This document shows, piece after piece, positions 1 through 45,571 of a DNA stretch of 45,571 bases. Source of the DNA: Candidatus Brocadia sp. (lineage in GTDB: Bacteria > Planctomycetota > Brocadiia > Brocadiales > Brocadiaceae); NCBI GenBank assembly GCA_021646415.1, contig SOEU01000024.1, positions 1 through 45,571 on the forward strand, in the 5' to 3' direction. A model generated the notes under the pieces. That model was not told where the DNA came from. It ran no database searches and saw nothing but the letters and a program-made list of their open reading frames with translations. A program made the position numbers and the translations under genes. Each line of letters opens with the position of its first letter. Within the stretch, counting starts at the first letter, position 1.

Positions 1-286
1 AGCACTTATCCTCAGAATTTGGTGGATCGCATACGTCCGGGTTGTTCGTACCGGGGTCGCAGATGTCGCTGCCACCTTTGCACTCATCCGTATCCCCCAC
101 GCTCGTTAAGCACTTATCCTCAGAATTTGGTGGATCGCATACGTCCGGGTTGTTCGTACCGGGGTCGCAGATGTCGCTGCCACCTTTGCACTCATCCGTA
201 TCCCCCACGCTCGTTAAGCACTTATCCTCAGAATTCGGTGGATCGCATACGTCCGGGTTGTTCGTACCAGGGTCGCAGATGTCGCT
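1..286. repeat. 108-bp direct tandem repeat, coding
   Basis: Units start at 1, 109 and 217. Units 1 and 2 are identical over 108 bp. Unit 3 differs by two substitutions in its first 70 bp and then departs from the repeat at about 287, at the N-terminal edge of the mature protein. The period is a multiple of three, so copy-number change keeps the minus-strand reading frame. Confidence 0.95.
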
Positions 287-436
287 GGGAGGGCAAACGT
301 CCGCAGCAGCGAAGGCTGACTTTACTCCAAAATTTACAAACTGGAAGTGACTCAACCCTGCCCCCACCATAATTGCACCGAGTTTCCTCAGGAAATCTCG
401 CCGGTCGAGTTTTGTACCTTCATTTTCCGATTTCAT
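1..436 (-). CDS. Tat-exported Cys-rich 36-residue repeat protein, candidate RiPP precursor (partial)
   Basis: The start is ATG at 436-434, preceded by a GGGGGTG ribosome-binding site; the frame stays open to the left window edge (145 codons), so the C-terminus is missing. Residues 11-18 read DRRDFLRK, a twin-arginine motif, followed by a hydrophobic stretch and a likely SAFA/A cleavage near residue 43. The mature part begins with a short Cys-Pro segment, then 36-residue units with Cys at 54, 64, 73 and 83 (spacings 9, 8, 9 and 6) and many Asp, Asn, Pro and Gly. The two leftmost 108-bp DNA units are identical, so the array is young and probably variable in copy number. It lies downstream of, and on the same strand as, a radical SAM/SPASM maturase. 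Its function is not known; a modified, exported repeat peptide is an inference. A plain Cys-rich surface protein is the alternative. Confidence 0.75.
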   Translation of the reverse strand, partial: MKSENEGTKLDRRDFLRKLGAIMVGAGLSHFQFVNFGVKSAFAAADVCPPSDICDPGTNNPDVCDPPNSEDKCLTSVGDTDECKGGSDICDPGTNNPDVCDPPNSEDKCLTSVGDTDECKGGSDICDPGTNNPDVCDPPNSEDKC

Positions 437-722
437 TGTTTTCACCCCCTTTTTTAAAGAAAAAGATTAAAAGAGATAAAAGTAGCTGACTCATATCATT
501 AAGTCGCCATCACGATCGGAAACCAATCTCACTCTGATTAGCTTCGCCAATACGTAATTTTTTGAATCACGAATGAATCCCACTTGTCATAACCCAAGTT
601 GGACAAGTTGCCATATGTCTTTTTTTATCTGGAGTGAAACTCATACGCAATACAGTGTAAATATCTGAAATCATACGTAACGACAAGGCACAAAACCCGC
701 AAAACAACCTAATACGACTTCG
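437..722. other. Intergenic spacer between maturase and repeat-protein gene
   Basis: This 286-bp spacer has no credible ORF. It holds a 7-bp inverted repeat (ACTTGTC at 582-588, GACAAGT at 602-608) that could be an operator or a weak terminator, and an A/T-rich run just before the repeat-protein start. I could not place a convincing promoter, so I cannot tell whether the repeat protein is co-transcribed with the maturase. Confidence 0.5.
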
Positions 723-2174
723 CTACCGCTGGATAGGAGTTGTGGTCAGAGGCCGAACGCTGTCATTCCCCACCAGTTTCTGAAAATAATCGGGATATCG
801 GCTGCGCAACGTATCATACAACCAGGCCCCCTGCTCGTACCATCTCAATAGTTCCTCACACCACCAGTCAAGGGGTGGTTGAAATGTGCCATCCTGATTT
901 GATACATGCCAGGGACAATATCCGCCACAGATGTTGATTGCCCAACAACTCTCGCACTTTCTCTTTGTCTCAAAATAGGCGTGCAGATAGTCGGCAAACT
1001 TTTTACTATCAATCCCAGTCGAGACATCGCCCAGGACATAGTTTTCCATACCTACGTAACGATGACATGGGTAAAGTCTTCCGTCAATTCCCACGGCTGT
1101 ACAACCACGTCCCACGCCGCATCGAATCCGTCGTTTTTGCTTATTGTGGATGTCCTGTACCACCTTGGCCCAGGGATTGAATCGAATTCGCTCTCCCCGA
1201 TCCAATTGCTTGAGCAGACGGTCCAGTAAATAATCTTCCTGGTCTTTAAGTATAGTATTTTCCTCGATACCAATGTCATACGGTCCCTGGCAGTATGACT
1301 TGCCGGTGCAATAACTCAATGCCACTCTGGTAAAACCGAAATCCTCCAAAAATTGGACGATCCCGATCTGATCTAGACATTGTTTGCTAATAGTGCACCG
1401 AACCGTTACCGAGCGGCGATGCTGCATCAACCGTTTGATATTGCGAGATGCCATTTCGAACGATCCTTGCCCGTTTTTGAATGGTCGTATTTGATCATGT
1501 ATCTCTTTGGAACCGTCCAAACTAACCATCAAGCCGAAGTTATACCTCTTGATGTAGCCTATGATCTCATCGTCCAGTAGCGTGGCGTTGGTCGTCATCG
1601 AGTAACGAACCTCTTTGCCCTGTTCATGGGCTAGCTGCTGGCTATAACGGATTACGCTGCGCATCACCGGCTTGTTAAGCAGCGGCTCGCCACCAAAAAA
1701 AGTGATATTGATTTGTCGAACTTTGTCTGCCCTTTGAAATACAAGATTTACAGCCTCTTTCGCAATTCCCAGAGACATAAGGCCATTGTTGAGCGCATTA
1801 TTCTCGCCGACATAACAGTAATGGCAACGTAGGTTACAGGCCTCAGCCAGACAAAGCTCAATACTATTAGCGGACATCCGCGTGAGTTGTCGGATGTAGG
1901 CTCCGTTTTCCTGGTGGTCGTAAACAGAACCCTGAAAGAACCCTTTTCGTTCTAACCAGTTCAACTCGCTCAGGACGGTCTGGGAAGTCTCCACACCATA
2001 TTTTTTAGACAGGTGACCAGAAATAGCGTCAAGAGAAGTCTCTGTCAGACGCAACGACAGCGCGTCGTAAGCGGGGTCGTCAATCCGTGCGACAGCACTC
2101 GACTCGATATCAAAAACATATTTATTGCCTCTAAACTGGAAAAGGTGATAGGATATCGTAGCCGTTTTTTTCAT
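723..2174 (-). CDS. Radical SAM/SPASM peptide maturase (SCIFF/QhpD-like)
   Basis: This 483-residue protein has three parts. Residues 8-82 form a small PqqD-like/RRE-type N-terminal domain with the pattern FRGNKYVFDIESSAVARIDD, much like the N-terminus of SCIFF maturases. The radical SAM core carries the cluster motif C113-x3-C117-x2-C120 and GGEP at 161-164. A C-terminal SPASM domain has Cys 352, 358, 370, 407, 410, 416, 420 and 439, enough for two auxiliary [4Fe-4S] clusters. Relatives cut SAM and join Cys sulfur to carbons of other residues (thioether cross-links) in peptides or small subunits. The start ATG has a GGAGTG site 8 nt upstream. The likely substrate is the Cys/Asp-rich repeat protein encoded downstream, which is an inference from position and composition. 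The family call is firm; the exact reaction is not. Confidence 0.88.
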   Translation of the reverse strand: MKKTATISYHLFQFRGNKYVFDIESSAVARIDDPAYDALSLRLTETSLDAISGHLSKKYGVETSQTVLSELNWLERKGFFQGSVYDHQENGAYIRQLTRMSANSIELCLAEACNLRCHYCYVGENNALNNGLMSLGIAKEAVNLVFQRADKVRQINITFFGGEPLLNKPVMRSVIRYSQQLAHEQGKEVRYSMTTNATLLDDEIIGYIKRYNFGLMVSLDGSKEIHDQIRPFKNGQGSFEMASRNIKRLMQHRRSVTVRCTISKQCLDQIGIVQFLEDFGFTRVALSYCTGKSYCQGPYDIGIEENTILKDQEDYLLDRLLKQLDRGERIRFNPWAKVVQDIHNKQKRRIRCGVGRGCTAVGIDGRLYPCHRYVGMENYVLGDVSTGIDSKKFADYLHAYFETKRKCESCWAINICGGYCPWHVSNQDGTFQPPLDWWCEELLRWYEQGAWLYDTLRSRYPDYFQKLVGNDSVRPLTTTPIQR

Positions 2175-2634
2175 ATTTTATTACACTCCATATCTTTAAG
2201 TTCTAATTAAGAAGTCAATAGCCTGCTTGGCTTCCCGAAAACTGGACAATATTACATCTTTTTTTATTTTAAAAGGCGATTCAACTATAGCCACCGTTAG
2301 CATTGCTTTGTTAAAAACAGACCCGAAAGATTTAAATTCAAGTTTTTAAGCAAATATTGCCACTTAATTTTTAACAAAGTAATGTTTTATTTTGTAGGTT
2401 GGGTGAAGCTAGCGTATCCAACAACCCGAATAACGATGTATTCACTTCGTTTAACCCTTCTCTTCTCTTTTTTCACCCCATTTCTCTATGAAAATATTCG
2501 ATATCTCTTTACGCCTTCAGCCACAAGCGGTCGGGCTTCAGCCTCTGCCTGATCCATGACTGCTTACGTTTTTTAATTCTAACTTCTGTCTCCTTACTTC
2601 TGTTAAGCGCTATCTAAATGCACCATTTCAACTG
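2175..2634. other. Intergenic region with dispersed repeat
   Basis: The 460 bp between the Ig-like gene and the maturase gene contain no convincing ORF. There are A/T-rich stretches and one copy of the GTAGGTTGGGTG palindromic repeat family at 2394-2425, followed at about 2441 by the ACTTCGTTTAACCC flank that also trails another copy. No terminator with a clear U-tract was seen. Confidence 0.6.
2394..2425. repeat. GTAGGTTGGGTG-type REP-like element, copy 1
   Basis: The element starts GTAGGTTGGGTGAAGC and closes with a degenerate complementary arm ending CCAACAA. Two better-preserved copies lie at 4661-4716 and 5203-5234. The same motif type is known as a short palindromic repeat scattered in many bacterial genomes. 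Confidence 0.7.
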
Positions 2635-3666
2635 CTACCTTGACCTTCGTGATGCATTATTCCCAGACCTCACCCTCACCTTTTCTGGACCATGCATGGT
2701 GCTCAGGCCGTTATAGTCCACATCCTCCAGCTTATAATAGTATGTGCCTTTGGCCGGTGGTGTGTCTACATAGCTGTAACTGGCTCCGGATACTGTATTG
2801 CCTTGGGCAGGGATGAGTGTGTCGTTAATCTTTTTGTAAGTACCATCCTTGAGCCTTGCGCGGTAGAGGTTGAAGCCGGCGTTGTCCACCTCCGTGGCCG
2901 TTTCCCAAGTCAGGATCACACTACCATCATCATTTGCTTTTGCGGCGAAGGATGTGAGTTCTACAGCATTGCCTTTTTCAGTCCATTTCTTTGTTAGTTT
3001 GTTTTTTGACTCAATAATTGCATCGGTGACCAGATCATAAGAAAATGCAGAAATAGTATCGGAACCTGGTTTACCCTCATTATCGTGATATGTAAACGTT
3101 GCTACGCCTTTATCGTTTGTATCACTTTCCACACGTAGATTGTTACTTCCATCGACAAGAAAAATTACAGTGACTTGCTTGGCCGGATTACCAGCGATAT
3201 CCACAACCTCTGCTTCAACAGTATGGTTAGTGTTTACGGTATTCTCATCCTTATCTTGAGATAAAGTAATGCCGGCATTTACCCACCTCTTTTCAACAAC
3301 ATTTGATTTTTCACCACTTATTAGTATTTTTGCCACTATACTATCTGTAGCCGCTATTTTTTTATTATCGTGGTAAGTAAAAGTTGCTTTTCCATCCTTA
3401 TCTATTCTGGCAAAGCCTGTTTGAACGTTATTTCCACTGACATCAAAACCCACACTGATTCCCTCCGAGGGCGGCTTACCACTGTCATCTGTCACTGTAG
3501 CAGTAACGGTATGATCAGTGTCTATAGTATTCGTGGCTGTTAAGGGTTCTAACTCAATACCTCCCCATGCCACGGGTGCAGGCAAATTGGCTAGGAAGAT
3601 TAAAAATCCGGTCATTAGCAACAACAGCCCTGTCTTTTTCATTGCTCTCCATTCAGTTTTTTTCAT
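2635..3666 (-). CDS. Secreted protein with two Ig-like repeats and a FnIII-like C-terminus
   Basis: This 343-residue protein starts with a Sec signal peptide (the hydrophobic core follows MKKTGLLLL). Two Ig-like (Big_1-type) modules follow, at about residues 36-125 and 130-225; both end in a conserved phrase like ATFTYHDN. The C-terminal 100 residues (ILTWETATEVDNAGFNLYRA onward) look like a fibronectin-III-type domain of the kind found at the ends of planctomycete surface proteins. No enzyme motif is visible. A role in the cell surface or extracellular matrix is inferred. GAGGGA lies 7 nt before the ATG at 3666; a second in-frame ATG at 3642 has its own GGAGAG and could be the true start. 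A GEMM-type riboswitch and terminator lie about 370 nt upstream on the same strand, which would fit control of a surface component by a cyclic dinucleotide. Confidence 0.8.
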   Translation of the reverse strand: MKKTEWRAMKKTGLLLLMTGFLIFLANLPAPVAWGGIELEPLTATNTIDTDHTVTATVTDDSGKPPSEGISVGFDVSGNNVQTGFARIDKDGKATFTYHDNKKIAATDSIVAKILISGEKSNVVEKRWVNAGITLSQDKDENTVNTNHTVEAEVVDIAGNPAKQVTVIFLVDGSNNLRVESDTNDKGVATFTYHDNEGKPGSDTISAFSYDLVTDAIIESKNKLTKKWTEKGNAVELTSFAAKANDDGSVILTWETATEVDNAGFNLYRARLKDGTYKKINDTLIPAQGNTVSGASYSYVDTPPAKGTYYYKLEDVDYNGLSTMHGPEKVRVRSGNNASRRSR

Positions 3667-3825
3667 TTTTCATTCCCTCTTTTATCAACTCTTTGCAAGT
3701 GGCAATAGGGGATCAAATCTTTCAAAATGACAAATCTTTTTGCTCTTTTTCATGATTTTAAAAAAATCAGCATCCCCTTTTCGTCTTTCTTATAAACGTT
3801 TTCCTTCCCTACAGGACTATATAAT

Positions 3826-3903
3826 TTAGTCCCAATATTCTCCTCTCTCATTCCCTTTCAAACCACCACATTGACACAACAAATACCTGGCTATCTGTCG
3901 CAC
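3826..3903 (-). CDS. Possible 25-residue peptide, Cys-containing
   Basis: A perfect AGGAGG (minus strand, 3913-3908) lies 4 nt before a GTG at 3903-3901. The frame gives a 25-residue product containing LLCQCGG and ends with TAA at 3828-3826. It lies just after the riboswitch terminator and before the Ig-like gene. It may be a leader peptide, a small secreted peptide or chance; the short spacing and GTG start keep confidence low. Confidence 0.3.
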   Translation of the reverse strand: MRQIARYLLCQCGGLKGNERGEYWD

Positions 3904-3982
3904 AATACCTCCTTTCTTTTTTATCTCATCAAAATTTTTACAGCTTCTTGTCCGTGTCCACTATTTATGGGTGCAGAAAATC

Positions 3983-4008
3983 AGGGCACGTGGCAACGTG
4001 CCCCTACA
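3983..4008. repeat. Palindromic dispersed repeat (GGGCACGT/ACGTGCCC)
   Basis: GGGCACGT at 3984-3991 pairs with ACGTGCCC at 3996-4003 and is followed by CTAC. A clear relative with the same layout (AGGGACACGGTG palindrome, then AC) sits inside mtaB at 36074-36097. Confidence 0.7.
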
Positions 4009-4030
4009 TTGAAATAACTACGGATTAAAA

Positions 4031-4083
4031 TAAAAAAAGCCTTACCGCAAAGATTTTTCCTCAATATCTTCGGCAGCAAGGCT
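4031..4083 (-). terminator. Riboswitch-linked intrinsic terminator, copy 1
   Basis: AGCCTTGCTGC (minus strand, 4083-4073) pairs over 11 bp, with three G-U pairs, with GCGGTAAGGCT (4048-4038), followed by a U-tract. The 5' arm is shared with the aptamer 3' end. Confidence 0.85.
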
Positions 4084-4176
4084 GTCTTTATATTTTCCTG
4101 CCTTTGCAGGAAAATATTCTAAAGACCCTTTGCTTTGCGCCCCCTGATCGCTCAGGGTTTGCCTTTATCGGAATGG
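4070..4176 (-). promoter_or_regulatory. GEMM-I-like cyclic-dinucleotide riboswitch, copy 1
   Basis: Read on the minus strand, the order is CCGATAAAGGCAAACC, a short hairpin (CCCTGA...TCAGGG), GCGCAAAGC, GGGTCTTT, a variable hairpin (TTTTCCTGC...GCAGGAAAA) and AGACAGCCTTGCTGCCGA. This matches the conserved blocks of the GEMM-I (c-di-GMP-I) aptamer. The 3' block also forms one arm of the following terminator, so ligand binding should favour read-through, an ON switch (inference). It begins just after the stop codon of the PqqD-like gene. I cannot decide between c-di-GMP and cGAMP. Confidence 0.8.
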
Positions 4177-4198
4177 TTTTGATTTTGCCATTTTTTTG

Positions 4199-4477
4199 TT
4201 ACAAATCTTTTTCCTCCACGATCCCTTTCGTTACAAAAACCTCCAACGTATGCAGGATATCTCCGGCAACATCATGGTTATCAGGGATAGAAAACCTTGT
4301 CCTGATCACCTGTTCCATCTCTTCTCGGGTATGCCCACCATCGCACAGTTCCCAGATGAGTTTCGCTGTGGGATTAAGGACATGTATTGCCTTTCCCTCG
4401 GTGCTATAAAGTAATGTCTCACGTCCCATATCCTGCACCAGAATGCCTTGTTTGCGGATCGGTTTTGTTGTATTCAC
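4199..4477 (-). CDS. PqqD-family peptide-recognition (RRE) protein
   Basis: This 92-residue protein starts with GTG at 4477 (AGGGG about 8 nt upstream). The body has the PqqD pattern: a beta-rich start (LVQDMGRETLLY), then the hallmark HVLNPTAKLIWELCDG, then two helices with HTREEMEQVIRTRF. PqqD proteins bind the leader of a ribosomal peptide and hand it to a radical SAM enzyme. No pqqA, pqqC or pqqE is seen nearby. The closest radical SAM/SPASM enzyme is 2 kb downstream on the same strand, and it seems to have its own N-terminal RRE-like domain. A second GEMM-like riboswitch lies about 850 nt upstream. The family is clear; partnership with the maturase is inferred. Confidence 0.85.
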   Translation of the reverse strand: MNTTKPIRKQGILVQDMGRETLLYSTEGKAIHVLNPTAKLIWELCDGGHTREEMEQVIRTRFSIPDNHDVAGDILHTLEVFVTKGIVEEKDL

Positions 4478-4555
4478 AGTCTATTACCCCTTGCGTTTTT
4501 TTGGAGACAACAGTCAAATCTTTATCAACGGTATTAAACAAACACAGTTTAAGAC

Positions 4556-4650
4556 CTCCCCTTAGCCCCCTCCTTCGCAAGGAGAAACAGGGAAGATTAT
4601 TTTTATTACCTCCCCCTAGCCCCCTCCTTCGTAAGGAGGGGAAGCGGGGT
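4556..4650. repeat. C-rich hairpin repeats (CCCCCTCCTTCG...AAGGAGGGG)
   Basis: Two adjacent copies carry AGCCCCCTCCTTCG followed by AAGGAG, at about 4566-4585 and 4618-4640. Related hairpins with CCCCTTTGATAAGGGGG or TTTGATAGAGGGG occur at 4720-4745, 4840-4855, 4890-4910 and 5250-5275, and a copy lies inside mtaB near 36046-36070. Confidence 0.7.
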
Positions 4651-4660
4651 TATAAGTTTG

Positions 4661-4716
4661 GTAGGTTGGGTGAAGCCTGTCCCGAGTTTGCCGAGGGGCG
4701 GAGCGCACCCAACAAC
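4661..4716. repeat. GTAGGTTGGGTG-type REP-like element, copy 2
   Basis: GTAGGTTGGGTGAAGC is followed by an extra G/C-rich segment and then GCGCACCCAACAA. Its normal trailing flank (TTTACTTCGTTTAACCC, about 4760) is split from it by a CCCCCTTTGATAAGGGGG hairpin, so one repeat appears inserted into another. Confidence 0.75.
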
Positions 4717-4969
4717 CCCCTGTATCCCCCTTTGATAAGGGGGACTTTAAAGATGACGGGTTTACTTCGTTTAACCCTATCCTTACTTTACTTTGTAAAC
4801 ACATTCAACAAAAGTGACAGACTACCTTATTTCCCCTTTAGAAAGAGGGGATTAAGGGGTGTGTATTCCCTGTTCTTGACACCCCCCCAACCCCTTTTGA
4901 TAGAGGGGAGAATTATCATCACTACTTTTGGAGAAACAGTTTAGTTTTTTGAAAGATGAGTTGTGCTTT

Positions 4970-5175
4970 TTAAGTCCCTATAGGGACGTGAGGCAATAGG
5001 CAGGCAATTTATTGCCTGTATTTTTATCAAAGAGAAATACAGTCCCGTAGGGACGATTGAGACGATTTTGTATCCATAATCTTCATTCGCCCCTACAGGG
5101 CTTATTTTTATCTTTCTCTTAACACAGGCAATAAATTGCCTGCCTATGAGCAATTTGCCCCTCCGGGGCGAAATC
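4970..5175. repeat. MITE-like inverted-repeat element
   Basis: GGCAGGCAATTTATTGCCTG (about 4996-5019 with flanks) is matched inverted at about 5124-5147 over some 24 bp. The interior and ends carry small palindromes such as GTCCCGTAGGGAC and CCCCTCCGGGG. It has no ORF and looks like a non-autonomous or REP-cluster element sitting between a riboswitch and its likely target gene. Confidence 0.6.
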
Positions 5176-5202
5176 AGCACAAGGCTTTGCCTTGATAGTT
5201 TG

Positions 5203-5234
5203 GTAGGTTGGGTGAAGCGGAGCGCACCCAACAA
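5203..5234. repeat. GTAGGTTGGGTG-type REP-like element, copy 3
   Basis: This is the shortest and cleanest copy: GTAGGTTGGGTGAAGCGG then AGCGCACCCAACAA, a near-perfect palindrome. Confidence 0.8.
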
Positions 5235-5322
5235 ACAACTCTACTTAACCCCCCCCAACCCCTCTTGATAGAGAGGAGAATTACCATCACTACTTTTTGG
5301 ACAGTCCCGTCCGCTTAGAAAC

Positions 5323-5375
5323 AAAAAAGCCTTACTGCAAAAATGTCCTTGTAAAACATCTTCGGCAGTAAGGCT
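5323..5375 (-). terminator. Riboswitch-linked intrinsic terminator, copy 2
   Basis: AGCCTTACTGC (minus strand, 5375... arm 5365-5375) pairs perfectly over 11 bp with GCAGTAAGGCT (arm 5328-5338), with an inner GATGT/ACATT extension and a run of T after it. Base changes relative to copy 1 keep the pairing. Confidence 0.88.
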
Positions 5376-5476
5376 GTCTTATTTTTAGCCGCTTAAACGG
5401 TTCAAACAGTTTAAACCGTTTATAAAGACCCTTTACTTTGCGCCCCCCGATCACTCAGGGTTTGCCTTTATCGGAA
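5363..5476 (-). promoter_or_regulatory. GEMM-I-like cyclic-dinucleotide riboswitch, copy 2
   Basis: The minus strand reads CCGATAAAGGCAAACC, hairpin CCCTGAGTGATCGGGGG, GCGCAAAG, GGGTCTTT, a variable hairpin (AAACGGTT...AACCGTTT) and AGACAGCCTTACTGCCGA. The core blocks match copy 1 while the variable hairpin is unrelated in sequence but keeps a stem, as expected for a functional RNA. The next minus-strand gene is the PqqD-like gene, with repeats between. The 3' block is shared with the terminator. Confidence 0.8.
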
Positions 5477-5510
5477 TGTCTTTATTACGTTACTTTGTAA
5501 TGGGCTACAG

Positions 5511-5596
5511 AAGTTGAAAGTTGAAAGTTGAAAGTTGAAAGTTGAAAGTTGAAAGTTGAAAGTTGAAAGTTGAAAGTTGAAAGTTGAAAGTTGAAA
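5511..5596. repeat. Heptanucleotide tandem repeat (GTTGAAA)n
   Basis: About twelve head-to-tail copies of GTTGAAA fill 86 bp. The array ends about 35 bp before the 5' edge of riboswitch copy 2 on the minus strand, where its promoter should be. Seven-base units are prone to slippage and could make this promoter phase-variable. Confidence 0.95.
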
Positions 5597-5955
5597 AGCA
5601 GTCTAACATAAAATTATAAGATGTCAAGAATAAAATAATTATTTTATAGCTTCTGATACCCCGCCTTTATCGTTTCTCTACAAACAAATTCAAAACTGTT
5701 GTATTTTCTTTGAGTTCGTCGCCTTATTTTTTCCCCTTGTGTTGCGAATTGATATACTTTATAAAGATAACTGATATGAATCTGCTATGCTGCAACAGTC
5801 AAGCAGATAGGGCCGCAAGGTAAAAGAAAGAAGGGTCGCGAAAGAGGAAAGGTGAGGGGAGAAACAAAGATGATACAGTTTTTCAGTGAAGAGATAACTC
5901 ACGGGATATTCCGGGTGCGATTTGTGTATAATAAATAACAGTTCCAGTTTACGAA

Positions 5956-8868
5956 ATGAACATGATTGATATCAAACCCTACGACTGCCTGAAATCTTCA
6001 CAAGAGATCAGACAGTGGTATGAAAAGAATTACTATTTACTGTCATTGGCTGGCCTATGGTTAAAAGGTGGCGAGCCGAATACCATGGACCATGTCTTGT
6101 TTCATCAGGCAGAGCTGCGATTTCTCATCTGCAGGCTGTCAACGTATCGTGATGTAGCAGTTTCTATCTCTCACCCCCTGGTAGCTCAGATCGCACAGGA
6201 GGTGAAAGGTGTTTTTACAGACTTCTCCTTTCTCCCCCCACCGAAAGACCTGGAGGTAATGATTGGCTCCAAAATTCCCCTTTGGACAGGCACTACGACG
6301 AAAGAACCTCCTTGTGCATTCGATGTCCTTGGTATTAGTAACTCCTTTGTGCTGGAGTTACTGAATCTGCCAAAACTTTTGCATTTTTCAGGTATTCCGC
6401 TCTTCAAGAACGAACGCATGATACGTCCGGATATTCCACTGGTTGTGCTGGGGGGCGCCAGCTCGGCAGTTACTTCTGTACTGCACGGACCTCTCAAAGA
6501 ACAGGGATTTGGGAATAATTATGGGCTTGTAGACGCCGTGTTCGTTGGTGAAGGAGAATATTCTATAAAACAATTTTTGGAGGTGGTAAAAAACGGGAAG
6601 GCACATGGGTTGAGCAAAACTGAGATTCTCAGTGCATGTCACGGGAAGGTTGATGGATTCTATGAACCGGATAAATACGAACATCGGTATAAAGTGGTTG
6701 TACAGAATCCCGCAGAAATACAAACGATAACAGAAAAAATATACAGCGATGAAGTTAACAATCTCCTTTCAGATAAAGGTGTTTTGGCAGAGATTACGCC
6801 AAAAGAACCGTACGTGCCATATCCCGTAAAAAGCGCAACTATATACAATCTTGATCAGGTGAGGACGTTAGAATCGGGTCCTCTCTGGTATGAAACAGAA
6901 AGTCTCGGTATGGGAAGTTTGCAAATCAGTAACGGATGCCCATGCTTTTGTGCCTTTTGTGCCGAAAGCTGGGAGAGAAAACCCTATCGGGAACGGTCAT
7001 TATCAAAGCTTTTAGAAGCGCTGAAAGCAGCAAAGGCACAGCAAGGGCTGGAGAGCGTAAATCTCCTGAGTTTTAACTTCAATACCCATACTGAACTGTA
7101 TCCCATGATCTTATCCTTTTATAGGGAAATGGCCAGCATCAGCCTCAAGAGCCAGCGGTTTGATCTGTTGTCTGCCGACCGGTTCCTTGCAGAGGTACAA
7201 CAGATAATCGGAAAGACAACGGTTAGTTGCGGGATGGAAGGTATCAGCGAGCGGTTGAGACGATACCTGCACAAGAACCTTACCGAAGAACAAATCTATA
7301 AGGCCTGTGAATTTTTGTTTGAAAGGGGTGCCAGGGAACTCAAGATTTTTTTAATCTGCACGGGATTGGAACAAGCGGAAGACTTTGAGGAATTCGGAAG
7401 ATTTGTAAAGCGTCTGGGGGACTTGAAAAGTATGTCAGATAGCAGTGTCCGCATCGTTTTTAGCATGACGCCCCTTTATTATCCCCCGCATACACCATTG
7501 CAATATCACGAGTGTGTAACAGCCCTTGACGATAAAAAGCAGATACGAAGGGAAATTGAACGTATCTGTAAATTTAACGGCATGGAATTCCGGGAAAGCG
7601 CTTCTTATGAAGAAATATGGCTGACACAATTACTGGCAATGGGCGATAGACGGTTAACCCCTGCCCTCGTACGCTCATCGATTATGGATGGATTTGTTTA
7701 TTATAACACTGTGCCAAAACAAATACTCAGGAATTGGCGTAATTATTTAATGGAATTAGGGTTATCCGAAGAAAATTACTTTCGTGCAAAGGGGAAAAAT
7801 CAGGTCTTTCCCTGGGACGATATCGATTTGGGCATTACAAAGAAATTTTTGTGGGAAGAATACGAGCGTTCAATCTATTTTACCGAGCGTGAGTACTGCC
7901 TGGGTCGTCCACAGATCGAAGCACAATGCCTGGGATGCGGGGCTTGCCCAACGGCCGCTCATAAGAAAAAGATTACACACCACAAAATTTCTCAACCCTT
8001 TCTCATGGAAGACATTCGCCGGATTGCTGACAGGAAACGAAACCCCCTCATACTACGAGTCGTTGTGGAGATCGAACCCGCCCTGCGTTTAGCCCAAAAA
8101 CAATTTATTGGAGTGGCCATTGCACGCGCCCTTATGCTTGCCATGCCTGAAATTGTACCTTATTATCAGGCATTGTCTGCTCATGCAAGAGATTTTGGTG
8201 GAGAGAAGGTCACTGCTGATTTTACACATGGTATTAATGTTTATCACCTGGCGTTTTTATCAGACGACAGAACAAAAGAACTCTTGAATAGTGAGGCCCT
8301 TCCCCGAAAACTCAATAGTATACAAGCATATTGCCGCGGATTCAGGATTAAGGAATTTGTTTTAGGTCCCGGTGATATACCGGATGTGCACTATATCCTC
8401 TACAGGATGTGTCTCGCGAAAGAATTTACGGCGTCTTTTCTGCAACAAAAACTGGGAGAATATCTTCACGCACATTATGTTAAGCATACGCTATTAAAGA
8501 GGGATGGGCAGGCGATATTCAAGGTAGATACAAAATATAAAAAGAATGCCGTTGTCCTTTATGCGCGGATTTACAAAACCCAACAAGTGAAAGAATCAGA
8601 TGCCGAATTTTCCATTTTCATGGTGGCATCAAAACGTTTTAATATCCAGGAATTTTTAATGACCTGCTACGGATTCGGGAGGAAAAAGGAAATCGTCTGT
8701 ACAAAGATAGAAGCCCTGGGATACTATGGAAAAAATCCTGTTTTGCAAAATGTTGAACGATGCGAATCATGCAATGACTTTATCAGTGAAACATTTCTCT
8801 TTGGTCTGCCCTTAGGAGAACACCAATGCCTTGTTTGCAGCATAAATACGGGTATGATTGATGTTTAG
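5956..8868 (+). CDS. Large B12-binding-like radical SAM protein of unknown function
   Basis: This 970-residue protein begins with a Rossmann-like region resembling B12-binding domains of radical SAM proteins: FDVLGISNSFVLELLNL, GIPLFKNER, then VVLGGASS (163-170) and DAVFVGEGE (193-201). The cobalamin-ligating DxHxxG is not seen. The radical SAM motif is C328-x3-C332-x2-C335, with an extra Cys at 330. A CLGCGACP cluster follows in the second half, and the last 40 residues have two CxxC-type pairs (CESC, CLVC), suggesting further Fe-S or Zn sites. The layout recalls TIGR03960-type proteins with a long C-terminal extension. The start has no strong ribosome-binding site; ATG two codons later is possible. 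It stands alone between minus-strand genes, so context gives no pathway. Confidence 0.75.
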   Translation: MNMIDIKPYDCLKSSQEIRQWYEKNYYLLSLAGLWLKGGEPNTMDHVLFHQAELRFLICRLSTYRDVAVSISHPLVAQIAQEVKGVFTDFSFLPPPKDLEVMIGSKIPLWTGTTTKEPPCAFDVLGISNSFVLELLNLPKLLHFSGIPLFKNERMIRPDIPLVVLGGASSAVTSVLHGPLKEQGFGNNYGLVDAVFVGEGEYSIKQFLEVVKNGKAHGLSKTEILSACHGKVDGFYEPDKYEHRYKVVVQNPAEIQTITEKIYSDEVNNLLSDKGVLAEITPKEPYVPYPVKSATIYNLDQVRTLESGPLWYETESLGMGSLQISNGCPCFCAFCAESWERKPYRERSLSKLLEALKAAKAQQGLESVNLLSFNFNTHTELYPMILSFYREMASISLKSQRFDLLSADRFLAEVQQIIGKTTVSCGMEGISERLRRYLHKNLTEEQIYKACEFLFERGARELKIFLICTGLEQAEDFEEFGRFVKRLGDLKSMSDSSVRIVFSMTPLYYPPHTPLQYHECVTALDDKKQIRREIERICKFNGMEFRESASYEEIWLTQLLAMGDRRLTPALVRSSIMDGFVYYNTVPKQILRNWRNYLMELGLSEENYFRAKGKNQVFPWDDIDLGITKKFLWEEYERSIYFTEREYCLGRPQIEAQCLGCGACPTAAHKKKITHHKISQPFLMEDIRRIADRKRNPLILRVVVEIEPALRLAQKQFIGVAIARALMLAMPEIVPYYQALSAHARDFGGEKVTADFTHGINVYHLAFLSDDRTKELLNSEALPRKLNSIQAYCRGFRIKEFVLGPGDIPDVHYILYRMCLAKEFTASFLQQKLGEYLHAHYVKHTLLKRDGQAIFKVDTKYKKNAVVLYARIYKTQQVKESDAEFSIFMVASKRFNIQEFLMTCYGFGRKKEIVCTKIEALGYYGKNPVLQNVERCESCNDFISETFLFGLPLGEHQCLVCSINTGMIDV

Positions 8869-8927
8869 GGCGCTCATTTTTTCTGACACCAGTTTTACGC
8901 AATTTCCAAAACGGGCAATTCCGATTT

Positions 8928-10934
8928 TTAGCCATGGTATTTTTTTGACTTATTATAAAAACCTTTAAATTTTCTCAAAAACCTTATGAGAACGAAGGTG
9001 ACTGCAAGACCCATGATAGTGGCTATAGTCACTGGGCTGGTACCAAATAACCAGGCAAGGACGTTAATGAGGCCGGATAGGAATGCAATGGGGTGGGTGA
9101 GAAAGGTGAGCAGGATGGATGCAACCAGGCCATATTTGATAAACTTTACACATTTTGCAAATGTTTTGGGCGAGAGAAATCGCATTACCAGGAGGCCAGC
9201 CTTCCCTTTGCTGGCAAGCTGAAGACCATCATCTCCGTACATACCAACATACTTAATGACATCGTCTCCGTGCCTTTTCGCCATTCGGATTACATCATGA
9301 CCATATTTTTCAATAACTTTTACACCGCTTGAACCGTATCTGGATATATACAGAATGATGTCATCCCCATAGAGGGCTGATAATTTGATAACATTGTCAC
9401 CATAAATGGAGCTTAAAAGCACAACGTCTTTGCCATACTTCTGAATAACCCTAAGGCCGTCGTTACCATAGAGCGCAATGTATTTGATCACATCATCACC
9501 ATATCGGCGTGCCAGGGATAGGAGATCATCCCCATATTGTTCAATTGCTTTCCCAGCATCGGCGCCATATTGAGAAACGTATCGAACCACATCATCTCCA
9601 TATTGCTGTGAGAGGGTAAGGATTTTGCCGTCCGTTACCTTCAGCGCCTTGATGCCATCGTCTCCGTGTTTTGCCACAAATGGAATGACGTCATCGCCAT
9701 AGGCCGTTACGAGGTCTTCGGTTACATGGACAAGGCCATTGAACCCTTTTGTGGTCTTTGCAAAACGTGCCCCTTTTACCGCAAGTTTTGCCCCCCTGGA
9801 TATCCCGCTACCAATAGGGACAAGTCCCAGGATATCCAGTCCTGCAAACAACTTGTCCTGTAAGCTGATGTCTTCCTGCCGAATTCTTTTCCGGCTGACC
9901 TTTTCGGCATCGGAAATAAAGAAATTCCTTAATTTGTTCGTAATGGTGGTAATGGCTTCTTCCCTGACGTTATTGATATCGAGGATTTCAAACCGATCCA
10001 TGAAATCGTTTCCCAACTCAAAAATAAGACGAATGGCCCTACTGGCATTTTCACGTTGTACGGTTGCATCTCCTTGCGTATTTGCGGTAGATGTGCCTGT
10101 GCCATACCACCAGGTTGATATCCATTCGTAGGCGCTTGTTGTCTTCAGGTAGTTGTATAACTGGCTGTTAAAATCTTTATTGCTATAAAAAAGATAAATG
10201 ATGGGAATGGTCTGTTTATGCCCGTACGTTTTAATTATCTGATAAAAGGTATCATCATCCATGAAAAGATTGAATAAAGTCTTTGCCTTTTCCCCGTATT
10301 CCTTTACGGCCAGGAGGCCGTCGTCCTGGAATTTCATGACAATGTTTAATACGTCTTTGTCGTAAAGCCGCGCAAAGGCGATTCCATGTTTTCGTGCCAG
10401 GGGAAAAACAATGTCCCCCTTTTCATTGGCAAGGTTAATGAGCTCAATGCCCTTGTCTTTATCCTCGCTTATACGGAAGAAGTTTTCGGGGTTATTAGCA
10501 ATATATTTCATCCCTTCCTCTCCAAAGTTTTTGTAAAATTCAGCAAGGATTTTGGGTGAGAATATGGGGTAATTATTTGTGTTGCTACCAGAATTGTTAT
10601 AAAGGTGAAAGATGTCTCTATAATCCAGGAGTGGAAACAGGTCGGCCATTTCCCTGCCATATTTTTCCAGGAGTGCAAGCCCATCGATTTTATACTCTTT
10701 CAAAAATTCAAGGGCAAACGTGCCGTATTGCTGGTAGAGTCGTTCAGCATTATCACCAAATTGTCCAAACACGTCTTTATAGATGGTGCAGATAGCATCG
10801 ACGTGGTATATTGGGGCATTTGATACTGTTGTTGAGGCACTCTCTGTGGATTGAGAACCTGCGTTTTGTGGTGACAAAAAAGTTATGTGACTTACCAAGA
10901 GCAGAATAAAAGATATGAAAAGCTTTTTATTCAT
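8928..10934 (-). CDS. Exported, membrane-anchored protein with fifteen 11-residue YGDD repeats
   Basis: This 668-residue protein starts with a signal peptide or anchor (hydrophobic residues 5-20). Residues 412-576 are fifteen undecapeptides in perfect register, each starting Tyr/His-Gly-Asp-Asp (for example YGDDVIKYIAL), with Y or H at 412, 423, 445 and every 11 residues on to 566 (Thr at 434). Weaker units with the same spacing occur near 59-102 and 191-223. Eleven residues fit three helical turns, so I expect a long amphipathic helical or solenoid array. Two membrane segments follow (about 604-628 and 632-651), then a basic tail. No family or catalytic motif is recognised. A structural or envelope role is possible but unproven. 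Confidence 0.75.
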   Translation of the reverse strand: MNKKLFISFILLLVSHITFLSPQNAGSQSTESASTTVSNAPIYHVDAICTIYKDVFGQFGDNAERLYQQYGTFALEFLKEYKIDGLALLEKYGREMADLFPLLDYRDIFHLYNNSGSNTNNYPIFSPKILAEFYKNFGEEGMKYIANNPENFFRISEDKDKGIELINLANEKGDIVFPLARKHGIAFARLYDKDVLNIVMKFQDDGLLAVKEYGEKAKTLFNLFMDDDTFYQIIKTYGHKQTIPIIYLFYSNKDFNSQLYNYLKTTSAYEWISTWWYGTGTSTANTQGDATVQRENASRAIRLIFELGNDFMDRFEILDINNVREEAITTITNKLRNFFISDAEKVSRKRIRQEDISLQDKLFAGLDILGLVPIGSGISRGAKLAVKGARFAKTTKGFNGLVHVTEDLVTAYGDDVIPFVAKHGDDGIKALKVTDGKILTLSQQYGDDVVRYVSQYGADAGKAIEQYGDDLLSLARRYGDDVIKYIALYGNDGLRVIQKYGKDVVLLSSIYGDNVIKLSALYGDDIILYISRYGSSGVKVIEKYGHDVIRMAKRHGDDVIKYVGMYGDDGLQLASKGKAGLLVMRFLSPKTFAKCVKFIKYGLVASILLTFLTHPIAFLSGLINVLAWLFGTSPVTIATIMGLAVTFVLIRFLRKFKGFYNKSKKYHG

Positions 10935-11554
10935 GGATAGTTTTCATTTAAAGACAGTTCCAGAGTAAGGACTGCTTGTCACTGCTCTGTTTGGTCTGCC
11001 TTTGGTTGATTTACGATAAATTTTCAATTAATAATATCTTACTCCCACCTATCTTAAAACAAAAAACTCTTCCGATTCGTTCGAGTCGGGAGATATAATG
11101 TTTATCCCAATTGAAGTATTGTTCGTTACGCTGGTTATTGACAGGATTCTGAACAGGAGAGAAAAATGCGTTCCAGAAGTATTTGAAGAATAAATATCCT
11201 TGTCTTTTCCCTTTGCCTTAGGAGATTCCAAATGCATCACAAGAGACCCAGCAAGGTGGGTTTTCCCACCTGATAAAAACACAATTTACGGAGGCCTTTT
11301 AATCTTGACATAAAGGTAATGTGGATATAATATGGCCCATTCCGTACTGGGTGAAATTTGTTGAAGTCCTTTTCAGGTTACCTTCGGAGGCAATTTACAA
11401 TAGTGGCATTTGGCAGAAAATCACTTAAGCCTTTGGACGTCACACCTCCGCATGGTTGAAATCATCGTGTAATGTGTAATAATGCGCCCTGGAATTGTTT
11501 ATTGATAGATGGGGGTAGAGTCCCTAAGCATTTAGTGAGAAAGGTGAATGAAAT
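10935..11554. other. Intergenic region between divergent genes
   Basis: The 620 bp contain no gene I can support; a 77-codon minus frame at 11049-11282 has no homologue I recognise and no start signal. A perfect hairpin AGGTGGG-TTTT-CCCACCT sits at 11254-11271 without a U-tract. A promoter for the DUF481 gene is at 11305-11333, leaving a leader of about 215 nt. Confidence 0.55.
11305..11333 (+). promoter_or_regulatory. Sigma-70-type promoter for the DUF481 gene
   Basis: TTGACA at 11305-11310 is followed 17 bp later by TAATAT (11328-11333), or 15 bp later by the overlapping TATAAT (11326-11331). Transcription would start near 11340. Confidence 0.55.
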
Positions 11555-12769
11555 ATGTTCTTAAAGAAATACTTGCAGGTATATCCCGCAGTAGTTTTTT
11601 TTCTGGTAACGTTATTTGGAATAAAGGCATTTTCGGATGAAATAAAAATGATTGATGGTACTTTTATTGGGGGAGAAGTATTAAAAATCTCAGAAGAATC
11701 TCTTGATCTTCAGCAAAAGGATGGGAGCATCCGTGCTATTCAGATCAATACAATAAGCCTCATTGCAAGGGATAATGAAATCATTATTGTAAATCACGAA
11801 AACACGAGAAAGAGATTCTCTGTCCTTAAGATAAAAAAGCCAGAAGGTCTTTCTATAAAAGATATCGATATTAATACTACGGATACATTGGCTTCTTCTG
11901 AGACGGGAACTGAAACAATCACGGTTGCTGTAAAAGAATCGGAACAGGTGCAGACAAGTTCCGGCGATGAGCAGAGTGCCCATAAAGAAGAATCTCCATC
12001 AAGTACACAGGAAGCTGAAGTAAAAAGCAGTCCGCAGCAATCTTCGAATACGAGCGGTGAAAAACTTGCTCAATCAGAGGAAAAGAAAGTTCCCCCTCCC
12101 CAAAAGACATGGAAGGGAAATGCTGATGCCGGTATAAATATTAAAGACGGAAATACAGAGTCAACTACCACCTATTTAAAAGGGGCATATGTTAACGAAC
12201 GAAATCGGGACAATATATATTTCAATGCGATTTCCCTTTATGAAACGCAGAAAGACAGAGATACAGATGAAGACGAAGAAACTGTCAATGAACAGCGGGC
12301 TACGGGAAAATACGAATATAAACATACTCCCAGGTTATATTCTTTTTTTAACCAGTACTTTGAACATGATGAACTTGAGGATTTAAATTATCGCTCTATT
12401 TCATCACCGGGCGCTGGTTACCGTTTCATCGACGAAGAAAGGCTGAAATATAAAGCAGAAACTGGTCCTGCATATACCTATGAAAGATTCCATGGTGGGA
12501 TCACTGATGATTTTTGGGGTATAAGGTTTGGTCATTATTTGGATTGGATCTTCCTGCAGGATACAAAATTATATGCTAAACAAGAATATGTACAAAGTGT
12601 TGAAAATCAAGAAGATTGGCGTTTAGATTCAGGTGTAGGAGTCAGGCACAACCTGACAAAATCTATAGCATTAAGCTTTGAAATCCTCAACCAATACGAT
12701 AATACACCGCTGGAGGGTAACCAGAAAGATGATACCACAATGATTGGAAGCGTGGGGTATAATTTTTAA
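11555..12769 (+). CDS. DUF481 outer-membrane beta-barrel protein
   Basis: This 404-residue protein has a signal peptide (hydrophobic residues 9-26), a small beta-rich N-terminal domain (about 29-100), a Ser/Glu/Gln-rich linker (about 110-185) and a C-terminal DUF481 domain (from about 187) that starts TWKGNADAGINIKDGNTES and ends GYNF with a terminal Phe, as outer-membrane barrels do. DUF481 members include YdiY of E. coli; their molecular role is unclear. The extra N-terminal domain and charged linker make it longer than the usual 250 residues. It is a single gene with its own promoter; AAAGGTGA lies before the ATG. Confidence 0.82.
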   Translation: MFLKKYLQVYPAVVFFLVTLFGIKAFSDEIKMIDGTFIGGEVLKISEESLDLQQKDGSIRAIQINTISLIARDNEIIIVNHENTRKRFSVLKIKKPEGLSIKDIDINTTDTLASSETGTETITVAVKESEQVQTSSGDEQSAHKEESPSSTQEAEVKSSPQQSSNTSGEKLAQSEEKKVPPPQKTWKGNADAGINIKDGNTESTTTYLKGAYVNERNRDNIYFNAISLYETQKDRDTDEDEETVNEQRATGKYEYKHTPRLYSFFNQYFEHDELEDLNYRSISSPGAGYRFIDEERLKYKAETGPAYTYERFHGGITDDFWGIRFGHYLDWIFLQDTKLYAKQEYVQSVENQEDWRLDSGVGVRHNLTKSIALSFEILNQYDNTPLEGNQKDDTTMIGSVGYNF

Positions 12770-12879
12770 GTACCGACGTATACCTTTGAAAAAATTTTGG
12801 TAGCATTACCATACTCTGTCAGGATAAAACCTGCAGGTGGAATTGCGTTGGCAGAGTGTGGTCTCCGATTTACTTCTCT

Positions 12880-13800
12880 ATGGAAACATTTGATGAATTA
12901 AATATTGTAACAGGTGCATTTAGCTATACGGGCAAATATATCGCCCAAAGACTCCTGGCCATGGGAAGGAAGGTTAAAACGCTCACCGGGCATCCCAACC
13001 GTCCGAACCCCTTTGGTGACCGGGTGGGTGTTGCTCCATTTAATTTCGACAAGCCGGAAGAGCTGATCAGGAGCATGCAAGGGGCGACAATCCTTTACAA
13101 TACCTACTGGGTACGCTTTTCCTACAGGCAAGTTACATTTGACAAGGCTGTTGCGAATACGAAGACCCTTATGAAAGCGGCTGAAGAGGCAGGTATCCGC
13201 AGGATTGTACATATCAGTATCACGAATGCCTCAGAAGCATCGCCTTTTCCTTATTTCAGAGGGAAGGGAATTCTGGAAAAGGCCATAAACCAGTCTAGAC
13301 TATCCTATGCCATCATTAGGCCAACTGTGCTCTTCGGACATGAGGATATCCTTATCAACAATATTGCCTGGCTCCTCAGGCGGTTTCCGATATTTGCCAT
13401 CCTGGGTTCCGGTGATTACAAACTACAACCGGTCTTTGTGGAAGACGTGGCCGAAATAGCGGTGAATGCTGGCCAGCACGGGGAGAATATGATTATCGAT
13501 GCGGTTGGTCCTGAGATTTACACGTTTCATGAAATGGTTAGACTTATTGCCGGCAAAATCCATAGTAAACCAAAGATAGTTCATCTCAGGCCGGAATTGG
13601 CGCTTTTCTTTTCGAGACTTATTGGCTATATTGTCAATGACGTGGTGTTAACCCGAGACGAAGTTTATGGATTGATGTCAAACCTCCTGATTTCAGAAAA
13701 AACTCCAACGGGACACATGCGCTTGAGTGATTGGCTGACACGCAATGCAGGGAATATCGGAACCAGATATGCCTCTGAGTTAAGTCGTCACTACCGTTAA
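12880..13800 (+). CDS. Atypical SDR / NAD(P)-dependent epimerase-like protein
   Basis: A Rossmann fold starts at once: IVTGAFSYTGKYIAQRL is the GxxxxTGxxI dinucleotide motif of extended and atypical SDRs. Later segments (RIVHISITNA, YAIIRPTVLFG, LQPVFVEDVAE) match the NmrA/complex-I 39-kDa-like branch, which often lacks the catalytic Tyr-Lys pair; I see no clear YxxxK. It may bind NAD(P) for a regulatory, chaperone or sugar-nucleotide role. I chose ATG at 12880 because it leaves only a short lead before the nucleotide-binding strand; a GTG at 12856 is in frame. Neither has a good ribosome-binding site. It follows the DUF481 gene by 110 bp. Confidence 0.8.
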   Translation: METFDELNIVTGAFSYTGKYIAQRLLAMGRKVKTLTGHPNRPNPFGDRVGVAPFNFDKPEELIRSMQGATILYNTYWVRFSYRQVTFDKAVANTKTLMKAAEEAGIRRIVHISITNASEASPFPYFRGKGILEKAINQSRLSYAIIRPTVLFGHEDILINNIAWLLRRFPIFAILGSGDYKLQPVFVEDVAEIAVNAGQHGENMIIDAVGPEIYTFHEMVRLIAGKIHSKPKIVHLRPELALFFSRLIGYIVNDVVLTRDEVYGLMSNLLISEKTPTGHMRLSDWLTRNAGNIGTRYASELSRHYR

Positions 13801-13925
13801 GTCCTAAAAGGTTGCGTGCGGTCAAACGGCAGAATATTCAGTTCCAATAGTTGCCAGATGCATTGGGGAAGCTTGAGAAGAAGTCCGGGATTTTAAAATC
13901 GAAGAACACAGGGTATTTAAAGATT

Positions 13926-13970
13926 ATAAAAAACAAGGCGCATTCCCTTTTTATGAGAAATGCGCCTTGT
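13926..13970 (-). terminator. Intrinsic terminator
   Basis: CAAGGCGCATT (13934-13944) pairs with AATGCGCCTTG (13959-13969). On the minus strand it is followed by a T-run (TTTTTTAT), so it terminates the small secreted-protein gene at 14059-14487. Confidence 0.85.
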
Positions 13971-14058
13971 TGCATCCTAAGCAGTAATTAAACGAAAATT
14001 CGCAGATTATTATGCTTTTGTTATAAAGAACATTGGCATGTTTATTGAGTTTTGCTTT

Positions 14059-14487
14059 TTATCTGCAAATTGCCATTGTCCAACTACCTCTACCACCGCA
14101 AGTGTTGAGCCAGGTACCGGAAGCAGTCTTACCCGTTTTTCCTGTGTGCGTGCCGGTATAGGTGAACTGTCCGCAGCATGAGTTTCCCGTGTTGTTTGTT
14201 CCTGTGAGTTGTACATTCACGGCATCAAAGGTACCGGTTACGTCCCAGACACCGCAGGTTCCGGTATCAACCTTTCCTACCAATCGACCAGGGCCAGCCA
14301 CCTGGAGAGTCCACACATATCCGAAATTATCACATAAAGATGGAAGGGTTAGTCCTTCGGATTTACCAAAGAATGTTGTGTCATCACCAACTTGTGGTGC
14401 CGTATCGTCAGCAGGACCTGCGTAAACCGAACTTACCAACGCCATCGTAACAGATATTGCAAAGAAAACACCTAATAACTTCTTCAT
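14059..14487 (-). CDS. Small secreted Cys-containing protein, unknown
   Basis: This 142-residue protein has a clear Sec signal peptide (MKKLLGVFFAISVTMALVSS, cleavage after VYA). The mature part is rich in Gly and Thr and has Cys residues in LCDN, GTCG, SCCG, NTCG and at the second-last position (ICR), which suggests disulfides outside the cytoplasm. Phrases such as GTFDAVNVQLTGTN and ASGTWLNTCGGRGSW alternate like a small beta barrel. No family is recognised. It has its own terminator downstream and lies just beyond the end of the metalloprotease gene on the same strand. Confidence 0.75.
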   Translation of the reverse strand: MKKLLGVFFAISVTMALVSSVYAGPADDTAPQVGDDTTFFGKSEGLTLPSLCDNFGYVWTLQVAGPGRLVGKVDTGTCGVWDVTGTFDAVNVQLTGTNNTGNSCCGQFTYTGTHTGKTGKTASGTWLNTCGGRGSWTMAICR

Positions 14488-14681
14488 ATTCCTTACTCCT
14501 TTTCAAAAATGATCTATTAAAGTACTGTACCCTGCTACTTCTTCTTCCGCTCAGATTAAGAATGCCACCTCCTTTCTCAATACTTTTTCCCGGACCAGAG
14601 AGATACTATTTCTTAAGCGAAGATTATGAGGTTGTCTTTTTTCGCAACTATAGAGATATATCGGCATTGTTGGATAAAATT

Positions 14682-16379
14682 TTATTTAATTCCAACTGTA
14701 TTAAAAGCTGCCCGCACTGCAATAAGTTCTAGTCCTATTCCATAAAGATCTATGGTCGCCTGTTCTACCGCATCCCTGGCATCTACAAATTGAGAATTAG
14801 AAGAAAGATAGAACATGGCATAGTAATAGATCTGTTTTGCCTTTTCGGTGCCGACGCTCGTATCCGTAATAATCAGATAAGCGGCCTTATTGGGGATACC
14901 AGAGTTTATATGTACCCCTCCGTAGTCTGTCCAGGGTCTGCTTGCTGCGTGATACTGTTCGGAGGTATGTTCCGGCTGTCCCCAACTGTTCAGCGCATCT
15001 TTAGGATTATAGTCGTTTTCAGGATAGCTATCGGTTCTGAACGGGGGATCATCCATTCTTCTTAGCGCATAGTAGGCCTCTTTTCCTGGTGTTTTAGCGA
15101 TCTTCATAATATCCTCTGCAAGCCAGTAGGGGAGGTCATCGCCGTAATCGATAGATGCAAATATTCCCATAACATCAGACCACGACTCATTCAGTGCCCC
15201 GGACTCCTGACTGTATATGAGGTTGTTTATGGCCTCTGTAACACCGTGGGTGATTTCATGGGCAACTACTTCCAGTGCCCCTGAAAGGGGATAAAATGTC
15301 GTACCGCCATCGCCATATACCATCTGCGTTCCATTCCAGAAGGCATTGTCGTATGCCGTGCCATAATGTACGCTTGATAAAATGCCGTTAGATGCATCGA
15401 AACCACTTCCAACAAACCAGGAGAAGTTACTGAAGTTGTTTTTATAAAAATCAAAAACAAGGTTTCCGTAGAAATGTGCATCCACCCCTGGTGGATCTTC
15501 CCAAAAGTTATTTGCATCGGTCATTAGTTTCCCAGGGAGGGTCTTGGTATTGTTTGCGGTATAAGTCATTATCCTTATGTTGGTCGTGTTTTGGAGGGGG
15601 GGATTGCCAAGATAGAAGGTTCCCTCTTTTTCGTAAGTATCGAAGGTTTTTAGTACACCATCCACCCCTTCGCCAGAGCCGACGGCAGCACCTTCATGCA
15701 TGACCCTGTTTTCAACGAGAACGACAATGCCTTTATTTGCATCAATATATATCCGATACCTTGATGGCTCCGGGTGTGTATGAAACGGGAAATCTATCCT
15801 ATAGGCAAGATAGAACTTTCCTTCCCAGTGGAAAATGATCAGCGTGTTATCAGTAGTCAGTTCTGGGAGATTTACCTCGTGCCTTGCGATAGCCGCTGAC
15901 TCTTCTGCGGAAAGAGTTGGTATGGTTTTAACAGGAATATTTGGCTCAAAGTGGTTTGCAATGGTGGTTATGACACCTTTCCGTATCCTTACGGTAATTT
16001 TGCCACCGGAGACATCCAGACCGTCTTTTTTTTGCTTGAAGTTGATGAAATCCCCTTCTGGTGTGGTATTGGTGTTCTCCAATGCTATCTCTTTTTCTGG
16101 GTCCTGTATACCAAATAAAGCCCTGTAATGTTTTATGAAATCTACGGTTATCTCTTCCTGAGACATCTCGGATGGTTTGGTAAGCTCTCCCGAAATAAAT
16201 TTCGCAACGCCTCTCCTCTCATCCCAGGTAATACTGAAATCTTTTGGAGATAATTTTTTTATTTCCGAAATAGCAGTCCTTTGATCTTCGTTTGCTGAGG
16301 TAGGAATCTCTCCGGCCATTACTATACCACAACTAAAAATTGCCAAAAAAAGAACAACTCCTTTCGTCAAATTTTTCAT
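14682..16379 (-). CDS. Secreted M4 (thermolysin-family) metalloprotease
   Basis: This 565-residue preproprotein has a signal peptide (residues 1-22), an FTP/PepSY-type propeptide (about 35-220) and an M4 catalytic domain. The zinc site is H374-E-I-T-H378 with the third ligand E398 in GALNESWSD. The C-terminal helix domain carries DYGGVHINSGIPNKAAY, which has the catalytic-site His of thermolysin. All key residues are present, so an active secreted zinc endopeptidase released by self-cleavage is expected. Length and domain order are normal for the family. The next gene downstream on the same strand is the small Cys-containing secreted protein, 195 bp away. Confidence 0.93.
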   Translation of the reverse strand: MKNLTKGVVLFLAIFSCGIVMAGEIPTSANEDQRTAISEIKKLSPKDFSITWDERRGVAKFISGELTKPSEMSQEEITVDFIKHYRALFGIQDPEKEIALENTNTTPEGDFINFKQKKDGLDVSGGKITVRIRKGVITTIANHFEPNIPVKTIPTLSAEESAAIARHEVNLPELTTDNTLIIFHWEGKFYLAYRIDFPFHTHPEPSRYRIYIDANKGIVVLVENRVMHEGAAVGSGEGVDGVLKTFDTYEKEGTFYLGNPPLQNTTNIRIMTYTANNTKTLPGKLMTDANNFWEDPPGVDAHFYGNLVFDFYKNNFSNFSWFVGSGFDASNGILSSVHYGTAYDNAFWNGTQMVYGDGGTTFYPLSGALEVVAHEITHGVTEAINNLIYSQESGALNESWSDVMGIFASIDYGDDLPYWLAEDIMKIAKTPGKEAYYALRRMDDPPFRTDSYPENDYNPKDALNSWGQPEHTSEQYHAASRPWTDYGGVHINSGIPNKAAYLIITDTSVGTEKAKQIYYYAMFYLSSNSQFVDARDAVEQATIDLYGIGLELIAVRAAFNTVGIK

Positions 16380-16581
16380 GACTTAATCTCCTTTTGGAAA
16401 TGATATGAGCAAACTTTCTTTAAAATGCTTTATTTGCACATTCAAATTCTTCTATTGTTGACTGTCAATAAAAATTTATTGCTGTTTATTAAAAGAATAT
16501 TGATATTTATTGTTCTATTTGTTAAATTCATGTTCTACACTAATGTACATTACCCCTAAAAACTTTAGAAAGGCATAATTA

Positions 16582-16785
16582 ATGGATTTATCTCAGGCGC
16601 TCGATATAGTTGCAAAAGATGAGCGGGAACTGCAGGAAAAATATTTAAAGCTGGCGGATCAGGAGACAGATCCCTTCGTAAAGGCATTTTTTCATAGAAT
16701 TGTAAAAGATGCCGTGAAGCACGAAAAGAAAGTGAATAAGAAATACGAAAAGATTTTGCGTACGATAAGCAAGAAAACCTATTAG
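16582..16785 (+). CDS. Small helical protein, ferritin-like half-bundle
   Basis: This 67-residue all-helical protein has regularly spaced Glu and His (ERELQEKYLKLADQETDP, then FFHRIVKDAVKHEKKVNKKY). The spacing EKYxxLA...HEKK resembles one helix pair of a rubrerythrin/ferritin-like bundle, but the full metal-ligand set is not present in one chain. An AAAGG lies 9 nt before the ATG. It is followed by a strong terminator and appears to be a single-gene unit. Its function is unknown. Confidence 0.6.
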   Translation: MDLSQALDIVAKDERELQEKYLKLADQETDPFVKAFFHRIVKDAVKHEKKVNKKYEKILRTISKKTY

Positions 16786-16819
16786 ATTATGATTCATAAT
16801 TTATAATTGATTACTGAAA

Positions 16820-16862
16820 ACAAAATAACCCCAATATCTGTGAAGATATTGGGGTTATTTTG
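16820..16862. terminator. Bidirectional intrinsic terminator
   Basis: AAATAACCCCAATATC pairs over about 17 bp with GATATTGGGGTTATTT across a 6-nt loop, and T-runs follow on both strands. It serves the small helical protein gene (plus) and the convergent cold-shock gene (minus). Confidence 0.9.
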
Positions 16863-16957
16863 TCGCAATTATAATTAAGTGACAACTCCATATTTTTATA
16901 CACCAGTTAACAAAAACGATTTGCTATAAATATAAGAGTGCTCTTGTTTTAATAAAT

Positions 16958-17158
16958 TTATAATTTGACGACTTTTGTAGCTTTGTAGCCCTTCTGGTCT
17001 TTTATAACTTCGAACTCGACCTTGTCTCCTTCTGCAAGTGTCCTAAAACCCTCACATTGGATGGCAGTTTGATGTACAAAGACATCCTGGCCATTATCCT
17101 GGGAAATAAAGCCAAATCCCTTTTTGTCATTAAACCATTTTACGGTTCCAGTTGCCAT
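16958..17158 (-). CDS. cspA: Cold-shock protein (CspA family)
   Basis: From ATG at 17158 the 66-residue product is a full cold-shock domain: [18 protein letters not shown] contains RNP1 (KGFGFI), and DVFVHQTAI contains RNP2 (VFVH). I chose this ATG because GGGGGTGA lies 9 nt upstream; a GTG four codons earlier would sit inside that site. The protein binds single-stranded RNA and DNA and melts RNA hairpins. Its own mRNA leader has an intrinsic terminator between promoter and start, so self-control by antitermination is plausible. It converges on the small helical protein gene and shares its terminator. Confidence 0.95.
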
Positions 17159-17198
17159 TCTAAAAATCACCCCCTCTCATTTCTGAAAAAATTTAATA

Positions 17199-17238
17199 AA
17201 ATAAAAAAAAGGCTACAGGTTCTAGCCCTTGTAGCCTT
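17199..17238 (-). terminator. Terminator hairpin inside the cold-shock gene leader
   Basis: On the minus strand AAGGCTACA (17238-17230) pairs with TGTAGCCTT (17217-17209), followed by eight T. It lies between the promoter at 17292-17320 and the gene start at 17158, so it should act as an attenuator or end a short leader RNA. Confidence 0.8.
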
Positions 17239-17291
17239 GTTATTAATGGATTATAATAAAACTTTACGATACGACCAAACCACATAAAAAT

Positions 17292-17320
17292 ATATTATCA
17301 AAGAGCAATAATGAAATCAA
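17292..17320 (-). promoter_or_regulatory. Promoter for the cold-shock gene leader
   Basis: On the minus strand TTGATT (17320-17315) and TAATAT (17297-17292) are 17 bp apart. Start of transcription would be near 17284, giving a leader of about 125 nt. Confidence 0.5.
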
Positions 17321-17478
17321 GGAAAAATAATAGAATTATCATAAGAATTGTGTAACAAAATTTATTTGAATTTCCGATGCGTGTTTGTTACACTCCACCT
17401 TTCAAAAGTTGCCTAAAATTGATATTTTGGGGAAAAGAGATATTTATTTTTAAGAAGTGATGGAGGCTGAATAAGAGA

Positions 17479-18849
17479 ATGATTAAGGCTGTTGCAGATA
17501 TTGATTTTGACAAACTGCTCGAAGAGGAAACGATATCCAGGGAAACTGTTACATACATAAAGGACCAAGTATACAGTTCCAAAGAAAATAGGGAAAAGCT
17601 GGATACAAAGATTGAGTCGTTAAAGCTTGATATAAAAAAGGAACACGATATTGCCAGAGCAAAGGATTTAACACTCATATTGGGAATATGCGAGTGGATA
17701 GTAGGAAGGGTAAAAGATGCGTCGGAGATTCTGAAAGAAGTGAAGTCAAGGAAGACAGGGGCGTATTATTTAGGAAAATGTTATCAAGAGTTAGGTGATT
17801 ATAGCCAAGCCCTGGAATGTTTTGAACGTGCGAAAAGAACGGATGCTGAGGAGTTTGATATTCATATGGATATTACCGAGATAAAAAGGATGTCCGGTGA
17901 TATCGAAGGTGCTTTGAAAATTATCAAAAGTTTTTCACAATCGCATGGAAACAGCGCCGAATTGCATTACCAGTGGGGATATTGTCTGGATGAACTGGGG
18001 GAGTATCAGGAAGCATTCAAGCATTATGAGCAGGCGCTTCAAATTGACCCGAATTATGCAAAGGCCCTTTTCCGCACAGCTTTTAATTATGATATGGATG
18101 GAGAAGATGAAAAAGCTATTGAATACTACGAGAGATGCATCAATTTAAGTCCTAACCATAAGAATGCGTTTATCAACCTGGGAATATTATATGAAGATAG
18201 AGGCGACTATGATGATGCGGCATATTGTTTTGAGATGGTTTTGGATGCAGAGCCAACCAACGAACGGGCATCGTTGTTTCTAAAAGATGCAAAAGCATCA
18301 ATTTCTATGTATTATGATGAAGAGATTTCAAAAAAACAGGGGAAAGAAAGCGAGGTATTGAACATCCCAATTTCTGATTTTGAGCTCTCTGTAAGAAGTA
18401 AAAATTGTTTAGAAAAAATGAATATCCGTTCTTTGAAGGATCTTACAAGGATTACAGAGGCCGATTTGCTTTCGTTTAAAAATTTTGGAGAAACTTCACT
18501 GAATGAGATTAAGGCTATTTTAGCCCAAAAGGGATTACGTTTAGGTCAGGCATTAGAAATTGATACTGAGCCAGAGTTGTTTAGCGCAAAAACGACAACA
18601 GAAGAAGAGGGTGCTGCTCTTGAGGATATTTCGGAGCTTAATCTTTCCACCCGTTGCAGGAATGCCCTTAGCAAGGCTGGCATTGAAGGGGTTGAAGACC
18701 TTATAAAAATGACCGAGATAGAGTTAATCCAAAAAGGTGTCAAAGAAAATTATCTAGATGAGATAAAGGAAAATCTCTCCAGGCTTGGCCTTAGTCTGAA
18801 AACCGAGGACAATTCTGGGGCAGAGTTGGAAAGGAACGTTACCGAATAG
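17479..18849 (+). CDS. TPR protein fused to two RNA-polymerase alpha-CTD-like modules
   Basis: This 456-residue protein has a coiled-coil-like N-terminus (1-60), about five TPR units (about 94-270; for example YQEAFKHYEQALQIDPNYAKAL), and two C-terminal helix-hairpin-helix modules. Module 1 (296-356) reads SVRSKNCLEKMNIRSLKDL...NFGETSLNEIKAIL, the classic alpha-CTD pattern of RpoA. Module 2 (384-441) repeats it more loosely as LSTRCRNALSKAGIEGVEDL. There is no alpha N-terminal domain, so this is not RpoA. Such fusions may touch promoter UP elements or transcription factors through the CTD and other proteins through the TPRs; this is inference. ruvA starts 58 bp downstream on the same strand. 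Confidence 0.85.
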   Translation: MIKAVADIDFDKLLEEETISRETVTYIKDQVYSSKENREKLDTKIESLKLDIKKEHDIARAKDLTLILGICEWIVGRVKDASEILKEVKSRKTGAYYLGKCYQELGDYSQALECFERAKRTDAEEFDIHMDITEIKRMSGDIEGALKIIKSFSQSHGNSAELHYQWGYCLDELGEYQEAFKHYEQALQIDPNYAKALFRTAFNYDMDGEDEKAIEYYERCINLSPNHKNAFINLGILYEDRGDYDDAAYCFEMVLDAEPTNERASLFLKDAKASISMYYDEEISKKQGKESEVLNIPISDFELSVRSKNCLEKMNIRSLKDLTRITEADLLSFKNFGETSLNEIKAILAQKGLRLGQALEIDTEPELFSAKTTTEEEGAALEDISELNLSTRCRNALSKAGIEGVEDLIKMTEIELIQKGVKENYLDEIKENLSRLGLSLKTEDNSGAELERNVTE

Positions 18850-18907
18850 CCTATTGAAACAATGATTCCGGATGCCATAAGTACAATGTGCTTGGAGTGC
18901 TGTATAC

Positions 18908-19498
18908 ATGTTAGATTACATCCGAGGACAGGTGGTTGGTAAATCTCCCACCAGACTTATCCTGGAAGTAGCAGGCATCGGTTATCTATTACACATTCCG
19001 CTATCTACCTTCGAGAAGATACCCAACCATGGAGAGATTACAATTCTCACCCAGTTGTTTATAAGGGAAGACCAGATTAAGGTGTTTGGGTTTGCAACAG
19101 CAGAAGAAAGAGATTTGTTTCAATTGTTACTCTCTGTGAATGGCATAGGACCCAATACGGCAATCATGATACTCTCGGGCAGTACCGTTGAGGATGTCAG
19201 GTATGCAGTTATCCATGAAGATGCAAAGGCACTGGAAAAGATTAAAGGGGTGGGCAAGAAGACAGCTGAGCGGATTATCCTGGAATTAAAGGGGATTATA
19301 AAAGAGATTACAACGTCCCCACACAATAATAGAGATGCCCGGCAGAAGGCACTTGTATCGGATGCTGTTATGGCGCTGGTTTCCTTGGGCTATGGACGAT
19401 CAGTGGCTGAAAATGCAGTAAGCGAGGCAATAAAAAAATTGCGAACCGTTGATAATGTTGAAGTGCTCGTAAGGGAAGCGCTGAAGTATAAAGCCTGA
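18908..19498 (+). CDS. ruvA: Holliday junction DNA helicase subunit RuvA
   Basis: This 196-residue protein is normal in length. It has the N-terminal OB fold (MLDYIRGQVVGKSPTRLILE), two HhH motifs (LLSVNGIGPNTAIMIL and IKGVGKKTAERIILELKG) and the C-terminal domain III (DAVMALVSLGYG...) that binds RuvB. The RuvA tetramer holds four-way junctions while RuvB drives branch migration. ruvB follows after 43 bp, so the two are co-transcribed. Confidence 0.97.
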   Translation: MLDYIRGQVVGKSPTRLILEVAGIGYLLHIPLSTFEKIPNHGEITILTQLFIREDQIKVFGFATAEERDLFQLLLSVNGIGPNTAIMILSGSTVEDVRYAVIHEDAKALEKIKGVGKKTAERIILELKGIIKEITTSPHNNRDARQKALVSDAVMALVSLGYGRSVAENAVSEAIKKLRTVDNVEVLVREALKYKA

Positions 19499-19541
19499 TT
19501 TACCCTGGTGGGTGACTTCAAACCAATTGCAGGATTGAAAC

Positions 19542-20567
19542 ATGGTAAATGAAGATATTTTATCTTCTACGGCAATTGTTGATGATAAAAATCTGGACCT
19601 TACGCTAAGGCCAAAACGATTCAGTGATTTTATTGGACAAAATCGCATAAAAGAAAATCTGCTCATTTACATCGAAGCTGCAAAGAAAAGGGGAGAACCA
19701 TTAGATCACATCTTGTTTTCCGGACCGCCCGGTTTAGGGAAAACAACGTTGTCACAAATTATTGCCAGCGAGATTAACACAACGATTAGAACGACTTCCG
19801 GCCCTATCTTAGATAAACCGGTAGACCTTGCGGGTATTCTTACGAATTTGCAATATGGGGATATCCTTTTTATTGATGAAATTCACAGATTAAATACAAC
19901 GGTAGAGGAATATCTGTATTCGGCAATGGAGGATTTTTTCATTGATATCATTATTGATCAGGGACCCAAGGCGCGGTCGGTAAAAATTAAATTGCCAAAA
20001 TTTACGCTTGTTGGATCAACTACACGGGAAGGATTGCTTACTGCCCCCCTTCGTTCTCGATTTGGCGTACTTGAAAAGCTGGAGTTCTATCCTTGGGATG
20101 ACCTTTACAAAATTGTGTGTAATTCTGCCCGTATTCTTTCCATTCACATAGAAGAGAAGGGGGCTGAAATTATTGCAAAAAGATCCAGGGGTACCCCAAG
20201 AATAGCCAATAGATTTTTAAGACGGATTCGGGATGTTGCCCAGGTGCGTGGAAATGACGTTATTAATGAAGAGGTAGCCAATATGGGATTGGGGATGTTG
20301 GGGGTGGATGAGAATGGTTTGGGAGACATGGATCGAAAAATACTGGAAACAATCATTCGATATGGCGGAGGTCCTGTCGGCTTGAAGACTATTGCGGTTT
20401 CGGTAAGCGAAGAAGAGGATACAATAGAAGAGGTGTATGAATCATTTTTGATTCAAAGGGGGTATCTTGATAAAACACCCCGGGGAAGAGTTGTCACGAA
20501 GCAGGCTTATGAACATTTAGGATATCCGTATCGCACCGAAGCCGGACTCCAAAAAAAACTATTTTGA
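19542..20567 (+). CDS. ruvB: Holliday junction branch-migration ATPase RuvB
   Basis: This 341-residue AAA+ protein has Walker [10 protein letters not shown] (61-69), Walker [11 protein letters not shown], the sensor [18 protein letters not shown] with its arginine finger, and a C-terminal winged helix ([21 protein letters not shown]). It forms hexameric motors that pull DNA through the RuvA-bound junction. The queH start codon lies 13 bp after the stop, pointing to one transcript. Confidence 0.98.
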
Positions 20568-20579
20568 AGGAGTCGTTTT

Positions 20580-21215
20580 ATGAATCTATTGCTTCATATT
20601 TGCTGCGCCTGTTGTTTATGTGCACCGCTCAATGAACTGAGAAAAGAAGGTTTTAAAGTAACCGGGCTCTTTTACAATCCAAATATACATCCGTTGCTTG
20701 AGTTCAGACGAAGGCTGAAAGCGCTGCGCGTATTCCAGGAAAGCGATCCCATTCCGGTAATTTACCGTGAGGATTATGGCTTAAGGGAATATCTGAAGAA
20801 AGTCAATTATGAGGGAGATGACCGGTGTGCCGATTGTTACACCATGAGATTAAAATTTACGGCTGCCTATGCACAGGAAAACAGATTTGGCGCCTTTACA
20901 TCCACAATGTTGTTTAGCGTCTATCAGAATCACGAGCAGTTAAAGATGTTTTCAGAAAATTTATCAAAAGAATACGGGATTGATTTTATCTATCGTGACT
21001 ATCGTTACTTGTCTGAGTGCAGCCATGATATAGCCAGGAAAAAAATGATTTATCGGCAAGGCTATTGTGGATGTGTATTCAGTGAATATGAAAGGTATAA
21101 AGACACCACCCGGGAATTGTATAAGGGTAACAACCCCCATAGCAGGGACAAGGAAAGCACCCGTAAAGTTTTAGATATGACAGAGGTGTTGCACAGATGC
21201 GATTGTTTTGGATAG
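20580..21215 (+). CDS. queH: Epoxyqueuosine reductase QueH (DUF208)
   Basis: This 211-residue protein opens with LLHICCACCLCAP, the QueH/DUF208 Cys cluster, followed by GLFYNPNIHPLLEF, RCADCYTMRL and GYCGCVFSEYER, whose Cys residues bind the Fe-S cluster and a second metal. QueH performs the last step of queuosine synthesis, reducing epoxyqueuosine in tRNA, and replaces the unrelated B12-dependent QueG. tgt lies two genes downstream; queA is not in this window. AAGGAG precedes the ATG. Confidence 0.93.
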   Translation: MNLLLHICCACCLCAPLNELRKEGFKVTGLFYNPNIHPLLEFRRRLKALRVFQESDPIPVIYREDYGLREYLKKVNYEGDDRCADCYTMRLKFTAAYAQENRFGAFTSTMLFSVYQNHEQLKMFSENLSKEYGIDFIYRDYRYLSECSHDIARKKMIYRQGYCGCVFSEYERYKDTTRELYKGNNPHSRDKESTRKVLDMTEVLHRCDCFG

Positions 21216-21247
21216 ATATTTTAGGTTAACTGTGAATACAAGACGAT

Positions 21248-22435
21248 ATGGTTAGGACGTTATTCCTGATGATTGCTACGATATTACCGACTGTTTCCGC
21301 AGGGTTACCTCTTTCATGCCAGAAGGAAGCCCCTGTGGTTCAAGATGAGGTTCTTGATTACGGGCCCCTCTTGGATAAAACGCCCGTCCTGCGTGTGCTC
21401 CTGGTAAATGACAAGCGGGAGGCACAATTGGCCATTAGTGGATGTTACCAGATTACCGGCAGCCTGAAAAACATTATAGATCAGGGAGAAGGACTCCAAA
21501 AGTGTACCATATCGGTAAATAACGGTGGTATCAGTATAGGAAATAAACATTATAACAACGGTGAACTAAGGGTCACAAGTCATCGAGACGGAGAAATTGT
21601 GTTAAATGACGTACGATATCGCGGAGAAATCAGGATATTGCAGCAATTTAATAACAAATTATCGGTAATCGAAGAAATAGACCTTGAAAGTTTTATTGGC
21701 GGTGTACTTGGCAGTGAAATGCCGCCAAGCTGGGATGAAGACGCTTTGCGTGCTCAGGCGGTAACAGCAAGGACCTATGCAATGTATAAAAAAAAGGTAA
21801 GGCGGGATGAGGTATATCACTTGGATATGCTGGAACTTGCATACAGAGGTGTGGCTGGAGAAACAGCACGCCTCAATAAAATTGTACAGGAAACGAAGGG
21901 TGTTGTTATGGTGTACAACTGGAATATTTTCCCTGCCTATTTCCACAGTACGTGTGGAGGACATACGGAAGATATCAACCATGTATTTGGGAGAGAGAGT
22001 ATACCACCCCTAAGTGGAGTGTCGTGTAATTACTGTAATAACTCCAAACATTCCAGCTGGAGTACAGACATTAGTAAAGCAGCAATAGAAAAAAAATTAC
22101 GAGAAGCTAATATCTTTGTCTCGAATATCAGCACTGTCACGGCAATAGATCCCGGAGTTGGTGATCATGGATCGAAAGTCGAGATTACTTCTGCGAATGG
22201 AAGCAAAGAACTGAATGCCAACGATTTTCGATTATTGGTAGGTCCGAATTATTTGTTTAGCACGGCCTTTCGTTCTAGAAGTAATGGAAAGAGCATCACC
22301 TTTTCCGGTAAAGGATGGGGACATGGCGTGGGACTTTGCCAGTATGGTGCTCAAGCTATGGCCCAAAAAGGTTTTAAGTGGACTGCCATTTTAAAACATT
22401 ACTATCCAAAGATAGAATTGGTTCGGGTATATTAA
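21248..22435 (+). CDS. SpoIID/LytB-domain protein
   Basis: This 395-residue protein has a signal peptide (1-18, with a Cys soon after that could be a non-canonical lipobox). The C-terminal two thirds are a SpoIID domain: FIGGVLGSEMPPSWDEDALRAQAVTARTY, YFHSTCGGHTE and GKGWGHGVGLCQYGAQAMAQ are its hallmarks. SpoIID proteins are lytic transglycosylases or amidase enhancers acting on stripped peptidoglycan strands. Outside spore formers they are common cell-wall remodelling factors. It sits between queH and tgt on the same strand with short spacers. Confidence 0.9.
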   Translation: MVRTLFLMIATILPTVSAGLPLSCQKEAPVVQDEVLDYGPLLDKTPVLRVLLVNDKREAQLAISGCYQITGSLKNIIDQGEGLQKCTISVNNGGISIGNKHYNNGELRVTSHRDGEIVLNDVRYRGEIRILQQFNNKLSVIEEIDLESFIGGVLGSEMPPSWDEDALRAQAVTARTYAMYKKKVRRDEVYHLDMLELAYRGVAGETARLNKIVQETKGVVMVYNWNIFPAYFHSTCGGHTEDINHVFGRESIPPLSGVSCNYCNNSKHSSWSTDISKAAIEKKLREANIFVSNISTVTAIDPGVGDHGSKVEITSANGSKELNANDFRLLVGPNYLFSTAFRSRSNGKSITFSGKGWGHGVGLCQYGAQAMAQKGFKWTAILKHYYPKIELVRVY

Positions 22436-23560
<1,125 letters not shown>

Positions 23561-23635
23561 CAAGCACTGGCGATACGACTCAGATTGGGAAATCGTACTT
23601 TCGAATGAAAATCTTTAATAACGGTTAGGAGGAAT

Positions 23636-24004
23636 ATGATGCTTTTTTTATTACAAGCGGCAGGAAAACAATCACCAGGTGGCATGCTGTCGATGTTGCT
23701 CCCATTTATACTCATGTTTGTCGTGATGTATTTCTTGATACTGAGACCGCAGAAAAGAAAGGAAAGAGAGCGCAAGGCGCTGTTGTCCAGAATCAAAAAG
23801 AACGATCGGGTTGTAACGGCTGGGGGAGTCCATGGAGTTATTACGTCTGTCAGAGAGAATGAAATTATCCTCCGTGTAGATGACGCCAAAGATGTAAAGA
23901 TCAAAGTCGACAGGAGCGCGATTGTTACGGTATTAGAGGTTTTTCACGATGAAGATACCGAAGAGTCTAAAGAGGCGATAAAGGAAGGCAAAGAAGCAAA
24001 ATAA
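23636..24004 (+). CDS. yajC: Sec translocase accessory subunit YajC
   Basis: This 122-residue protein has one membrane helix (about 18-38: MLLPFILMFVVMYFLILRPQ), a basic turn, and a beta-rich tail (NDRVVTAGGVHGVITSV). YajC binds SecDF and the SecYEG channel. An AGGAGG ends 3 nt before the ATG at 23636; the next codon is also ATG (23639), with better spacing, and is probably the true start. secDF follows 69 bp downstream. Confidence 0.95.
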   Translation: MMLFLLQAAGKQSPGGMLSMLLPFILMFVVMYFLILRPQKRKERERKALLSRIKKNDRVVTAGGVHGVITSVRENEIILRVDDAKDVKIKVDRSAIVTVLEVFHDEDTEESKEAIKEGKEAK

Positions 24005-24073
24005 GGGTATAATATTTTATGAATCGGCAGTTTATCATAAACAGCGGAAAGGGAGCCTGTTGAGGAGAAAGAA

Positions 24074-27000
24074 ATGATTAAAAACTTAAGGTGGAGGATA
24101 CCTCTCATTGCGGTAGTTATTGCTATTGGTACCATGGTATTGTATCCACCGGCAGAAAAGGTCTTGAAGAGAGAGCGTGTCAAAGAGATTGACGGCAAGG
24201 TAGTAGAACGGACTACAGTAGAAAAATCATGGACGCAGTTTTTCATAACAAATCCCGTTGTCCGGGAGATGATCATCAGCGAGGAAACAGACAAAGACGG
24301 CAAGAATATCCGGAACAAGGTTGTTGAATATGTGTCAAAGGGTAAAATTAAACTTGGATTAGACCTCAAAGGTGGCTCCGAATTACTCTATAAGGTTAGA
24401 GTGGATGAAAGGGAAGATCGTCCGGGTATTACAAAAGAAATTATCGAGGTGCTCAAGAAGAGGATTGACCCGCAGGGTGTTATAGAGTACCGAATACAAG
24501 AACAGGGTAGCCATCGGATACTTATTCAGGTACCGGGGGCAACAAGAACGGAAATAGAAGGACTGAAGAACCGAATTACGCGGCTTGGCAAGCTTGAGTT
24601 CAGATTGGCAGCCAGCAGTGACAGTCCGGAATATACAGAGGCCGTGGAGGGGAAACAAATCCCCGGTTTTTATAAACATTGGTTAAGAAAGAAAAAGGGT
24701 GAAGAGGGTGAGGCTGGTAAGTGGTTCCTTGTTCAAAATAAGATAGCAATTTCCGGTGAACATCTATCCAGAATATATGCTGACCGTAAAGGGATTGAAC
24801 CGGTTGTGGGGTTTGAGTTTGACGCTATCGGTAAGTCCAAGTTCGGGCAGATTACAGAACGTAATATTGGCAAACCTCTGGCGATAATCCTGGATGGCAT
24901 CCTGTATTCAGCGCCTGTTATACGCGACCGCATTCCTGGGGCGGGGATTATTGAAGGGAATTTCACGCAGGATGAAGTGAACGAACTCATTGCCATAATG
25001 CGGGCAGGAAGCTTACCTGCTGACCTTGAACTTGAAATGGAAACTATGGTCGGACCAAGTTTGGGGAGAGATTCGATTAACCGAGGCCTGATAGCGGGAG
25101 CAATAGGTGGCATTTTCGTCATTCTCTTCATCGGTATTTATTACATGGGAATAGGATGGGTTGCCAACTGTGCAAACGCATTAAATATCTTCCTGATAGT
25201 TGCTGCAATGGCATTGCTCGACGCCACCATGACACTTCCGGGTATTGCAGGTTTGGTGCTTATGATTGGTATGGGAATCGATGCCAATGTGCTTATTTTT
25301 GAAAGGATCCGCGAGGAAAAAGCCAAAGGGAAACCTATCCGTGCAGCCGTTAAGGCAGGATATGAAAAGGCATTTTCTGCTATCTTCGATTCTAACATTA
25401 CTACCTTGATTACAGGTGTTATACTTGCCGCAGTAGGCACAGGCCCCGTGAAAGGATTTGCATGGATATTAATCCTTGGTTTGATTATTAACCTGTTTAC
25501 CGCCATTTTCGTGACAAGGGTCATGTATGATTTGTTCATGGATTTAAGCTGGATCAAGAAGTTTTCCATGTTAAAACTGATCGGTATTCCTCACGTCAGA
25601 TTTCTGAATTATCGTTTTATTCTGGTAGCTGTTTCAGGTGCATGTATTATCGCCGGACTTACCATATTTACTCTTCGCGGGAATAAAAAATATGATATTG
25701 ATTTCACCGGCGGTACCCTTGTGCATTTACACCTAAACAATCCAACACCACCTGGATTTATAAGGACTGCATTGGCAGAGACGGGTTATGAAGAGGCTGA
25801 GGTGCAAAGTATCTGGTCTGAGGAGAGTCTGACCCAGTTCGCGTCAACAGCAAACGAATTTGGTATCAGGATAAAAGAGCTTAACGAGGAAAAGGTAAAA
25901 CAAAAAATAACAGAGGACGTAAAAAGGGTTCTGGATAAGGCCGGGCTGTTTAAAGGGATTGATTTTGTCGAACCTTTGGTTTTTCATCTTGAATTGCAAA
26001 AACCGGTGGATGAAGTGGCTATTCAGAAAAGCTTGAAAGAAGCAGGTTATAGTGAGGAAGATGTGGTATCGATAACACCTGTTAATCAGCCAGCCAGAGA
26101 ATATGTAGTGAATATTTCGGGTTTGGAAGATGCTAAAAAACGCCCGCAACTGGTTGGCTCGGTTGTAGATGGATTAAAAGATAATCTGGTTTTCCACGAT
26201 GTAAAAATAACGCTGGGTGAAATTACTGAAACATTGCAGGCTCAGGATGTGGGTATGCAGACATCTAAACCTTTCATGGATGTGGAAGCAAGTGAGCCTA
26301 TAGAACCCGTTATCCTCAATTTTGAACTGAATAAGCAGGGGTTTAGTAATATTACTGTAACGGGACTATCAAAAGAATCCCCTATGGTACGCACAAGTAA
26401 GCTCAAAATTGAAGGCCCAAGAACAAGTTTGCAGGAAATAAAACAGACTTTGAAGGAAACGATTCCCAGTCCGAGCGTCAGTATCATCGGAAATGAAGCG
26501 ATTCGGGTAGAATTGAAAGAGGGTATTGGTAAAGAAAGTTTTGTGACGATGATTCGTGGAATTAAATCTGTAAAAGATGCCATAAAAAGTATTTATTCAA
26601 GGAATGCCCCGGCACCTGTATTTGCAATTCGTATGGAGCCTTTGAGCGCAGGAAAAATCCAGGAGAAAATTAAGGAAGATATCGTTCATAAATTTAAAGA
26701 CAACTGGTATAAAGAAAAGGTTGATGTCTCTTTTGAATTGATTAAAGAGGGCTCTGGAGATACGGCAGGCGTTGAAATACCTCAAATGACGAAAACAAAT
26801 CAGGCACAATTTCGCATGATGTTATCAAAACCATTGAAAAAAGAGGTTATTGAAGAGGTGCTAACCTCGGCGGGATACCCCAATATTCTTGAACAGGGTT
26901 TGGAAAAAGGAAGGGAATACCAGGCTGTCAAGATTGTTCTTGGCTCTCAAAATGCTGAAACAGTTGAAAAGACCATAAAAGGTGCATTTGAAATACCTCA

Positions 27001-27622
27001 GCCACTAAAAAGGATCGTGAGTATCGGCGCCACCGTCGCTGGTGAAATGAAGGGGCGCGCCATCCTGGCGGTAATCTTCTCCTGTATTGCAACAATATTT
27101 TATGTATGGTTTCGTTTCGGCGACTTCAAATTTGGTTCTGCTGCAATTATCGCCGTTATTCACGATATTCTGGTTACCCTTGGTGCCGTGGCGGTTGCAG
27201 ACTACTTATTTGGAAATATGAAGATTGACAGTGCCATGGTAGCAGCGTTTCTTACTGTAGTGGGTTATTCTCTGAATGATACGATTGTTGTATTTGACAG
27301 GATTAGGGAGAATATGGGGGGACGGGGAAAGATATTGACTCCGCAACTGGTTAACGATAGTATTAACCAGACCCTGAGTCGTACACTTCTGACAGGCATC
27401 ACGACTATTGGTGTATTGTGCGCCTTGTTTTTTCTGGGCGGGTCTGAGGTTCATGGATTTGCATTTGTTATGTTGGTAGGAATCCTTGTGGGTACCTATT
27501 CTACCATATTCATTGCTTGCCCAATGTTGCTTAACTGGAAAGGCCTTTCTGCCACAAGTCAGGTATTGCCACGACAAAATTATCCAATTCAGGGAAAGGA
27601 GACAAAACGAAAAAACATTTGA
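24074..27622 (+). CDS. secDF: Fused protein-export membrane protein SecDF with enlarged SecF domain
   Basis: At 1182 residues this is far longer than the usual fused SecDF (about 740-850). The SecD half has IKLGLDLKGGSELLY, a periplasmic domain ending AGSLPADLELE, and membrane helices with GIDANVLIFERIREE. The SecF half starts near residue 520 with YDIDFTGGTLV at about 540 and resumes its membrane helices at about residue 985 (AILAVIFSCIATIFYVWFRFGD, split here only for clarity as AILAVIFSC and IFYVWFRF) with SLNDTIVVFDRIREN. The periplasmic P1 region between is therefore about 450 residues rather than about 100 and seems to hold repeated alpha/beta units. SecDF uses the proton or sodium gradient to pull exported proteins out of SecYEG. 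GAGGAG precedes the ATG. Confidence 0.93.
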   Translation: MIKNLRWRIPLIAVVIAIGTMVLYPPAEKVLKRERVKEIDGKVVERTTVEKSWTQFFITNPVVREMIISEETDKDGKNIRNKVVEYVSKGKIKLGLDLKGGSELLYKVRVDEREDRPGITKEIIEVLKKRIDPQGVIEYRIQEQGSHRILIQVPGATRTEIEGLKNRITRLGKLEFRLAASSDSPEYTEAVEGKQIPGFYKHWLRKKKGEEGEAGKWFLVQNKIAISGEHLSRIYADRKGIEPVVGFEFDAIGKSKFGQITERNIGKPLAIILDGILYSAPVIRDRIPGAGIIEGNFTQDEVNELIAIMRAGSLPADLELEMETMVGPSLGRDSINRGLIAGAIGGIFVILFIGIYYMGIGWVANCANALNIFLIVAAMALLDATMTLPGIAGLVLMIGMGIDANVLIFERIREEKAKGKPIRAAVKAGYEKAFSAIFDSNITTLITGVILAAVGTGPVKGFAWILILGLIINLFTAIFVTRVMYDLFMDLSWIKKFSMLKLIGIPHVRFLNYRFILVAVSGACIIAGLTIFTLRGNKKYDIDFTGGTLVHLHLNNPTPPGFIRTALAETGYEEAEVQSIWSEESLTQFASTANEFGIRIKELNEEKVKQKITEDVKRVLDKAGLFKGIDFVEPLVFHLELQKPVDEVAIQKSLKEAGYSEEDVVSITPVNQPAREYVVNISGLEDAKKRPQLVGSVVDGLKDNLVFHDVKITLGEITETLQAQDVGMQTSKPFMDVEASEPIEPVILNFELNKQGFSNITVTGLSKESPMVRTSKLKIEGPRTSLQEIKQTLKETIPSPSVSIIGNEAIRVELKEGIGKESFVTMIRGIKSVKDAIKSIYSRNAPAPVFAIRMEPLSAGKIQEKIKEDIVHKFKDNWYKEKVDVSFELIKEGSGDTAGVEIPQMTKTNQAQFRMMLSKPLKKEVIEEVLTSAGYPNILEQGLEKGREYQAVKIVLGSQNAETVEKTIKGAFEIPQPLKRIVSIGATVAGEMKGRAILAVIFSCIATIFYVWFRFGDFKFGSAAIIAVIHDILVTLGAVAVADYLFGNMKIDSAMVAAFLTVVGYSLNDTIVVFDRIRENMGGRGKILTPQLVNDSINQTLSRTLLTGITTIGVLCALFFLGGSEVHGFAFVMLVGILVGTYSTIFIACPMLLNWKGLSATSQVLPRQNYPIQGKETKRKNI

Positions 27623-27789
27623 GGGATAACAATCGTCCAATTTCCATTATGTAAATAATTATTGGGTATGAATAGGATTTTTGTGGAAAACGCACATAAA
27701 ATATTGATTCATAAAATAATGTGAAAATATCGGAAGTGTTCTATTGGGGTTCTTCGTTCCTTTAAAACCTTCGAAAGGAATAAAAAACG

Positions 27790-28626
27790 ATGAAAAGAGA
27801 TGTGCAAGTTGGTGTAACTTTAGGAGTGATTATTCTGGCAATTATTGGCGTCTTTCTGAGCACAAGAACGAGCGTGAAAGAACCAGCTATTCCTATTCCG
27901 GATGAAGAGGAAGAAACACAAAGTGGTGTATTGGACATAAGCCAATTATCACCAGATACGCAAAACGCATCTCAGGAATCTCTTGAAGAGACGAAGGCTG
28001 CCTTGAAAGGTACTGAAGAAAGTACGACACAAAAGACCTCCATCGTTGCGGATACCACAAAAATTGAGGAACAAACAGCAGAAAAAGAAGACAATATTGT
28101 CGAGGGGGAATGGCAGAAGGCAAAGGAGAAAGAACCTGTAAATGTAACCGCAAATGATACAAAAGCATCAGTCACAAATCAGGAAGATTGGAAAGACGTT
28201 TCTTATAGCGATGGAAAGACTACCTCCAAATTCAGAATGCATAAGGTGAAATATAGTGACAGTCTTCGTAAAATAGCAAGAAAATACTACGGGGATGAGT
28301 CCAAGTGGTTACTGATTTTCAATGCAAATCAGGATAAAATTCAAGATCGTAACAGCATTAGGATTGGGACAGAACTTATTATACCTGAAGAAAAGACAAA
28401 GACGGAGATAACGACCCCGACACTTTCCCAGGTAGTCGAAATGGAAGATGCAAAACAAACCGTTAGAAAACACATAATTCAGCAAGGTGATTCGCTTTAT
28501 ACGTTAGCCACAAAGTATTATAATGATGGCACAAAGTGGAGCAAAATATTTAACGCTAACAGGAAGGTCCTTAAGGATCAAAAATCTTTGAAAATTGGGC
28601 AAGAACTAGTTATTCCAGATCTTTAA
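27790..28626 (+). CDS. Membrane-anchored protein with two LysM domains
   Basis: This 278-residue protein has an N-terminal membrane anchor (about 7-24: VGVTLGVIILAIIGVFLS), an acidic Gln/Thr/Glu-rich linker to about residue 150, and two LysM domains (about 154-204 and 226-277). Each has the pattern DSL...IARKYYGD...W..IFNAN...I..GTELIIPE. LysM binds peptidoglycan or chitin-like sugars. The stop codon region overlaps a possible ATG of the next frame, but the next gene most likely starts 21 nt later. It probably forms a unit with the beta-propeller gene. Confidence 0.9.
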   Translation: MKRDVQVGVTLGVIILAIIGVFLSTRTSVKEPAIPIPDEEEETQSGVLDISQLSPDTQNASQESLEETKAALKGTEESTTQKTSIVADTTKIEEQTAEKEDNIVEGEWQKAKEKEPVNVTANDTKASVTNQEDWKDVSYSDGKTTSKFRMHKVKYSDSLRKIARKYYGDESKWLLIFNANQDKIQDRNSIRIGTELIIPEEKTKTEITTPTLSQVVEMEDAKQTVRKHIIQQGDSLYTLATKYYNDGTKWSKIFNANRKVLKDQKSLKIGQELVIPDL

Positions 28627-28646
28627 TGCTTTGGAAGGAGCAAATA

Positions 28647-29786
28647 ATGAAAATGAAAAGTGTCTTTCCGTGTATTGTAACCCTCCTCTTGTCAACGATT
28701 ACACTTCTGTTCTGTAGCACGTCACGGATTTCCTCTCTTCATGCTCAGGGCACTGCAGATACGTTTCCAATGTATAAATATAATTTACAAAGGACTGGTT
28801 GTGTGCCTTTTGTGGGGCCTTCCAGCGACAATGTTAAATGGAGTATTTCCAGTTCTGGTGAAATATGGTCGTCCCCTGTTGTGGATGCCGATGGGGTTAT
28901 TTACACAGGAAGCACCGATGGCAGTTTGTTATCCATAACTCCAAAAGGGAAGGTATTATGGGCTTTTAAAAGTGGTGATGAGATATTTGGTTCTCCAGCA
29001 ATTGGCATAGACGGTGTTGTTTGTTTTGGTACGGTGAGCGGGAGGCTCTATGTGATCAATCCTGACGGAAAGATGAAATGGAAGTTCCAGGCTGCCGGGG
29101 CTATTCATTCGTCCCCTGCTATTGATGACAAAGGGACGGTGTATATCAGTTCCTATGACGGGAAGCTCTATGCATTAGGTGCAAATGGAAAACTATTATG
29201 GAGTTATAAAACCGGGGCGTCTATTATGATTTCTTCTCCTGCCGTAGATCGTGATAATACCATTTATATTGGTTCCTGGGATAAACATTTGTATGCCATA
29301 AACCAGGATGGGTCTTTAAAGTGGAGTCTTGAAACCGAAGGTAAAATAGATTCTACGCCTGCCGTTAGCAGTGACGGTGTTTATGTCGCGGATATGAATG
29401 GGAAATTATATGCTGCAAATTTCGATGGGACGCTAAAGTGGGGGTTTGACTTGGGCAGCCGAACACATTCTTCTCCGGCTATAGACACCGAAGGAGTAGC
29501 CTATATTGGTACACAGGCTGGCAGCTTATATGCGGTAAAAAAAGACGGTACTGTGAAGTGGGAATACAAAACCGGAAATTCAATTACGGCCACTCCTGTT
29601 ATCGATGCAAATGGTGTTATTTATGTGGGGTCATGGGATGGTAAATTATACACCCTGAATAATGATGGTACTCTCAAATGGAGCGCAACAATTGGTGACC
29701 CATTACTTTCTTCCCCTGCGATTGATCCAAAAGGTACGCTCTATGTCGGTTGTGTAGATTGGAAACTCTATGCAATAGGGCAATAA
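28647..29786 (+). CDS. Exported PQQ-type beta-propeller repeat protein
   Basis: From ATG at 28647 (GGAAGGAG 6 nt upstream) the product has 379 residues with a signal peptide. About eight repeats of some 40 residues follow, each like SSPAIDDKGTVYISSYDGKL...LKWS, the beta-propeller blade of the PQQ-dehydrogenase/BamB fold. There is no signature for PQQ or calcium binding, so a scaffold or BamB-like envelope role is more likely than an enzyme. An ATG at 28626 is in frame but lies before the ribosome-binding site and is unlikely to be used. Confidence 0.88.
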   Translation: MKMKSVFPCIVTLLLSTITLLFCSTSRISSLHAQGTADTFPMYKYNLQRTGCVPFVGPSSDNVKWSISSSGEIWSSPVVDADGVIYTGSTDGSLLSITPKGKVLWAFKSGDEIFGSPAIGIDGVVCFGTVSGRLYVINPDGKMKWKFQAAGAIHSSPAIDDKGTVYISSYDGKLYALGANGKLLWSYKTGASIMISSPAVDRDNTIYIGSWDKHLYAINQDGSLKWSLETEGKIDSTPAVSSDGVYVADMNGKLYAANFDGTLKWGFDLGSRTHSSPAIDTEGVAYIGTQAGSLYAVKKDGTVKWEYKTGNSITATPVIDANGVIYVGSWDGKLYTLNNDGTLKWSATIGDPLLSSPAIDPKGTLYVGCVDWKLYAIGQ

Positions 29787-29809
29787 GTTTTTGGAATCAC
29801 AAAATCTTT

Positions 29810-29838
29810 TTTACTTAATAATCATTTTCAGTTATAAT
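29810..29838 (+). promoter_or_regulatory. Promoter upstream of the AhbC-like gene
   Basis: TTTACT (29810-29815) and a perfect TATAAT (29833-29838) are 17 bp apart. A second TATAAT at 29890-29895 lacks a fitting -35. An ACCATGTGTT direct repeat follows near 29918-29936. Confidence 0.45.
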
Positions 29839-29970
29839 GATTAGCATAATTTATTTACAGCACTATGCTAGCGTATTTACACCGTTCATTATAATCGTAC
29901 ATGTGGTAAGTAACCATGTGTTACCATGTGTTACTTTAGCACATATACCCTGTGCAGGAGATGGAGTAAC

Positions 29971-31197
29971 ATGATTGGTATATCAAAATTATATTGTGGT
30001 ACCGTAGAACCGTCAGATGCGTTACGTTATGGGAGAGAGTCCAGGAAGCTGCCATCCCATTTGTTACAGTTTTCTCACGATAAAAAACCTGTTGTTGTAT
30101 GGAATGTAGGACAACGTTGTAACTTGAAATGCATCCATTGCTATTCTCAATCAAAAGATATTGAATATCTCAATGAATTGACTACTGGTGAGGCAAAAGC
30201 AATGTTAGATGACCTTGCAGATTATGGGGCTCCAGTGATCCTGTTTTCCGGCGGAGAGCCTCTTATGAGAGCAGACCTCCTGGAATTAATTGGCTATGCC
30301 AAAGAGAAGGGTTTGCGGGCGGTTATTAGTACGAATGGTACCTTAATTACGAGAGAAAAGGCAAATGAATTGAAAAAGTTCGGGCTTTCCTACGTAGGGA
30401 TCAGTCTGGATGGTCTTAAAGAGACAAATGACCGTTTCCGTGGTATTCCCGGTGCATTTGATGCTGCATTGGAAGGCATTCGAAATTGCATGTCGGTGGG
30501 CATTAAGGTTGGCCTGCGTTTTACGATTAATAAAAGGAATGCACATGATATTCCTGGTATATTTCAACTTATTGAAAAAGAAAATATCCCAAGGGTCTGT
30601 TTCTATCACCTGGTCTATTCAGGGAGGGGTTCCAACCTGATTGAAGAAGACCTTTCTCACAAAGAAACCCGCGAGGTTGTTGACCTTATTATCAATAAGA
30701 CCAAAGAGGCCCATGACAAAGGCAGAAAAATAGAGGTGCTTACCGTGGATAATCATGCCGATGGTCCGTATGTGTATTTACGGCTCCTGAAGGAAAATCC
30801 AAAGAGGGCAAAAGAGGTATATGAACTCCTCCAGATGAACGAGGGAAATAGTTCTGGCAAGGGACTTGCTTGTATTAGCTGGGATGGAGAGGTGCATGCC
30901 GACCAGTTCTGGAGACAGTATTCCTTTGGAAATGTCAGGAAAAGGAAGTTTAGCGAGATATGGGAGGATACTTCCAATGAATTAATGGCCAGACTGAAGA
31001 ACAAAAACCCTTATATCAAAGGGCGTTGTGCAAAATGCAGGTGGCTTAATATCTGCGGCGGAAACTTCAGGGCCAGGGCAGAGGCATACTATGGTGATAT
31101 GTGGGAACATGACCCCGCCTGTTACCTTACCGATGAAGAAATAGGAATAGAATCCGGATCTCCCAAAAAAGCAAGGCAAAAGGTAACTGTTCAGTGA
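29971..31197 (+). CDS. ahbC: Radical SAM/SPASM heme-pathway enzyme, AhbC/NirJ family
   Basis: I chose ATG at 29971, which has GGAGATGGAG upstream, giving 408 residues that open MIGISKLYCGTVEPSDALRY, the typical start of AhbC. The radical SAM motif is C50-x3-C54-x2-C57, with GGEP at 94-97. Auxiliary Cys are 301, 353, 356, 362 and 384. AhbC removes acetate side chains from 12,18-didecarboxysiroheme to give Fe-coproporphyrin III in the siroheme-dependent heme pathway; the related NirJ acts in heme d1 synthesis. Both would suit an organism rich in heme proteins. I favour AhbC from the N-terminus, but NirJ cannot be excluded. No other heme gene lies in the window. Confidence 0.8.
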   Translation: MIGISKLYCGTVEPSDALRYGRESRKLPSHLLQFSHDKKPVVVWNVGQRCNLKCIHCYSQSKDIEYLNELTTGEAKAMLDDLADYGAPVILFSGGEPLMRADLLELIGYAKEKGLRAVISTNGTLITREKANELKKFGLSYVGISLDGLKETNDRFRGIPGAFDAALEGIRNCMSVGIKVGLRFTINKRNAHDIPGIFQLIEKENIPRVCFYHLVYSGRGSNLIEEDLSHKETREVVDLIINKTKEAHDKGRKIEVLTVDNHADGPYVYLRLLKENPKRAKEVYELLQMNEGNSSGKGLACISWDGEVHADQFWRQYSFGNVRKRKFSEIWEDTSNELMARLKNKNPYIKGRCAKCRWLNICGGNFRARAEAYYGDMWEHDPACYLTDEEIGIESGSPKKARQKVTVQ

Positions 31198-31285
31198 TTT
31201 AATTTTAACCCTGCTACGTTGGATTGTCTGACATATTTTCAGGCAGTAAACCTTTCCCTGACGATAAGGAATTTCAAATCTGCAA

Positions 31286-31345
31286 TTGTAGCGCGAACTT
31301 CAGTTCGCTTACACCCTGTGCGAACTAAAACTCGTGTTACATTGA
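31286..31345. repeat. Dispersed palindromic repeat (GCGAACT-AGTTCGC)
   Basis: GCGAACT (31293-31299) and AGTTCGC (31302-31308) form a perfect palindrome, followed by a second, degenerate GCGAACT copy at about 31319-31345. It looks like a short intergenic repeat rather than a terminator. Confidence 0.5.
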
Positions 31346-31369
31346 AAAAGTCACCGAAGTCCTGGTTTA

Positions 31370-31414
31370 AAAAGATGCATTACATCTGCCTTTTCAGGAT
31401 AAAAGGCAGATGTA
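31370..31414 (-). terminator. Hairpin overlapping the end of the DUF4159 gene
   Basis: ACATCTGCCTTTT pairs with AAAAGGCAGATGT across a 6-nt loop. On the minus strand a TTTTT run follows after eight bases, so termination is possible but weak. Confidence 0.5.
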
Positions 31415-32195
31415 CCTGGTCTTGTTTATAGTCACCTGTTAAAGCGTACATAATAATATTTATCCCGAGGCGGAATGCCATAGACCTTTGTGTCTCACCA
31501 CCGGGAATTACTTCATATTCCCAACTCCCAAGAGGATCTTTTGACCAGGCGCCACCCAGATCGTTCTGCGAATAAATAATAGCCGTTCGATTCTCTAATG
31601 TTATACCTTCCAGATAAGATTTCTCCATAATCCTGCCGTATGCCTGGTTCAGCAAATAAAAAGACTTAAAAATGATATGATCAGCAGGCAGCTTTTCCAG
31701 GGATTTGTTGGGAAATAGCCGTTTAATTTCCCGGCGTACAGATTTATCAAACCCGAAATCGCTCTTTCCGAGGCAGTCGTCAATCAATAGCATACCCCCG
31801 AATTCCAGGTATAATTTCAGATTGCTGATTTCTTTCTCGCTGAAAGGCGGGAATTCCTGATCACCGGACATATAGAGAAATGGGTATTCAAAAAGATTGG
31901 CATCATCCGCCCGAAGAGTAATGGTATCAATACGTGCCTCAACACTGGTTCGTTTGATAATTTCCCACATAAGACGTTTTCCCGCATTTGGCCTGGGATT
32001 CCAGTTCCCGCCATCATATTGCAATTGTGCAAAAGCAAACTTCGAGGCATCTCCCATGGCAAAACTTTTACAGGGAAAAAGGTTGAAACCACAGATGACA
32101 CAGATGACACAGATAAAGAATCTGAGATTTTTGGAAATAGTAAAACACAGAGGTGCAGAGGAACAAAGATTATAAAACAAGATTCCTATTACCAT
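31380..32195 (-). CDS. DUF4159 protein with a repeat-derived signal peptide
   Basis: The body (from MGDASKFAFAQLQYDGGNW) is a full DUF4159 domain: RLMWEIIKRTSVEAR, FLYMSGDQEFPPFSEKE, LKLYLEFGGMLLIDDC and MAFRLGINIIMYALTGDYK. DUF4159 proteins resemble glutamine-amidotransferase-like folds and occur in planctomycete surface or stress loci; their function is unknown. The N-terminal 50 residues include a basic-hydrophobic export-like segment (NLRFFICVICVICGFNLF) encoded by nine-base TCTGTGTCA repeats of a kind usually found between genes. I used ATG at 32195; a TTG at 32216 is also in frame and neither has a ribosome-binding site. The true start is uncertain. A palindrome overlaps the last codons (31381-31414). 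Confidence 0.75.
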   Translation of the reverse strand: MVIGILFYNLCSSAPLCFTISKNLRFFICVICVICGFNLFPCKSFAMGDASKFAFAQLQYDGGNWNPRPNAGKRLMWEIIKRTSVEARIDTITLRADDANLFEYPFLYMSGDQEFPPFSEKEISNLKLYLEFGGMLLIDDCLGKSDFGFDKSVRREIKRLFPNKSLEKLPADHIIFKSFYLLNQAYGRIMEKSYLEGITLENRTAIIYSQNDLGGAWSKDPLGSWEYEVIPGGETQRSMAFRLGINIIMYALTGDYKQDQVHLPFILKRQM

Positions 32196-32248
32196 TTTTA
32201 AATACCAGGGAAACAAGTCTAATGGAAAATGCGTTAAAAATTATTTCT

Positions 32249-32518
32249 TCAATATGCTGTTTGTTGCTCAACTTCAATCTCTTCGATGCGTGAGCGAATC
32301 GGTTGTATTTTTTTTATTCTAATACATACGATAGGTTGTCCCTTTTCAGCATGAATTTTTCCCAATTTAAAACTCCAACTATTAAACTCCTCGTCTCCCT
32401 CTAATTGCATAATTACGATCGCATTATTTGGAATTTTATTTGCAAACTCCGGATGCTCACGCACATATCTGTTAAACTCTTTAATTAAATCAGTATTTTT
32501 CCTTTCCAAAATATTCAT
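32249..32518 (-). CDS. DUF5647-type small protein
   Basis: This 89-residue protein matches my memory of DUF5647: NTDLIKEFNRYVREHPEFAN, IPNNAIVIMQLEGDEEFNSW, then GQPIVCIRIKKIQPIRSRIE. Its function is unknown. Its ATG overlaps the stop of the upstream 103-residue gene by four bases, so the two are translated together. Such overlapped pairs of small proteins often form toxin-antitoxin-like modules, which here is only a suggestion. Confidence 0.75.
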   Translation of the reverse strand: MNILERKNTDLIKEFNRYVREHPEFANKIPNNAIVIMQLEGDEEFNSWSFKLGKIHAEKGQPIVCIRIKKIQPIRSRIEEIEVEQQTAY

Positions 32519-32826
32519 GGCATGTCTCCCTTCAAAAATTTATTTTTATACGTCTCCCAATTGTCGTCAATATCATCATCAGCCAGAGTCAAAGCATCTT
32601 CAAATTTAAGGTGTAATTCCTCTTTGATATGCTTACCTTTCTTATTATAAGAATCGCGATGCGCATAGCCATGAGCACAGTCATATCGAACAACCTCTTT
32701 CCAAGACCCTTCATGCTTAATCTCTAATTGAACCATAAATTTTACCACCTTACCGCTCTGTATTTGATGATAATGTCTTTTCCTTGTATCTTCGTTGTAA
32801 TGAATTATATATTCTTTTACGGCCAT
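32515..32826 (-). CDS. Small protein paired with the DUF5647 gene
   Basis: This 103-residue protein reads as a small beta-rich domain (KEYIIHYNEDTRKRHYHQIQ, KVVKFMVQLEIKHEGSWKEV) with a His-rich stretch (DCAHGYAHRDSYN) and an acidic C-terminus. I recognise no named family with certainty. It overlaps the DUF5647 gene by four bases, and the pair seems to be one module. Whether it is the toxin, antitoxin or something else cannot be told from the sequence. Confidence 0.7.
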   Translation of the reverse strand: MAVKEYIIHYNEDTRKRHYHQIQSGKVVKFMVQLEIKHEGSWKEVVRYDCAHGYAHRDSYNKKGKHIKEELHLKFEDALTLADDDIDDNWETYKNKFLKGDMP

Positions 32827-32888
32827 AGCAAATTATCCAACGCATTTAACCTTCTATAGAACTATGTTTTCTCAAGTTCTCCTTCCCG

Positions 32889-34178
32889 TTACTTAATGAT
32901 ATATTCTGATATTTCTTCATGAGTACGCCTCCCATTTTTACTCGTTACTATTTTACCTGAATACCCTAGTTTTTTAAGGAGTAGAATTTTTAGGCCAAAC
33001 TGACCTGCAATTAAAAGTTTGTAGGGTGGAGAATCTGCATTATTTCGAATTGCTTTAGACATTTTACAATCATGGGCGATATCATTTCTGGCTTTGATTA
33101 ATTGTTGAAAATTAAGTCCAATTTTTTGAGTGTTAATTTTGTATGAATTAGCCAACAGGTTTATTTTTTTTAAAACTTTATCCCAATTTAAAGCGTCATT
33201 TATTCTTGATTTTAAAAACCCATCTTTATCTTTGTCTGAGAATTTAACCTTCCATTTTCTATATGCATCATTTACTTCTGTGATTAATTCTTTAATTGGA
33301 TCTTTAGCCGAGTCTTTAACTTCTTTCGTTTGATTTCCCCAGGCATTAGCCAACATTTCCCATGCTTGGGTTATTCGAAGCAGCCTTTCATCCATGTATC
33401 CATTAGCTGATAAATTAATATAAGTGGTGGCTATACGAATATTCTCTTGTTCTTGCGGTGAAAATGTTCTCCAAGAAGAAAGTGCCTCTCGAAGGTAATC
33501 CGAAATGTAAGTTTCTAATATACAAAATCTCGGTCCAAACTCACCACCAAGCATCCTACGCCAAATTTCTACTTCATTGCCTTCGTTCCATAAAATTATT
33601 TGCCTATGAAATGTAACCTCATTCCCACTTGCTAATGATAGCAACCTTGCAATTTGATATGCCTTTTCTGTATATTGTTCTAGTGTTGCACTAGGATGTG
33701 AAAGATGCAAAGTTAAGCCTTCAATAGGTATTTGCCAGTTTTTTGCTATTGACTTTGTTTGCTCAGAGCTATTGGGATTAATAACTTCTATATTCCATCT
33801 ATCATCAGTTAATGAAAAAACCCCTTCAAAATAGGATACTAAAGGGTAATAAGCCTCTTTTATTGGTTTATCTAATTTATTGCCAATAATAATATCGGCA
33901 TTTAAAGACATAAACTTCCAATCTTGTACGCGTTGGAGTATCGAGATAGGATTCGAGGATAAGAGCAAATGTTCGCATTCTATAGGTCTTTTATCAGTAT
34001 TTAAAAATCCTTTAAGTTTCCAATTTTTATCGTATTTTTTATATTCTGGATTGATTTTAGCTATAATTACTGTTTCTGCAGGATATTGAATTAAACTGAA
34101 TGGCACATTAAATGACAATCCATCTGAACAAAACTCTCCTACACCTTCTAAACATATTATATTTGGGATATCAGACAA
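32889..34178 (-). CDS. HEPN-motif protein, possible ApeA-like defence protein
   Basis: This 429-residue protein has a beta-rich N-terminal half (1-230) and an all-helical C-terminal half. The latter holds LIKARNDIAHD at 361-371, where R364-x4-H369 is the Rx4-6H ribonuclease motif of HEPN domains. The layout of a large beta-rich sensor domain followed by a HEPN domain resembles ApeA anti-phage proteins; I cannot confirm the N-terminal family. The gene is more A/T-rich than its neighbours, stands alone, and lies beside an overlapping small-gene pair, which fits a laterally gained defence patch. A HEPN protein without a defence role is the alternative. Confidence 0.6.
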   Translation of the reverse strand: MSDIPNIICLEGVGEFCSDGLSFNVPFSLIQYPAETVIIAKINPEYKKYDKNWKLKGFLNTDKRPIECEHLLLSSNPISILQRVQDWKFMSLNADIIIGNKLDKPIKEAYYPLVSYFEGVFSLTDDRWNIEVINPNSSEQTKSIAKNWQIPIEGLTLHLSHPSATLEQYTEKAYQIARLLSLASGNEVTFHRQIILWNEGNEVEIWRRMLGGEFGPRFCILETYISDYLREALSSWRTFSPQEQENIRIATTYINLSANGYMDERLLRITQAWEMLANAWGNQTKEVKDSAKDPIKELITEVNDAYRKWKVKFSDKDKDGFLKSRINDALNWDKVLKKINLLANSYKINTQKIGLNFQQLIKARNDIAHDCKMSKAIRNNADSPPYKLLIAGQFGLKILLLKKLGYSGKIVTSKNGRRTHEEISEYIIK

Positions 34179-34334
34179 AAATTTTCCTCCGTTAATGATT
34201 ATTTTGCAAACATTTGAATTTCAAAAATCATAGTCCAAAAGTTAATCTCAGTCTTTTATCCAATTCATGAAGAATCGCCTTACTTGCCCTTCCTATTTCA
34301 ACGACTATGATTCTTTTTTCGATAGTTCCTTTAG

Positions 34335-34916
34335 TCATTTTTTTGAAATTGTCTTAAGCCTTTCAAGAAATGACTCTGCCACGCTGCGTGATTTTATTAA
34401 GACGGATGCCTCGTGGTTTTTCTTTAGCGCGCTATACGTCCAGTTCGTACTCCCCACAATGGTGATATAATCGTCGATGACCAATATCTTACTGTGGGTA
34501 ACACGGTCAATACTGTCGTAATACACAGGGACACCATTTTTTTTGAGCAGTTCGTATGCGTCTACGCTTTTCCTTCCTGTTTTCTTACCCTTTTTCCCAG
34601 TTTCCCAAAACATGACATTTTGATCAAAAATAACTGTTACATTTACGCTACGCCGATGAGCGTTAATAAGGTCATTGACCAGGTTATATTCCCACCCCTG
34701 TTTATATTTTGGATTAATATCGGCTATGTACATGACACACAGGATAGATTTCTTTGCGGTGGTTAATGCCTGGTGCACCTGTGGGTAATAGTCTCCATCA
34801 ACCAGTGGTATGACATCGTCGGCCGGCAAACCAAAAGAGGGTGAGGTACAAAAAACACAAATAGCAAAGGTACTCAGGATAAATATTTTTCTTGTTATGG
34901 ATAGTAAGTGTTTCAT
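34335..34916 (-). CDS. Exported phospholipase D-family nuclease (single HKD)
   Basis: This 193-residue protein has a signal peptide (1-29, ending SFG) and one PLD domain. The HKD motif is THSKILVIDDYITIVGSTNW, with H-x-K-x4-D and the following GSTNW, as in Nuc-type endonucleases, which dimerise to complete the active site. Upstream, a YYPQVHQALTTAKKSILCVM start strand matches. The likely activity is non-specific cleavage of DNA in the periplasm or outside. It is minus strand, 175 bp from mtaB, with A/T-rich DNA between. Confidence 0.9.
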   Translation of the reverse strand: MKHLLSITRKIFILSTFAICVFCTSPSFGLPADDVIPLVDGDYYPQVHQALTTAKKSILCVMYIADINPKYKQGWEYNLVNDLINAHRRSVNVTVIFDQNVMFWETGKKGKKTGRKSVDAYELLKKNGVPVYYDSIDRVTHSKILVIDDYITIVGSTNWTYSALKKNHEASVLIKSRSVAESFLERLKTISKK

Positions 34917-35092
34917 GAAATTTTTCCAATCCGGGTTACAAGAACTAATTTAAACTGTAAATTACAGAGTGTCTTTATATCAAAAATCAAAGATAAAAAG
35001 TTAAAAATACAAATCAAAATGTAAAGATAGTCTTTTGTCTTCTATTTGAACTTTGATATGTCATTTTGCCTTTTTATTTTTAATTTTTGCAG

Positions 35093-36427
35093 TTATTGTA
35101 AAGTCCCCGTCATCAGCAAGGGGGTAACTTCTTCTATCCGTACCGAAACAATTGAATTTTTGATGGTTTCCGGTCCGTCAAATAAAACCTTGATATACCG
35201 TTCGGAGTATCCACATAATTTGTTTGTTTTTGAGTCTCTTTCCGTTTCTACAAGGACCTCAGCGCGTGTGTTTAAAAAATGTTTCTTGTAGGAAAAGGCT
35301 GAAGTTTTTGCCACAGCATCCAGGAGTGTCTTTCTTTTTTTGATAATCTGAGGGTGACAATGGTCAGTCATTTTCGCCGCAGGGGTACCTTCTCGTGCAC
35401 TAAAAGGGAATATATGCATCCGGCTAAAGCCAACTTTTTTACAGAGATTGATAGTATTTTCAAAGTGTGCATCCTTTTCTCCCGGAAAGCCTACTATGAC
35501 GTCAGTGGTAAATGACGGTGAATCAATCTTTGAACGGATGCTATCAAGTACCTCTAAATATTGAGATGAGGAATATTTTCTGTTCATCCTCTTCAGAATA
35601 AAATCATCTCCACTTTGTAATGGAATATGAAAATGGGGGCATATCTGGTTTGTATGTGCAACAAGGTCGATTAAATCATGAGTTATTTCATTAACTTCGA
35701 TAGAGCTTAGTCGGAGTCTTTCTAATCCTGATAGGTTACAGAGCATCTGAATAATATCCAATAAACGGTAGTTTCCCTGAGTGTCCTTGCCGTAAGCCCC
35801 CAGATGAATGCCGGTCAGGATAATCTCCTTGTAACCGTTATCAATTAAACGTTGCGCTTCTTCCAGGATATCCTGTGGTCTCCGGCTCTTGATACCTCCG
35901 CGAACGTAAGGGATGATACAATAGGAACAATACAAGTCACATCCGTCTTCGATCTTGAGGAATGCCCTTGTATGCCCTGCAAAATGACTTATTTTAAGAT
36001 TGTAAATAGATTCTTTCTCGGACCTGGGAATATATGTATCATCACCCCATCCCCCCCTCTTCGAAGGGGAAGCAGGGACACGGTGCACCGTGTCCCTACT
36101 GACAATTTCCGCTAATTGTGCCTCTTCTGCCTTGGTAATCACAAAGTCTACACCTTCCAGTTTTTTAATGGTTTCGGTATCTGACTCTGCATAACACCCG
36201 GTAACAACGACTGTTGCCGCGGGATTTTTTCGTCTGACCTTTTTGATGTATTGTCGTGATTTTTCGTCGCTGGCCGAGGTGACCGTACAGGTGTTGATTA
36301 CATAAAGATCAGCAGCTTGTTCAGGAGCGGTTTCTATGAATCCTTTCGCGGCAAGGGATTCCCGTATGGCCTGGGTCTCATACTGATTGACCTTGCATCC
36401 AAGCGTAATAAAGGCACACGTCTTCAT
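35093..36427 (-). CDS. mtaB: tRNA t6A37 methylthiotransferase MtaB with in-frame repeat insert
   Basis: This 444-residue radical SAM methylthiotransferase has an N-terminal UPF0004 domain with Cys 11, 47 and 78 (FITLGCKVNQYETQA, NTCTVTSASDE, VTGCYAES), radical SAM C163-x3-C167-x2-C170 (DGCDLYCSYC) and a C-terminal TRAM domain (LNTRAEVLVETERDS). It turns t6A37 into ms2t6A37 in tRNAs reading ANN codons. CKVNQYETQ at the start favours MtaB over MiaB. Residues about 110-128 (SRDTVHRVPASPSKRGGWG) are encoded by a dispersed palindromic repeat placed in frame in the linker between the two domains, which probably leaves activity intact. Confidence 0.92.
   Translation of the reverse strand: MKTCAFITLGCKVNQYETQAIRESLAAKGFIETAPEQAADLYVINTCTVTSASDEKSRQYIKKVRRKNPAATVVVTGCYAESDTETIKKLEGVDFVITKAEEAQLAEIVSRDTVHRVPASPSKRGGWGDDTYIPRSEKESIYNLKISHFAGHTRAFLKIEDGCDLYCSYCIIPYVRGGIKSRRPQDILEEAQRLIDNGYKEIILTGIHLGAYGKDTQGNYRLLDIIQMLCNLSGLERLRLSSIEVNEITHDLIDLVAHTNQICPHFHIPLQSGDDFILKRMNRKYSSSQYLEVLDSIRSKIDSPSFTTDVIVGFPGEKDAHFENTINLCKKVGFSRMHIFPFSAREGTPAAKMTDHCHPQIIKKRKTLLDAVAKTSAFSYKKHFLNTRAEVLVETERDSKTNKLCGYSERYIKVLFDGPETIKNSIVSVRIEEVTPLLMTGTLQ
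36046..36100. repeat. Dispersed repeat inside mtaB with 24-bp perfect palindrome
   Basis: AGGGACACGGTG/CACCGTGTCCCT (36074-36097) is a perfect palindrome. Beside it (36046-36070) is a CCCCCCTCTTCGAAGGGG hairpin. Both motif types recur between genes at 3983-4008 and 4556-4650, so this copy has landed in a coding region without breaking the frame. Confidence 0.85.
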
Positions 36428-36462
36428 GTTTTTTGACAGGATTTAAAGGAATCCGATTTAGC

Positions 36463-36490
36463 TTGACAAAAATTACCGTCTGTGTACACT
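36463..36490 (+). promoter_or_regulatory. Promoter for alanine dehydrogenase gene
   Basis: TTGACA (36463-36468) and TACACT (36485-36490) are 16 bp apart. It lies 36 bp upstream of the divergent mtaB start and leaves a 150-nt leader to the next gene. Confidence 0.6.
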
Positions 36491-36647
36491 ACGTTTGACC
36501 GATAGACCCAAAGAATTATTGAGCAACGAATTGGCACAAATTTCTGCGAATATTTTCCTTTCTCTCATGTTTAGCCGGGTTCGATTCGTGGTTAAAAGTT
36601 AGGAGTGATTTTATCAGACTCTACATTCTTTTTGAAGAGAAATTCAG

Positions 36648-37751
36648 ATGATTATTGGCGTACCGAAAGAGATTAAATCAGATGAGTATCGGGTGGCTCT
36701 TATTCCTGCAGGTGTGGAGGAGATGTTGAAACGCGGACACGCTGTGATTGTTGAAAAGGGCGCTGGTTTAGGGAGCGGCATCTCTGATCAGGAATATACA
36801 AGTGCGGGTGCAAAGCTTGTTGATGAGCCAGGGGAAATTTACGATAAAGCACAGCTTGTGATGAAGGTCAAAGAACCCTTACCTGAAGAATACCCTTTGC
36901 TGAGAGAAGACCAGATCGTATTCACTTTTTTCCACTTTGCTGCTTCGAAACAATTAACAGACGCGATACTGAAGGCAAGGGTGGTAGCCATTGCCTACGA
37001 AACGATACGGGACGAACATGGGCGCCACCCGATCCTGACACCCATGAGTGAGGTGGCAGGGCGGATGTCCATCCAGGAGGGTGCAAAATATCTGGAGAAA
37101 CCCATGCTTGGGCGCGGTATACTTTTGGGCGGGGTACCAGGGGTAGCCCCTGCAGAGGTGGTTATCATAGGTGGTGGTGTTGTAGGTACCAATGCCGCAA
37201 AGGTGGCTGCAGGGCTTGGGGCGCGAGTTACCATCCTCGATATCAATATAGATCGGCTACGATATTTGGATGACATCATGCCAAAAAATGTAGTTACGCT
37301 CATGTCAAATACCCAGAATATCCGGGAGAAGATACGGGATGCCGACTTGCTCATTGGTGCCGTACTCATTGAAGGAGCGCGGGCACCACGTGTCGTAACA
37401 AGGGAAATGGTTCGAACGATGAAACCCGGTGCAGTGATCGTTGACGTAGCCATTGACCAGGGGGGATGTGTGAAAACGAGCAAACCCACAACCCATAGTA
37501 ATCCTATTTACAAGGAATATGATGTTATCCATTACTGTGTGACCAATATCCCCGGTGCCGTGGCATGCACATCAACCCATGCACTGACCAACGTAACGCT
37601 GCCATATGCCCTGGAGATTGCTGACAAGGGATACGAGCCTGCAGCACGAGAAAACCCTGCCATACTGAGAGGTGTCAACATGGTAAAGGGAAAGCTTACA
37701 AACAAGGCAGTTGCTAGTGCTTTTGGTATGACATATAGTGCATCTGAGTAA
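36648..37751 (+). CDS. ald: Alanine dehydrogenase
   Basis: This 367-residue protein is normal in length. It begins MIIGVPKEIKSDEYRVALIP, has the catalytic residues R15, K75 and H96 and the NAD-binding GGGVVG at 175-180 with ARVTILD after it. The signature ends with NPAILRGVNMVKGKLTN. It interconverts L-alanine and pyruvate plus ammonium with NAD. In an ammonium-rich lifestyle it could take part in nitrogen assimilation or redox balance. It has its own promoter, is divergent from mtaB and is followed by the histone-like gene. Confidence 0.96.
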   Translation: MIIGVPKEIKSDEYRVALIPAGVEEMLKRGHAVIVEKGAGLGSGISDQEYTSAGAKLVDEPGEIYDKAQLVMKVKEPLPEEYPLLREDQIVFTFFHFAASKQLTDAILKARVVAIAYETIRDEHGRHPILTPMSEVAGRMSIQEGAKYLEKPMLGRGILLGGVPGVAPAEVVIIGGGVVGTNAAKVAAGLGARVTILDINIDRLRYLDDIMPKNVVTLMSNTQNIREKIRDADLLIGAVLIEGARAPRVVTREMVRTMKPGAVIVDVAIDQGGCVKTSKPTTHSNPIYKEYDVIHYCVTNIPGAVACTSTHALTNVTLPYALEIADKGYEPAARENPAILRGVNMVKGKLTNKAVASAFGMTYSASE

Positions 37752-37877
37752 TTTGGAAAATTTTAGTTGTACGTATTGGTTGAATTGCGTTGTATTTTAG
37801 CGTGGATTTTATAAAATAGGATAGATTTTCAAAAAAGCAATTCATTCATTGTATTAACAAGAGAAAGGAAAGATAAC

Positions 37878-38075
37878 ATGAGCGAAAAAGAAATACTGAT
37901 AGTTGTGTCCAAACTTAAGAATTACATACGTTCTACTGCTGACATGAATACGGCGGGCAATGTTGCGGAAGTATTGTCTGATATCGTTCGCCGTTTGTGT
38001 AATCAGGCAATCGAGAAAGCAAAAACAGATGGCCGCAAAACAGTAATGGAGAGAGACTTTACTTCGGAAGTTTGA
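37878..38075 (+). CDS. Bacterial histone-fold protein (DUF1931-like)
   Basis: This 65-residue protein reads as a histone fold: a short helix (EILIVVSKLKNYIRS), a turn, a long helix (NVAEVLSDIVRRLCNQAIEKA) and then DGRKTVMERDF, which closely matches the RKT...D/EDI loop at the end of archaeal histones. It is about the size of one archaeal histone and half of the two-fold DUF1931 proteins. Such proteins bind or bridge DNA in some bacteria; here that is inferred. AAAGGAAAG precedes the ATG. It is convergent with argJ. Confidence 0.78.
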   Translation: MSEKEILIVVSKLKNYIRSTADMNTAGNVAEVLSDIVRRLCNQAIEKAKTDGRKTVMERDFTSEV

Positions 38076-38146
38076 AAATATTTGTGGGTGCAATCTGTTG
38101 TTTTTTGGAGTATTTGGCGGGTTGAATTGATGCTTTGCCAAAAAGA

Positions 38147-39382
38147 TCACGTGTGGTACTCTGCATTAATGGTAATGTATTCATGTGACAGGTCACACGT
38201 CCACATGGTATCCTTGAAGTTCCCCAGTCCAAGTTCCAGGCGAATCTTGATATCCCTGCCTTTCATGGAGGTACTGAGTACATTGAGGTCGCACTGTGTT
38301 GGCATCCCTTTGGCAAAGATCAGGATGTCGTTTATAGAGAGATTGGTTTTTGATTCATCCAGTTCCACACCTGCATAACCAGCAGCGGAGACGATGCGTC
38401 CCCAGTTGGGGTCTTCTCCGTTCATTGCCGTTTTTACCAGTGGCGAATCTGCAATGGACCTGGCAATCTTTGTTGCATCACTGCGTGACCTTGCACCAAT
38501 CACATCAATCTGAATAAATTTTGTGGCACCTTCACCATCCATCACAATGGCCTTTGCCAAATAGCTGGTCACATAATCCAGTCCTTGCTGAAAGACCTGG
38601 AGATCGTGATTTTTCGAGGGGATATTTACCCCAGAGGCACCGTTTGCGATAATGGCAATGGTGTCGTTGGTACTCATGTGACCGTCAATGGTGATACAAT
38701 TAAAAGAGGATTCTACAGAGTTTCTGAGGCATTCGTTAAGGAGTGATGCCGGCATGGAGACATCAGTCGTAAGAAAACAGAGCATGGTTGCAAGGTTTGG
38801 GGCAATCATCCCTGCCCCTTTTGCAATTCCACCAATTACTACAAATTTGTTGTTTATCTTTAGTTTAACGGCAATATCTTTTTGTTTCGTATCCGTCGTC
38901 ATGATGGCCCGTGCCATGGCATTACCATGCTCTGGGGTGTTTCCCAAAAACGCAGCAGAGGCCTTAATACCTGCAAAAACCTTTTCCATGGGAAGTGGTC
39001 TTCCAATAATCCCTGTGGAGGCGACCAGTATCTCATCTTCAGGGGTTTTCAGGCATTTTGCCGCAATCCGTACCATCTCTTCGGCATCTTTGTAACCCTG
39101 TTCTCCCGTGCAGGCATTGGCGTTGCCGCTGTTGATGACGAAGGCACGCACGCGACCCATTTGAATGATTTTTCTGCTGAGCTTTACCGGTGCCGCATAG
39201 ATCTGGTTTGTGGTAAACAAGGCGGCGCCAGTTGCAGGAAATTCTGAAAAGATAATTCCCAGATCAAAACTGTCTTTTACCGTTTTTATTCCACAATAGG
39301 TAGCACCTGCCTTGAAACCCCTGGGGGCAACAATGCATCCTGTCGTTAGTACTTCCACGTCACCAGATATCCTTTCCTGCAT
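38147..39382 (-). CDS. argJ: Bifunctional ornithine acetyltransferase / N-acetylglutamate synthase
   Basis: This 411-residue protein carries the self-cleavage and nucleophile site APNLATMLCF with Thr199, plus STGIIGRPLP (the oxyanion-hole TG), SGNANACTGEQG and IARSIADSPLVKTAMNGEDPNWGR (given only by its parts DSPLVKTA and GEDPNWGR). ArgJ moves acetyl groups from acetylornithine to glutamate in the cyclic arginine pathway. The precursor splits before Thr199 into alpha and beta chains. It converges with the histone-like gene and lies 143 bp downstream of the arginine decarboxylase gene on the same strand. Confidence 0.97.
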   Translation of the reverse strand: MQERISGDVEVLTTGCIVAPRGFKAGATYCGIKTVKDSFDLGIIFSEFPATGAALFTTNQIYAAPVKLSRKIIQMGRVRAFVINSGNANACTGEQGYKDAEEMVRIAAKCLKTPEDEILVASTGIIGRPLPMEKVFAGIKASAAFLGNTPEHGNAMARAIMTTDTKQKDIAVKLKINNKFVVIGGIAKGAGMIAPNLATMLCFLTTDVSMPASLLNECLRNSVESSFNCITIDGHMSTNDTIAIIANGASGVNIPSKNHDLQVFQQGLDYVTSYLAKAIVMDGEGATKFIQIDVIGARSRSDATKIARSIADSPLVKTAMNGEDPNWGRIVSAAGYAGVELDESKTNLSINDILIFAKGMPTQCDLNVLSTSMKGRDIKIRLELGLGNFKDTMWTCDLSHEYITINAEYHT

Positions 39383-39525
39383 TGCAGACCGGGCTGATGC
39401 ATGCTGATGATGAAATCAAAAAGCAACAGAGATTTGTCATGTTGAAGTATGAGGAAGGCAAATAACAAACGGTTTGAGCTGTTTGAGTTGTTTACACGGC
39501 TTCTTTCGGTTAGATAAAAACATGG

Positions 39526-40071
39526 TTATAAAATAAATACAGCCGCTGCAACTACGGTAGTCCACAAGCCATTTTTGTCCCCCCGCGCTGCTTGTGTGAT
39601 ATTTCTCGTTTTTACGATTTTACCACTCATCCGATACGTTTCTTTCCGTTCATCATAGTTTTTTGCAGGGTCGAATTCGATACCCAGAGTAGTGGCCAGC
39701 ATGGTGGCGGCAAGGTCTTCTGCATAATCGCCTGATTTTTCTTCAGTTTCTCCAAAGGCATGGTGTTCGCTGAGATATCCGTAGTGCTCGTGCTCGGATG
39801 GAACCGCCATGCCAACAGAGGCGGAGATCATCCGATTAGGCTCATTGGTAGAATTCTCGCTCATTACGCAAAAAATCACCTGTCCACTCTTTAGCATTGC
39901 AGTACCTTGTTCCTTCGTGACAATCTTGCAATTCGGTGGGAAGATGCTTGATACTCTTACTAAGTTGCATTTTTCAATACCTGCTTTTCGCAGGGCAAGT
40001 TCGAATGACTGTAACTTGTCTTTATGTTTTCCAACACCTTTGGTAAAGAATACCAACCTCGGTATCATCAT
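39526..40071 (-). CDS. pdaD: Pyruvoyl-dependent arginine decarboxylase
   Basis: This 181-residue protein has the self-cleavage site [11 protein letters not shown], with Ser41-Ser42; Ser42 becomes the pyruvoyl group. Other marks are [32 protein letters not shown] and EDLAATMLA. It turns arginine into agmatine, the first step to putrescine and spermidine, without pyridoxal phosphate. Length is typical. It sits upstream of argJ on the same strand, so arginine making and use are side by side, though a shared transcript is not shown. Confidence 0.95.
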
Positions 40072-40393
40072 AATTGATTGGCTCCCTCAAATAGTTTGAA
40101 ATAAAATATGTGGAATAAATAAATTAAGTTGCTTAGTGAAACAAATTTCTCAATGAAATTCAATAGAATTTTGAAAAATTGAGGTATATTTTTTCATTCA
40201 TTTACTCACCATGTAGAATACCGAGATGTGACGTAATTCTTAGCACTTAATTATCTTTATTTTTGATTTTCTCATTGCTTCATGGTAAGGTGTTCTTACA
40301 ATTTTCTGGAGAACGTGAGAAACACGGTATTCTGTAAAATTTTTGCATTACGTGTTGCTTCCATGCATGATTGTTTCTGTACAGGAATAGTTG
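40072..40393. other. A/T-rich intergenic region
   Basis: About 320 bp upstream of both pdaD and the truncated pyrophosphatase remnant. I see no gene, no strong hairpin and no remains of the missing pyrophosphatase N-terminus. Confidence 0.5.
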
Positions 40394-40667
40394 CCGGCCA
40401 ATTGGCATGTTAGTCATGCGTGACGAAGAAGGCCGGGATGAAAAGGTGCTTGCTGTTCCCGTTGACAAACTCCACCCCTTCTACAAGGATGTGTCTTCGT
40501 ACAAACAGTTACCGGCAATTTTGCTCGACCAGATTGTCCACTTTTTCAAACATTACAAGGACCTTGAGCCGGGAAAATGGGTAGAACTCGAAAACTGGCG
40601 CGATACGGATGAAGCAGCGAACTATCTCAGTACGACTATTGAAAGAGCGGCTTCTAAGAAACCATAG
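40394..40667 (+). pseudogene. ppa: C-terminal remnant of inorganic pyrophosphatase
   Basis: The frame encodes RPIGMLVMRDEEGRDEKVLAVP, seen in parts (RPIGMLVM, DEKVLAVP), then LDQIVHFFKHYKDLEPGKWV, the C-terminal half of a family I soluble pyrophosphatase. The first 80-100 residues, with the substrate-binding KxExD and the DxDPxD metal site, are absent, and the DNA upstream does not encode them in another frame. Any in-frame ATG (for example at 40371) would give an inactive product. It is a deletion remnant; the cell must use another pyrophosphatase. Confidence 0.8.
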
Positions 40668-40731
40668 GCAAAACTTAACGTTGGATAGTTTTGAAAAACC
40701 GGAAACCGTTATCCACGTATTATCTAATGAA

Positions 40732-42426
40732 TTACATCTGTTTGTATCTGGGCCCTCCACCGCCCTCTGGTACAGTCCATCTGATATTATCAAAAGGACA
40801 CTTTCTCTGGCAGGTCTTGCAGTGGATACAATTCGAAGGATTTGCTGGAAGGGTATCATTTCCAACCTGCTCATAAACACCTGCGGGACAAAACGTTATG
40901 CATGCCCGATCAAAAAGGCGATCGCACTTATTGATACAAAAATTTTGGTCTGAAATACGGAGATGCGCAGGTTGGTCTTCCCTGTGCTTTGTACCAGCTA
41001 ATGAGACGAAGGTCGTCTTGTCAAATTTGCCTGGAATACCATATTTGAACTTGGCTGAGGTCATTGCCTTGAAATCTCTTTCCATACCAAACCGAGGTAA
41101 GAACTTGCCAATAATCGAAAATGGGAAACCGAATGTTGGACCAAATTTTGCGATTATTGCACGAAAATTTCTGGCAGACTTCATTTCATTTATTACTGAA
41201 TTTTGTTCTAACAGATGGGTGTAGACTTCAGCAGCCTTGCTAGGATCGTTGAGACATTGAATTGATGCCTTGCCAGCACGTAATCCGGATTCAACGGCAT
41301 TGTGGAGTCCCTTGATCTTGTGCATATTTACAAAACCTGCACTGTCGCCAACGATCATCACATTTTTGTAACCGACAGTACCCGTTGTCTTGCCATTGGT
41401 GCCTGATTGTTTGTAACGAGGCAATGCATAATAACCCCCTTCAGGGATCATTTTTACACCGGCTTCAATTATTTCGCCTCCTTCAATGAACTGACGGACA
41501 AACGCATGACGTTTAAAATCTTCCAGGGCCTTTTGCGGATTAAAGTTACAATACTTCCAGTCAGCCCCCGCAATAATGCCAATCGCGATCTGATTATCAC
41601 CATAGCTGTACGCAAATCCACCCCCAAAAATTTCTGGGCCAAATAGGGGAAACCATAACGGATAACCCAGTGTATGGACCACCCGGTTATTGCCGAACGA
41701 TTCATAGCGCTCTTTACTAACCCGAATGATTTCTTTAACGCCAACCGAAAATACCTGATTGATCTCTCGTTGTAGGCCGGCCTTTGCAACCAAATCCTCG
41801 GTAACAAGGCCATCCGCTCCTTCGGCAAGGATAATAATATCCGCGGTAATCGTCTCGCCCTCAAGGTAATTGGGTTGTTGATACCCTTTTTTGTCTAGAC
41901 CCTGATCAACAAGTTTAACTCCGTAAACTTCTTTCCGTGTCTGCTCATATAAGATTTCCTTCACGCCAAAGCTTGTATAAACCTCGATACCCAGCGAGAT
42001 GGCAATTTTACCAAGAAATCTCGTCAACTTACCTATTGAAATAATATGATCACCACTATTGTCCATTTCACCAAATGATAGTCCCAATTTCTTCCCAATC
42101 TTAATGAGCGGTGAGATGTTGATGGCAAATTTTTTTCCCAGGAGGAAGCAGACGTCATCAGTTTTTACCTCCTTTCCTGTGATATGATCAGCTCCTTCCA
42201 TGGAAAGCCAATCAGGGCTGGCTTCGTCAAGCAGGCGTTTTAATGAGGCCATTTCCAGAACTGCACCAGACAGATTGTGGCTGCCAAGGGACCCTCCCTT
42301 TTCCAGAACCACGACGTCTGCATCTTTATGTGCACTTTTGGCTGCAATTGCGGCAGCCAGGCCACCAGGTCCAGCACCTATAACAAGGATTGAAACATGT
42401 GTATAATCTTTTTCTTGTATCATCAT
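40732..42426 (-). CDS. Electron-transfer flavoprotein:quinone oxidoreductase
   Basis: This 564-residue protein has the FAD motif VIGAGPGGLAAAIAAK (15-30), the quinone/FAD region GGFAYSYGDNQIAIGIIAGAD, MIVGDSAGFVNMHKIKGLHNA and a C-terminal ferredoxin-like part with CPAGVYEQ and NCIHCKTCQRKCPFDNIRW, which binds one [4Fe-4S]. Some extra Cys (CINKCDRLFDRACITFC) lie just before it. It takes electrons from ETF to the membrane quinone pool; the FixC and ETF-QO groups are both close. It starts 46 bp downstream of the EtfBA gene, so they form an operon. Confidence 0.93.
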   Translation of the reverse strand: MMIQEKDYTHVSILVIGAGPGGLAAAIAAKSAHKDADVVVLEKGGSLGSHNLSGAVLEMASLKRLLDEASPDWLSMEGADHITGKEVKTDDVCFLLGKKFAINISPLIKIGKKLGLSFGEMDNSGDHIISIGKLTRFLGKIAISLGIEVYTSFGVKEILYEQTRKEVYGVKLVDQGLDKKGYQQPNYLEGETITADIIILAEGADGLVTEDLVAKAGLQREINQVFSVGVKEIIRVSKERYESFGNNRVVHTLGYPLWFPLFGPEIFGGGFAYSYGDNQIAIGIIAGADWKYCNFNPQKALEDFKRHAFVRQFIEGGEIIEAGVKMIPEGGYYALPRYKQSGTNGKTTGTVGYKNVMIVGDSAGFVNMHKIKGLHNAVESGLRAGKASIQCLNDPSKAAEVYTHLLEQNSVINEMKSARNFRAIIAKFGPTFGFPFSIIGKFLPRFGMERDFKAMTSAKFKYGIPGKFDKTTFVSLAGTKHREDQPAHLRISDQNFCINKCDRLFDRACITFCPAGVYEQVGNDTLPANPSNCIHCKTCQRKCPFDNIRWTVPEGGGGPRYKQM

Positions 42427-42472
42427 AATGAATATTTGTACATTAAAGATTGATTTCTCCGGTTATCACAGG

Positions 42473-44557
42473 TCAATGTCTTAATGCCTCAATGATTTTG
42501 GGTACAATCTCCTCTGCATTTCCAATGATGTAGTAATCTGAGTGCTTGAATATGGGTGCCTGCGGATCGGAATTGACGGCCACAATTATCCCTGCATTTT
42601 CAATACCAATTAAGTGCTGGATGGCGCCTGAAATTCCAAGAGCAATGTACAGCTTGGGACTCACAGCGGTTCCCGTCTGCCCGACTTGATGGATACGGTC
42701 AATAAAGCCATGCTCCACGGCTGCCCTGGATGCCCCGCGCTCAACCTGGCAATTCAGTTTTTCCTGCAACGCAAGAGACAAATCGCTCACAAGCTTATTA
42801 TAAGTATCTCTATTCCTCAGACCCTTGCCGCCTGATACAACCACATCAGCAGTAGCAAGTTTTGAAATCCCACCGCTCAATTCTGTACTGATAATGTCAA
42901 AATCAATATCCGCTTCTGAAAGGGCAACCCTGTGCTCTATAATATTCCCCTTTCTCGAAGGATCGGGTTTCAGTTTTTTCATGACTCCCGGTCTGGCAGT
43001 TGCCATTTGTATTCTTGAATTTATGGTGCATATAGTGGCCATTACGTTACCACCCAATGCCGGACGGGTCTGCATCAATATTGCGATAGCGCCCCGCCTT
43101 GTATTATCCCTGATATCCAATCCGGTACAATCGGCTGTCAGCCCGCAACCAAGACGATAAGCAACCATGGGAGCCAGGGTTCTCCCCAGAGGGGTAGCGC
43201 CAAATAGAACAATTTGTGGACCGTGTCTTTCTATCACCCCAGCAATCACTTTTTTATATGGCCCGGGCCTGAACTCCTTTAAGAGTTCATCTTCTATTAT
43301 ATGAACATCATCGGCACCGGCGGCAACGAGTCCATCCGACATATGCTTGCATCTATGACCCGCAATCACAGCGCCAACCTTCACCTGTAACGAATTTGCC
43401 AGGCTATTGGCTTTTCCAAGGAGTTCTGATGTAACATCAATCATCTTTTCACCATCATGTTCAGCAATTACCCAAACATCGCCCGTATAACTCGGTTGGG
43501 TGATCTTATATCCTTCAAACATTTCCAGGATCATCCGTTTGGTTGGTTTCTCTTCAATAATCTCCAGAACCCTATCAACGAGTGTTTCGTTAAGCTGATG
43601 TATATCGGTTACTCCCATCCTGGAAAGTGCCTGTGCGACCTTTTTGAATAATTTAACTTCCTTATCAGTAAATTCATAATCGCGGTTAAATGGATCACCA
43701 GTTCTTTTTGACGGGAGTACATAATCTGTTCCTTCCTTTTCAAAAGCACTATGGAATCCGCCTTTTTTATAGTCCTCAACCAACTCGGTAACAAACTCAG
43801 CAATATTATTAACATGCTTATTTTTCCTGGAGCTCTTTGGTGGCGGGAAGACCCTTATCACACGTGTCTTTGAGCCATTGGTACCGAATAAAGTGGGTTT
43901 TATATCTTCTGCGGTCCAGGTAATAACGGTAAATTTGTTGGCCCATCGTGACCTCTGAAAAGATGCAAACAACGGATACTCATAGTTGGCAACCGTTATC
44001 ACGCATGGGAGTGTTTTCGGAATTACCCACTGATTCCCACCCGCAACGATTTTCTTAATTCTAAACTTCTCATCAATACATTCGACATCCGTGGCATATG
44101 CGATACAGGGTATCTGCAATTCCTCAGCTACCTGTGGTGGAACCTGAGCGGTATCACCGTCAACCGATTGCATACCTGCTATCACCACATAATCATTATC
44201 GCCGTTAAACATATCCTTAACTATCCGCCTTATTGCATGTGCCAGTGGATTAGCAGTCGCAGGGGTATCCGCCCCTCCTAGCGCCCTATCGGTAAGAAGC
44301 ACCGCAGAGTCTGCACACCTGGTCAATGAATATATCAAGATATCTTTTGCCATGGGAGGACCCATGGTGAGACAAACAATCTTTCCCGGGGAAGCTTGCC
44401 TCATCTTGCTGGCAAACGCCAGTGCGTCTGTATCAAGTTTGTTGATAACGCTGGGCAAAGCCCCACGTTTGAGGGTGCCGGTCTCAGGATCAAAGGCGTT
44501 GCCGGTAATTTGAGTGACGTCCGGAACCTGTTTGACAAGAACAATATAATTACTCAT
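42473..44557 (-). CDS. Fused electron-transfer flavoprotein EtfB-EtfA
   Basis: In this 694-residue protein residues 1-245 are EtfB (IVLVKQVPDV, GMQSVDGDTAQVPPQVAEEL), residues about 360-694 are EtfA (WVIAEHDGEK, VGAVIAGH, then GGKGLRNRDTY and QVGQTGTAVSPKLYIALGIS for FAD binding). The 115-residue linker between them is charged and helical (EFTDKEVKLFKKVAQALSRM) and is not part of either standard subunit. Most bacteria make EtfA and EtfB as separate chains. Together with the adjacent ETF:quinone oxidoreductase it would pass electrons from soluble dehydrogenases to quinone. No dehydrogenase gene is in the window. Confidence 0.92.
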   Translation of the reverse strand: MSNYIVLVKQVPDVTQITGNAFDPETGTLKRGALPSVINKLDTDALAFASKMRQASPGKIVCLTMGPPMAKDILIYSLTRCADSAVLLTDRALGGADTPATANPLAHAIRRIVKDMFNGDNDYVVIAGMQSVDGDTAQVPPQVAEELQIPCIAYATDVECIDEKFRIKKIVAGGNQWVIPKTLPCVITVANYEYPLFASFQRSRWANKFTVITWTAEDIKPTLFGTNGSKTRVIRVFPPPKSSRKNKHVNNIAEFVTELVEDYKKGGFHSAFEKEGTDYVLPSKRTGDPFNRDYEFTDKEVKLFKKVAQALSRMGVTDIHQLNETLVDRVLEIIEEKPTKRMILEMFEGYKITQPSYTGDVWVIAEHDGEKMIDVTSELLGKANSLANSLQVKVGAVIAGHRCKHMSDGLVAAGADDVHIIEDELLKEFRPGPYKKVIAGVIERHGPQIVLFGATPLGRTLAPMVAYRLGCGLTADCTGLDIRDNTRRGAIAILMQTRPALGGNVMATICTINSRIQMATARPGVMKKLKPDPSRKGNIIEHRVALSEADIDFDIISTELSGGISKLATADVVVSGGKGLRNRDTYNKLVSDLSLALQEKLNCQVERGASRAAVEHGFIDRIHQVGQTGTAVSPKLYIALGISGAIQHLIGIENAGIIVAVNSDPQAPIFKHSDYYIIGNAEEIVPKIIEALRH

Positions 44558-45025
44558 ATCTTACTAAGAATAACAAATTATTTGAAAAGGAGTCAAGTTT
44601 TAGATGAAAACTGAGTCTGATTATATTAGCCCTTAATCCCTGATTAACGAAGAAAGCATATAAAAATCAGGTGCGGAAATTACCATGAGATACAGCCAGA
44701 CGAATGCTGAGCTGATTAGGAATAAAAACCTGCGTGACAAGATAACAAATTTGAAGAAGCAATTACTTAATTTTTAACAGACTGTCCGAGAATTCAGTTT
44801 TCAAAAGGAACAAAGGGGTCATTTGTTTGACCCCTACTTTCCCTTCCAGGGAAGAGTTTATTGCGAAGTTAGGGAGAAAAGCAGGTAGAATATTAAGCGT
44901 CTTGCCAAGAGGCAGGACGAAGAAACAAAGCACAATATATAGTGTCTGTCCCTAATTATCCTAGAGCAGTTATAAATTAAGAGGTTACGAACAATTCAAC
45001 ATTGTTTATGTGTTAATTGCCGTTT
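44558..45025. other. Intergenic region with transposase debris
   Basis: A hairpin GGGGTCA...TGACCCC lies near 44816-44834, followed by a short transposase-like tail (44851-44955). The rest shows no gene or RNA I can support. Confidence 0.5.
44851..44955 (+). pseudogene. C-terminal fragment of a REP-associated (Y1) transposase
   Basis: The frame reads EFIAKLGRKAGRILSVLPRG followed by RTKKQ and ends at TAA 44953-44955. This resembles the C-terminal tail of RayT-type transposases (G-R-x-L-x-x-L-P-x-G-R-x-x-K). No catalytic domain is present upstream, and a palindrome of the kind these enzymes mobilise sits just before it. It is a short relic; the call rests on a small motif. Confidence 0.4.
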
Positions 45026-45223
45026 CTAAATTGACCACTTAAGTTTTGCACGTTTCAACTCTTTTGCAATGTCTTTAAACAGGGTATCAATTTCTCCTAC
45101 TAGTTTTGGTATTTTCTTGTCCTTTTTGTGGTATAAAGTATCGCAGGTTTCTTTTATCTCTTTAAGAACCTTCCTTGCTTTGTTAAAAACGGTTCGGTTT
45201 TTGTAACTAACCCTCTGTGTCAA
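45026..45223 (-). pseudogene. Lys-rich helical ORF, probably cut by the adjacent IS
   Basis: The 65-codon frame is Lys-rich and helical (KARKVLKEIKETCDTLYHKK). Its only start is a TTG at 45223 lying at the IS boundary, and a stop appears three codons further upstream inside the IS end. This is what a gene truncated at its 5' end by the insertion would look like. No family is recognised. Confidence 0.35.
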
Positions 45224-45571
45224 TAATAGTTAGACACTTTACCCCATATAGTTTAGTGTAGGGCGTAAAGGAGAAAAACTATGAAAAATAGTAGTACAAT
45301 AAGTCTGAAAACAAATAACACGCCAGGGGAAACGGAAGGAGCCCGTAGGGCGACTGGAGTTTCCCCTGGCGGCGCAATCCCAAGCGGTCGTTTCCCTGAC
45401 CCTGAAGTAACAGAGAAGTCTGTTCGGAGGAAATTCACCGCGAAATACAAACTCCGCATCCTTCAAGAGGCGGAGGCATGTACTACACAGGGTCAAATTG
45501 GGGCGCTTTTACGTCGTGAAGGACTCTACTCGTCCAATCTCACCACGTGGCGTCGCCAACAGGAGAAAGGC
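45218..45571 (+). mobile_element. Left end of an IS3-type insertion sequence (partial)
   Basis: The element starts near a GTGTC...GACAC inverted motif (45217-45237) and includes the transposase OrfA start. The right end, OrfB and target duplication lie outside the window, so the left boundary is approximate. Confidence 0.6.
45281..45571 (+). CDS. IS3-family transposase OrfA (partial)
   Basis: ATG at 45281 has AAAGGAG 7 nt upstream; 97 codons run to the right edge. After a Gly/Pro-rich start, the helix-turn-helix domain reads RRKFTAKYKLRILQEAEAC, then QIGALLRREGLYSSNLTTWR, a typical IS3-type OrfA. It binds the IS ends; catalysis would be by OrfB beyond the window, usually made by frameshifting. 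Confidence 0.88.
   Translation, partial: MKNSSTISLKTNNTPGETEGARRATGVSPGGAIPSGRFPDPEVTEKSVRRKFTAKYKLRILQEAEACTTQGQIGALLRREGLYSSNLTTWRRQQEKG

Follow-up and report, generated by a model that had tools for sequence, protein, structure and literature searches.

The window, a stretch of 45,571 nucleotides from Candidatus Brocadia sp. (contig SOEU01000024.1 of assembly GCA_021646415.1, positions 1-45,571 of the forward strand), opens with a pair of minus-strand genes at positions 1-2174. The first is the 5′ part of a Tat-type Cys/Asp repeat protein gene (2-436, minus strand), which is the proposed substrate and was delimited from its open reading frame and translation, its overlap with a second contig and its partners in the family. 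Within the window, the reading frame runs for 145 codons from an ATG (436 to 2), and a sequence judged to be a good ribosome-binding site, AGGGGGTG, was read at 443-450 on the same strand. The encoded N-terminus (308-436, minus strand) has the predicted features of a Tat signal, including the twin-arginine motif DRRDFLRK, a hydrophobic stretch with the segment LSHFQFV and an AFA-A signal peptidase site, and is also the proposed RiPP leader; its match to TIGR01409 is weak (15.7 bits, cut-off 16.7). The near-identical 36-residue units described in the first-pass annotation were recovered using Tandem Repeats Finder as a 108-bp tandem repeat of 2.7 copies (1-287, minus strand; 98% matches), with the unit sequence SDICDPGTNNPDVCDPPNSEDKCLTSVGDTDECKGG. 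Each unit carries four D-x-C motifs, and each of the 12 Cys encoded within the window has Asp at position -2. A comparison of the substrate with NCBIfam and Pfam identified no family above cut-off, and a plasmid DNA search identified no relatives.

The repeat gene is truncated by the contig end. Another contig of this genome, C9, also terminates in the repeat, overlapping the window by 255 bp at 98%, and there the array leads into a C-terminal FnIII-like domain (G000:C9, L008:19392-19982, minus strand). Because both contigs end inside the array, the plain reading is that one gene was split by the assembly, and C24 and C9 thus appear to carry a single gene. The minimal join would contain about 5 repeat units and 20 Cys, and the true copy number may differ.

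The next gene upstream of the repeat gene, also on the minus strand, encodes a radical SAM/SPASM maturase of 483 residues (723-2174), which was identified by Pfam (Radical_SAM, 1.4e-17), NCBIfam and similarity to the structure of CteB (PDB 5wgg, 9e-56), in agreement with the enzyme originally annotated here. The CX3CX2C radical SAM cluster motif (C113, C117 and C120; 1815-1838, minus strand) and the SPASM domain (C352, C370, C407, C410, C416, C420 and C439, with YPCHR; 858-1121, minus strand) are invariant among eight aligned maturases, and the CHR motif is common to the maturase and QhpD, whereas CteB has CHQ. Residues 7-426 align with CteB across the RRE, radical SAM and SPASM regions. The RRE-like domain at residues 9-76 (1947-2150, minus strand) was assigned from this alignment and from an AlphaFold2 model that was built from two sequences and is poor overall (mean pLDDT 51); these residues were predicted to form three strands and three helices, which is the topology of an RRE, and their ten-residue blocks have pLDDT values of about 55 to 84.

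The top NCBIfam matches of the maturase were PapB (5e-86) and QhpD (3e-84), and all of the PapB, QhpD, SCIFF and nif11 models scored it below cut-off. For the PapB model (NF047865), the window maturase reached 288.8 bits and five scanned members of its clade reached 217-259, against a cut-off of 340; for the QhpD model (TIGR03906), it reached 283.3 bits against a cut-off of 453, compared with 500-532 for the true QhpD homologues in the phylum; and for the SCIFF model (TIGR03974), it reached 247 bits against 425. The SCIFF/QhpD likeness that was first proposed holds at the family level and fails at every model cut-off. In the enzyme tree, the window maturase groups with Akkermansia-side enzymes rather than with those of its own phylum (support 99/98), which suggests that it was acquired by horizontal gain. 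The maturase was not found in 10 congeners (E up to 1e-60), and the Tat repeat protein was not found in 58 relatives.

On C9, the repeat gene is followed by genes for an HprK-related kinase, a PorU-like C25 peptidase, an S26-type signal peptidase and a nucleotidyltransferase, and in three congeners an FnIII-like-domain protein is encoded upstream of the same four genes in the same order. At the two of these loci that were read, the congener FnIII-like proteins have ordinary N-termini in which the twin Arg is absent. The HprK/C25/S26/NTP_transf_5 module is syntenic within the genus (L008:11247-18968, L059, L060 and L061) and lies behind genes for proteins whose C-terminal FnIII-like domains are near-identical; it could serve in sorting or in anchoring proteins at the surface. 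In the window, an Ig-like (Big_1) protein identified by Pfam (2635-3666, minus strand), which belongs to the same locus and lies outside the enzyme-substrate pair, ends in an FnIII-like domain nearly identical to that of the repeat protein, and this shared domain also precedes HprK in the congeners. Given its occurrence on neighbors of the PorU-like C25 peptidase, the FnIII-like domain may sort the repeat protein to the cell surface. A PqqD-like protein is encoded further upstream (4199-4477, minus strand; Pfam PqqD, 3.6e-10); its link to the pair is unproven, and the maturase carries its own RRE-like domain.

The pair recurs in about twenty other loci in at least two phyla. An intact same-strand Cys/Asp partner with a Tat-type leader adjoins 19 of the 21 maturase homologues in two enzyme clades. 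A contig scan of genomes with one protein yielded a single close enzyme (38%), from an Akkermansia assembly; directly behind it lies a partner of 348 residues, in which 29 of the 31 Cys that follow the leader lie in D-x-C. A search of the phylum of the window identified homologues that adjoin Tat-type proteins with D-x-x-C, and each of the seven enzymes detected by a profile search of one class has a Tat neighbor of the D-x-x-C type; two D-x-C proteins and three small proteins with four Cys came from further searches of the Akkermansia side. Among the ORFs of 376 kb of fetched DNA, which comprises stretches mostly picked around the enzymes, every ORF that has eight or more Cys and carries the motif at no fewer than half of these is a partner or an adjacent second copy.

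The two exceptions among the 21 homologues are L030, in which an SRRAFISK leader is cut short beside an IS110-like transposase, and L031, which has an atypical small peptide. In L030 (7300-8400, minus strand), the short SRRAFISK-leader ORF lies behind the maturase and is followed by the transposase, and it is probably a broken substrate gene. Outside the two clades, L018 and L021 encode QhpD above the cut-off, L014 falls just below it and has a QhpC-like neighbor, and the L009 enzyme is closest to the nif11 maturases. L009, from another genus of the same family as the window, encodes a nif11-type leader peptide beside its maturase (898-1200, minus strand). Partnerless homologues were considered as counter-examples and rejected, as NCBIfam assigned the scanned ones to QhpD or nif11, and no Cys/Asp Tat-type partner was identified beside the scanned QhpD and nif11 homologues. 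The concern that the two genes would be found apart in most genomes was not borne out in the two enzyme clades.

Several further features were observed at these loci. L036 contains a second D-x-x-C gene in tandem (5681-6519, minus strand), whose twin-Arg leader, GRRDFLRGVLGLGLANGP, is out of frame with the Cys part and which may be frameshifted. A related gene of approximately 410-450 codons with repeats that resemble YD/RHS by eye lies upstream of the maturase in L024 (6645-7937), L046, L048, L049 and L050, and genes resembling alpha/beta-hydrolases follow the substrate gene in Akkermansia-side loci; both kinds of gene may be part of the system in the Akkermansia-side loci.

The conserved trait of the family is an Asp at a fixed spacing before Cys and not the 36-residue repeat, the period of which is particular to the genome of the window; the pairing of the maturase with a Tat-type gene foreseen in the first-pass annotation was upheld, and the 36-residue period was not. 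Tandem DNA repeats were also rejected as a family trait, since the Akkermansia locus is without any. The D-x-C spacing is found in the window protein and three Verrucomicrobiota-side relatives, and the D-x-x-C spacing in 12 relatives from the same phylum as the window. In 14 of 15 precursors, the occurrence of Asp at the family spacing exceeded that in all 2,000 shuffled sequences, the exception being of the four-Cys type. When the motif labels were placed on the enzyme tree, six changes were needed, compared with a minimum of five and a mean of 15.7 for shuffled labels, none of 200 shuffles being as low. This agreement between spacing and enzyme phylogeny is taken as the strongest evidence that the maturase acts on the Cys/Asp protein. 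The number of Cys per precursor ranges from 4 to about 35. The leaders are also conserved in part: 17 of 18 contain the twin Arg, RG replaces RR in the Akkermansia leader, and those of the D-x-C and four-Cys groups have a common segment in the hydrophobic part (SHFQFV, SNFTLL, SHFTLL, TRFTLL and ANFALV), which is odd for a signal peptide and is a candidate RRE site.

These observations are best read as indicating an enzyme and its substrate, in which Cys-Asp thioethers would be formed in the cytoplasm by a QhpD/PapB-like enzyme with a putative RRE before export by Tat, a reading given a probability of about two in three. The RRE-like domain of the maturase would bind the N-terminal leader of the substrate, and the Cys thiols would be joined to Asp side chains as thioethers in the reducing cytoplasm, once per Cys, giving many rings per chain (the minimal join has 20 Cys). 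Most likely each Cys would be paired with an Asp that follows it by 4-9 residues, the arrangement of QhpC, and the rings would then be chained by short D-x-C links. The compact modified product would then cross the membrane by Tat, which exports folded proteins, and if it leaves by this route, the signal peptide would double as the RiPP leader. In the genome of the window, the FnIII-like C-terminal domain would probably help to locate the protein on the cell surface. Both genes, the motif, their co-occurrence and the agreement of motif spacing with the enzyme tree are observed, whereas the thioether chemistry, the residues joined, the modification before export and the surface location are what we infer. 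The broader proposal, that the family comprises exported structural proteins folded as 4 to about 35 Cys-Asp rings, made before Tat and with the Tat signal as RiPP leader, is considered to have an even chance of being correct.

Several characterized systems resemble this pair in part. Annotated QhpD is similar to the maturase over its full length (28-29%) and has the same CHR motif, and the chemistry expected here, joining Cys to Asp/Glu with several rings per chain, is that of QhpD and QhpC; the maturase nevertheless lies on a separate tree branch and below the QhpD cut-off. QhpC is modified in the cytoplasm before export, its 28-residue leader is cut by QhpE, and it is exported by the ABC transporter QhpF (PMC7876137). 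Unlike the proteins described here, which have a Tat-type leader and 4 to about 35 Cys, QhpC is short, and neither ORF reading nor family scans of the window and L008 identified qhpA, qhpB or qhpC neighbors. PapB, which acts on PapA (freyrasin, a ranthipeptide), is the best NCBIfam match, and its substrate likewise has many Cys-Asp pairs; however, PapA is a short peptide in which CX3D occurs six times, and PapB leaves D-X3-C, including the reversed DSANCA order, unprocessed (PMC9413430). CX3D is not the spacing observed here, as the Cys-to-Asp distance is mostly 4-9 in the D-x-C group. CteB has the closest solved structure by sequence, but SCIFF substrates are small and contain six Cys, and the acceptor in CteA is a Thr (Cys32-Thr34; PMC8326336). 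In streptococcal NxxcA, NxxcB links Cys23 to Asn20 (PMC8326336), so that, at the level of the substrate, the acceptor lies a fixed short distance upstream of Cys as in D-x-x-C, although NxxcA is a short peptide with one ring, an Asn acceptor and no Tat signal. The nif11-like maturases fall in the same branch region of the enzyme superfamily (E 1e-78) and include an enzyme from the same family as the window (L009), but their partner is a Nif11/NHLP-type leader peptide rather than a Tat Cys/Asp protein. The arrangement of a radical SAM/SPASM maturase gene beside a Cys-rich precursor gene is shared with the ranthipeptides.

With regard to which residues would be joined, pairing of each Cys with a downstream Asp, the polarity of QhpC, is suggested by the spacings of the family, and the chances for and against it are judged to be about equal. 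The rings of QhpC span offsets of 6-9 residues in crystal structures. These offsets are consistent with the QhpC sequence inspected and match the Cys-to-Asp offsets found here. Downstream pairing is favored because the four-Cys relatives keep the Cys-to-Asp distance and vary the Asp-to-Cys distance: G748, G1276 and G1312 each have four Cys with Asp at +7, +8, +9 and +8, and the gaps between an Asp and the Cys that follows are 2/8/7 in G748 and 2/10/7 in G1312. Furthermore, the upstream Asp is missing at the first Cys in 7 of 15 proteins, compared with 13 of the 190 Cys that come later (Fisher 1e-4, a generous value given that related proteins were each counted singly), and several arrays terminate in an Asp without Cys. 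The alternative, an NxxC-like ring closed between each Cys and the Asp at -2 (D-x-C) or -3 (D-x-x-C), was the initial model and is now regarded as doubtful. It draws on the Asp-to-Cys spacing, which is fixed in 14 of 15 proteins with variable loops between, and on NxxC itself, a beta-thioether of such polarity and spacing (PMC8326336; PMC13361665), and the D-x-x-C clade, in which the Asp-to-Cys distance is fixed and the Cys-to-Asp distance ranges from 2 to 24, fits it better; by contrast, G748 has the motif at only one of its four Cys, PapB rejects D-X3-C (PMC9413430), and Cys without an upstream Asp often begin the arrays as Asp without Cys often end them. The proteins with four Cys, together with the ends of the arrays, led to downstream pairing being preferred over the in-motif ring.

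It is improbable that the maturase performs another reaction on the same protein, such as alpha-carbon thioether formation, epimerization or a bond to a different residue; the diversity of SPASM enzymes and the scores below the PapB, QhpD, SCIFF and nif11 cut-offs leave room for this, but the nearest enzyme families are all Cys-thioether formers, and the conserved substrate pair of Asp and Cys matches what QhpD and PapB use as acceptor and donor. Also improbable is an unmodified secreted protein that, once exported, binds metal or forms disulfides while the enzyme targets something else nearby. Repeats rich in Asp and Cys can bind cations, and other candidate peptides may lie near the enzyme, but disulfides would leave the Asp at fixed spacing from nearly every Cys unexplained, and both the adjacency in 19 of 21 loci and the agreement of motif spacing with the enzyme tree speak against it.

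With the pair read as enzyme and Cys-Asp-linked substrate, it looks like an undescribed system that is a variant of ranthipeptide/QhpD-type maturation: the QhpD and PapB cut-offs, the qhp neighbors and CX3D are unmatched, and the expected chemistry is that of ranthipeptides and QhpD. No description of such a pair or of a modify-then-Tat route was found in the open-access literature on radical SAM RiPPs and Tat, which is weak evidence of novelty. To our knowledge, the characterized thioether-forming radical SAM enzymes have only short peptides or QhpC as substrates. If the reading is correct, thioether chemistry would be extended to long repeat proteins and tied to Tat, and thioether rings could fold such a protein without disulfides. 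In addition, D-x-C and D-x-x-C, with their matching enzyme clades, would offer a natural test of the choice of acceptor and ring size.

Other repeated sequences were noted in this genome. The HprK-related kinase on C9 (L008:17577-18968) contains approximately 65 extra residues at about 56-120 (PLLPPFARERG...PLIPPFARGDTGG) that are absent in the congener protein of L059; because similar text recurs in ORFs at positions 4387-4944 of the window, the extra segment resembles a dispersed repeat that entered the gene in frame. A perfect tandem repeat of AAGTTGA (12.3 copies) occupies positions 5511-5596 of the window, and a 668-residue protein with many degenerate YGDDV-type repeats and without a significant family match is encoded at 8928-10934 on the minus strand.

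Follow-up and report, generated by a model that had tools for sequence, protein, structure and literature searches.

Among the described systems closest to the locus studied here, the Vc2 riboswitch has been described as an OFF switch that acts on translation (PMC9262584), and the pilM riboswitch of Geobacter has been shown experimentally to be an ON switch in which a terminator sequesters the ligand-pairing C (PMC9262584). In this same Geobacter riboswitch (Gmet_0970), the A20G substitution makes the switch selective for c-di-GMP instead of cGAMP (PMC6456294), and 17 GEMM-I riboswitches are reported from G. sulfurreducens (PMC6456294). Class-I c-di-GMP riboswitches also occur in tandem, with 347 doublets known (PMC9481103). 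For anammox riboswitches we found no description in the open-access literature, to which the search was confined.

We analysed a window of 45,571 nt, the whole stretch of Candidatus Brocadia DNA under study. An aptamer on its minus strand, here called RS2, is most probably (roughly 0.87) a class-I c-di-GMP transcriptional ON switch that is gated by a terminator and is one of a regulon of about 44 members. The features of the locus, in minus-strand order, are these:

5600-5627, minus strand: sigma-70-like promoter match upstream of RS1, weak (10/12, with TG before the second hexamer)
5360-5475, minus strand: second c-di-GMP-I aptamer, RS1 (RF03167 65.2 bits, E 2.6e-13; RF01051 62.3 bits)
5323-5375, minus strand: RS1 terminator, of the same overlapping design as that of RS2 (59-nt fold -27.1 kcal/mol, z -7.4)
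4199-4477, minus strand: PqqD-family peptide-chaperone gene between RS1 and RS2, GTG start (PF05402, 40.5 bits)
4068-4172, minus strand: c-di-GMP-I aptamer RS2, with P1, P1b, P2 with a GCGA (GNRA) loop, and P3 with a long hairpin insert
4032-4083, minus strand: RS2 intrinsic terminator, a 17-bp stem with a single bulge, followed by U7
3983-4004, minus strand: hairpin between RS2 and the gene, 9 bp, weak U tract
2635-3666, minus strand: predicted secreted protein with a signal-peptide-like N-terminus, a Big_1 domain and a C-terminal FnIII-like domain with a basic tail
723-2174, minus strand: PapB/QhpD-like radical SAM/SPASM peptide maturase, the gene that follows the Ig/FnIII gene

By motif and by fold, RS2 is confirmed as a class-I c-di-GMP (GEMM-I) aptamer. 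Searching the whole window with cmscan against Rfam 15 gave two matches, RS2 and RS1, both to RF03167, both on the minus strand, and both full length and untruncated; RS2 scored 69.2 bits (E 2e-14; gathering score 59), and neither RF03167 nor RF01051 matched in any of 14 control genomes. The earlier note, whose interval of 4031-4176 spans RS2 together with its terminator, had read the core blocks of the c-di-GMP-I aptamer on the minus strand, a reading borne out by full-length matches to both models, and the RF01051 search that it had named as its refuting test gave a significant 67.0 bits, above the gathering score of 35; RS1, a second full copy on the same platform, was overlooked there. Taken alone, the RS2 sequence folds at -42.4 kcal/mol (z -5.6; 0/200 shuffles equal). 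In an alignment of 93 sequences, 97.1% of the cells of the aptamer structure are paired and double changes occur at 10 of its 20 pairs (shuffle mean 4.6; 0/500), and slid controls pair at only 26-50%, compared with 97.1% for the aptamer and 95.9% for the terminator. The pocket, read from the model alignment in Vc2 numbering, which we take from general knowledge, consists of G20 (4163), A47 (4136) and C92 (4073). G20/A47 is found in 97 of the 101 copies checked in this and related genomes, the other four being two with A20 (C9:74490 in this genome, and L094), one with G47 (C28:16539 in this genome) and one that the pattern did not read. The P3 loops of many copies, such as the one at 5360-5475 (minus strand), carry palindromic inserts, for example GTTTAAACnGTTTAAAC and ATTTTCCTGC-GCAGGAAAAT; three of the four genome sites of the GTTTAAACnGTTTAAAC pattern lie inside riboswitches.

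The terminator that the earlier note had described as 11 bp long, with one arm supplied by the 3' block of the aptamer, is real, but its length is greater: AGCCUUGCUGC forms 11 bp, a single bulged C interrupts the stem, and 6 more pairs bring the total to 17, followed by UUUUUUU (4032-4083, minus strand). The shared arm is as the note had it, with the 5' arm at 4066-4083 including the 3' strand of P3 and P1 as well as C92. This terminator alone reaches -22.9 kcal/mol (z -4.6), with 0/200 shuffles as good, and across the 93 sequences double changes appear in 14 of its cells (shuffle mean 3.9; 0/500). Counting terminator pairs that carry double changes gives no excess over shuffles (193/500), which is expected given that the aptamer constrains one of the arms. 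Since the aptamer 3' strand (P3, C92, P1) is also the terminator 5' arm, the two folds cannot coexist, and from their mutual exclusion a transcriptional ON switch is predicted. That c-di-GMP would act in the ON direction is argued by analogy, the architecture being that of the Geobacter pilM riboswitch.

Without ligand, the minimum free energy (MFE) structure is the terminator state in 91 of the 93 sequences, RS2 included; the forced aptamer state averages 20.8 kcal/mol worse than the MFE over the 93 sequences, and the predicted advantage of the terminator state over the aptamer state is about 15 kcal/mol. With the terminator this far ahead in energy, the switch must act kinetically, during transcription; the ligand-driven gain in read-through could be small. 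At low c-di-GMP, the nascent RNA would fold into the 17-bp terminator, capturing the 3' strand of P3/P1 and the ligand-pairing C, and transcription would halt upstream of the secreted Ig/FnIII gene. At high c-di-GMP, the bound ligand would lock P1/P3 and keep the terminator 5' arm within the aptamer, and the polymerase would continue past the terminator position.

The minus-strand order of RS1, pqqD, RS2, secreted Ig/FnIII gene (2635-3666) and radical SAM/SPASM maturase gene (723-2174) is not confined to the window as far as its first four elements are concerned: RS-pqqD-RS-Ig/FnIII also occurs in three other Ca. Brocadia genomes (L122 in G008, L123 in G001 and L124 in G005), and partial versions occur elsewhere (pqqD-RS-FnIII at L125, RS-pqqD at L127). 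Over 400 nt covering pqqD and the first part of RS2, the window and L122 are 83.5% identical; between RS1 and pqqD lie 882 repeat-rich nt (4478-5359) in the window and about 0.1 kb in L122. In both, RS2 starts about 24 nt past the pqqD stop codon, which leaves little room for a private promoter, so that RS1 and RS2 probably gate one operon in series. RS1 would gate pqqD, RS2 would gate the secreted protein again, and the stretch from RS1 through pqqD and RS2 to Ig/FnIII would presumably be co-transcribed; the repeat-filled 882 nt between RS1 and pqqD in the window are a point against the proposed arrangement.

Peptide genes were also observed near this locus and its counterparts. At 1-436 of the window (minus strand), directly downstream of the PapB/QhpD-like radical SAM maturase, a Tat-signal protein (RRDFLRKLG) runs into Cys/Asp-rich repeats (DICDPGTNNPDVCDPPNSEDKCLTSVGDTDECKGGS) and is cut by the contig end; it resembles a RiPP precursor. 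At L122, L123, L124, L125, L101 and L110, the Ig/FnIII genes have next to them a gene for a ~40-aa peptide, MEDxKLPxYEAPEVITYTDEEIFEKLGPAHTG..., with PqqD, an HprK-related kinase, an S24/S26-like peptidase and an NTP_transf_5 nucleotidyltransferase as neighbours, a set that is a candidate PqqD/HprK RiPP-like system under c-di-GMP riboswitches. In the window, this PqqD-associated peptide (MEDxKLPxYEAPEVITYTDEEI...) was sought and not found.

The description of the downstream gene as encoding a secreted Ig/FnIII-like protein, made in the earlier note, agrees with our domain analysis. Besides the signal-peptide-like start, the Big_1 domain scores 37.8 bits (cut-off 34.9), and the C-terminal part is a beta sandwich in an AlphaFold2 model (pLDDT 83.9) that among PDB structures matches FnIII domains best (TM 0.61-0.67); a phmmer search of the protein against PDB sequences found nothing. 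Many secreted Brocadia proteins end in a version of its C-terminal ~110 aa, with up to 11 matches per genome.

This ORF starts 401 nt from the RS2 aptamer, and the gap contains the hairpin at 3983-4004, possibly a second terminator or a dispersed repeat, which leaves some doubt as to how far the Ig/FnIII gene depends on RS2. It could be that RS2 binds c-di-GMP and only ends read-through from pqqD, with the Ig/FnIII gene transcribed from its own promoter in the gap. The length of the gap, the further hairpin and the lack of sequence conservation across the gap in G008 speak for such an arrangement, which we nevertheless judge unlikely, given that 25 of 40 copies in this genome lie within 150 nt of their gene, that relatives retain the order RS2-Ig/FnIII, the gap being shorter in G001, and that sigma-70-like matches are no more frequent than chance (5 found, 5.8 expected).

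Other alternatives concern the ligand. c-di-GMP is expected for RS2, and cGAMP is unlikely, because of the G20/A47/C92 pocket, the effect of A20G in Gmet_0970 and the Asp kept in GGDEF domains. The architecture of RS2 does match that of the cGAMP-sensing pilM switch (PMC9262584), and A20 is present in one copy of this genome (C9:74490) and in one relative (L094), as would suit a cGAMP-sensing GEMM-Ib riboswitch on the same ON platform; however, where GEMM-Ib has A at position 20, RS2 has G20, and A20G is the change that turns Gmet_0970 from cGAMP to c-di-GMP selectivity (PMC6456294). Above cut-off, 12 GGDEF and 4 EAL matches were counted in this genome, and the Asp of the GGDEF selectivity site is kept in 10/10 clear GGDEF domains, two further ones being degenerate. 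Hypr cGAMP synthases have Ser at this site, and this Hypr signature (D to S) is absent from the 10 clear domains. Sensing of cGAMP by RS2 was thus rejected on pocket residues, with the Hypr serine also unseen, and we regard it as very improbable. Least credible of all is that RS2 belongs to the A47G sub-class that Rfam names "GGC", with an altered ligand preference. RF03167 (c-di-GMP-I-GGC) is indeed the top-scoring model, but it beats RF01051 by only about 2 bits on RS2, and the base right after P1b is G in its consensus (ACGCGAAgC) and A in RS2 (GCGCAAAGC), with A at position 47 in all but one of the 45 copies of this genome. We infer that "GGC" stands for positions 20/47/92; since the consensus has G47 and RS2 has A47, the sub-label fits the RS2 backbone and not the base taken as defining the sub-class, and the sub-class was rejected for RS2 on this pocket residue.

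Read as a c-di-GMP-sensing ON switch, RS2 marks one of about 44 loci of a putative c-di-GMP-ON regulon that would extend across the genome of this Ca. Brocadia anammox bacterium. Its own assembly (3.81 Mb, 99.96% complete) gave 44 matches to RF03167 and 45 to RF01051, a few of them degenerate, and the overlapping terminator is common to nearly all of these copies. Each of ten other genomes of the genus carries 20-56 copies; the numbers are 1-24 in other genera of the family, 0-10 in other families of the order, and 0-5 in the sampled planctomycetes outside the order, where at most 10 candidates per genome were scored and no count could exceed 10. The 17 GEMM-I riboswitches of G. sulfurreducens (PMC6456294) serve as a comparison. 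Some copies are clustered or in tandem, for example C7:153553/153771 (118 nt apart) and those of C28 (481 nt apart). The downstream genes, classed by Pfam/NCBIfam, are of surface, matrix, peptidase, cytochrome, radical-SAM/RiPP-like and regulator types: CHRD, cytochrome c', P460-like cytochrome, UDPGP and a DMSO-reductase-II alpha subunit; sigma-54 regulators, a STAS-PilZ protein, Polysacc_synt_2, M4/M48/S8/C14 peptidases and transglutaminase; and beta-propeller and Kelch proteins, DUF11, Big_5 and radical-SAM genes.

Several individual copies deserve mention. The copy at C18:4772-4881 (plus strand; L012) lies 58 nt ahead of the gene for the DMSO-reductase type II alpha subunit; among solved structures, this NarG/NxrA-like gene is closest to 5e7o (DMSO-reductase type II) and far from Kuenenia NxrA, which gives no support for tying it directly to the core nitrite oxidoreductase. 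The cGAMP-type base A20 is seen in C9:74490-74599 (minus strand; L040) and in L094, though no Hypr GGDEF was recognised. At C1:386000-386089 (plus strand; L042), this genome has a weak degenerate aptamer that scores 31.4 bits and carries U in place of C92. About 96 nt downstream of it comes an ORF that shares its frame with a GGDEF-EAL pair (RR-PAS-GGDEF-EAL, 1731 aa), and the aptamer may be a feedback switch, now decayed, for an enzyme of c-di-GMP turnover.

Anammox bacteria are without a pure-culture isolate, and the genetics of granulation, on which wastewater treatment relies, is poorly understood. Interest attaches to the size and uniformity of the regulon and to the conserved two-switch locus around pqqD. 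The about 44 uniform switches provide a testable list of genes predicted to be induced together by c-di-GMP, including putative granule matrix proteins, and, because aptamer and terminator are both nearly constant, they form a natural series on how small sequence changes tune a riboswitch. We propose a role in the surface-attached or granular state, and on balance lean towards a wider view in which the about 20-56 near-identical ON switches per Ca. Brocadia genome, nearly all with the same overlapping terminator, would make up one of the largest known c-di-GMP riboswitch regulons and let c-di-GMP directly induce a co-ordinated set of surface and matrix proteins, RiPP-like maturation, cytochromes and a DMSO-reductase-type enzyme, with RNA switches, not protein effectors, as the main route to the granular, attached state.

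Both the riboswitch class and the type of mechanism are already known, and RS2 is a further member. Like RF01051/Vc2, it has the full consensus, P1/P2/P3, the GNRA loop and the G20/A47/C92 pocket; unlike Vc2, a translational OFF switch (PMC9262584), it has an overlapping terminator, a predicted ON direction and long hairpin inserts in P3. With RF03167 (c-di-GMP-I-GGC), its best-scoring Rfam model, it shares the short P1 and the AAAGGC block, and it departs from the model consensus at position 47, with A for G. The GEMM-Ib riboswitch of Geobacter metallireducens pilM (Gmet_0970) likewise has mutually exclusive aptamer and terminator folds and a sequestered C, the ON direction being shown for pilM and predicted for RS2, but pilM senses cGAMP and has A20, whereas RS2 has G20. 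As in the tandem c-di-GMP-I doublets (PMC9481103), RS1 and RS2 are two complete switches in series; unlike those doublets, they flank a gene, pqqD, in an order that is conserved across species.
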